Source of the DNA: a virus
Virus record (IMG/VR): IMGVR_UViG_3300034167_000387
Coordinates: 1 to 34,680 of that record
Reading direction: 5' to 3' (one strand)
DNA: 34,680 nt
Positions 1 to 34,680 of this stretch are shown here, one piece after another. The position numbers and the translations under genes were made by a program. The notes beneath the pieces were generated by a model. That model saw only the letters and a program-made list of their open reading frames with translations. It ran no database searches and was not told the DNA's origin. Each line of letters opens with the position of its first letter. Positions within the stretch are counted from its first letter, which is position 1.

Positions 1-1613
1 CTGCCATTTCCAGTGGTAAGTATTCATCGGGTTCTGTATTTCGTTTAGTACGGGAGATCCGTGGTTCCGCGTACTCTGTGGGTGACGAGTTTATTCTTTC
101 AGAAGAGCAGGACTGCTTTAATCCTAGCATTCTCAGGCTTGGTGGTGTTGGCGAAAACTATTTCGCTGATCCAAGTGGTCGCCCTCTTAAAATTGAAGCG
201 GGAGACAAGCAGATTGATTCTATCTTTCAGTTGGTAGAACCCACTGCTGTACCATTACTAGAAGAAATTAAAGTGGTTTCGCCTCCTGTCCGAAATGTTT
301 CAGAGACAGAGTTTTCTGCATTCCGTTCAGGATTGGCTGATCTACTCACTGAGATTTCTGCTGTTACTCCCGCACAAGGTGAACGGGGCGAACGCGGTAC
401 TCGTGGATACACAGGTGTTCAGGGAGCAAAAGGCGATAAGGGTGAAAAGGGAGATCAGGGAGAACAAGGACAAGCAGGAATCACTGGTGAACGGGGACAG
501 CAAGGTGAGCAGGGAGTTGCTGGCGTTCAGGGTGAAAAGGGAGACAAAGGCGATACGGGTAGTAGTGGTGCGGATGGAGCGCAAGGAGTTCAAGGCAACA
601 AGGGTGATAAGGGCGACAAAGGTACTCGTGGAGATCAGGGTCTGCAAGGAGTTCAGGGCAAGAAGGGTGACACGGGAGTTGCGGGTAAAAAGGGAGACAA
701 GGGCGACAAGGGAGATCGCGGTGAGCAAGGACTTCGTGGTGTTAGTGGTGCGCGAGGTGAAACAGGAGTAGCAGGTAAACGCGGTGCTGATGGTGTGAAC
801 GGCAAGGCAGGAGTCAAGGGAGCCAAAGGATCAAAGGGAGATAAAGGCAGCACTGGCGATTCAGGTATTATTTCTGCTAAGTTTCCACTTGTTTATGACG
901 CAGCCGAAAAAACCATTTCAATTGATGAAGCACGCCTAGACAAGATTCTAAAGAAGATTCTTGGCGGCGGCAAGGTGTCTCCACAAGACATGGGTTGGCT
1001 TGCGTCCACAGGTGGTGGCGGCAAGGTGGCTGTGTATATCAACGGCTCCAAGATTACTCCTGATGTTCGCACACTAGATTTTGTTGGTGCAGGAGTCACG
1101 GCTTCCAAGGTTGGCGGCAAGGTTACTGTTAACATTACAGGCACAGGTGGTGGAACCGCCGCAGCAGGAACAAACTTCTACTATCGAGAAAATCCACCTG
1201 CTGCGATTGATGGAGTTACTATTGGTTCTCGTTGGATGGACTCCGACAACGGACAAGAGTACATCTATATCAATGACGGAAATACTCAGCAGTGGGTGCA
1301 GCCAGCAATTCCAAATGTAATATCAAGTGTTGTTCACACCGTTGTGACTATTAGTGCCGCAACTTATGAAGCAAGCAACCTAGACTATTATATTGGGGTT
1401 AGTTCTGGAGTACCATCAACTATTACCCTGCCTGAAGGACCAGCATACGGGCGAGAGGTAATAATTAAAGATGAATCAGGGCAGTCAAACACCTACCCCA
1501 TCACGGTGGTTGGTGCAGATTCCGCTCTCATAGATAATCAGGCTGGTGTTACTATTGATACCAACAATAGAGCAATTCATTTTATATACAACAGTGGATG
1601 GAGAATAATATAA
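1..1613 (+). CDS. Collagen-like tail fibre protein, 5' end outside window
   Basis: The reading frame is open from base 3 with no stop, so the gene enters from the left. The GTG at 78 is only the first start-like codon inside the window and has no ribosome site, so it is probably internal. The visible part is about 537 residues. Counting from that GTG, there is a non-repetitive head to about residue 100, then an unbroken run of 54 Gly-X-Y triplets, then a beta-rich C-terminal region. The C-terminus contains GSRWMDSDNGQEYIYINDG and a final domain with ITLPEGPAYGREVIIKDESG, ending NSGWRII, as seen in phage fibre tips. Collagen-like triplets in phages form trimeric rods, so I infer a trimeric fibre with a C-terminal receptor-binding or capping domain. 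It heads the fibre cluster; the next gene starts 4 bases after its stop. Confidence 0.88.
   Translation, partial: AISSGKYSSGSVFRLVREIRGSAYSVGDEFILSEEQDCFNPSILRLGGVGENYFADPSGRPLKIEAGDKQIDSIFQLVEPTAVPLLEEIKVVSPPVRNVSETEFSAFRSGLADLLTEISAVTPAQGERGERGTRGYTGVQGAKGDKGEKGDQGEQGQAGITGERGQQGEQGVAGVQGEKGDKGDTGSSGADGAQGVQGNKGDKGDKGTRGDQGLQGVQGKKGDTGVAGKKGDKGDKGDRGEQGLRGVSGARGETGVAGKRGADGVNGKAGVKGAKGSKGDKGSTGDSGIISAKFPLVYDAAEKTISIDEARLDKILKKILGGGKVSPQDMGWLASTGGGGKVAVYINGSKITPDVRTLDFVGAGVTASKVGGKVTVNITGTGGGTAAAGTNFYYRENPPAAIDGVTIGSRWMDSDNGQEYIYINDGNTQQWVQPAIPNVISSVVHTVVTISAATYEASNLDYYIGVSSGVPSTITLPEGPAYGREVIIKDESGQSNTYPITVVGADSALIDNQAGVTIDTNNRAIHFIYNSGWRII
378..863 (+). repeat. Collagen-like Gly-X-Y repeat region (54 triplets, no proline)
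   Basis: Every third codon encodes Gly for 54 consecutive triplets (162 residues). Frequent triplets are GDK, GEQ, GVQ, GER and GVA. I find no Pro in the tract. Lys-Gly-Asp and Lys-Gly-Glu pairs are abundant, which in bacterial collagens can stabilise the triple helix by charge pairing instead of hydroxyproline. The repetitive codons also open spurious frames on both strands, which are not genes. Confidence 0.93.
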
Positions 1614-1617
1614 TTCC

Positions 1618-2049
1618 ATGCCACTAGATTTCCCCCCATCACCAAGCGTAAACAATACCTACTCCTTTGGCGGAAAAACATGGAAGTGGAACGGTGCTGC
1701 ATGGGAGGTATATTTCAGTATTGATAGCGGTGCTGCTGTCGTGGGTACCTCATTTGAAGTGGAAGTAACTGCTGGAGCAACTCAATACATTATTGGATTG
1801 CCTAATGATGTGGTGATAGGCAGTGGAATCAGCACAAATTATTTAAATTTTGCTAATGGAGCCACATTTTCGGGAAACTCTTCAGGAGTAACCTTATCAA
1901 ATAGTTTGAATGTTTCGGGTGATCTAAATATAGCAGGACGACTCCTCGTAGATGGGGTCATTGTCAGCAAATCAGGATTCAGTGGATTTACTGGAAACGG
2001 TATAGTTGAGCCAGTAACTGATGTAGACCTAGACGGAGGAGAATTCTAA
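1618..2049 (+). CDS. Small tail-fibre-associated protein
   Basis: This 143-residue protein starts MPLDFPPSPSVNNTYSFGG and continues KTWKWNGAAWEVY, an N-terminal signature I know from fibre or fibre-adaptor proteins of marine phages. The middle (about residues 50-125) is a Gly/Ser/Thr-rich beta repeat including GVTLSNSLNVSGDLNIAGRL, the same style as the larger fibres downstream. It ends VDLDGGEF, matching the DGG[TE][FY] tail found on three other fibres here. The ATG lies 4 bases after the upstream stop with only a weak and distant GGAG, so translation is probably coupled. The exact role (adaptor or short fibre) is inferred. Confidence 0.8.
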   Translation: MPLDFPPSPSVNNTYSFGGKTWKWNGAAWEVYFSIDSGAAVVGTSFEVEVTAGATQYIIGLPNDVVIGSGISTNYLNFANGATFSGNSSGVTLSNSLNVSGDLNIAGRLLVDGVIVSKSGFSGFTGNGIVEPVTDVDLDGGEF

Positions 2050-2050
2050 A

Positions 2051-3613
2051 ATGGCAATTATCCGTATAAAACGATCAACAGGAAGCAATTTACCATCAGG
2101 GCTTACCTTTGGCGAGTTGGCGTTTGTGCAAGGCACTGGAGCCACCGCAAATCGTTTGTATATTGCAACCAGTTCAGGTGGAACCGCATGGGTCGGCGCA
2201 GAGATTCTCAATTCTCCCACAAGTTGGCAGAATGAAACTGCCCAAACAACTATTCCAACTCTTCAGGCTGTTCGTGATTTTGTGGTTGGATTTGGTGGTG
2301 GCACATTCTCATCAGATGTTACTCTAAACCTTTCGGGATCAAAGAGTTTTGGAAAATATACCAATGGTCAAGTTTTGCCAGCGTCAGGAAGAACTCCCAT
2401 TCAAGTTATTCTTGACGCACTTGTTGAGTCTATAGTTCCTGGTGTAACGGTTCGTGCTCGTCCAGGACATGGCGACCCAACAATCACATACGCTGCCATT
2501 CCGTTTGGTGCAACTGCGATACGAAATGGTATAACATGGGGATACCAAATTAATACTCCTGGTGCTACTGCTTACGGTGCAACGCTAGAGTTTAAGCGTG
2601 GTGGAGGATTCAGCACAATATCTGGATCTTTTTGGGACACCACATCGCCTTTCTGGACACAAGCAGACGGCGGATACACGCTAAACTCGTACTTACACTC
2701 TTTCGCGCAGGATCAATACGATACATCAGCAATAACATATCGGTACAGCGTCCACGATAGTGGTGGAGCGGGATTGTCGTATTCGGAGGTCGTGGTAACT
2801 CCCACTGCTTATGTCATTCCAACAAACACTCTTACACCAACCCCACATATTGCAGGATCAGATAGCGGAACAAACCGAGAACGCGGAAACACTGGTACAA
2901 CTCTGTCGGGAAATATAACCAGTTCCAACGACACTAGGTGGATCAACATAACCGCATATCTTGTTCAATATCAAATTAATGGAAACTGGTATAATCAACT
3001 AAACAACACACTCAACGATGCCACATACACCACACTGGCTGCACCCGCTGGTTCAACCGCCGTTAGTCTATCAGTCAAGCCAACGATTTCACCGATAGAC
3101 TCTATTGCATTCCGAGTGTATGTAAAAGACACATACAGTACACTCGGTGCACAGTCTACTTCGCCTTCAACAGTTTCGTTCTACAAGAAACTGTTTTACG
3201 GTGCAACTTCGGATATCCCGACCACCGCAGCACAAGTACGACAACTTCCAAGTTCAGCAAAACTTGCTTATAACGATACATCTCATAAAACAACAGCAAC
3301 ATTTACTTTCCCAACAGGAACAGAATACAGAAAATTCGTTATTGCTCTTCCTGCGGGATTGACTCTAAACGGTCCTGCATTTGCAGGAGCGGGAACTCAG
3401 GGTGTAAAAAATCTTACAACTCCAGAAACTCTGTTTGGAAATTCCGTGGAAGCGTTGGATAAATTTGTTTTATCTACAGCAATTACTGTTGCAGACGACT
3501 TTTCAGGAACTGACATTAATTATAATATTTACACATACACGGCAGATACACCGTATGGCGGATCACAGGACTTCCAAGTCAACTACACTGGAAGACTGAT
3601 CAATACCACATAA
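2051..3613 (+). CDS. Tail fibre / adhesin with tropism-determinant-like head
   Basis: This 520-residue protein has an N-terminal head of about 45 residues (IRIKRSTGSNLPSGLTFGELAF, then LYIATSSGGTAWVGAE). It resembles the head domain of Bordetella phage Mtd-type tropism proteins (IxxxRGxxxPxGLTxGExAxN...LYIG). A short beta-repeat stretch follows and then a long all-beta region (about residues 125-520) rich in Thr, Tyr and Asn, with no catalytic motif that I recognise. A GGAGGAG ribosome site precedes the ATG, which lies 1 base after the upstream stop. The head probably docks the fibre to the virion and the long C-terminal region would bind or decorate. The ligand is unknown. Confidence 0.82.
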   Translation: MAIIRIKRSTGSNLPSGLTFGELAFVQGTGATANRLYIATSSGGTAWVGAEILNSPTSWQNETAQTTIPTLQAVRDFVVGFGGGTFSSDVTLNLSGSKSFGKYTNGQVLPASGRTPIQVILDALVESIVPGVTVRARPGHGDPTITYAAIPFGATAIRNGITWGYQINTPGATAYGATLEFKRGGGFSTISGSFWDTTSPFWTQADGGYTLNSYLHSFAQDQYDTSAITYRYSVHDSGGAGLSYSEVVVTPTAYVIPTNTLTPTPHIAGSDSGTNRERGNTGTTLSGNITSSNDTRWINITAYLVQYQINGNWYNQLNNTLNDATYTTLAAPAGSTAVSLSVKPTISPIDSIAFRVYVKDTYSTLGAQSTSPSTVSFYKKLFYGATSDIPTTAAQVRQLPSSAKLAYNDTSHKTTATFTFPTGTEYRKFVIALPAGLTLNGPAFAGAGTQGVKNLTTPETLFGNSVEALDKFVLSTAITVADDFSGTDINYNIYTYTADTPYGGSQDFQVNYTGRLINTT

Positions 3614-3625
3614 TAGAGAACACCG

Positions 3626-5698
3626 ATGCCTACTGTACCATATCCAGGATTACCGTTCTCACGAGGAATTCAACCGACCAACAAAGGTCCTGTTGACGCA
3701 TATATCGGTCCATACGGACATAATAGTACATCATATGGACCTGCTGCTGGCTCAACAGGAGCAGGAATTTGCCTTGCAAACGATAGTATTGCTCCTATTC
3801 TTCGTTATGTTGGTCAGTCTGTAATAATTCACGGTTGGTCTGCTTCTGAAGGAGCGACCTATGCGTATCTGTATTGGTATCGCGGCGGAACCGCAGACGA
3901 TGATCTTGAACTGTTTTCAGCAGGTTCTGCTTCCACTGCTTCCACTGATTCTGGTGTAACACTAGCAGTCGCTGGTGCAGGAATTCGTCTTTCTCCAGTA
4001 GGTGGAACAGGAACAGTTACATTTATCAATGATGGTGTGTTGTCGTTCAACGGCAATACGGGTGCTGTTACTGGTGCTTCACTTGGTGCAAACACCTTTA
4101 CTCAATTAAATACCTTTAATGCAGGTATCACCACATCATCCATCTACGCTTCGACAGGATCCACATTTGCTGGAACTCTGCAAGTAAACGGTGGTGTCAC
4201 ACTAGCAGCAACTCTTGATGTGACTAGTGTTGCTAAATTCAACAGCAATGTTACTCTCGGCGATGAAGTTACAGATATTATAACTGTAAATGGTCGGTTT
4301 ATAGCAAATGCAGGTATTACAGCAAATGCAGGTATCACTACCTCATTCATTTACGCATCCACGGGTTCTACTTTTGGTGCAAGAGTTGATGTTGCAGGTG
4401 TTCTTGATGTTGTTGGTGGCGTAACATTTGAAAGCACATCAGATCATGCTGGTGTTGCTCGGTTTGCGGCAGGAATTACATCATCAACGCTTGATGTTAC
4501 CAACCTTGCCAAGTTTAACAGTAATGTAACAATAGGCGACAACGCAGCAGATGTTCTAACAGTCACATCGGGTGCTACTTTTGGGATCACTGACCACAGC
4601 GGTGCCGCTAGATTTGCATCTACAGTTACAACAACAGGTATTCTTACTGCTAGTGGCGGAATTACCGCATCTACTGTAGATGTAACTGGTCTTGCCAAGT
4701 TTAACGGTAATGTAACCGTAGGAGACAACGCTGCCGATGTTCTAACAGTCACATCGGGTGCTACTTTTGGAATCACAGACTACTCAGGTATTGCTCGGTT
4801 TGCGGCAGGATTAACCACAAGCACTCTTGATGTTACTACTGTTTCTAAGTTTGCAGGTGGAGCAACATTCTCTTCCCCTGTTGATTTTGCTTCTGCTGCC
4901 AGATTTGCTTTGGGATTGACCTCTAGTGGAGATGTGGTTGTTGGGTCTGCTGGCACCGTACTCAAAACAAACGGCGATGCCACCATTGGTGCAACTCTCA
5001 CGGTGAACGGCAACTTCTTTGTTGCAGGAACACTGACCACGGTTAACAAAACCACTCTTGAAATTGACGATCCGACCATTACTCTTGGTAGAACTCTGGG
5101 CAATGATGCTCTTGCAGACGGCGGTGGACTGTCTCTCAATGGAACATCTCCTAGAACACTCACTTGGAGCAACAGTGCCGCCGCGTGGACAAGCAACGAC
5201 AACTTTAATGTTATTACTAATGTCGCTGGTTACGGCTATAAGATAGACAACACCACAGCCCTTGCTTTAGGCATGGTTCACGGGTTGAGTGCTTCGGCAG
5301 GAATAATTACTGGTGGCACATGGGCAGCAAACTCAATTGGTCTTACCTACGGTGGAACAAACAAGAATCTTGCTGCGGTGGGTGCCTCTGGTGGCGTGGT
5401 GTACAAAGACGGAACAGGACTAACGATTACCGCTGCGGGAACAGTTGGTCAGATTCTCCAAGCAAACAGCAGTGGTGCACCTGTATGGGTTAACACTACT
5501 TCCCTCACAGGAATCACAGCCGACAGAGTTAAAACCACCGACACGAATTCAGGAACATACTTCCTTACATTCGTGGCGGGTGCTTGTGCTTCCACAGATC
5601 TGCTTATTGATACCGCCGCAGGAGTAACTTATAATGCTGCATCTGGTGTACTGTCTTGTGTACAGTTGGAAGCACTTGTTGACGGTGGTACATTTTGA
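3626..5698 (+). CDS. Long repeat-rich tail fibre
   Basis: This 690-residue protein lacks the Mtd-like head of its neighbours and starts with a distinct domain of about 110 residues (MPTVPYPGLPFSRGIQP). It then carries SFNGNTGAVTGASLGANTFT and a series of beta-helix-like repeats (about residues 140-470) of the form GGVTFxSTxDxxGxARFAxGxTxSTLDVT. The TLTTVNKTTLEIDDPTITLG domain near residue 480 is also present in the 6869 fibre, and so is the ADGGGLSLNGT...TWSNSxxAW segment. It ends LVDGGTF. Repeat units inside the gene are nearly identical at DNA level, indicating recent tandem duplication. Trimeric fibre shaft and tip functions are inferred from composition and neighbours. Confidence 0.82.
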   Translation: MPTVPYPGLPFSRGIQPTNKGPVDAYIGPYGHNSTSYGPAAGSTGAGICLANDSIAPILRYVGQSVIIHGWSASEGATYAYLYWYRGGTADDDLELFSAGSASTASTDSGVTLAVAGAGIRLSPVGGTGTVTFINDGVLSFNGNTGAVTGASLGANTFTQLNTFNAGITTSSIYASTGSTFAGTLQVNGGVTLAATLDVTSVAKFNSNVTLGDEVTDIITVNGRFIANAGITANAGITTSFIYASTGSTFGARVDVAGVLDVVGGVTFESTSDHAGVARFAAGITSSTLDVTNLAKFNSNVTIGDNAADVLTVTSGATFGITDHSGAARFASTVTTTGILTASGGITASTVDVTGLAKFNGNVTVGDNAADVLTVTSGATFGITDYSGIARFAAGLTTSTLDVTTVSKFAGGATFSSPVDFASAARFALGLTSSGDVVVGSAGTVLKTNGDATIGATLTVNGNFFVAGTLTTVNKTTLEIDDPTITLGRTLGNDALADGGGLSLNGTSPRTLTWSNSAAAWTSNDNFNVITNVAGYGYKIDNTTALALGMVHGLSASAGIITGGTWAANSIGLTYGGTNKNLAAVGASGGVVYKDGTGLTITAAGTVGQILQANSSGAPVWVNTTSLTGITADRVKTTDTNSGTYFLTFVAGACASTDLLIDTAAGVTYNAASGVLSCVQLEALVDGGTF
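4303..4338 (+). repeat. 18-bp direct tandem duplication inside fibre gene
   Basis: Two adjacent 18-base copies (4303-4320 and 4321-4338) differ at a single base and keep the frame, adding six residues (ANAGIT type). This looks like a recent slippage event in the fibre shaft. Confidence 0.85.
4331..4465 (+). repeat. Shared fibre block, copy A
   Basis: This 135-bp stretch encodes FIYASTGSTFGARVDVAG and LDVVGGVTFESTSDHAG. Close DNA copies are at 8033-8167 (same length, mostly third-position differences) and 12478-12592. This suggests exchange or duplication of shaft modules between three different fibre genes. Confidence 0.82.
4505..4780 (+). repeat. Two near-identical 90-bp segments spaced 186 bp apart
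   Basis: Segments 4505-4594 and 4691-4780 are almost the same at DNA level. Both encode LAKFN[SG]NVT[IV]GDNAADV followed by LTVTSGATFGITD. The offset is exactly 62 codons, so the whole unit appears to be a tandem 186-bp duplication whose intervening part has diverged more. Confidence 0.85.
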
Positions 5699-5700
5699 TC

Positions 5701-5721
5701 ATCTAGTTTAATCGCCTAGAT
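5701..5721 (+). other. Small intergenic hairpin before coiled-coil gene
   Basis: ATCTAG (5701-5706) pairs with CTAGAT (5716-5721) across a 9-base loop, just after the stop of the 3626 fibre. No U-run follows, so it is not a typical intrinsic terminator. It may be a processing or stabilising hairpin, or chance. Confidence 0.4.
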
Positions 5722-5739
5722 AGAGTGAAAGGCTTTACT

Positions 5740-5955
5740 ATGAACGAACCAAATTACAATGAGACTGTTGTGATTCCGTTGCTTCAGAAGAAGTTTCAGG
5801 AACTCACTAACGCAAATCTAGTATTGGAGGCTAATCTTCTTGTAGAAAAGGAGAAAAATGCCTATTTACAAAAGCAGATAGCGTACATTCGTGGCGACAC
5901 ACCACCAAAGAAAAAGAAAAAAGATGACTTGGTGATAGACGGCAACGCTGTCTAA
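5740..5955 (+). CDS. Small coiled-coil protein of fibre cassette 1
   Basis: This 71-residue protein starts at the ATG at 5740, preceded by AAAGG at good spacing; the GTG 15 bases upstream lacks a site. The sequence is MNEPNYNETVVIPLLQKKFQ, then a predicted coiled coil to about residue 50, then a very basic patch PPKKKKKDD. It is a short paralogue of the 9229 protein (MESKNPNETILIPLLNKRL). Both share N-E-T-x-x-IPLL-x-K and E-A-x-LL at matching positions, and each lies immediately upstream of a fibre with an Mtd-like head. A trimerisation, docking or assembly role in the tail fibre is inferred. No enzyme motif is seen. Confidence 0.78.
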   Translation: MNEPNYNETVVIPLLQKKFQELTNANLVLEANLLVEKEKNAYLQKQIAYIRGDTPPKKKKKDDLVIDGNAV

Positions 5956-5963
5956 AATATTTA

Positions 5964-6818
5964 ATGGCACAAATAATCACAAAATATTCAACGACTTCTA
6001 ACACCTCGCCAACTGGCTTGACCACTGGCGAGTTGGCTGTGAATATTTCAGACAGAAAACTATACATTGGTGGCATAGTAGGAACGGTAAATCTGTCTGA
6101 TTCGTATGTAACCTCTTTTAATGGTGTAACAGGTGCAGTTCAGGGTGTGTCTGCCGCCAACGGACTTACAGGTGCGGTTACATGGGCAGCGGGTACAGGT
6201 CTAGATGTTTCCTCTGGTGGTGGAGCCATTACCTACGGAATTGGTGCGGGATTCGCACTACTACGCTCTGTTGGAAACACAGGGGATTTGGATAACATAC
6301 TTAATCCGAACATTGGCGACTTGGTGTTTGTGCAAAACCCTAACGGAACTTATTACTACTGGGATTACTACGCAGCAGGAGCGACACTCGCGTGGATTAA
6401 CATTAGTTTAATTTCAAATGCACTGCAAGGAGATCTGAACGGTGACGGATCTGTTAATGGTGCAGACCTTGGTATCTTGCTTAATGGTTGGGGAGACAAT
6501 ACTAACCGTTCCTTGACTGTCGGTATTAAAGACGGCATAACAGGTGCTTTTAAAATATTTGCAGACGGAAGCAACAATCCGAAAAAGCAAGACATGGTTG
6601 TGGTGTCAACCGAAGGCTTGACATCAGAATTTCGAGTAAACACAAACCAACTGTACTTTACGGGATTAGTTGAAATAGACGGAGAGAATGTGGATAAGGT
6701 TGCGTTAACCGTCTACAACGGAAAAACAGAACTGCTCAACACCACCGTTGACGGAACCCTGCAACTCCTTAACGGCGGAATTTCGGGTGGATTTATAGAC
6801 GGTGGAACATTTGTATAA
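5964..6818 (+). CDS. Tail fibre with Mtd-like head and a dockerin-like calcium loop
   Basis: This is a 284-residue fibre. The N-terminal head reads MAQIITKYSTTSNTSPTGLT then GELAVNISDRKLYIGG. A SFNGVTGAVQGV repeat (about residues 50-62) and a beta-rich middle containing NIGDLVFVQNPNGTYYYWD follow. Residues 157-177 read GDLNGDGSVNGADLGILLNGWG, with the preceding Gly included, and fit a single dockerin/EF-type loop (D157, N159, D161, S163, N165, D168). It ends FIDGGTFV. The start has no clear ribosome site and lies 8 bases after the upstream stop, so re-initiation is likely. It pairs with the upstream coiled-coil gene as a cassette. Calcium binding and virion location are inferred. Confidence 0.82.
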   Translation: MAQIITKYSTTSNTSPTGLTTGELAVNISDRKLYIGGIVGTVNLSDSYVTSFNGVTGAVQGVSAANGLTGAVTWAAGTGLDVSSGGGAITYGIGAGFALLRSVGNTGDLDNILNPNIGDLVFVQNPNGTYYYWDYYAAGATLAWINISLISNALQGDLNGDGSVNGADLGILLNGWGDNTNRSLTVGIKDGITGAFKIFADGSNNPKKQDMVVVSTEGLTSEFRVNTNQLYFTGLVEIDGENVDKVALTVYNGKTELLNTTVDGTLQLLNGGISGGFIDGGTFV

Positions 6819-6826
6819 TTACCTAT

Positions 6827-6849
6827 ATAGTAACAGCATACTTTACTAT
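6827..6849 (+). other. AT-rich intergenic hairpin before 6869 fibre
   Basis: ATAGTAA (6827-6833) and TTACTAT (6843-6849) form a 7-bp stem with a 9-base loop in the 50-base gap between two fibres. No terminator U-run follows. The AAGGA ribosome site for the next gene lies just downstream. Confidence 0.4.
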
Positions 6850-6868
6850 TAACTTTTAAGGAAACTAC

Positions 6869-9142
6869 ATGGCAACTCAACTAACTTTCCGCAGAGGCAC
6901 ATCCGAACCAACTCAAGCATCAGGGCTGACTCTTGGTGAACCAGCGTTTAATACCTCGCTGAGTACTTTCCATATTGGACGAGGAGCAGGTGTTACGGCT
7001 GCTTGGGTTGGTGCACAAATCAGTGGTCTGTCTACGGGTATTGCTGCGGGACTTACCTTGCAGGTTCCAACCATGTCTGCGGTTAAAGACTATGTTGCAA
7101 GCACCACATCTGGTGTTGCCACTCTAAACAGTTTAACAGGCGCAGTTACCCTTGCTGCTGGCACCAACATTGGAGTCACCGCTGCTAGTGGAAGTATTAC
7201 TGTTACGAATCAGGGTGTGCAAACCTTTAACGGTGCAACAGGTGCGGTAACAGGTGCATCTCTTGGTGCAAACACCTTCACGGCACTCAATACTTTCAAC
7301 GCAGGTATTACTGCATCATCCATCTACGCGTCCACAGGATCTACCTTTGGTGGAACTCTAAAGGTCGTTGGTGGAGCAACCTTTGATGGACGAGTTTATG
7401 TTGGTGGTAATGCTTTTGTTTACGGTGATTTTACCTCCAATGGTTCTGCGGTATTTGAGAGAGGCGTACAGTTTAAAAGCGGAGTAACATTTGATGCCGC
7501 AGCACACTTCGCAACTGGTTTAACTTCTGCTGGAGATATTCGGTTCAGCGGAACCGCAACAAAAAATATTCGTAGTAGCCAAGCACCCATAGTCATAACT
7601 GGTGTTAGTTCTGGTGCTACTGTTTCGTTAAATCGTATAACTCTACCTGTTACTGCCTCGGCACTGGAGTTGGGTTCGGCATCAGGGAATGTAAATATTG
7701 TAAACACATTTACTAGTGCTGCTGTTCCTGGATTAAGAATCCTAACAGACGATCAGGATTTCATTGGACAGTTCGGAACAGTTATTAAGCCTGGTACTTA
7801 CGCAAGTGCGGAAAGAACACAGACTCTCCAAGACGCAAGCGGCGTAATTGCACTCACTAGTCAGTTGATGGGGGCAGTGAACGGCTCTACCGCTGCAACC
7901 AACGCAGTGACTTCGTTCAACGGACTCACGGGTGCAGTTCAAGGTATTCAATCCTTTAACGGTGCAACAGGTGCAGCCACAGGTGCATCTCTTGGTGCAA
8001 ACACCTTTATTGGACTGAACACATTTAACGGAGGTATCACTACCTCATTCCTCTACGCATCGACTGGTTCTACCTTTGGTGCACGAGTTGATGTTGCTGG
8101 TATTCTTGATGTTGTTGGTGGTGTTACACTGGAATCCACCAGTGATCATGCTGGTGCTGCCAGATTTGCTTCAACAGTTGTTTCCACTGGTTCAGTAACC
8201 GCGAATGGTGGATTGACTGCTTCCACCTTTGATGTGAGTGGTACTGCTCGTTTGGCTAGTACACTTGCTGTTACTGGTGTTCTGACACAAACAGGAGGTG
8301 CTACCTTTGCATCCACCACTGATCATACTGGTGCTGCCAGGTTTGCATCAACGCTTGTTTCCACTGGTTCAGTAACTGCCAACGGCGGATTGACTGCTTC
8401 CACTCTTGATGTTTCGGGAGCGGCTCGTACCACAGGAGATGTTACTGTTGGTGCAACTCTAACAGTCAACGGAAACTTCCAAGTTTACGGAACGCTTACT
8501 ACTGTTAACCGCACAGACCTAAACATTGACGACAAAACCATTACGATGGGTCGCACCCTTGCAAATGATACTCTTGCAGACGGCGGTGGTTTAAGCCTGT
8601 CTGGAACTGCTGCTCGTACATGGACATGGAGCAATACTCGTTCAGCATGGGAAAGTAATCAAGGCGTAAATGTTGCTTCAACTTACGGGTATGCCGTAAA
8701 CGGTACAAGTGTTCTTACAAGTAATACACTGGGCAGCGGTGTTACTGGATCTAGTCTTACCAAAGTTGGAACACTGACAACAGGCGTATGGCAAGCCACA
8801 GCGATTGGTGCAACCTACGGTGGTACGGGAATTATTTCATACACCATTGGTGATGTGCTGTACGCAAACGGCACAAGTTCTCTTGCTAAACTTACTACTA
8901 CCACGGCAGGGTATCTGCTGGCGGCAAACGGTTCTGGTGCTGCTCCTGAGTACAAGCAAGTACTGATTAAAGACGCTGCTGCAAACTCTATTGCCACGAT
9001 CCTATCTGGATCAGGAACTCTTACTGCTACTATTCAGAATGCTACTTCATCAGCCAAGGGAGTTGCATCGTTTGATAACACAAACTTTACTGTTAGTACT
9101 GGAGCAGTTACGATTACAGGAGTAGACGGTGGCACTTACTGA
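6869..9142 (+). CDS. Long tail fibre with Mtd-like head
   Basis: At 757 residues this is the largest complete fibre in the window. The head is MATQLTFRRGTSEPTQASGL then TLGEPAFNTSLSTFHIGRG. Two NGATGA[VA]TGASLGANTF units and many GGATFxSTxDHTGAARFAST-type shaft repeats follow. Then come TLTTVNRTDLNIDDKTITMG with ADGGGLSLSGT, and a C-terminal section with IGATYGGTGIISYTIGDVLY, an arrangement known from cyanophage-type fibres. It ends GVDGGTY. Ribosome site AAGGA sits 8 bases before the ATG. The C-terminal half is a clear paralogue of the 3626 fibre. A trimeric receptor-binding role is inferred. Confidence 0.84.
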   Translation: MATQLTFRRGTSEPTQASGLTLGEPAFNTSLSTFHIGRGAGVTAAWVGAQISGLSTGIAAGLTLQVPTMSAVKDYVASTTSGVATLNSLTGAVTLAAGTNIGVTAASGSITVTNQGVQTFNGATGAVTGASLGANTFTALNTFNAGITASSIYASTGSTFGGTLKVVGGATFDGRVYVGGNAFVYGDFTSNGSAVFERGVQFKSGVTFDAAAHFATGLTSAGDIRFSGTATKNIRSSQAPIVITGVSSGATVSLNRITLPVTASALELGSASGNVNIVNTFTSAAVPGLRILTDDQDFIGQFGTVIKPGTYASAERTQTLQDASGVIALTSQLMGAVNGSTAATNAVTSFNGLTGAVQGIQSFNGATGAATGASLGANTFIGLNTFNGGITTSFLYASTGSTFGARVDVAGILDVVGGVTLESTSDHAGAARFASTVVSTGSVTANGGLTASTFDVSGTARLASTLAVTGVLTQTGGATFASTTDHTGAARFASTLVSTGSVTANGGLTASTLDVSGAARTTGDVTVGATLTVNGNFQVYGTLTTVNRTDLNIDDKTITMGRTLANDTLADGGGLSLSGTAARTWTWSNTRSAWESNQGVNVASTYGYAVNGTSVLTSNTLGSGVTGSSLTKVGTLTTGVWQATAIGATYGGTGIISYTIGDVLYANGTSSLAKLTTTTAGYLLAANGSGAAPEYKQVLIKDAAANSIATILSGSGTLTATIQNATSSAKGVASFDNTNFTVSTGAVTITGVDGGTY
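8033..8167 (+). repeat. Shared fibre block, copy B
   Basis: This 135-bp copy of the block at 4331-4465 encodes FLYASTGSTFGARVDVAG and LDVVGGVTLESTSDHAG. It is equal in length to copy A, with mainly synonymous differences. Confidence 0.82.
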
Positions 9143-9166
9143 TTGAAAATATTATAGTGGTTGGGT

Positions 9167-9188
9167 AGCAGAGCGTAAAGGCTCTGCT
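9167..9188 (+). other. Perfect 8-bp intergenic hairpin
   Basis: AGCAGAGC (9167-9174) pairs perfectly with GCTCTGCT (9181-9188) around loop GTAAAG. It lies in the 86-base gap between the 6869 fibre and the second coiled-coil gene. No U-tract follows, so RNA processing, stabilisation or partial attenuation is more likely than full termination. Confidence 0.6.
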
Positions 9189-9228
9189 GTCCACATACAT
9201 ACTACAGCCTCTTGAAAGGAGATATATT

Positions 9229-9747
9229 ATGGAAAGCAAGAACCCGAACGAAACTATTTTGATTCCCCTTCTAAACAAGCGACTCACTGATCTTGTTGTT
9301 ACAAATATTTTAACTGAAGCCAGGTTACTGTACTGCGAAGAAGAGAAAACAGAACTGAAAACACTGTTGGAGAAAGAGCAGACTGCCGCAAAGCAGTTGG
9401 CTGAAGACAACTCATCTGCTTTCTCCAAAGCACTGCAAGAGCAAACGCAGAGCATTCGTGATACCTGTGAGCAGGAAAAAACTGCTGTGCAACAGGCTGC
9501 GGAGCACAGCAAGCAAGAAATTGCTAAAAATTGGGGGCAAGAACTTGCAACCCAAACAGGAAACCTTAATGCAAGGATTAGTGCCTTAACGGCAGAACTC
9601 CAATCATCCAATCAAATGGTTAGTTCTCTTCGCAAAGAGATTCAGGAGTTAACGGTACCAGTCGTTGTTGTGGAGGAAAAAACTACCCCACAACCGAAGC
9701 GAAACAGCAAAAAACTGGCTCCTGCAATGAGTAGTGATACCTACTAA
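9229..9747 (+). CDS. Coiled-coil protein of fibre cassette 2
   Basis: This 172-residue protein has an AAAGGAG ribosome site about 8 bases before the ATG. The N-terminus MESKNPNETILIPLLNKRLT matches the small 5740 protein. Residues about 30-145 are a long Glu/Lys/Gln/Ala-rich predicted coiled coil, followed by a Pro- and Lys-containing tail (TTPQPKRNSKKLAP). There is no signal peptide or catalytic motif. It lies just upstream of the 9769 fibre, mirroring the 5740/5964 pair. The longer coil is either an elaboration of the 5740 type or that gene is a shortened copy. A structural or assembly role is inferred. Confidence 0.8.
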   Translation: MESKNPNETILIPLLNKRLTDLVVTNILTEARLLYCEEEKTELKTLLEKEQTAAKQLAEDNSSAFSKALQEQTQSIRDTCEQEKTAVQQAAEHSKQEIAKNWGQELATQTGNLNARISALTAELQSSNQMVSSLRKEIQELTVPVVVVEEKTTPQPKRNSKKLAPAMSSDTY

Positions 9748-9750
9748 ATA
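9743..9750 (+). promoter_or_regulatory. T4-type late-promoter-like ACTAAATA
   Basis: ACTAAATA overlaps the TAA stop of the 9229 gene and lies 18 bases before the TTG start of the 9769 fibre, with AGGAG between. It resembles the T4 late promoter core TATAAATA. It is judged by motif and position only. Confidence 0.5.
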
Positions 9751-9768
9751 GGGGTAGGAGAATTTACA

Positions 9769-11895
9769 TTGGCAACACAAATTCAAATCAAGCGTGGCTC
9801 TACCACTCCAGCAGGACTAACTGTTGGCGAAAGTGCCATGAACACGAGCACCAACCAAATCTACTTGGGTGGAACGGGTGGAACTGTTTTGGTTGGTGGA
9901 GAAGTCACGGGTGGTGTAGACATGGGTGCAGGTTCGGCTGTTTCTGCCAATCGCATTCCCACACAGAGTGGTGTCTACAACTATGTTCGCAATAGTACCG
10001 TTACTTCGTTTAATGGACTCACAGGAGCCGTGGGTGGTGTGTGTGCAGCGCAAGCAAACACCTTTACCGCACTACAGACATTCACGGCAGGTATTTCCGC
10101 TGCGGGTGGCATGACGCTTGACGGCGGCAAGGTGTGGCACTCCCTAAATGACGGAATCACATCTGGTCTTGATGCAGGATTGGTTCACGGCGTGTGTGGT
10201 TCTAGATTCTTGGAGAACCTACAGACAGGTCTGCTGTACGGTGGACTCATTAGTGTGAACGCAGGAAACACTGCACAAGTGGATATTACCGCAGGTGCAG
10301 GAATAGTTGTTTCTCCTGGAGCATCACTCACAGCATACCCTATTCCCACGGTTACACCTGTTACATGGGCAGCAAAAACAGGGGTCACCCTTGCTGGATT
10401 GACTAGTAGTGACGAAACATGGATTGCTATTGATAGCAGTGGTAATCTTGTACAAACGCTTGTTGCATTTACTGATGCACAGTACTCTTCACAGATTCCC
10501 CTTGGCGCAGCACTTCACTTGTCGCGCACATACATTCAGTTGGTCAAGGGATATCCCCATGTTTCGTATGGACAACCAGAGCAGTTTGATCCGTTTATTC
10601 GTGCATTCGGAAACTTGAAACTATCGGGACACGAAATCTCTGCAAACGGAGCAAACCTAAATGTGAATCGCAGCGCAGGAAAAGCGTATGCGATGGGAAG
10701 AAACTACAGCAACGATCCAAACAATCCCAACATTGTTACCGATACGAGTGCTGCTCCTGCAACTGGAATATATCGTTTCTATCGCAACGGAAGTGGTGCA
10801 TTCACTACCGTTATCAACTCAGCAATTGATCCAACCAAGTACGATGACGGAACAGGCACTCTGCACACCACCACTTCTGCAAAGTTTACGATTCAGCGAA
10901 TATTCTATCTGCCTAATGAGCCATCTTTGTTGGGTGTCTATTACGGAAGACAAGAGTACAATTCCATTTCGGATGCACAGGCAAACATTCCATTTGAACC
11001 GTTTTCTGAAAGCGATTCTACGGCAACACAGGGCATTTTCTGTGGATGGCTCATAGTTCAAGGAAACTGCACAGCCTTAAACGACACAGCCGATGCCAAA
11101 TTTATTAATGCAGGGCTGTTTCGAAACACTTCAAATATTGGTGGTGGCGGTCTTGCAATTGCGTCTATTGACGACTTGAGTGATGTTACAACAACCACAC
11201 CATCCAACAACCAAGTGCTTCGATGGAACAGTGGCACAGCACAGTGGGTAAACAGCGATGTTTCCTCCTTGGCTGTTTCGTCCTTTAATGGACTCACTGG
11301 CGCAGTCACGGGTGTCACGGTGGGTGGTGCAAACACCTTCACGGAACTCAATAGTTTCAATGCAGGTGTTTCTGCATCTGCTCTTACAGTTTCAGGTGGA
11401 GCAACCTTCTCAGGTAATGTGTACTTGGGAGATTCCGCAACAGGAGTTACTGCCGAGTCAAATGATTTTGTGAGAATACTGGGAGGCACAGGAAGTGCAG
11501 CGTTCAAGTCTGGTTTTTACCAAACATATAAAGTACTTGCTGGATCTACAACTGGTGTTATATGTGCAACTCCAGAATTTAATTCTAATACCACTAGTGG
11601 TAGTTCTACTTTGGAAATTACTATATCATATACTCACCTTGTTGCTGGTCCCGTTTATACGACACCTATTGTTCATAAAATTATAATTCCTCTGATTTTT
11701 AGTTACGATGGTCTAATAGTTCTGGGTGATTATACGGAGTCAATTGTTAAAGGGGACTCTGGTTACTCACCACTCACTTTTACCATAGGTACGGAGGGAG
11801 GTTATTATAACAGATTAAAAATTTCTACCACTACACCAGCAGATGCTAAATTTACTTCTGGTCGGGGATTCCGAACAACAGTACAGGTACACTAA
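9769..11895 (+). CDS. Long tail fibre / spike with Mtd-like head (TTG start)
   Basis: This 708-residue fibre starts at TTG, chosen because AGGAG lies at correct spacing and the conserved head MATQIQIKRGSTTPAGLTVG begins there. The head continues ESAMNTSTNQIYLGG. A SFNGLTGAVGGV repeat follows. Then comes a long non-repetitive domain (about residues 120-470, including KVWHSLNDGITSGLDAGLVH and a late IFCGWLIVQGNCTALNDTAD segment), then IDDLSDVTTTTPSNNQVLRW, another SFNGLTGAVTGV unit, and a short C-terminal domain. It lacks the DGGTF tail. The large central domain distinguishes it from the 3626/6869 type. Ligand and enzymatic activity are not evident. Confidence 0.83.
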   Translation: MATQIQIKRGSTTPAGLTVGESAMNTSTNQIYLGGTGGTVLVGGEVTGGVDMGAGSAVSANRIPTQSGVYNYVRNSTVTSFNGLTGAVGGVCAAQANTFTALQTFTAGISAAGGMTLDGGKVWHSLNDGITSGLDAGLVHGVCGSRFLENLQTGLLYGGLISVNAGNTAQVDITAGAGIVVSPGASLTAYPIPTVTPVTWAAKTGVTLAGLTSSDETWIAIDSSGNLVQTLVAFTDAQYSSQIPLGAALHLSRTYIQLVKGYPHVSYGQPEQFDPFIRAFGNLKLSGHEISANGANLNVNRSAGKAYAMGRNYSNDPNNPNIVTDTSAAPATGIYRFYRNGSGAFTTVINSAIDPTKYDDGTGTLHTTTSAKFTIQRIFYLPNEPSLLGVYYGRQEYNSISDAQANIPFEPFSESDSTATQGIFCGWLIVQGNCTALNDTADAKFINAGLFRNTSNIGGGGLAIASIDDLSDVTTTTPSNNQVLRWNSGTAQWVNSDVSSLAVSSFNGLTGAVTGVTVGGANTFTELNSFNAGVSASALTVSGGATFSGNVYLGDSATGVTAESNDFVRILGGTGSAAFKSGFYQTYKVLAGSTTGVICATPEFNSNTTSGSSTLEITISYTHLVAGPVYTTPIVHKIIIPLIFSYDGLIVLGDYTESIVKGDSGYSPLTFTIGTEGGYYNRLKISTTTPADAKFTSGRGFRTTVQVH

Positions 11896-11896
11896 A

Positions 11897-12316
11897 ATGA
11901 TAAGCAAAAAGTACACAGTAAACTCAGTAGACTCAACTAATTTGCAAATCAGTGATATTACTGCAACCGATACTACCGCTGAAACTACCACGGCAGTATA
12001 CTCATTCACCATTGGAGAAGTACAGGGAGTGGTGTATCTAGTGCCACGAGAAGGAGTTTCTCATGTTGTGTTTGAAGCACTAAATAACTTTGTGCAGTCT
12101 CTAGAAGACGCAGAAACTAATTTTAATGCTCACACATTTTTCCGATTCATTATGGCAGCAGCAATACACCACCAAACAGAAACAGGCATAGTGTCTCTTA
12201 TATACAAGACCAAATCTGCACAGAAGCACAGAATTTATCAACTAATGTCTACACGCACGGGAATTCCTGCTGTGAACGAGTGGGAAGCAGAAATGACTGA
12301 AGGGGGTGTTGACTAA
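11897..12316 (+). CDS. Unknown small protein within fibre cluster
   Basis: This 139-residue protein starts at the ATG one base after the upstream stop (MISKKYTVNSVDSTNLQISD); the longer upstream frame overlaps the 9769 fibre and is rejected. It is mixed in composition, with Thr-rich N-terminal strands (TATDTTAETTTAVYSF), a VQGVVYLVPREGVSHVVFEA segment and probable helices (NAHTFFRFIMAAAIHHQTET). It is not beta-repetitive like its neighbours, so it may be an accessory or fibre-assembly factor. I do not recognise the family. Its stop overlaps the next ATG by one base (TAATG), implying translational coupling. Confidence 0.7.
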   Translation: MISKKYTVNSVDSTNLQISDITATDTTAETTTAVYSFTIGEVQGVVYLVPREGVSHVVFEALNNFVQSLEDAETNFNAHTFFRFIMAAAIHHQTETGIVSLIYKTKSAQKHRIYQLMSTRTGIPAVNEWEAEMTEGGVD

Positions 12317-13059
12317 TGGCAGTAGTTTCATACAATTCCGTTGGTGGGTACTCCACTGGTCTAACAATGACCGCTGTGATTGATCCCACTGCTAATATTA
12401 CTGGTGTTGGTGCAACATTCACAGGAACCTTTAGTGGCACAACAGGATCATTCTCTAGACTACTGACTGCAAGTGCGGGTATCACCACATCATTCATATA
12501 CGCTTCCACAGGATCTACCTTTGGTGCACGAGTCGATGTTGCTGGCATTCTTGATGTTGTTGGTGGAGTCACACTAGAATCAACTCTTGATGTAGTGGGT
12601 GTTTCTAGATTTGCTGGTGGTGTGACTTTTGCAGGAACACTTCAAGGAGCAACAGCATCTTTTAATAGATTAGTAAGTTTTACCGCAGGACTGTCGGGAA
12701 CAGGCATTACACTCAGCGGAAATCTGTCTGCTGCCACAAAGTCATTCGTGATTCCCCATCCAACCAAGCCGCACATGACACTGCAACACGGTTCGTTGGA
12801 AGGACCAGAAAACGGCGTGTATGTTCGTGGTCGGCTCACAGACACGGATACTATTCCGCTTCCTGAGTACTGGCATGGACTCGTTGACAGCAGCACCATT
12901 ACAGCATCTCTTACGGAGATCGGCAACTGCAACCACCACTGGATAGCCGCAGTGGAGGGCTATACAGTCACAGTGAACAGCGAGAGTGGTGCTATTGACT
13001 GCTTCTATACCGTGTGGGGTGAACGAAAAGATGTGGGCAAAATGCCTGTGGAGTATTAA
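12316..13059 (+). CDS. Short tail fibre with HPTKP/LEGPE C-terminal domain
   Basis: This 247-residue protein has an N-terminal half of fibre shaft repeats (TGTFSGTTGSFSRLLTASAG; STGSTFGARVDVAGILDVVG), nearly identical to blocks in the 3626 and 6869 fibres. The C-terminal half (about residues 140-247) is a distinct domain with FVIPHPTKPHMTLQHGSLEG, then VYVRGRLTDTDTIPLPEYW, and TVWGERKDVGKMPVEY at the end. I know this domain at the C-termini of fibre-like proteins in marine phages and some bacteria. It has no Mtd-like head, so it probably attaches through another fibre. The start overlaps the upstream stop (TAATG). Confidence 0.8.
   Translation: MAVVSYNSVGGYSTGLTMTAVIDPTANITGVGATFTGTFSGTTGSFSRLLTASAGITTSFIYASTGSTFGARVDVAGILDVVGGVTLESTLDVVGVSRFAGGVTFAGTLQGATASFNRLVSFTAGLSGTGITLSGNLSAATKSFVIPHPTKPHMTLQHGSLEGPENGVYVRGRLTDTDTIPLPEYWHGLVDSSTITASLTEIGNCNHHWIAAVEGYTVTVNSESGAIDCFYTVWGERKDVGKMPVEY
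12478..12592 (+). repeat. Shared fibre block, copy C
   Basis: This third copy of the shaft block found at 4331-4465 and 8033-8167 encodes FIYASTGSTFGARVDVAG and LDVVGGVTLEST, and then diverges. Confidence 0.78.
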
Positions 13060-13061
13060 TC

Positions 13062-13763
13062 ATGGCTGTGCAATACAATGCTGGCACTATAGCCACTGAT
13101 GGACTCGTTATTCTGATTGATCCAGGTTCGGAGCAATCATATAATGGTTCTGGTGTAACCATGACCAACCGTACAGGAAACGGACTGAACGGAACGCTGA
13201 CCAATAGCCCCACATACACTTACGCTAATGCGGGATCGTACATCACTACGGATGGTTCCAACGACCGCATTCAGTTTCCTGATAGCAGTCAGTACCAATT
13301 CCTGGGAACATCACCCTTTACCATTGATATGTGGATATATCCACTTGCAGTTGGTGGATATCAGCGAATACTAAACCGTGAAAGCAATCCTGGTGGTCTT
13401 CGTGATGGTTATACTGCATGGTTTTTAGTAAGTACGGGAGTTTATTATATTGGATTTGAGCGATTCGGTGCTAATGTGAATGGGGGAATTAGTACCACCA
13501 TTAGTAACCCAATAGGAATATGGCACAATTTTTCTTTTGTGTACAACGGAACCACTCTAACAATATATCAGTCTGGATTGCAAATCGCAGCCGCCACCTC
13601 AAGCCCAAGTATTACCAACACAACAGAATTGTTGGCTTTTGGTGGAGCAATAACATACGGTTCGTACTCAAACAACAGATTCGGACAGATCAAAGTGTAT
13701 AACCGTGGTTTATCCGCAACCGAAGTATATAACAACTACACCGCTATACGAGGAAGGTACTAA
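13062..13763 (+). CDS. LamG / concanavalin A-like lectin protein 1
   Basis: This 233-residue protein has a laminin-G-type jelly-roll pattern throughout: an early GLVILIDPGSEQSYNG strand, YITTDGSNDRIQFPDS (matching the family FDGxNDxI turn), FTIDMWIYP, WHNFSFVYNGTTLTIYQSG, and the closing IKVYNRGLSATEVYNNYTA. No signal peptide is present, consistent with a virion protein. It is the first of three tandem paralogues. LamG domains bind glycans or proteins, so a receptor-binding role at the fibre tips is inferred. The ATG lies 2 bases after the previous stop, with GGAG upstream. Confidence 0.86.
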   Translation: MAVQYNAGTIATDGLVILIDPGSEQSYNGSGVTMTNRTGNGLNGTLTNSPTYTYANAGSYITTDGSNDRIQFPDSSQYQFLGTSPFTIDMWIYPLAVGGYQRILNRESNPGGLRDGYTAWFLVSTGVYYIGFERFGANVNGGISTTISNPIGIWHNFSFVYNGTTLTIYQSGLQIAAATSSPSITNTTELLAFGGAITYGSYSNNRFGQIKVYNRGLSATEVYNNYTAIRGRY

Positions 13764-13768
13764 CTCTA

Positions 13769-14491
13769 ATGGCTCTTCAACACTCACCACAAATACCTGG
13801 GGACGGCATCATCTGGTTCATGGATGGGGCTAATTATCGCTGTTATGCTGGTACAGGTTTAACTGCTTCAGACATAAACACAACCACAACAAAATATTCT
13901 GGTTCTTTGGTGAATGGGGCAACATTTAGCAGAGAAGGTGGTGGATGTTTTGTGTTTGACGGCACTAATGACTATATTACAGCAGGAGATGTTCTAGACC
14001 AAACCGCATCTGATATCTCTTTGGTATGTTGGGGAAACCTGCCGACTTTAAATAGTAGCGCATCACAGGTGAATGCATTCATTCACAAGTTTGGGGCAAA
14101 CGGCAACTACCGCTTATATGTAAGCGGTGTATCTCCAGCAACTAGTGGTAGTTTAAACTATCAGATACGAAACAGTGTGAGCACAATTGATGCTATAAGC
14201 AATTATGTGGGGCTTCCAACCGTTACAATAAATACATGGAATCATATGGTGCTTACTCACTCGTATGCTTCCCGTGCTGTGCGGTTGTATCTGAATGGAA
14301 CTCTTCGGAGTAGTTGCACATTTGGAATAGATCGTGGAGATACAGCGGCAACCCTTGACTTGGGTTACGCATCAAACAACGCTGCGTATCTTAATGGAAA
14401 GATAGCCGTTGCTATGATATACAATCGTGTGCTTTCGGCAGATGAAGTTTCCCTTATGTACACATCTACGAAAGGCAGGTTTGGACTGTAA
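13769..14491 (+). CDS. LamG / concanavalin A-like lectin protein 2
   Basis: This 240-residue paralogue of the previous gene shows GDGIIWFMDGANYRCYAGTG, the FDGTNDYI turn at about residue 67, SLVCWGNLP, WNHMVLTHSYASRAVRLYLN and AMIYNRVLSADEVSLMYTS near the end. Its surface segments differ strongly from the first copy, whereas the start and end motifs are conserved. This suggests diversifying binding surfaces on one scaffold. It begins 5 bases after the previous stop and its own stop overlaps the next ATG (TAATG). Confidence 0.86.
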   Translation: MALQHSPQIPGDGIIWFMDGANYRCYAGTGLTASDINTTTTKYSGSLVNGATFSREGGGCFVFDGTNDYITAGDVLDQTASDISLVCWGNLPTLNSSASQVNAFIHKFGANGNYRLYVSGVSPATSGSLNYQIRNSVSTIDAISNYVGLPTVTINTWNHMVLTHSYASRAVRLYLNGTLRSSCTFGIDRGDTAATLDLGYASNNAAYLNGKIAVAMIYNRVLSADEVSLMYTSTKGRFGL

Positions 14492-15240
14492 TGGCAATAC
14501 ACGCAGGACCAGATACAACTGATTCAAATATCATATTTCAGTTTGATGCGCGTAATACTCGCTCGTATCCTGGATCGGGTTCTGTTTTATCTGATTTGGC
14601 TTCGCAGTTTTCTGGTAGTACGCTTACTAATGGTGCGGTGTACAGTCAGGAATCTTATGGAAGCATTTTGTTTGACGGAACAAATGATAATATAGAAACA
14701 CCAATACGAGCAGAAACATATGTACCCGCTCTTTCTAGTTGGTCTATGGCGTGTTGGATCAAAGTCACTAATTTTCCAACTGGTGGCGCAACAAATAGAG
14801 AGGGAATGGTGTTTGGTAGCGCGTACTATTCGGGAACAGGAATTTATTTTTCTTGTACTCCAGCAGGAGACTTTAGAGTTCGTGGGTATATTCGAGGACA
14901 AGATCAGCAAAGGATTACTAGTAATTACAGTTTAGTATTGAACAAAGCGCACAATCTGTGTATTGTTAATGATCGTTCTGATACAACCTTCAAACTGTAT
15001 ATTGATGGAGTATTGAAAGAATCAATAACTAGTGCTAGTCAGCAATACAATCCAGCATTAGCCATAGCACCAAATTTTGAAAATATTCGTATAAACAGAA
15101 ATCAAATTGATGGTGGTGGAGATCAAACATACACATACTTTCAAGGTTATGGATATCAGGCAAGCATTTATAACAAAGCACTTTCTGCGTCAGAAGTGCT
15201 TTCAAACTATAACGCACTACGAGGGAGATTTGAACTATGA
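14491..15240 (+). CDS. LamG / concanavalin A-like lectin protein 3
   Basis: This 249-residue third paralogue carries NIIFQFDARNTRSYPGSGS, the FDGTNDNI turn, WSMACWIKV, KAHNLCIVNDRSDTTFKLYI and ASIYNKALSASEVLSNYNAL followed by RGRFEL. All three LamG proteins end [YL]xxxxxxRGR[FY] or similar after the LSA[TDS]EV motif. It overlaps both neighbours (TAATG at the start, ATGA at the end), so the three lectins and the following small gene look co-translated. A receptor-binding role is inferred. Confidence 0.86.
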   Translation: MAIHAGPDTTDSNIIFQFDARNTRSYPGSGSVLSDLASQFSGSTLTNGAVYSQESYGSILFDGTNDNIETPIRAETYVPALSSWSMACWIKVTNFPTGGATNREGMVFGSAYYSGTGIYFSCTPAGDFRVRGYIRGQDQQRITSNYSLVLNKAHNLCIVNDRSDTTFKLYIDGVLKESITSASQQYNPALAIAPNFENIRINRNQIDGGGDQTYTYFQGYGYQASIYNKALSASEVLSNYNALRGRFEL

Positions 15241-15491
15241 GTTATGAAAACAGAGAATACCTGATTTTTAACGCTAGTGATGTGGGTACGGTGGACTTCA
15301 ACGAGGTCTTGGAGACTTCGGCTGAAACTCTTCGCTATTCCACAGACACAACCCGTACATTCATTAAGTGGGAGGGAGAAACGGCTCCCGCTTTCACGGG
15401 ATCACTTACTGGAGTCTCAGGACCGTACACTCATAGCGAAATCCTAAATATACTGTCAACCGAAGAGTGGTCACGGGCTGAAATTGAATAA
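15237..15491 (+). CDS. Small conserved fibre-region protein
   Basis: This 84-residue protein, MSYENREYLIFNASDVGTVD, has VLETSAETLRYSTDTTRTF, IKWEGE and GPYTHSEILNILSTEEW. I recognise this pattern from small proteins lying among tail-fibre genes of T4-like marine phages, of unknown function. It overlaps the last LamG gene by 4 bases (ATGA). Its stop lies inside the AATAAATA element that precedes the next fibre gene. It has no membrane segment or enzyme motif and is probably a small virion or assembly protein. Confidence 0.78.
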   Translation: MSYENREYLIFNASDVGTVDFNEVLETSAETLRYSTDTTRTFIKWEGETAPAFTGSLTGVSGPYTHSEILNILSTEEWSRAEIE

Positions 15492-15494
15492 ATA
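15487..15494 (+). promoter_or_regulatory. T4-type late-promoter-like AATAAATA
   Basis: AATAAATA overlaps the stop codon of the upstream gene and ends 16 bases before the ATG at 15511, leaving room for a short leader carrying AGGAG. It is one base away from the T4 late consensus TATAAATA. Transcript start data are needed for proof. Confidence 0.55.
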
Positions 15495-15510
15495 AGGATA
15501 TAGGAGTCAC

Positions 15511-16740
15511 ATGGCTAACAGCGACAAAAATATCATCATTACACCGTTTATCAGTGGTGTAACACAGCCACAAATGAAATTTGTTGGACAGGGTAATGAT
15601 CCAATTTACCTGAAAGTTCTTGATGGCATCACAGGAACGGGAGCCACCGCAGGAGGAGCACTATCGGTTGAAGGCTCCGCAGGACAACTGTTTTCCATCG
15701 TGAATCGTTTGGGTACTGGCAGTATTTTCTCGGTGAATGATATTTCTGGCATTCCCATTATTGACGCAAATGCCAACGGAAATATCTCTCTTGCAGGATA
15801 TTTTGGTAATGTTGGAGTAGGATTAACTGCTCCAACAGAGAAGTTTCAAGTACTCGGCAACATATCCGCAAGTGGGCTTGTTACCGCAGTGTCTGGCATT
15901 AGTGCTGCTGGTGGTGTAACTCTTGCAGGAACACTCCAAGGAACAACAGGCTCATTCTCTAAACTGCTGACTCTTTCTGGTGGATTGAGTGCTTCTGGTG
16001 GAATTACATTCTCAAGTCCAATAGTATTGCCAATCAACACTGCTCCCGCAATCACAATTGGAACTCATTCAACAAGAAATCTTATTCTGTCATGCGTTGA
16101 TAGTGTGGGACTCATAGAAGTAGGAGGAAATACAACAGCATCACTAACAGTTCGTCAGGCAAGTGGTGGACCTGTCCTAGTTGGTGGACCAACCAACGCA
16201 TATCTTGCACTATATGAAGACGATAATAATGCCTATTTACAAAGCACAAATCTATTTATTGGAGATGCTGATGGTGTGGCAAATGGTAACTACATTCATA
16301 TTGATGATGCGTCTACGACCATCACCGCTACTTGTGGTAGTTTTGGTGTGAGTGGTCGTCTTGATATGAATGGTGGGTACTCCGAAGCGGGTGCCACTGC
16401 TACACAGGCAACAAACACCATAACATTCAATGCTGTTTCAGGAAACACACAGAAGTTTGTTCCTAGTGCGGTGGTCAACACCGTTAATTTTACTAACATA
16501 AATACCGCCTCAACACAATGCACATCCGCAACTCTAATATTCCTTCACGGTGCAACTCCTTACGGACTTACTACGGGAACATTCTCTGTGCAACTAGCAG
16601 GAGTAACCAAAACTGTGAAGTGGTCTGGCGGATCCGCACCAGTACTCACAAACACTGCAAACAAAACAGATATTCTTAACTTCCTGACATATGATGGTGG
16701 AACTACTTGGCTTGGATTTGTTGGAGGGCTGAATTTCTAA
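15511..16740 (+). CDS. Tail fibre / virion structural protein
   Basis: This 409-residue protein has an N-terminal region with KIYL-type beta strands and GQLFSIVNRLGTGSIFSVND followed by SGIPIIDANANG, a module I know from fibre proteins of marine phages. Shaft repeats VSGISAAGGVTLAGTLQGTT and GSFSKLLTLSGGLSASGG are shared in style with the 12316 fibre. A C-terminal beta region includes QATNTITFNAVSGNTQKFVP and ends LGFVGGLNF. Ribosome site AGGAG is well spaced. A second adhesion or decoration fibre is inferred; no enzyme motif is seen. Confidence 0.82.
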   Translation: MANSDKNIIITPFISGVTQPQMKFVGQGNDPIYLKVLDGITGTGATAGGALSVEGSAGQLFSIVNRLGTGSIFSVNDISGIPIIDANANGNISLAGYFGNVGVGLTAPTEKFQVLGNISASGLVTAVSGISAAGGVTLAGTLQGTTGSFSKLLTLSGGLSASGGITFSSPIVLPINTAPAITIGTHSTRNLILSCVDSVGLIEVGGNTTASLTVRQASGGPVLVGGPTNAYLALYEDDNNAYLQSTNLFIGDADGVANGNYIHIDDASTTITATCGSFGVSGRLDMNGGYSEAGATATQATNTITFNAVSGNTQKFVPSAVVNTVNFTNINTASTQCTSATLIFLHGATPYGLTTGTFSVQLAGVTKTVKWSGGSAPVLTNTANKTDILNFLTYDGGTTWLGFVGGLNF

Positions 16741-17144
16741 TGTTTCCATCAAAGGTAGGTTTTCACTCCTCTATTCTTGTTCCCAGGATCACCAGCACTC
16801 TTGTGGCTGCAAGTTTTTTATATTCAACTAAAGGAACGATTGGATATGTTCGTACAAACAATTTAAACAAACGCGAAAGACTTTTTGTAACATTGACTAA
16901 TAACTTTATTAATATTAAAGCAGAAATTACGAGTACATCAGCAGATCCTTTTACTAGATTTTCTCAAGGAACAGATGCTTTTACTACTCCTATTGAAGTA
17001 AAGATCAACAATGGAGAATATATGCATATTCATGTAACGGGAATGTCTGTCGGCAGTGGAACTTTATCCGTGCGTTCAGGTAGTTCCACGGGACAAGTTT
17101 TGGTAAGCGTTGCGTATACAGTTACTGGCGGATTTGAAGAGTAA
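16740..17144 (+). CDS. Unknown beta-rich protein at end of fibre cluster
   Basis: This 134-residue protein starts at the ATG overlapping the upstream TAA (TAATG); the longer frame from 16707 runs inside the previous gene. It opens MFPSKVGFHSSILVPRITST and is rich in Ser, Thr and Asn, with alternating hydrophobic residues (SGTLSVRSGSSTGQVLVSVA) typical of a beta sandwich. Its size suits a small decoration or fibre-tip protein. I do not recognise the family. It is the last gene before the terminator at 17176. Confidence 0.68.
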   Translation: MFPSKVGFHSSILVPRITSTLVAASFLYSTKGTIGYVRTNNLNKRERLFVTLTNNFINIKAEITSTSADPFTRFSQGTDAFTTPIEVKINNGEYMHIHVTGMSVGSGTLSVRSGSSTGQVLVSVAYTVTGGFEE

Positions 17145-17175
17145 ACTATAAACCAAATAATCATCCGAATACTTT

Positions 17176-17199
17176 AGAGGGGCGAAAGCCCCTCTTTTT
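17176..17199 (+). terminator. Strong intrinsic terminator ending the fibre cluster
   Basis: AGAGGGGC (17176-17183), tetraloop GAAA (17184-17187) and GCCCCTC (17188-17194) form a perfect GC-rich stem, immediately followed by TTTTT (17195-17199). It separates the fibre cluster from the ribonucleotide reductase gene. Confidence 0.93.
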
Positions 17200-17247
17200 G
17201 TTATGATTTGCTCTACATACTCTACCTAATCAACACAGGAGTTCGCT

Positions 17248-19167
17248 ATGAAATCACTTCCCACGCTGTACCAATCTTTCATTCACCTTTCCCGCTATTC
17301 CCGTTGGCTTGAAGCCGAAGGGCGGCGTGAGTCATGGGAGGAAACCGTTGACCGCTATTTCCGCTTCTTTGATGAACACTTTGCGGAAAAGGGTGTAAAA
17401 CTAAATAAGACTATACGCGATGAGTTGCGTGATGCAGTTTTAAATTTGCAAGTAATGCCTTCTATGCGCTCTCTCATGACCGCAGGAGAAGCACTGAAGC
17501 GTGACAACACGGCAGGATACAACTGCTCGTATGTTGCCGTAAACAAGGTTCGTGCCTTTGATGAGATTCTGTATGTTCTCATGTGTGGCACAGGAGTCGG
17601 CTTTAGTGTAGAAAGGCAGTATGTTGAAAAACTTCCTACAATTGCTGAAGAGTTTACACAAAGCGATACGCTCATTGTGGTCAAAGACTCCAAAGAAGGT
17701 TGGGCAAAAGCCTACCGCGAGTTGGTGTCCCTACTTATTGGAGGTCAAATCCCCCGATGGGACACCTCTAAAATTCGTCCTCTTGGTGCGCGTCTCAAAA
17801 CTTTCGGTGGACGCGCAAGTGGACCGCAACCACTGGAAGACCTCTTCCGATTTACCGTCAGTACTTTTAAGAAAAGTGCTGGCAGAAAACTCACATCTAT
17901 CGAATGCCACGACATTATCTGTAAGATTGCGGAAATTGTCGTGGTCGGCGGAGTGCGTAGATCTGCTCTTATCTCTCTCTCGAACCTCACCGATGAGCGA
18001 ATGCGTGATGCTAAAGTGGGGCAGTGGTGGTTGGAAAACCCACAGCGAGCGTTAGCGAACAATTCGGTTTCATACAAAGAGAAGCCAGAGATTGGCGTGT
18101 TCATGGAAGAGTGGCTATCACTCTACAAGTCCAAGAGCGGTGAACGCGGCATCTTTAATCGTCAGGCTGCACAGAAAACTGTGGAGAAACTTGGTGATCG
18201 CCGTGACCCTACCTACGAGTTCGGAACCAATCCATGTTCAGAAATTATTTTGCGTGACAAGGAGTTCTGTAATCTCAGTGAAGTCATTGTTCGTGCAGAC
18301 GATACTCCCGAAACTCTAAAGCGCAAGATTCGTCTTGCCACCATTCTTGGCACATGGCAAGCCTCTCTCACGAATTTCCCGTACCTGTCAAGTGAGTGGA
18401 AGAAGAACTGCGAAGAAGAGTGCTTGCTTGGTGTTTCGCTCACAGGCATTCTTGACAACAAACTCATGCGTGATCAGGGTGCTGAATTGGAAAGACTGCT
18501 TGCTGGTCTTCGTGCCACTGCTGTTGAAACCAACAAGGAGTGGGCAAAGAAGATTGGTATTAATCCTGCTGCTGCGATTACTTGTGTGAAGCCTAGTGGA
18601 ACGGTGTCTCAGTTAACTGATTCTGCAAGCGGTATTCACGCTCGTCACAACGAGTACTACATTCGTACTGTTCGTGCAGATCGCAAGGATCCCATGTGTC
18701 AGTTTATGATTGACAAGGGATTCCCTGCTGAACCGTGTGCCATGCGCCCTGATCACACAATGGTGTTCTCGTTTCCGCAGAAGGCAGTGGGATCGGTTAC
18801 GCGTACAGACTTGACTGCTATTGCTCATCTAGAGTTGTGGCTGACCTATCAGCGGCACTTCTGTGAACACAAGCCGTCCATTACCGTGACTGTCAAGGAG
18901 TACGAGTGGATGGCGGTGGGTGCGTGGGTGTACGATCACTTTGATGAAGTGTCAGGTGTGAGTTTCTTGCCCCACTCCGATCACTCCTATGTTCAGGCTC
19001 CGTATCAGGACTGCACCAAAGAGGAGTACGAAGCAGCAGCAGCAAAACTGCCCCTGTCTATTGATTGGAGCGAGTTGACTAAGTACGAAAAGGAAGACAC
19101 TACCAAGGGCACACAAACCTTTGCGTGTAGTGCTGGCTCATGTGAAGTAGTAGATCTGACTAATTAA
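17248..19167 (+). CDS. nrdJ: Class II (adenosylcobalamin-dependent) ribonucleotide reductase, monomeric type
   Basis: This 639-residue enzyme reduces ribonucleotides to deoxyribonucleotides using adenosylcobalamin, feeding phage DNA synthesis. Visible signatures are C93 in AGYNCSY, GVGFSVE (about 116-122), VVVGGVRRSA (231-240), the catalytic N328-P-C330-S-E332 motif in FGTNPCSEI, C341 in EFCNLSEV, TCVKPSGTVSQL (445-456) and the C-terminal redox pair C627/C632. The 11-residue spacing C330-C341 and the five-residue spacing of the tail cysteines match the Lactobacillus leichmannii monomeric enzyme, which is about 100 residues longer. AGGAG precedes the ATG. There is no small-subunit gene nearby, as expected for class II. 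It is a single gene bracketed by a terminator upstream and a late-promoter-like element downstream. Confidence 0.95.
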   Translation: MKSLPTLYQSFIHLSRYSRWLEAEGRRESWEETVDRYFRFFDEHFAEKGVKLNKTIRDELRDAVLNLQVMPSMRSLMTAGEALKRDNTAGYNCSYVAVNKVRAFDEILYVLMCGTGVGFSVERQYVEKLPTIAEEFTQSDTLIVVKDSKEGWAKAYRELVSLLIGGQIPRWDTSKIRPLGARLKTFGGRASGPQPLEDLFRFTVSTFKKSAGRKLTSIECHDIICKIAEIVVVGGVRRSALISLSNLTDERMRDAKVGQWWLENPQRALANNSVSYKEKPEIGVFMEEWLSLYKSKSGERGIFNRQAAQKTVEKLGDRRDPTYEFGTNPCSEIILRDKEFCNLSEVIVRADDTPETLKRKIRLATILGTWQASLTNFPYLSSEWKKNCEEECLLGVSLTGILDNKLMRDQGAELERLLAGLRATAVETNKEWAKKIGINPAAAITCVKPSGTVSQLTDSASGIHARHNEYYIRTVRADRKDPMCQFMIDKGFPAEPCAMRPDHTMVFSFPQKAVGSVTRTDLTAIAHLELWLTYQRHFCEHKPSITVTVKEYEWMAVGAWVYDHFDEVSGVSFLPHSDHSYVQAPYQDCTKEEYEAAAAKLPLSIDWSELTKYEKEDTTKGTQTFACSAGSCEVVDLTN

Positions 19168-19199
19168 AAAATCTGGACATTTTTACTCGACAGCCTCTT

Positions 19200-19206
19200 C
19201 TAAATA
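19200..19206 (+). promoter_or_regulatory. Late-promoter-like CTAAATA 5 bases before an ATG
   Basis: CTAAATA in the 44-base gap after nrdJ ends only 5 bases before the ATG of the protease. If it acts like a T4 late promoter, whose start lies a few bases downstream of the element, the transcript would begin at or next to the ATG. Confidence 0.5.
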
Positions 19207-19211
19207 ATAGT

Positions 19212-19976
19212 ATGAAGAGGCGCGTAGTCCAATCTCTTCTGCTGGCTCTAGCACTCGTCTTGCTGCAAGCCTGTGTTCAAGATATAACTGCCGCTGCGCC
19301 GAAGAGCGTGGAGCCGCCGAAGAGCGGGGCAGTCGATCCAATGGCAGAAGCCCCTGTGGAGACTCAGTTCTTCATGAGGGGTTTCTCGCCGTTGGCGGCA
19401 GACGAGGAAGCCGCTGTGGGGCATCTAGAGGGCGAGAACGGGGAAGTAATAGGCAGTGCGGTTCTCATTGCTCCCGATGAAATCCTTACCGCAGGACACT
19501 GCCTAGACGATACGGGGGCAGCGTGGTTCTCTACAGGCAACCACTGCTACAGAATAAGCAAATCCACCACCCATCCCCTTTATAAAATTGGTGACACCAT
19601 GCTGTACGATGTGGCAGTGGCGTGGCTAGAGGAACCTTGCGGTGTTCAACCCCTTTGTGTGGTGACAGCACCCCATTATTTCACTCGTACCGAACCACTC
19701 ACCGTTATAGGATTTGGTGGGGGTATTAAGCGTAGGAGCAATCCCAACACATTCCACTACTTTGGAACGGTGGTGGAAGACCCCACATACTTTAAGTTTA
19801 TTCCCTTTGAGGGCACCGTTTGGTTTGGTGACTCAGGTGGTGCGGTACTAGACTCCACAGGAGTACTTGTAGGAATTGTGTCATCATTCACAATATTCAA
19901 CGGTCACCTGTACGAAAACTCCGCAACTCGTTTGGATCTCGTAAGCGATTGGATCGCAGAACAGAAGGGCAAATGA
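19212..19976 (+). CDS. Lipoprotein trypsin-like serine protease
   Basis: This 254-residue protein begins with a basic start (MKRR), a hydrophobic stretch and lipobox LLQAC (C21), predicting lipidation and envelope attachment. A Pro/Ala-rich linker to about residue 55 leads to a chymotrypsin-fold protease. The catalytic triad is visible: H96 in LTAGHC, D133 in YDVAVAW and S208 in FGDSGGAV. C97 and C112 are spaced like the conserved His-loop disulfide. GFGGGIKRR and VGIVSSFTIFNGHLYENSAT complete the fold. There is no ribosome site before the ATG, but the signal peptide fixes the start. Its stop overlaps a 28-residue membrane ORF. Substrate is unknown; exclusion of other phages, envelope remodelling and virion association are all possible. 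Confidence 0.88.
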   Translation: MKRRVVQSLLLALALVLLQACVQDITAAAPKSVEPPKSGAVDPMAEAPVETQFFMRGFSPLAADEEAAVGHLEGENGEVIGSAVLIAPDEILTAGHCLDDTGAAWFSTGNHCYRISKSTTHPLYKIGDTMLYDVAVAWLEEPCGVQPLCVVTAPHYFTRTEPLTVIGFGGGIKRRSNPNTFHYFGTVVEDPTYFKFIPFEGTVWFGDSGGAVLDSTGVLVGIVSSFTIFNGHLYENSATRLDLVSDWIAEQKGK

Positions 19977-20059
19977 AACTCACCCAAATTCAGCGTGTGC
20001 TTCTTGGTGCTTGCAGTTTTTTAGTTGGTGTTTTACTGGCTCGCGCAGTAGGTTTCTAG
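19973..20059 (+). CDS. 28-residue single-helix membrane microprotein
   Basis: This short frame starts at an ATG overlapping the protease stop (ATGA), with AGAAGGG just upstream. It encodes MKLTQIQRVLLGACSFLVGV followed by LLARAVGF and a TAG stop. A basic N-terminus and a hydrophobic segment of about 20 residues predict one membrane helix. The overlap and ribosome site argue that it is translated with the protease and may be its partner or regulator. No homologue is known to me, and the short length limits confidence. Confidence 0.55.
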   Translation: MKLTQIQRVLLGACSFLVGVLLARAVGF

Positions 20060-20067
20060 TATTGCAC

Positions 20068-20075
20068 CATAAATA
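20068..20075 (+). promoter_or_regulatory. Late-promoter-like CATAAATA 5 bases before an ATG
   Basis: CATAAATA ends 5 bases before the resolvase ATG at 20081 and there is no ribosome site between. The arrangement repeats that of the protease gene at 19200-19212. Confidence 0.52.
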
Positions 20076-20080
20076 CTTAC

Positions 20081-20659
20081 ATGATAGTAGCGGGAATAGA
20101 TTACTCATTGTGTGGACCAGCCGTGTGCCTGTTCAAGTCGAACGCCACGGGGAAATTTTCATACAGTGGATGCTCATTTTTTTTCCTTACTGAGAACAAG
20201 CGGCAATCGGAAATTCGTTGCATGAATGTGTTTGGTGAGCGGCTGAGTGATTGGAACTCAGACGAACACCGCTACGAAAGCATTGCAGATTGGGCTGTGG
20301 ACATTGTAATGGGCTGCTCCCATGTGGCTCTTGAAGGCTACGCGTACTCCGCTAGTGGCAGGGTGTTTCAGATTGCCGAGAACACAGGCATCTTAAAATA
20401 TAAACTGTACCTGTTAAGCATTCCTGTTACGGTGATTCCTCCCACCGAAATAAAGAAGTTCGCCACAGGCAAGGGTAATGCAGACAAGAACGCCATGTAC
20501 GCGGCGTTCTCGCATGAAACAGGAGTTAATCTAAAGTCGGTGCTGACACCAAAACGAGCAGACTCAGTGAGTCCTGTTTCGGATATTGTTGACTCGTACT
20601 ACATCTGCAAGCGAATGTTTGAATCGCTTCCTGAAGACTTGCGCTGCGAAACCGATTAA
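20081..20659 (+). CDS. RuvC-like Holliday-junction resolvase
   Basis: This 192-residue RNase H-fold nuclease has the first strand GIDYSLCGPAV with D7, VALEGYAYSASGRVFQIAE with E85, VTVIPPTEIKKFATGKGNAD (about 116-135) and a C-terminal helix with SDIVDSYYIC (D168, D171). These are the acidic positions expected for RuvC-type metal sites. Phages use such enzymes to resolve branched DNA during recombination and packaging. The first beta strand starts right after the ATG, so the start is fixed although there is no ribosome site; a leaderless late transcript from the CATAAATA element is possible. Its stop overlaps the stop of the opposing gene. Confidence 0.85.
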   Translation: MIVAGIDYSLCGPAVCLFKSNATGKFSYSGCSFFFLTENKRQSEIRCMNVFGERLSDWNSDEHRYESIADWAVDIVMGCSHVALEGYAYSASGRVFQIAENTGILKYKLYLLSIPVTVIPPTEIKKFATGKGNADKNAMYAAFSHETGVNLKSVLTPKRADSVSPVSDIVDSYYICKRMFESLPEDLRCETD

Positions 20660-20958
20660 GGAGTCGGCAAGTCTACAGTGTTTGGAGTTGATACGGGAGC
20701 AGCCTTTGGAGTTTTGGGGGCAGCGTTGTCTCGCTTGCGACCAAAGAATTCCTTCCACGCCCACGCCACAACCAAGAACACAATGGGAAGATACCACAGG
20801 ATCCATCCCCAATTGCCGACAATCTTGTCGCCGCTCAGGATGTCGTGCTTGAGTTTCAGCATAACAGGACTGTCTGATGTGGTATCAGGAATAATAATGG
20901 GGGAGGTGTTGCATCCCGCAAGGAAGAGCAAACAAAGAATATAGTTTAGTTTAGACAT
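20656..20958 (-). CDS. Small lipoprotein with one membrane helix (spanin-like candidate)
   Basis: This 100-residue protein starts at the ATG at 20958, with AAAGGAG upstream. It has signal peptide MSKLNYILCLLFLAGC with lipobox LAGC (C16), then a short polar region (17-48), then one strong membrane helix (about 49-70, WGWILWYLPIVFLVVAWAW) and a basic, Pro-rich tail. A lipid anchor plus a C-terminal helix is the layout of single-protein spanins, but the periplasmic part here is much shorter than usual. It follows the holin-like gene with a 10-base gap, supporting a lysis or envelope role. The function is not proven. Confidence 0.72.
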   Translation of the reverse strand: MSKLNYILCLLFLAGCNTSPIIIPDTTSDSPVMLKLKHDILSGDKIVGNWGWILWYLPIVFLVVAWAWKEFFGRKRDNAAPKTPKAAPVSTPNTVDLPTP

Positions 20959-20968
20959 GGCTTCTCCT

Positions 20969-21406
20969 TTAAGACTTGTTTGAAGCAGCGGCTGAACCAA
21001 AGTAGAAGCCTACAATGCTCACCAAGATTTGACGAGTTTCAGACGCAAACAAGAATCCGTTGATCTCAACAAAATACTTGCGGGTTGATTGCGGAATAAG
21101 TCCAAACAGCCCTTCGGGTGTGGTAGCGTCTACTTCAACGAATGTGGGCAAACCAAAGAACGGCAGAATGAACGGAGCCAGCATAGTAGCAAACAGCACT
21201 GCAAGAACAATGAGTTGGCGAATGCCCCTACCCACATCCATAGGAACACGCTGTGCTGCCTTGTCTTGGTTATCTGTGGTCTGCTTGTTCGCAGCAATAA
21301 GCCGCTCAAAGATTTCTTTTTGATCCTGACTCTTCTGAGCCATGTAACGAAACAAGAATCCTGTAGCCGCTCCTCCAACCAATGAAATCAATTCGGTACT
21401 AATCAT
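20969..21406 (-). CDS. Three-helix membrane protein, putative holin
   Basis: This 145-residue protein has about three hydrophobic segments: near residues 4-23 (ELISLVGGAATGFLFRYMA), 60-84 (IRQLIVLAVLFATMLAPFIL) and 124-142 (QILVSIVGFYFGSAAAS). A charged helical linker (about 25-58) separates the first two. Its size and helix number fit class I type holins, and the next gene downstream is the lipoprotein at 20656-20958. No endolysin is visible in the window, so the holin call rests on topology and context. A CTAAATA element lies upstream, ending 38 bases before the ATG. Confidence 0.62.
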   Translation of the reverse strand: MISTELISLVGGAATGFLFRYMAQKSQDQKEIFERLIAANKQTTDNQDKAAQRVPMDVGRGIRQLIVLAVLFATMLAPFILPFFGLPTFVEVDATTPEGLFGLIPQSTRKYFVEINGFLFASETRQILVSIVGFYFGSAAASNKS

Positions 21407-21443
21407 TTCAATCTGCCTTTCTATAGCACAACTGCACTACTGT

Positions 21444-21632
21444 TTATTTAGGCTTCATCTTCTTCCTACGAGCAATATTTGATTTGAGTCTTGGGTTGCC
21501 AGTCGGCATATCAGGAGGCAAACCTGCAATGCTGCCTCCTCCTGCGGTATTTGTGGGTGGTGGCGATGCCATTGGAGGTGGAATTTCTTCTGAAATAAAT
21601 TTGAAGAATGGTTTTAGTTTACTGTGTGCCAT
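21444..21632 (-). CDS. Small Pro-rich protein with basic tail
   Basis: This 62-residue protein starts at the ATG at 21632, chosen over one 18 bases upstream because GGAGGA precedes it at good spacing. It reads MAHSKLKPFFKFISEEIPPP, then a Pro/Gly/Thr-rich middle (NTAGGGSIAGLPPDMPTGNP) and a basic end (ARRKKMKPK). It overlaps the 3' end of the fibre gene by 14 bases. The last Pro-Lys-stop codons contain the CTAAATA element facing the holin-like gene. It could be a small virion or adaptor protein. The family is not recognised with certainty. Confidence 0.72.
   Translation of the reverse strand: MAHSKLKPFFKFISEEIPPPMASPPPTNTAGGGSIAGLPPDMPTGNPRLKSNIARRKKMKPK
21445..21451 (-). promoter_or_regulatory. 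Late-promoter-like CTAAATA embedded in a stop
   Basis: Read on the minus strand, CCT AAA TAA (Pro-Lys-stop) contains CTAAATA. It lies 38 bases ahead of the holin-like ATG at 21406, with AAAGG in between. Confidence 0.5.
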
Positions 21633-23829
21633 TAATAGTTCTTCCTCCAAACACCATGAAGTTTATGCGCTGTGTTCTTCCGCGTTGATAGTGTACAGAT
21701 TGTGTAGACCATGCACCAGCACCAGGAATTTGTCTGCGAGAAGTAATTGTGAATAGACCAACCTGTCGTTGGATGTCTACTGTAGAGGACATGGAATTTT
21801 GTATGGTGTCTAGCGTGAATTCATCGGTGGGAGGAATACTGCCAGCAGCACCAAGAATAGTAGATTCAGGCAAATTCACTGTTTCCTGTTCTGTTCCAAG
21901 AATCACGCAGTAAGTCTCAACATCCATCTTGTCTGTGAAATATACATCGAAATGGGAGTTGTCTCGCGCAACCACCTTTTTTACTCCGTATGCGCCTTCC
22001 AAGTACGCACTAACCGTACTGCTACTGTATAGAGTGCCTTTATTCGGAGGAATAACAATTGTTCCCCATGCAGTGGCTTCTCGTCTGCTCCGTAATTGTG
22101 ATGGAGTGGATTGGTAGGTTAGCCCTGCAACACGAGTGAATTGGGTTCCAACAGCAGCCGAAGTAGTTCTGGTGTACGGACTCAAAACTGTTCCCCGTTC
22201 TAGTTGCGCTCCCCATATCAAAATTCCACTGCCGCTTACTCCTGCATACGATGGACCGTATATTCCAGTACCTTCCCCCAACATACCCATTGTGGCTCCG
22301 TTGTTTGGAGCAAAGCCTGGAGTGATTGCGTTGTTTGGCGGAGCAAGATTCTTAAAACTCACGGCAACTCTCCACCATCCATTACCAGCATTCTGAATGA
22401 TTGGAGTTCCCACGGATCTGCCAATGATTGGAGTGTTTTCTGTTACAGTTCCGTTTTCTAAATCCACAACCACACGACCAATTGAACCGTAACTAAAGTC
22501 TGCAAACGCCAAGTGCTTTCGTTCTGCTGATTTTGCGTAAACTGAAAGCGTCCAAGAGGTCAACTGTGCAGTTGAACCAGCAATCGAAGGTGAAGGGTAG
22601 ATTGATTTATAGTATGCACCAGTACTAGTAGGAGCAGCATCAGCAGGATCTAATTCCACTAGTTTCATTGCTGTTGTGGTTCCGTCAGGAGCAACATACC
22701 CTCCCGCAGATACTCCTACTCTTGTTTTAGTCCAAGCCGCATTGGTAAAGGTTTGGCTTTGTGTAAGCAGATTCTGAAAACTGCGCTGCCCTAGTCCTGA
22801 TGCACCAGGAGAAAAACTAATCAAGGCATCCTGATTTCCGTAAACAGGAGAAGTTCCCTCTGTTTTGATGTACGGAGTAACAGCAGAGCCTTCTTCTAGT
22901 TGTGCTCCAAACACCAAGAAATCATTTTTGTCAAATGCGGATTGCACCAGTGGTGCTGGTGAGTTTGCAGGATTAAACGCCATTGATATTCTGTTCCAAC
23001 CATTACCCAATCTAGTTATTTTTGCATTTGAACTAGAGTTCGATGGAAAACCTCCCACAACAGCAGTAGTTGTGCCAGCCCCTGTGCCCCCTAGATTAAA
23101 CTGAGTGCCAAAGTTGTTGTTGCCGCCGCCGCAAAGCAAAGTTAATGTTGCGCCTGTTATTACTTTTGCAAAGACCGAAAATGTATAGGTTACTCCTATA
23201 CTGCCGCGACCTTGTGAGAAGAAAGCATTGGCATAAGTTGAGCCGTTAAATCTAAAAACTCCAGCGGTTGCACCAAAGGGATTTGCTTCGTTTACGGAAG
23301 TAAGCGATGCAGGACTTCCTGGTTGAGTCCAAAAAGCAGTAAAATTTTCACTTCCCGTAAAGAAGTTTGCCACAGCAGGTTTACGAGTATCGGAATCACT
23401 TCTAAGGCAGAAAAATGCTGCATTGGTTCTCACCTTCCATGTATTAGAAGAGTCCGTATAGTCTTGGGGGGTGGTGGCTACAGTGGGAAGATTGGGGAAT
23501 CCCATGTGGTGTATATCACACGATCCACTCGCACCAATTGCCAATGGAGAACCGTCTGATGCATTTCCGTGAACTCGATGAGTTCCGTATCCACCTGGCA
23601 CACCGCCAACTTCTTCCTGCACCAATCCCACATACGCTCCGCTTCCAAACCGTTCGGGATTTGTAAAGTTTACTCGGAAAATTCCTTTTGAAATATAAGT
23701 GACACTACTCACTCCCACCGAATCCAAAATAATAGGATTTCTGTTGGTGTCGCATTCATAAACACACCAAGCATCCGCTGTTGGACGAGGCGTGGTAGAG
23801 TTTCCAAAAGAACCAGTAGTACTATTCAT
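21619..23829 (-). CDS. Large adhesion protein with two carbohydrate-binding-like repeats
   Basis: This 736-residue protein has an N-terminal domain to about residue 150 and then two related jelly-roll-like domains (about 155-330 and 355-575). Each starts NFxxxSExFT or NLLTQSQTFTNAAW, contains YTFSVFAKV or WTLSVYAKS, and then NGWxRI or NGWWRVAVSF. They close with FGAQLEEGSAVTPYIKT or WGAQLERGTVLSPYTRT. This pattern is known from phage head-fibre and tail-spike carbohydrate-binding modules. A C-terminal region with a repetitive beta pattern follows. The ATG overlaps the stop of the upstream gene (ATGA) with AGGTGG before it. It is probably a second receptor-binding or decoration fibre, on the opposite strand from the main cluster. 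Confidence 0.83.
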   Translation of the reverse strand: MNSTTGSFGNSTTPRPTADAWCVYECDTNRNPIILDSVGVSSVTYISKGIFRVNFTNPERFGSGAYVGLVQEEVGGVPGGYGTHRVHGNASDGSPLAIGASGSCDIHHMGFPNLPTVATTPQDYTDSSNTWKVRTNAAFFCLRSDSDTRKPAVANFFTGSENFTAFWTQPGSPASLTSVNEANPFGATAGVFRFNGSTYANAFFSQGRGSIGVTYTFSVFAKVITGATLTLLCGGGNNNFGTQFNLGGTGAGTTTAVVGGFPSNSSSNAKITRLGNGWNRISMAFNPANSPAPLVQSAFDKNDFLVFGAQLEEGSAVTPYIKTEGTSPVYGNQDALISFSPGASGLGQRSFQNLLTQSQTFTNAAWTKTRVGVSAGGYVAPDGTTTAMKLVELDPADAAPTSTGAYYKSIYPSPSIAGSTAQLTSWTLSVYAKSAERKHLAFADFSYGSIGRVVVDLENGTVTENTPIIGRSVGTPIIQNAGNGWWRVAVSFKNLAPPNNAITPGFAPNNGATMGMLGEGTGIYGPSYAGVSGSGILIWGAQLERGTVLSPYTRTTSAAVGTQFTRVAGLTYQSTPSQLRSRREATAWGTIVIPPNKGTLYSSSTVSAYLEGAYGVKKVVARDNSHFDVYFTDKMDVETYCVILGTEQETVNLPESTILGAAGSIPPTDEFTLDTIQNSMSSTVDIQRQVGLFTITSRRQIPGAGAWSTQSVHYQRGRTQRINFMVFGGRTINGTQ

Positions 23830-24335
23830 ATGACTACCACCTGTAATTGATAAGTGCCACTCGCTGCGGATCTATTGAGGATTTCTCCGAAGGCAGGACG
23901 GTTTGTTATGCCAGTCGCATAATAACCATCCGTAGTAGAGTTAATAAGAAATCCAAAACGAACCCAAAATCCGTTTACTGTTTTTGGATACTGTGTGGTG
24001 TCTAGTGCGTGGGTAAACATATGAAGTGGTGTTGGAGATCCACAACTTCTAGGCTGACAGAATATTTTATACTGTGTGTTGGGCATGGGAGTAATGAATT
24101 TGAAAGGAATTGCTCCTGTAGACAACCCTTGTTGAGATGTACCACTGGTTATGGCAGGACTTGCTGCAAATTTCACATCATCCAACACAAGGTTGTAACC
24201 GTTTATGTGGTTGTTTCTCAGATATGGTGCTATAGGATATGCGGGGGTGGCGACATTAGGATTGAATCCAGTTAAACACCATCCCCGCACGGTTTGCCCT
24301 TTGCCGACCAATCCTAGCATAGAACTATTAGCCAC
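23826..24335 (-). CDS. Unknown virion-type protein (GTG start)
   Basis: This 169-residue protein starts at GTG, preceded by AGGAGG at ideal spacing. It reads MANSSMLGLVGKGQTVRGWC and contains NNHINGYNLVLDDVKFA, TPMPNTQYKIFCQPRS, HMFTHALDTTQYPKTVNGFW and GEILNRSAASGTYQLQVVVI. The Thr/Asn/Tyr-rich beta composition and its coupling to the large adhesion gene (4-base overlap) suggest a fibre partner or tip protein. I do not recognise the family. It overlaps the upstream stop by one base. Confidence 0.72.
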   Translation of the reverse strand: MANSSMLGLVGKGQTVRGWCLTGFNPNVATPAYPIAPYLRNNHINGYNLVLDDVKFAASPAITSGTSQQGLSTGAIPFKFITPMPNTQYKIFCQPRSCGSPTPLHMFTHALDTTQYPKTVNGFWVRFGFLINSTTDGYYATGITNRPAFGEILNRSAASGTYQLQVVVI

Positions 24336-24718
24336 TATAACCTCCTAAGTATCTCTGCTAGTTTGCCGTCCATCGGTATGTCCGAGACTACGATGCCGTC
24401 AAAAATCATCCGCTCATCTATGTATTCCAAATACAGGAGAACGGTCTTCAGTGCAGGGTAGATGTCGGCTTCCAATTTATGAAACAGCATACGAGACGCT
24501 GCCGCACGACCAAACACATTCCCAAGCACCATGATGTGGTTCAGGAGAAGAATGGTTCGCAGAGTGCCGCATCGGTTGTACCGCTTCAGCAACCGCTTTA
24601 CATATTTGATTTTTGAAATATCTTCCAAGAATTCATCCATCCCCATGCAATCAGGATTGGTGTAGTTTCCCATTGCATAGAGAGAGAAGTTGTCTTTGGT
24701 CAATATATTAATGTCCAT
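24335..24718 (-). CDS. Conserved small helical phage protein
   Basis: This 127-residue, mostly helical protein reads MDINILTKDNFSLYAMGNYT and contains ISKIKYVKRLLKRYNRCGTL, ILLNHIMVLGNVFG and LKTVLLYLEYIDERMIFDG. I recognise this as a widespread hypothetical protein of T4-like marine phages (the KRLxxRYxxxGxxRxxLxLNHxxxLxNVFG pattern). Its function is unknown, and it is often near structural genes. No strong ribosome site precedes the ATG, which lies 15 bases after the upstream stop. Its C-terminal codons carry the AGGAGG for the next gene. Confidence 0.8.
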   Translation of the reverse strand: MDINILTKDNFSLYAMGNYTNPDCMGMDEFLEDISKIKYVKRLLKRYNRCGTLRTILLLNHIMVLGNVFGRAAASRMLFHKLEADIYPALKTVLLYLEYIDERMIFDGIVVSDIPMDGKLAEILRRL

Positions 24719-24733
24719 GATAAAAGTATTCGC

Positions 24734-26113
24734 TTACCAGCGCATACCGTACTTGTTTAGTCTGTCTTTAATGGCGTGGCTTTTAGCACTTTGTTCTGCT
24801 CCACCTGGTGGAGTAGTCCGCTTCTTCATAGTCTTCTTTGGGGTCTTTGCGGCTTCATCCACAACCTTCTTGATGCGCTTGGTTCCCTTGCCGCTTTGAT
24901 CAGCAATGTTTGATCCAAGAGCAGGATCCATGATTGGAAGACCTGTGGTGAATTCTGTGGTTACATCTTCCTTTACAGACTTCTTGGAGCGAAGCAGTTT
25001 AAAGTCTTGCGAGTCAAGCCGCTTGTTCTTGTTTGCATCAAGTTTCTTCTGACCGCCAACAAGTTCTTCCTTGACACCCATAGCCGTTTTGATGCCCTTT
25101 ACGGCATTGGCTTGCTTTTTACCCGTGAGTGAATTGTAGTTCTTGTCAGAACCGTACTTCATGGACGACAGTTGTGATCCACGCTTGGCAACATACGCGT
25201 CCTTGGTCGCCTTGCTCAACTCGTCAATCTGCTCTGCATCTTCCTTTACAACCTTGCCGCCCTTGCCGTACATTTTCTTGGCGAAAAATTCATTACGATC
25301 TTTCGACAGGATACTGTTGTACTTTTTCTTTGCTGCGGGTTGATCACCAACTTTGTTGCGTATCTTGCTGGCAACCGTATCCAACTTTCCTTGCATTTCC
25401 TTGACTCGCGCAGGAGTCTGTGCCATCTCAGAAATGATGTCGCCGTCAGTCTCCACGCCTTCTTCAGCCACCACAGGCTGTTCCTTTGGTGAAACAAAAG
25501 CGGTTACACGGTACATGGAGTCATCGCCCAATTCAACTTTAACGGTAAGCGTGAACTCTTGGAATCCGTCTTGGCTACCTGCGCGACCATCAAAGCGAAT
25601 TCCGCCAGTCAGTGCATCGTATCCATCAACACGACCAAAGCGTGTCAGCGGAAGAGTAAACACACCAACCACAGAACTGTTTTCTCCTGGTGCAGCAGGT
25701 GGAACCTGTGCGTATCCTGACCACACGCGTGGTGTCCACGGGAAGTCAAGCAGCAGCACATTCAGCCGTGCACGAATCTTCACCAGTGCATCGGTGGTAC
25801 TCAAGTACGAGTACTTTGAAAGAGCATTAAGCATGGCATTGGCGTTGGCAATGAACTGTGCGTTGAACTTGATTGCGCCAACATCAGTATCAAGTGAACG
25901 ATTAGGATAGCCTGTAAGGGTTTCCTTGTACTCGCTCTCGTTGAGGGTGTTGCGGAACGCTTTGAATTGTTTGGTTTCTTTCATGTGCTTTGCCTTTGAA
26001 ATTTCGATGGCAGCCAGTTGCTTCTGTGCCTTCTCTTTGGATGGGTGAGTTCCTAGAATTTTGGAACCTGTAGAATCAGTGACTACGAATTTGCTTCCGC
26101 TTTTCTTTATCAT
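24734..26113 (-). CDS. Lys-rich virion or scaffold-type protein
   Basis: This 459-residue protein is modular. Residues 1-43 (KFVVTDSTGSKILGTHPSKE) are a small domain I know as a conserved N-terminal piece in marine phage proteins. Residues 44-65 (KQFKAFRNTLNESEY) match short motifs in the upstream protein. A folded beta-rich domain follows (about 70-210, LLLDFPWTPRVWSGYAQVPP; FTLTVKVELGDDSMYRVTAF). The Lys/Glu-rich tail contains AEQIDELSKATKDAYVAKRG, frequent in marine T4-like structural proteins, and an EF-hand-like loop D359-A-N-K-N-K-R-L-D-S-Q-D370. No catalytic motif is seen. A capsid, scaffold or injected-protein role is plausible but inferred. The start lies 3 bases after the upstream stop. 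Confidence 0.75.
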   Translation of the reverse strand: MIKKSGSKFVVTDSTGSKILGTHPSKEKAQKQLAAIEISKAKHMKETKQFKAFRNTLNESEYKETLTGYPNRSLDTDVGAIKFNAQFIANANAMLNALSKYSYLSTTDALVKIRARLNVLLLDFPWTPRVWSGYAQVPPAAPGENSSVVGVFTLPLTRFGRVDGYDALTGGIRFDGRAGSQDGFQEFTLTVKVELGDDSMYRVTAFVSPKEQPVVAEEGVETDGDIISEMAQTPARVKEMQGKLDTVASKIRNKVGDQPAAKKKYNSILSKDRNEFFAKKMYGKGGKVVKEDAEQIDELSKATKDAYVAKRGSQLSSMKYGSDKNYNSLTGKKQANAVKGIKTAMGVKEELVGGQKKLDANKNKRLDSQDFKLLRSKKSVKEDVTTEFTTGLPIMDPALGSNIADQSGKGTKRIKKVVDEAAKTPKKTMKKRTTPPGGAEQSAKSHAIKDRLNKYGMRW

Positions 26114-26116
26114 GGT

Positions 26117-27562
26117 TTAGTCTGTTGTCGTGGTTGAACGGTAGTCTGCATCACCTGAGCGGCGGCGTTGACTTGTCTTGGTGTCTTTGGTGCGCCGATC
26201 CTTTGCCCACTCCATCTTTTTACCTTTTCCCATACGAGCCATTGGATTCGTTGATCCACGAGCAGGTGGAATAGGCTTGCGAAGTTCTTCGGCGTGTTTC
26301 GCGTAGTCTGCTTTAAGACCCTGAAGTTTTGCAGTGACTTCACTGGCTTCATTCACTTTCTTCTTGACGATAGGTCTTTCTATTTTTCTCGCGTGTTTCA
26401 AATCGGCTTTTAATTCTCGATCCTTGAGTTGATTTGAAGTACTATTTTTTGGGTTGTATTTCAAATCTGGATGTTCTTCAGCGGTTCTTTTGTCTGATGG
26501 TTTACCCATCATTTTAATTAAGTCAACTCTTCTCATTCTTGCGTGTGCGATCTTAGAATCCCTAAGTCCTTTACTTGAATAATCATCTTCATCAGTAACA
26601 CGATTGGCATCACTTGTTGCTTTACTCTTAATTTTGTCCAACGCGGCTCTTCTTGCAGGAGTAATTCTATAAATTTCAGTAACCTCACTGGCTTCTTTCA
26701 CTGGCTTTGGCTTTGGCAACTTTTCGGATTCCATTTCATCGCGCAGTTTACGAGCCTTCTCTCGCGCAGTAGCATTTTCCTTTGGACTCTTGCGGTTCAT
26801 GGTGGTCATGTACTCATTCAGTTCACGCTGAAGGTCAAAGAAAGTCTTGCCTTCGCTCACACTTTTCCAACCGCCGCCTTGTTCGTTGTACCACTTAACA
26901 GCCCAACCGTTGGCGTAGGCAGAAGGGTACACATCAAACTTGCTACGAGCCTTGGATTTCGCTTGTGACCACAGTTCAGGATTTGTTGGCTTGTTCTTTT
27001 CCATTAGTTCCTGTGCGGCTTCAACCAAACCAAACTCGTCCATGCTTTCGGTGTTTGGTGTCTCGAATGATTCCTCAACAGTTTCTCCACCAAGAGTCTT
27101 GCGGAAAGCGTTGAACAGAACAGGTGATCCTGTAATCTTCTTTACCATTGAGTCCATCATGTCAATCATGAGGTCGCGGTACACTTTGGATGCACCCATC
27201 TTGATGGCTGTCTCAGGAGACTGCAAAGCGCGGCGAGCCACGATTACATCCTTCTTCTTTACAAGACCGCTACGAAGCAGGGTCTTTGTGCGTTCGCCTT
27301 CAACACTTTCGGTGGTGATATTAGATTCCTTGGACAGACTAGTGCGGAGAGCGGTGTACAGGTTGCGGTTATTCAGTACACGATCCACCACATCCACAAG
27401 AATTTCCTGCATAAGCATACGGTATGCGGGATTCTTCATTGCTTTGTCGGGGTCTTGGAACAGAACCGCTGCACGGCGAATATTGTTCTTGGAAACAAGA
27501 CCAAGCCGCAGCAAGGTGTTGAGTTTCGATGTGATTCCGCTATCGTGTCCGATTCCGTCCAT
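26117..27562 (-). CDS. Modular Lys-rich protein with a duplicated helical domain
   Basis: This 481-residue protein has two tandem copies of a helical domain (about residues 13-78 and 90-157), sharing LLRxGLVxKxx, QxPxxAxK and a terminal FxAxRxxL. A module follows with ARSKFDVYPSAYANGWAVKW and YNEQGGGWK (about 205-232), which I recognise from many marine phage proteins. The rest (about 240-481) is highly charged (Lys, Arg, Glu), with short repeats of RxARKLRDEME and RMRRVDLIKMMGK type. GGGAGA precedes the ATG and CTAAATA lies upstream, overlapping the previous stop. It may be a nucleic-acid-associated virion protein; the function is inferred from composition. Confidence 0.75.
   Translation of the reverse strand: MDGIGHDSGITSKLNTLLRLGLVSKNNIRRAAVLFQDPDKAMKNPAYRMLMQEILVDVVDRVLNNRNLYTALRTSLSKESNITTESVEGERTKTLLRSGLVKKKDVIVARRALQSPETAIKMGASKVYRDLMIDMMDSMVKKITGSPVLFNAFRKTLGGETVEESFETPNTESMDEFGLVEAAQELMEKNKPTNPELWSQAKSKARSKFDVYPSAYANGWAVKWYNEQGGGWKSVSEGKTFFDLQRELNEYMTTMNRKSPKENATAREKARKLRDEMESEKLPKPKPVKEASEVTEIYRITPARRAALDKIKSKATSDANRVTDEDDYSSKGLRDSKIAHARMRRVDLIKMMGKPSDKRTAEEHPDLKYNPKNSTSNQLKDRELKADLKHARKIERPIVKKKVNEASEVTAKLQGLKADYAKHAEELRKPIPPARGSTNPMARMGKGKKMEWAKDRRTKDTKTSQRRRSGDADYRSTTTTD
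27092..27526 (-). repeat. Tandem duplication of a ~66-residue domain
   Basis: The encoded halves (residues 13-78 and 90-157 of the 26117-27562 protein) align without large gaps: LLRLGLVSKNN with LLRSGLVKKKD, FQDPDKAMK with LQSPETAIK, and NLYTALRTSL with LFNAFRKTL. The similarity is clear at protein level and weak at DNA level, so the duplication is old. Confidence 0.75.
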
Positions 27563-27581
27563 AGTAGAGTCTCCCTTTTCC

Positions 27582-28634
27582 TTATTTAGACGATTTCAAG
27601 TGGCTAGTCATGCGGGGGGCGTTTCCTTTTCCGCTTTGCTGTGTTTCTGGTTCAACTCGTCTTTTTTGAATTACAGCGCGTTTTCTCTCTTTGGGAGTCA
27701 TTTCTCCCACCGTCTCAGGAGTCTTGCTGCTTACTTTGTTTGCAGGACGGCATTTAGGGTATTTACCCTTGGAGGTGTCGGATCGACCACATGGGGGGTA
27801 TTCCCCCGTCTTGGGGTCTTTCTTGCCGCCAATGTCCACCCACTTCTCTTTGAACCACCGCGAAAGGTCTTCGTCCATTTTACATGGAGGCGTGGGAAAT
27901 ATTTTATTGTGCTTGGAGAAGCCCCCTGTTTGACCAGGAGTATCGGCTCTTCGCTTTTTCTTGTCGCTCTCAAGCAGTCGTTCTGCGGCGGCACGGTAAA
28001 TATCTGTGTAGTTAATGCCTTCTTTAATCACCGTTTTCATACCCCGTTGTAGGTCTTGGTACAAGTCTTTAACATCAGAAGCATTGGCTTGGCGGGGCAT
28101 TCCACTCTTGAAAGTCTTGAAGTCGTTTGCGGCGGCAGCAGCACGAAGTTTCGATGCGCTCATGCCCTGCACACCTGTTGCGTTCTCGTCTCGCTTTCCT
28201 GCACCCACAATCGTCAGGCTCTTTAGTTTAAGGCGGTCTTTTCTGCGAGTGGAACTCATCAAGTCTTTGAAAGCCTCGTATTGTCCTTGGCGATCCTCTC
28301 CACCAACGAGATGCACATGATCGTATCCCTTTTCGGCAAGCCAGTACAGCATCTCCACAGGGTTCTTGATTGTGTTCAAGTCCTTGAAGTTTGCGTCAGG
28401 AAAGAACCGCTTCAGGTACTTGAACTTTTGTCGGGGGGTGAGTGGGTTCTTCTTGGGGTCGTTTGTGCGACTGCTGAACATTGCGTACTCTGCGCCCAAA
28501 CTCTTTGCCGTGCTAATGACCTTATCGACTAGCAGTTGGTGACCTGATGTGGGGGGTTGAAAGCGACCAAAGGCAACAACGATAGACTTGCCTTTAGTCT
28601 TGGGTTTAGCAATATCCCGAACTTTTTTTTCCAC
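27582..28634 (-). CDS. Nucleotidyltransferase (NMNAT/cytidylyltransferase-like) with Cys-rich tail
   Basis: The start is taken at the GTG at 28634, because GAGGTGA is then well spaced; a GTG 9 bases further upstream would overlap that site. The protein has 350 residues. The N-terminal Rossmann-type domain shows VAFGRFQPPTSGHQLL (23-34 region, a variant of the HxGH nucleotide motif ending in H32), DHVHLVGGEDR (105-115) and GMSASKLR (157-164, like the ISSTxxR motif). This family transfers nucleotidyl groups, as in NMN adenylyltransferase; the substrate here is not readable. The C-terminal part (about 250-330) has PPCKMDEDL, EKWVDIGGKK, PPCGRSD and YPKCRPANK with C251, C282 and C295, a module seen in other marine phage proteins. 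It follows the ligase-like gene. Confidence 0.8.
   Translation of the reverse strand: MEKKVRDIAKPKTKGKSIVVAFGRFQPPTSGHQLLVDKVISTAKSLGAEYAMFSSRTNDPKKNPLTPRQKFKYLKRFFPDANFKDLNTIKNPVEMLYWLAEKGYDHVHLVGGEDRQGQYEAFKDLMSSTRRKDRLKLKSLTIVGAGKRDENATGVQGMSASKLRAAAAANDFKTFKSGMPRQANASDVKDLYQDLQRGMKTVIKEGINYTDIYRAAAERLLESDKKKRRADTPGQTGGFSKHNKIFPTPPCKMDEDLSRWFKEKWVDIGGKKDPKTGEYPPCGRSDTSKGKYPKCRPANKVSSKTPETVGEMTPKERKRAVIQKRRVEPETQQSGKGNAPRMTSHLKSSK
27583..27589 (-). promoter_or_regulatory. Late-promoter-like CTAAATA embedded in Ser-Lys-stop
   Basis: On the minus strand TCT AAA TAA (Ser-Lys-stop of the nucleotidyltransferase) contains CTAAATA. It ends about 20 bases before the ATG at 27562, with GGGAGA between. 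Confidence 0.52.
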
Positions 28635-28676
28635 TGTGATCACCTCTTTATTGTTACACCAGACACCAACTGCCAG

Positions 28677-29894
28677 TCAAGGTTTAGTCCAAGTCTTTTC
28701 TGTGGTCAGATTGCTGCGTGAAAAATCCAATCGGTCTACCAATTTAACTGCCTTGTTGCTCAAGCGGTCGATTGCAACAAATCCTTCAGGAGTAGTAACT
28801 CGGTATCCGCTCTTGTCCTTGATAAAGGTTCCTACGCCTGTTTGCGCGGAAGCCGTGGAAGCCATCTTCTGAAGAATCGTGAGTTTCAACTGAGCAAGCG
28901 CATTATGTAGTGCAAAAACACGAGCGAGTTGGTTTCTATTGGTACGAACCCAATCAATTGATGGAGTAGTTTTTGTGCTTGCTACTTTGCGTTTACCTTG
29001 TGCGCGGTCAAGCATGAATTGCAGGAGTTGATTCACATCAGCATGAGAAGTAGCAACTCCTCCACGCACCAATCCGTTGATGTAGGTTTTCATGTCTATT
29101 TTAACTCCCTCGTTCTTGCCAATGCCGTTCAAGACAACACGCAAGTCAGCAGCAGTCTTGGTAAGACTAGCAATAGAGTTTTCAATTGTGCTGCGGTCGG
29201 AAGCGGAGAAGAGTCCTGATCCGTTTGCAAACTTCATTGTGGCGTTATCAAACCAAACATCATTTACTTTTTTCATGTAACTAATATCGGGATTGAATCG
29301 TGCAGTCATGGTTTGAATGGATTCACCCTCGTATGCGGTATGAAACACAATGCCAATCTTTGCTGCTGCCATGCGTTTTCCCAAATCACTTTTTGGATCC
29401 ACGGCGTATTTAATAGTATTTGCTTGAAAGGTAAGGTAACTCTTGCCGTCAATAAGTTCCCGTTGCTTTGATTCAGAGTAGAACAACATATCGCCTTGCA
29501 GCACCCCACGAATACCAAGTTTGGAAAAATGCTTTAGCGCAAGTTTAAGTTTTAAGTTCAGTCCCTCTTGGGGATGGTTGGTATCAATATCTGAATTGGT
29601 GAAGTTTAGTTTGGGGATTGCATTGAACACACTCTTTGTGCCAACAAAAAATCGACCGCTTTGGGGGTCGATTCCACAAATAATGGCGGGTGCGCCATCC
29701 CACTTTACCGTGATGTCGTATGCACTGGGCGCGTTTGCTGTGAGAGCCTCCACAACGCCCCGTAAAGCCTTTATGGCGCGTCCGAACCCTGCGTAGCCGC
29801 TGTTGAGGATCTCGTCCTCAATATGCTCCAAATGGACATTCTTTCCACTTGATTTTTTAAATGCTTCGACTAGGTGTTCGGTAAATGCTCTCAT
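28677..29894 (-). CDS. Ligase-like protein with KxDG motif (DUF6267-type)
   Basis: This 405-residue protein opens MRAFTEHLVEAFKKSSGKNV followed by HLEHIEDEIL, and has ITVKWDGAPAIICG (K64-W-D66-G67), FVGTKSVFN, IRGVLQGDMLFYS, TFQANTIKYAV and GKRMAAAKIGIVFHTAYEG. I recall the same order in a family of phage proteins labelled DUF6267. The KxDG plus later motifs resemble the nucleotidyl-lysine site of DNA/RNA ligases, but I cannot place all ligase motifs, so catalysis is an inference. Ribosome site AGGAG is strong, with a CTAAATA upstream. It sits between a nuclease and a nucleotidyltransferase, suggesting a role in end processing or repair. Confidence 0.72.
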   Translation of the reverse strand: MRAFTEHLVEAFKKSSGKNVHLEHIEDEILNSGYAGFGRAIKALRGVVEALTANAPSAYDITVKWDGAPAIICGIDPQSGRFFVGTKSVFNAIPKLNFTNSDIDTNHPQEGLNLKLKLALKHFSKLGIRGVLQGDMLFYSESKQRELIDGKSYLTFQANTIKYAVDPKSDLGKRMAAAKIGIVFHTAYEGESIQTMTARFNPDISYMKKVNDVWFDNATMKFANGSGLFSASDRSTIENSIASLTKTAADLRVVLNGIGKNEGVKIDMKTYINGLVRGGVATSHADVNQLLQFMLDRAQGKRKVASTKTTPSIDWVRTNRNQLARVFALHNALAQLKLTILQKMASTASAQTGVGTFIKDKSGYRVTTPEGFVAIDRLSNKAVKLVDRLDFSRSNLTTEKTWTKP

Positions 29895-29911
29895 AATTCT
29901 CCTGTGCTTCT

Positions 29912-30577
29912 CTATTTAGAAGCATAGGAGTTCCGCTCGGAGCGATAGAACTTGATTGCATCTGCCAAATCTGCAATATATTCCCGTGGATCGGCTGTAA
30001 ACACCTGACAGCCACCTTGTTCCACACCAATCAGAATGGCAATATTTCGGAGTTCCACTCCTGTGCGATCCTGCCACATAAGCGAATACGCCGTGGCTTG
30101 CATGAAGTAGTCTTGGATTGCGTCTTCGCTTTTCGGATATGTGGAAGACTTAAAGTCGATAACCGACGGCTTGTCATCAAAAAATCCAATGCAGTCCGTC
30201 CTTCCCGCCAATCCCACACGCTTCGACCACAGCGGAACTTCGATAGCGTGGATCGTGCCGATGCGGTCGATAGACTCCTGCATTTCGAAAAATAGGTCAG
30301 ACTCGCAAGTCCCCGCATTCGTCTGTACGGAACTGTGATCGTTTTTGAGATACGACTCGATAATTGAGTGAAGTTTCGTGCCACGGCTAAGTACTCTCTT
30401 TGATTCTTCGGGGTTTTCTCGCCGCCACTTGGCAAAGAAGGCTCGCTTCTTCCATCCCGTAACGGTGGTAACAGAGGGAAAAACGCCATCAGGGGTCTGA
30501 TAGCGTCTGCCGCCGTCTGTGTCTACGCTGTTTACATTTTCGTCTAGCGTCACTAATTCATGATGAAAGGTTTTCAT
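29912..30577 (-). CDS. PD-(D/E)XK nuclease, RecB/Cas4-like exonuclease
   Basis: This 221-residue protein carries the complete motif series of the RecB-type family: GTKLHSIIE (H70), E113 in AIEVPLWS, GRTDCIGFF (D128), VIDFKSS (D141-F-K143) and QATAYSLMW (Q160, Y164). It also has PSVTTVTGWKK and KWRREN near the start, as in related phage exonucleases and MGME1-like enzymes. A metal-dependent DNA exonuclease role in recombination or repair is well supported. It starts directly after the stop of the small gene upstream (TAAATG), without its own ribosome site. Confidence 0.86.
   Translation of the reverse strand: MKTFHHELVTLDENVNSVDTDGGRRYQTPDGVFPSVTTVTGWKKRAFFAKWRRENPEESKRVLSRGTKLHSIIESYLKNDHSSVQTNAGTCESDLFFEMQESIDRIGTIHAIEVPLWSKRVGLAGRTDCIGFFDDKPSVIDFKSSTYPKSEDAIQDYFMQATAYSLMWQDRTGVELRNIAILIGVEQGGCQVFTADPREYIADLADAIKFYRSERNSYASK
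29913..29919 (-). promoter_or_regulatory. Late-promoter-like CTAAATA embedded in Ser-Lys-stop
   Basis: TCT AAA TAG (Ser-Lys-stop of the nuclease) contains CTAAATA on the minus strand. It ends 18 bases before the ATG at 29894, with AGGAG in the gap. Confidence 0.52.
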
Positions 30578-30760
30578 TTATTCGTCTGGTGTTTCTTCAA
30601 TGATCTCCGTGCCTTCAGGCAATTCATCATCGCGTTTCTGCTGCGGAGGGGGAGTAATGGGAGTCTGATTGCGATTCTGTTGTCGCTGTGCAGCCTTCCA
30701 CTGTGGATTGTTCTGCTGATTTTGCTGTATCCAACTCAAATAATTTCTCATGTTGCTCAT
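30578..30760 (-). CDS. Small Gln/Asn/Pro-rich protein
   Basis: This 60-residue protein has an excellent AAGGAGA ribosome site before its ATG. It reads MSNMRNYLSWIQQNQQNNPQ, then a Gln/Arg-rich linker, TPITPPPQQKRDDELPEG and an acidic end. It is probably disordered. Its stop abuts the nuclease ATG, so the two are likely co-translated and it may modulate the nuclease. No family is recognised. Confidence 0.7.
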   Translation of the reverse strand: MSNMRNYLSWIQQNQQNNPQWKAAQRQQNRNQTPITPPPQQKRDDELPEGTEIIEETPDE

Positions 30761-30796
30761 AGTAGTCTCCTTAGTATATAGGGTGAATGCTCAAAG

Positions 30797-31612
30797 TCAA
30801 GAATCAGATCCAAGTATTTCTCCGTGAGCGTCTAGGAACTCTTGAGACGCAGTAATGTACTTGGATGTGGTTTTAGAAAACTCCGCGAATATTCGCTGAG
30901 TGAACGGATGGGTATTTCCGAATTGCACAATACACGGAAGCAGAATAGCATTAGCGGCTTCTTGTATGTAGGAGTGCTTTACATCAAATCCTCTTCCACC
31001 TTCTTGCTGCTTTGCTTCCAACAGCCCAATTGCTTGGATAAACGGCTGCTGTTTCTTTTCACTCAGTAGGGGAAGCGCAGCGGTTGCAGCAGAAACAATA
31101 TCACGAACGCAGTTCACGCACGAACTTCTAATGCTGTAGTCGCACTCTTCTTTAATAGACAAGAACTCGAATGGCATGGTGTTCTCACGAATCTTCTTCA
31201 GCACATCACGGCTTTTAAAGAATTGAATGTCTTCGTTCTGAACTCGCACCAAGTCGTACTTCTGCATGGCAGCAGACATACTGCACACGCGATTAAAAAG
31301 ATCACGGGAGGAAAACGCTTCCGCATACACTGATTGAGAGTCCTGAGTCCAACACCTAAACATCTGTGCAATCTTTGGTTTGTATCGCAACTGAGTGTTG
31401 TCTGCTTCCACCACAAGCACAGAAGGGTGGTATCGTTCGACTAGATTCTCTACAACAACACCTGCAAGGTGGGAAGAAGATCCCGCCGAGACTCGACATT
31501 GTAGTGATAGGGGTTGTGTTGGATTAGAGCAAGCAAAGGTTAATACGGCAAATCCTTCGGTTGTCTTCACACGAACCGATCCACATCCATCGGTTTGTTC
31601 ATATTCAATCAT
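30797..31612 (-). CDS. Unknown 271-residue protein
   Basis: The N-terminal half is beta-rich (GSVRVKTTEGFAVLTFACSN; PSVLVVEADNTQLRYKP). The C-terminal half is predicted to be helical (NCVRDIVSAATAALPLLSEK; IQEAANAILLPCIVQFGNTH). Several cysteines are spread along the protein without a zinc-like pair pattern. No catalytic motif that I recognise is present. It starts 3 bases after the stop of the bipolar protein gene with only a weak ribosome site, so it is probably translationally coupled. Its context is between nucleic-acid enzymes and virion-type genes. Confidence 0.68.
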   Translation of the reverse strand: MIEYEQTDGCGSVRVKTTEGFAVLTFACSNPTQPLSLQCRVSAGSSSHLAGVVVENLVERYHPSVLVVEADNTQLRYKPKIAQMFRCWTQDSQSVYAEAFSSRDLFNRVCSMSAAMQKYDLVRVQNEDIQFFKSRDVLKKIRENTMPFEFLSIKEECDYSIRSSCVNCVRDIVSAATAALPLLSEKKQQPFIQAIGLLEAKQQEGGRGFDVKHSYIQEAANAILLPCIVQFGNTHPFTQRIFAEFSKTTSKYITASQEFLDAHGEILGSDS

Positions 31613-31615
31613 TTG

Positions 31616-32155
31616 CTATTTCTTCTTTCGTGGTCGTATTCCGAATGTTAACCGCTTACGCATCGAGAGTTTTCGTTTTCTGTTTGCCTGTCCTCGTTTC
31701 GATCTAGCCTTTCGCGCAGATCGTTTGGAACGGAACTTTAGTTTTCGCAACTGGCTTACATTGCGGCGAACACAGGTACGCGCTCCGCGTTTCATGAATC
31801 CTGGTCCGCACTTGAACAGGATTCTTTTCTTGCCCTTGCGAACCACAATCTTGCGCTTTGCAGCAACCTCGTTCAGCATTTCACTCTCAATGTCAACCGA
31901 TTCTTCTATGTCTTCGGAGTCATCGTCTTCAATAGTGATTTCGGCTTCTTCCACGGGATCAAGAATGTAAATAACACCGTCCTTCTCTTCCCACTCAACA
32001 TCATTATCTTCTAGATACGCAACCACATCTTCGTATGATAGGTTGGGCATATCAAGCACAATCTTTTCCTCTGTGAGTTCGGCATCAAACTCTTCGAAGA
32101 TGATTCGCTGTAGTGAGCAAAAAGCGTGGTCGCGTAAGTCTTTGAATGGTTTCAT
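31616..32155 (-). CDS. Bipolar protein: acidic middle and extremely basic C-terminus
   Basis: This 179-residue protein starts at the ATG at 32155, overlapping the upstream TGA (ATGA) with AGGA upstream; a longer frame from 32191 lies inside the previous gene. It opens MKPFKDLRDHAFCSLQRIIF. Residues about 65-92 are Asp/Glu-rich (EAEITIEDDDSEDIEESVDI). The C-terminal 75 residues are very Lys/Arg-rich with FKCGPGFMKRGARTCVRR, a Cys-containing module like others I know in marine phages. The basic tail could bind DNA or be a virion component; both are inferred. Confidence 0.74.
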   Translation of the reverse strand: MKPFKDLRDHAFCSLQRIIFEEFDAELTEEKIVLDMPNLSYEDVVAYLEDNDVEWEEKDGVIYILDPVEEAEITIEDDDSEDIEESVDIESEMLNEVAAKRKIVVRKGKKRILFKCGPGFMKRGARTCVRRNVSQLRKLKFRSKRSARKARSKRGQANRKRKLSMRKRLTFGIRPRKKK

Positions 32156-33237
32156 AGTGCTATTCCTAATTTGTCTTTGACCACATCCCAACGATACTTA
32201 CTACGAAACATGAACTTTGCTTCAGTATAGTCTTCAAGTTTCTTGACTGTCCACGAAGGAACTCCATTAATCAAATCCAATTTAATTACACTAAGATCAT
32301 TAAAAAGGACTCTTAGAAACGGAGAACAGTCAAAAACACCGTCTTTGTTTGCGTCAACGATAAACATTCCAAGACCGTATGCAATGTTATTACCTGTATA
32401 TTTCTTACGCCCCTCGGTATATGCCTTCTTTGTAGGATCAGGCATTTTCGTTCTAGGAACTATGTAGTTGTCCATGAAGTAGTCAATCTTTCCTGTGCCT
32501 GTTACTCCCATTTTGTCTATAGTGGTGGTTCGCTTGGACTGCATGGTGACAGCAATGTCAGCCCAATTTACACTACTCATAGCATCTCTAACAGGTTTGG
32601 ACATTTTTGATGGAAATTTCTTTGCACCAACAATCATTCCTGTTACAAGAAAAAGACCTTCTATTATGGAATGTTCTCCAAGAGCCTTCATTACATTACG
32701 ACCAAATATTACTTCTTTATTGGTTGTATTGATTTTACTCTTTTCGATTCGTTCAGATATAACAGTAGGAGTCATTGTATTTGAAACTCCAGCACCAGTC
32801 TTTGAACTGTATCCAATGTACTTACCGTTTCTTTCCATGAAGAAGTCGAATAACTGGTAGTTTGTTCTGACAGGAAACACCACATTGTCGTATTTAGAAC
32901 CACTGTTAACACTTATAAGGTGACACGGACCAAGTACTTCTCCAAAGTACTTTTCAATTTCGGTTTCCCAAACTTTTTCTCCGTGAGCATTCGCGGTTTC
33001 TATTAGTAGTTTTTTATTGTTTTTCTTCTCTTCGTAGTCAACAAGTTCCTTTAAGTACTTCTTGTAAGCAGCAGGAATGTTTGCTTTGCCCACAAGCGTC
33101 TTCAACTTGGTAGTGTACTCACTTACAGGAACTACTATAAACTTGTCGTTTGGTTTTTGTACGAGACTACCTATTTCCTTCGCTGTTACAGAAGAAAATA
33201 TTGCAGCAGGACCAAGTGCTAGATCAAGATCAGCCAT
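32152..33237 (-). CDS. Unknown 361-residue phage protein, possibly nuclease-like
   Basis: GAGGAG precedes the ATG. The protein opens MADLDLALGPAAIFSSVTAK and contains KYFGEVLGPCHLISVNSG, FPVRTNYQLFDFF, NGKYIGYSSKTGAGVSNTM (about 136-154) and an EF-hand-like VDANKDGVFD loop (residues 294-303). The GEVLGP...iSxKxGxG pattern occurs in other phage hypotheticals and faintly resembles a restriction-endonuclease-like core (acid followed by S-x-K), but this is not proven. The C-terminus ends YRWDVVKDKLGIAL. It starts 10 bases after the upstream stop. No clear function can be assigned. Confidence 0.72.
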   Translation of the reverse strand: MADLDLALGPAAIFSSVTAKEIGSLVQKPNDKFIVVPVSEYTTKLKTLVGKANIPAAYKKYLKELVDYEEKKNNKKLLIETANAHGEKVWETEIEKYFGEVLGPCHLISVNSGSKYDNVVFPVRTNYQLFDFFMERNGKYIGYSSKTGAGVSNTMTPTVISERIEKSKINTTNKEVIFGRNVMKALGEHSIIEGLFLVTGMIVGAKKFPSKMSKPVRDAMSSVNWADIAVTMQSKRTTTIDKMGVTGTGKIDYFMDNYIVPRTKMPDPTKKAYTEGRKKYTGNNIAYGLGMFIVDANKDGVFDCSPFLRVLFNDLSVIKLDLINGVPSWTVKKLEDYTEAKFMFRSKYRWDVVKDKLGIAL

Positions 33238-33247
33238 GAATTACTCC

Positions 33248-34680
33248 TCACTTCTTTGCTTGGGCATTCGTCTTCTTGTTCATGGTTTCGCGTTGCTTTA
33301 CATCAACCTTCCACAGATCCCAATCAGACAGTTTTCGATTCTGTGGCATCTTGGATTCGGTTTCAGTAATGCAGATCATACCAACATCGGTAAAGTCAGC
33401 AGACTCCCAAATCATATCATTGCCACGATCAAGCACCATGCGGCGGGTCTTCTTATTTATGATCTGCAAGCCAGTACCTGCAACATTCAGTTCTACTTGA
33501 TTAGCACCCATCATGAATACAACGGATCCCATTACGCGAGTCTTCTTGATCTTGACTGAAGTTTCCTTGCCGTCCTTCTTGCCGTAGATTTCAAAGGTTG
33601 TTCCCTCTGGCTTCTTGTTTGCAAGTGCAACTAGATCCGCAGCAGTCTTTTCGTTCTTCGCGATTGTGTTTCCTGCAACAGCATCACGAGTCACCTGTGA
33701 TGCAATGCTTGCAATCTGTTTGCCGTGTGAATCTGAGCGGTTGGTTCCTCTACCAATACGAGCACCCACACCAAATGTATCGGGAGCGTCTCCCTCGATC
33801 TTTGGCTTCTTCATCTTTGGCTTTGCCGCAGCCTCGGAAAGACTATCGTGGTACGCATTGAAACTTGTCATTATCGCACCCACGCTTTGATTCTCGCGTC
33901 CCATCAATTTGGAAACCTTGTGCTTCTTGAGGATCTGCTTGATCTTGGCTTCCTGTTGGGCAGGAGTCATACTGTTCTCTGCCTCTAGATTCATTACCTT
34001 CTTCAAGTCTTCAACAGCCCCATCAGGAAGAGCGTAGATCCAGTCTTCAAGAGCAGCCTTCATGCCACCTTCATTCAACTTTACAGAAACAGATTCATGA
34101 AGTGACTGTGTGATACGACTAATACGACCGCTTCCGAACTTGCTCATGTGATATCCTTCTGTCTTTGCCTTGGGCTTTTCTTTGATTGCTTCACCACCAC
34201 GGGTCTGACTCATCAGCCCTACACTCTTCTGAAATCCATTAGAGAACTTGATCATGTCTTCCACAGGAACAGGCTTACCGCCTTTAGTAATGGTTCGCGT
34301 CTTCATTGTGGTGTTTGCACCGCTTCCGTTTGCAATATCCATTGCACACTGTGCAGCCCAACGGTGGTGTCCGTCAATCACATAGCCGTCACTCACATAA
34401 ATTGGTTCAAGAAGTCGCGATGCTGCTTTTCCGTAGTTCGTGGGATCCGCTGCGGCAGCAGCAAGAGTTCCGTACATTCCTGCAACCTTCTCACCCTTCA
34501 ATTGACCTTGAATTGGTTTGAGTGAAGTCACATCCACTTCTTCTTCCTTTACTTCGTATCCCGAAGCCTCAAGAGCCTTACGGTACTCTTTTTCCATATT
34601 GATTTCGCTCTTCAAGTCTTCGGGTGTTACCTGATCAGGAGTAGTGTACCCCTTGCTTGCCATGAGAGCCTTGTACGCAA
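33248..34680 (-). CDS. ParB-like-motif protein, 5' end probably outside window
   Basis: The frame is open to the right edge (codons for AYKAL precede the Met at 34663), and only a weak AAGG sits before that Met, so the true start may lie outside. From that Met there are 471 residues. Residues about 84-110 read EPIYVSDGYVIDGHHRWAAQ, the GHHRW box of ParB/Srx-type domains, which in marine phages is a recurrent module. Next come GFQKSVGLMSQTRGG and MSKFGSGRISRITQSLHES, helical segments (about 205-265), a middle region and a C-terminal beta part (TSVKIKKTRVMGSVVFMMGA; DRGNDMIWESADFTDVGMI). Catalytic or DNA-binding roles are not certain; a virion-associated protein is also possible. Confidence 0.75.
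   Translation of the reverse strand, partial: AYKALMASKGYTTPDQVTPEDLKSEINMEKEYRKALEASGYEVKEEEVDVTSLKPIQGQLKGEKVAGMYGTLAAAAADPTNYGKAASRLLEPIYVSDGYVIDGHHRWAAQCAMDIANGSGANTTMKTRTITKGGKPVPVEDMIKFSNGFQKSVGLMSQTRGGEAIKEKPKAKTEGYHMSKFGSGRISRITQSLHESVSVKLNEGGMKAALEDWIYALPDGAVEDLKKVMNLEAENSMTPAQQEAKIKQILKKHKVSKLMGRENQSVGAIMTSFNAYHDSLSEAAAKPKMKKPKIEGDAPDTFGVGARIGRGTNRSDSHGKQIASIASQVTRDAVAGNTIAKNEKTAADLVALANKKPEGTTFEIYGKKDGKETSVKIKKTRVMGSVVFMMGANQVELNVAGTGLQIINKKTRRMVLDRGNDMIWESADFTDVGMICITETESKMPQNRKLSDWDLWKVDVKQRETMNKKTNAQAKK

Follow-up and report, generated by a model that had tools for sequence, protein, structure and literature searches.

Little is known of how the proteins of a composite phage fibre find the right neighbour, and according to a 2022 review the T4 long tail fibre as a whole was still without an atomic structure (PMC9603124). 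For T4, reviews describe a joint between the C-terminus of gp36 and the N-terminus of gp37 (PMC9603124), in which gp36 binds the N-terminal region of its partner as a trimer (PMC3004832); what they name are these two protein ends and not the residues of a pentapeptide (PMC9603124, PMC3004832). A head-to-tail chain of trimers is also found in the neck fibre of Anabaena phage A-1(L), where gp82, gp81 and gp80 come from one operon and N-terminal hairpins of the next protein are modelled on the C-terminal domain of the previous one (PMC10966104). Short conserved docking peptides are known from the branched receptor-binding proteins of K1-5/SP6 and Klebsiella phages, for instance the peptide of 7–11 residues that docks the K1-5 receptor-binding protein on its adaptor (PMC6872550).

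We compared these systems with a viral stretch of 34,680 bases (the window), for which the original prediction held that four fibre genes share a C-terminal DGG[TE][FY] tail although the domains preceding it differ. The common tail is confirmed: the ORFs at 1618–2049, 3626–5698, 5964–6818 and 6869–9142 end, directly before their stops, in DLDGGEF, LVDGGTF, FIDGGTFV and GVDGGTY. The pattern GAYGGNGGNNMNTWY has exactly four matches in the window, every one at the stop of one of these genes, whereas 100 shuffles gave 0.12 matches on average and never more than 2. The difference between the preceding domains holds for the last ~40 residues ahead of the tail but not for the whole of the proteins, as 3626–5698 and 6869–9142 are homologous, with 35% identity over about 600 residues that include a repeat region and an IDD-TI-GRTL..LADGGGLSL domain. 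None of the tagged proteins in the window matched a PHROG family.

The partner of this tag, which we call the plug, lies at the start of the next fibre gene, where the first ~50 residues belong to one family (MAxxIxxKRS....P..L..GELAxNxxDGxLYxx), which we call the socket. A profile built from a first sample of loci, fetched by the tag, recovers four sockets in the window (starting at 2051, 5964, 6869 and 9769) with E-values from 4e-9 to 2e-12. All features lie on the + strand. The first junction joins a 143-residue putative fibre adaptor without a socket (1618–2049; plug 1, DGGEF, 2032–2046) to a plugless fibre of 520 residues (2051–3613), whose residues 1–52 form socket 1 (2051–2206; E = 4e-10). 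The second chain starts with a 690-residue fibre, again without a socket (3626–5698; ending ALVDGGTF; plug 2, DGGTF, 5681–5695), followed by a 71-residue coiled-coil-like protein ending DLVIDGNAV (5740–5955) and then by a fibre of 284 residues (5964–6818), with socket 2 in residues 1–48 (5964–6107; E = 1.8e-12) and plug 3, DGGTF with one extra residue (V) behind it, at 6798–6812. The 757-residue fibre at 6869–9142 carries socket 3 in residues 1–51 (6869–7021; E = 4e-9) and plug 4, DGGTY, at 9125–9139. It is followed by a 172-residue protein (9229–9747), whose N-terminus is homologous to that of 5740–5955 (BLASTP E = 3e-8), and by the plugless terminal fibre of 708 residues (9769–11895), with socket 4 in residues 1–46 (9769–9906; E = 2e-12). 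Tags at 2049, 5698, 6818 and 9142 are thus followed by sockets at 2051, 5964, 6869 and 9769, while the untagged fibres of the cluster (2051–3613 and 9769–11895) are not followed by one. At all four junctions the plug gene is immediately 5′ of the socket gene, two of them with a coiled-coil ORF between. When the coiled-coil ORFs are skipped, the tag on a gene and the socket on the next fibre gene agree in 7/7 steps, for which the permutation p-value alone is 0.03 owing to the few genes, and the weight lies in the comparisons over many loci given below.

Other features of the region were seen in passing. The 284-residue middle fibre holds a dockerin-like calcium loop (GDLNGDGSVNGADLGILLNGWG, residues 156–177; Pfam Dockerin_1 E = 0.0028, below the cut-off). 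The repeat TTSFIYASTGSTFGARVDVAG[IV]LDVVGGVT[LF]EST is nearly unchanged in 3626–5698, 6869–9142 and the N-terminal part of 12316–13059, which suggests a recent swap of shaft segments. Three tandem lectin-like genes (13062–13763, 13769–14491 and 14491–15240; LamG-type by eye) have [RK]GR[YF] near their C-termini, a distinct conservation that looks like ordinary homology.

The T4 junction resembles those of the window at both ends. The N-terminus of T4 gp37 matches the socket HMM directly (E = 2e-16), and the family of T4-type gp37 was also reached from the socket, again at the N-terminus (PHROG 1699, E = 1e-11; also matched in a viral fold library); this is the domain with which the four distal proteins of the window begin. 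Immediately upstream of gp37, T4 gp36 ends in DFGYY, and all 8 gp36 proteins examined, that of T4 included, end in D[FY]Gx[FY]; the other seven, from Straboviridae, have DYGTY, DFGTY, DFGYY, DYGTF, DFGTY, DFGTY and DFGAY. A search of seven genomes for D[FY]G-x-[FY]-stop hit the end of gene 36 every time, with no other match in six of them and one more in the seventh. The four window tags fit the wider pattern D-x-G-x-[FY], at or adjoining the C-terminus of the proximal protein, and the gene order is the same, the T4 junction being head-to-tail and those of the window known from their genes. By both ends and by gene order, the window joints can be assigned, at the level of sequence, to the gp36–gp37 kind. 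The window phage probably docks its segments physically in the same manner, the head-to-tail complex being known for T4 only (PMC9603124). The two differ in that T4 has D[FY]G in place of DGG, and a single junction, with a single socket in its genome, whereas the window has four junctions, three of them in one chain, and several plug and socket classes occur elsewhere. Two genomes depart from this layout: in IME13 (locus L270, 1201–2622) and in ORF318w of Aeh1 (locus L271, 1501–3474), both genes being read in part, a gp36-like N-terminal domain runs into a longer fibre gene, and the socket profile has no match in either whole genome. The annotation of the longer Aeh1 gene names a similarity to gp36 as well as gp37; the IME13 gene is the weaker case of the two, as the part read has a stop at codon 395 and the gene is annotated as a misc_feature.

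The A-1(L) neck fibre, compared by its description, is likewise an operon-encoded head-to-tail chain, but gp82 is described as ending at Leu241, which makes a plug ending in F/Y unlikely. The docking peptide of K1-5, SP6 and the Klebsiella phages sits at the N-terminus of the distal protein and binds a T4gp10-like domain, whereas the plug of the window is at the C-terminus of the proximal one.

We think it highly probable that each C-terminal plug docks in the socket with which the next fibre begins, so that hetero-fibres colinear with their genes are built. The docking peptide would be [VIL]-D-G-G-[TSN]-[FY]-COOH, inserting into or packing on the ~50-residue socket, with one plug per chain of each trimer presumably engaged. 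Segments would join C-terminus to N-terminus in gene order, from an adaptor (plug only) through one or more middle segments (socket and plug) to a terminal segment (socket only), so that the window would encode a chain of two segments (1618 and 2051) and one of four (3626, 5964, 6869 and 9769, in this order). T4 gp36 (DFGYY) and gp37 (N-terminal socket) would be the experimentally known member of this arrangement. The observations behind the proposal are the homology to T4, the association of plugs with the next socket, their enrichment at C-termini and the correlation of plug and socket classes; from these we infer the docking of DGG-type plugs.

The association was measured in a sample of loci that a DNA pattern of the socket had retrieved, whether or not they held a tag. 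Where the upstream gene could be read, a tag precedes 93 of 122 sockets (68 strict and 25 loose), compared to 29 of 773 other genes in the same loci (12 strict and 17 loose); the remaining 29 of the 122 sockets have no recognisable upstream plug. Looking from the plug, a socket lies at most three genes downstream of 119 of the 155 plugs away from locus edges in the first sample, and one or two genes downstream of 99 of 117 such plugs in a third; these tag–socket counts come from samples that are not phylogenetically independent and carry no phylogenetic correction. Among the 36 plugs of the first sample without such a socket, 10 have one elsewhere in the locus. No natural fusion of plug then socket in a single ORF was found among the fetched ORFs.

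The plug is also strongly confined to the ends of proteins, an enrichment whose absence would have refuted the original prediction. Over 117 loci picked by socket and not by tag, 79 of the 1,026 complete ORFs have DGGx[FY] exactly at the C-terminus, compared to 13 matches over the 305,397 other positions; over loci selected by VDGGTF-stop, with the query ORFs removed, the figures are 30 of 1,130 and 22 of 259,704. In viral contigs VDGGTF-stop is found in at least 119 stretches, and among the matches listed practically all are ORF ends, often of two or three consecutive tagged genes. The anagram GGDVTF-stop gave 4 matches in a complete scan. With a single stop codon, TAA, behind it VDGGTF gave at least 120 matches, compared to 25 in a complete scan for GTA-coded VDGGTF followed by Ala (four codons), at least 4 of these 25 being themselves C-terminal VDGGTFA-stop. 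Literature searches on DGGTF and on C-terminal fibre motifs returned nothing relevant, and a search of genome contigs gave a single, uninformative relative. Proteins of 89 residues ending AASVDGGTF occur in four loci (L016, 370–639; L034, 539–808; L035, 9484–9753; L036, 4066–4335), followed by an unrelated MAQIIDKQ..-type protein and with no socket nearby.

The original prediction offered a partner fibre, an assembly chaperone or proteolytic maturation as roles for the tag. The first is strongly favoured, with the first ~50 residues encoded by the next fibre gene as the partner. A conserved extreme C-terminus is what a maturation or sorting signal could also look like, but no signature of proteolysis was seen and no linked protease found. 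In a set of 253 non-redundant plug–socket pairs F/Y is the last residue in 231, leaving nothing behind the tag to cleave off, and such a signal leaves the socket association unexplained; we regard it as extremely unlikely.

The plug consensus over these 253 pairs is [VIL]-D(210)-G(222)-G(252)-T(152)/S/N-F(204)/Y(49), the G at −2 (252 of 253 pairs) and the final F/Y being partly built in by the tag pattern with which the pairs were collected. The codons of the tag are diverse, with glycine codons spread over all four types, and selection thus acts on the protein. This bears on a reading in which the tag would be conserved as nucleic acid, its codons serving as a DNA or RNA element, for instance as the ribosome-binding site (GGAGG) of the gene that follows. 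Such a site is indeed present in 38 of 79 tags when the next start is at most 3 nt away, compared to 12 of 97 when it is far, and the GGAGG in plug 1 (2032–2046) can double as the ribosome-binding site of the gene at 2051. But many tags are too distant from the next start, conservation extends to D, T/S/N and F/Y, which no Shine-Dalgarno sequence covers, and GGAGG is absent from the D[FY]Gx[FY] plugs of gp36 in 7/7 genomes, making an exclusively nucleic acid element scarcely credible. Another possibility is that duplication spread a common C-terminal domain of which the tag is a mere remnant. One large linkage group takes in most plug proteins, and the homology of 3626–5698 and 6869–9142 also speaks for it, but conservation is lacking in the ~40 residues ahead of the tag and 33 of the 253 plug proteins are BLAST singletons. 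Since common descent accounts neither for the match with the N-terminus of the next gene nor for the T4 gp36 ends, we consider it very improbable.

Sockets and plugs also vary together. Class 1 sockets (NAELAFNE..LYYG) follow small plug proteins (~98 residues) in which the variable residue x is N in 22 of 28 cases, and 27 of the 28 class 1 socket proteins have a plug of their own. Class 2 sockets (GELAxNxxDGKLYxK) follow large plug proteins with x = T in 77 of 104, and just 7 of the 104 class 2 socket proteins have their own plug, a pattern that reads as adaptor, middle and terminal segments. In loci holding both classes, T/S to other residues at x is 34:2 ahead of class 2 sockets and 8:27 ahead of class 1 (p = 2e-10). 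This match of classes suggests a specificity of pairing, though, with gene families inherited together, it is no proof of one.

Chains of the same layout are present in cultured phages, namely Pelagibacter phage Mosig, Methylophilales phage Melnitz, Limnohabitans phage DC31, Synechococcus phages S-CBS2 and S-CBS4 and Vibrio phages 172P1 and 1.208.B. In Mosig the chain runs from gp069 (..NAGAF) to gp068 (socket..IDGGSF), a 69-residue protein and gp066 (socket). A search of whole records gave two sockets each in Mosig, Melnitz, DC31, 172P1 and 1.208.B, all within the chain, and the three plugs among the 64 ORFs of 172P1 are also all within its chain. S-CBS2 has a second chain, gp030 (VDGGEIT), gp031 and gp032. 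In regions of Synechococcus phages S-CAM7, S-SKS1 and S-WAM2, found through the 757-residue or a related fibre, an internal domain is common to the fibres, and the matching gene has no plug.

The small genes between plug and socket bear on the possibility that a dedicated assembly chaperone, for instance a small coiled-coil protein, recognises the tag, or that the tag nucleates trimer folding, with the socket incidental. Small coiled-coil ORFs are often found between plug and socket genes, as in the two cases in the window, and some end plug-like (KDGGSF in locus L004, DGQTY in L007 and KDAGSF in L133). Terminal fibres, expected to need folding too, mostly lack the tag, as seen in class 2, so a general folding or chaperone tag is poorly suited. 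Most plug genes with a downstream socket gene adjoin it with no coiled-coil gene between (96 of 119 in the first sample, 67 of 99 in the third), and in T4 the plug is carried by gp36, whereas the fibre proteins needing gp57A are gp12, gp34 and gp37 (PMC3004832). We hold the chaperone reading to be unlikely, and docking in the next socket is preferred. The partner found for the tag is the N-terminal domain of the next fibre and not a chaperone, though the coiled-coil gene often between tagged and partner genes may have an accessory role. The coiled-coil-like family (e.g. NETxxIPLLxKxxxxLxxxN) includes 5740–5955 and 9229–9747 of the window and members in L004 (3873–4409), L007 (4871–5089) and L133 (upstream of 4786); these proteins could be plug mimics, caps or chaperones. 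A different family is found in Mosig, where gp067 (locus L253, 7710–7919), a basic protein of ~70 residues (..ELDRRLSKSKLIKKI..), lies between the middle plug gene and the terminal socket gene, and has relatives in matching position in L117, L118, L083 and L095.

The structure of the socket was approached through a 65-residue protein with little beyond socket and plug. Its AlphaFold2 monomer model, for which 137 sockets were used, shows a small and confidently predicted beta domain (pLDDT 87; strands 9–11, 25–28, 33–37 and 43–47), whereas the plug residues are uncertain (pLDDT 59). A model for a 152-residue socket-plus-plug family was discarded (pLDDT 40). In the PDB the socket model came closest to segments of trimeric fibre proteins from phages (streptococcal phage hyaluronidase, CBA120 TSP3 and Mtd), with no match below E = 0.05. 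The Mtd N-terminal domain (Pfam PF18454; PDB IDs: 1yu0–1yu3) has a weak likeness in fold (Foldseek probability 0.82, TM 0.49) and in sequence (Pfam E from 0.036 to 9e-4, below the cut-off): none of the sockets tested passes the 26.3-bit threshold, with matches of 14–20 bits and no match for the others. Proteins with a classical Mtd_N signature found by the socket profile differ further in that a tag is upstream in only 3 of 8. PDB sequence searches gave only designed beta-propellers and noise for the socket profile and nothing for the whole 757-residue fibre. The model supports the view of the socket as a probable fibre attachment domain, though it gives no support for docking itself.

We lean slightly towards a general address code in tailed phages, in which the order of segments would be fixed by the C-terminal pentapeptide together with matching N-terminal sockets, these falling into two or more orthogonal classes (class 1 paired with x = N/H, class 2 with x = T/S); gp36–gp37 would be its single-junction case. 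With a plug of five residues and a recognisable socket, the order of a fibre could be read straight from genome sequence. The pair may also be used to annotate many genes that are 'hypothetical' or doubtfully named, for instance gp051 of S-CBS2 (locus L260, 37607–38731), annotated as 'head decoration protein', which is laid out as socket plus plug, as the middle segments of fibre chains are.
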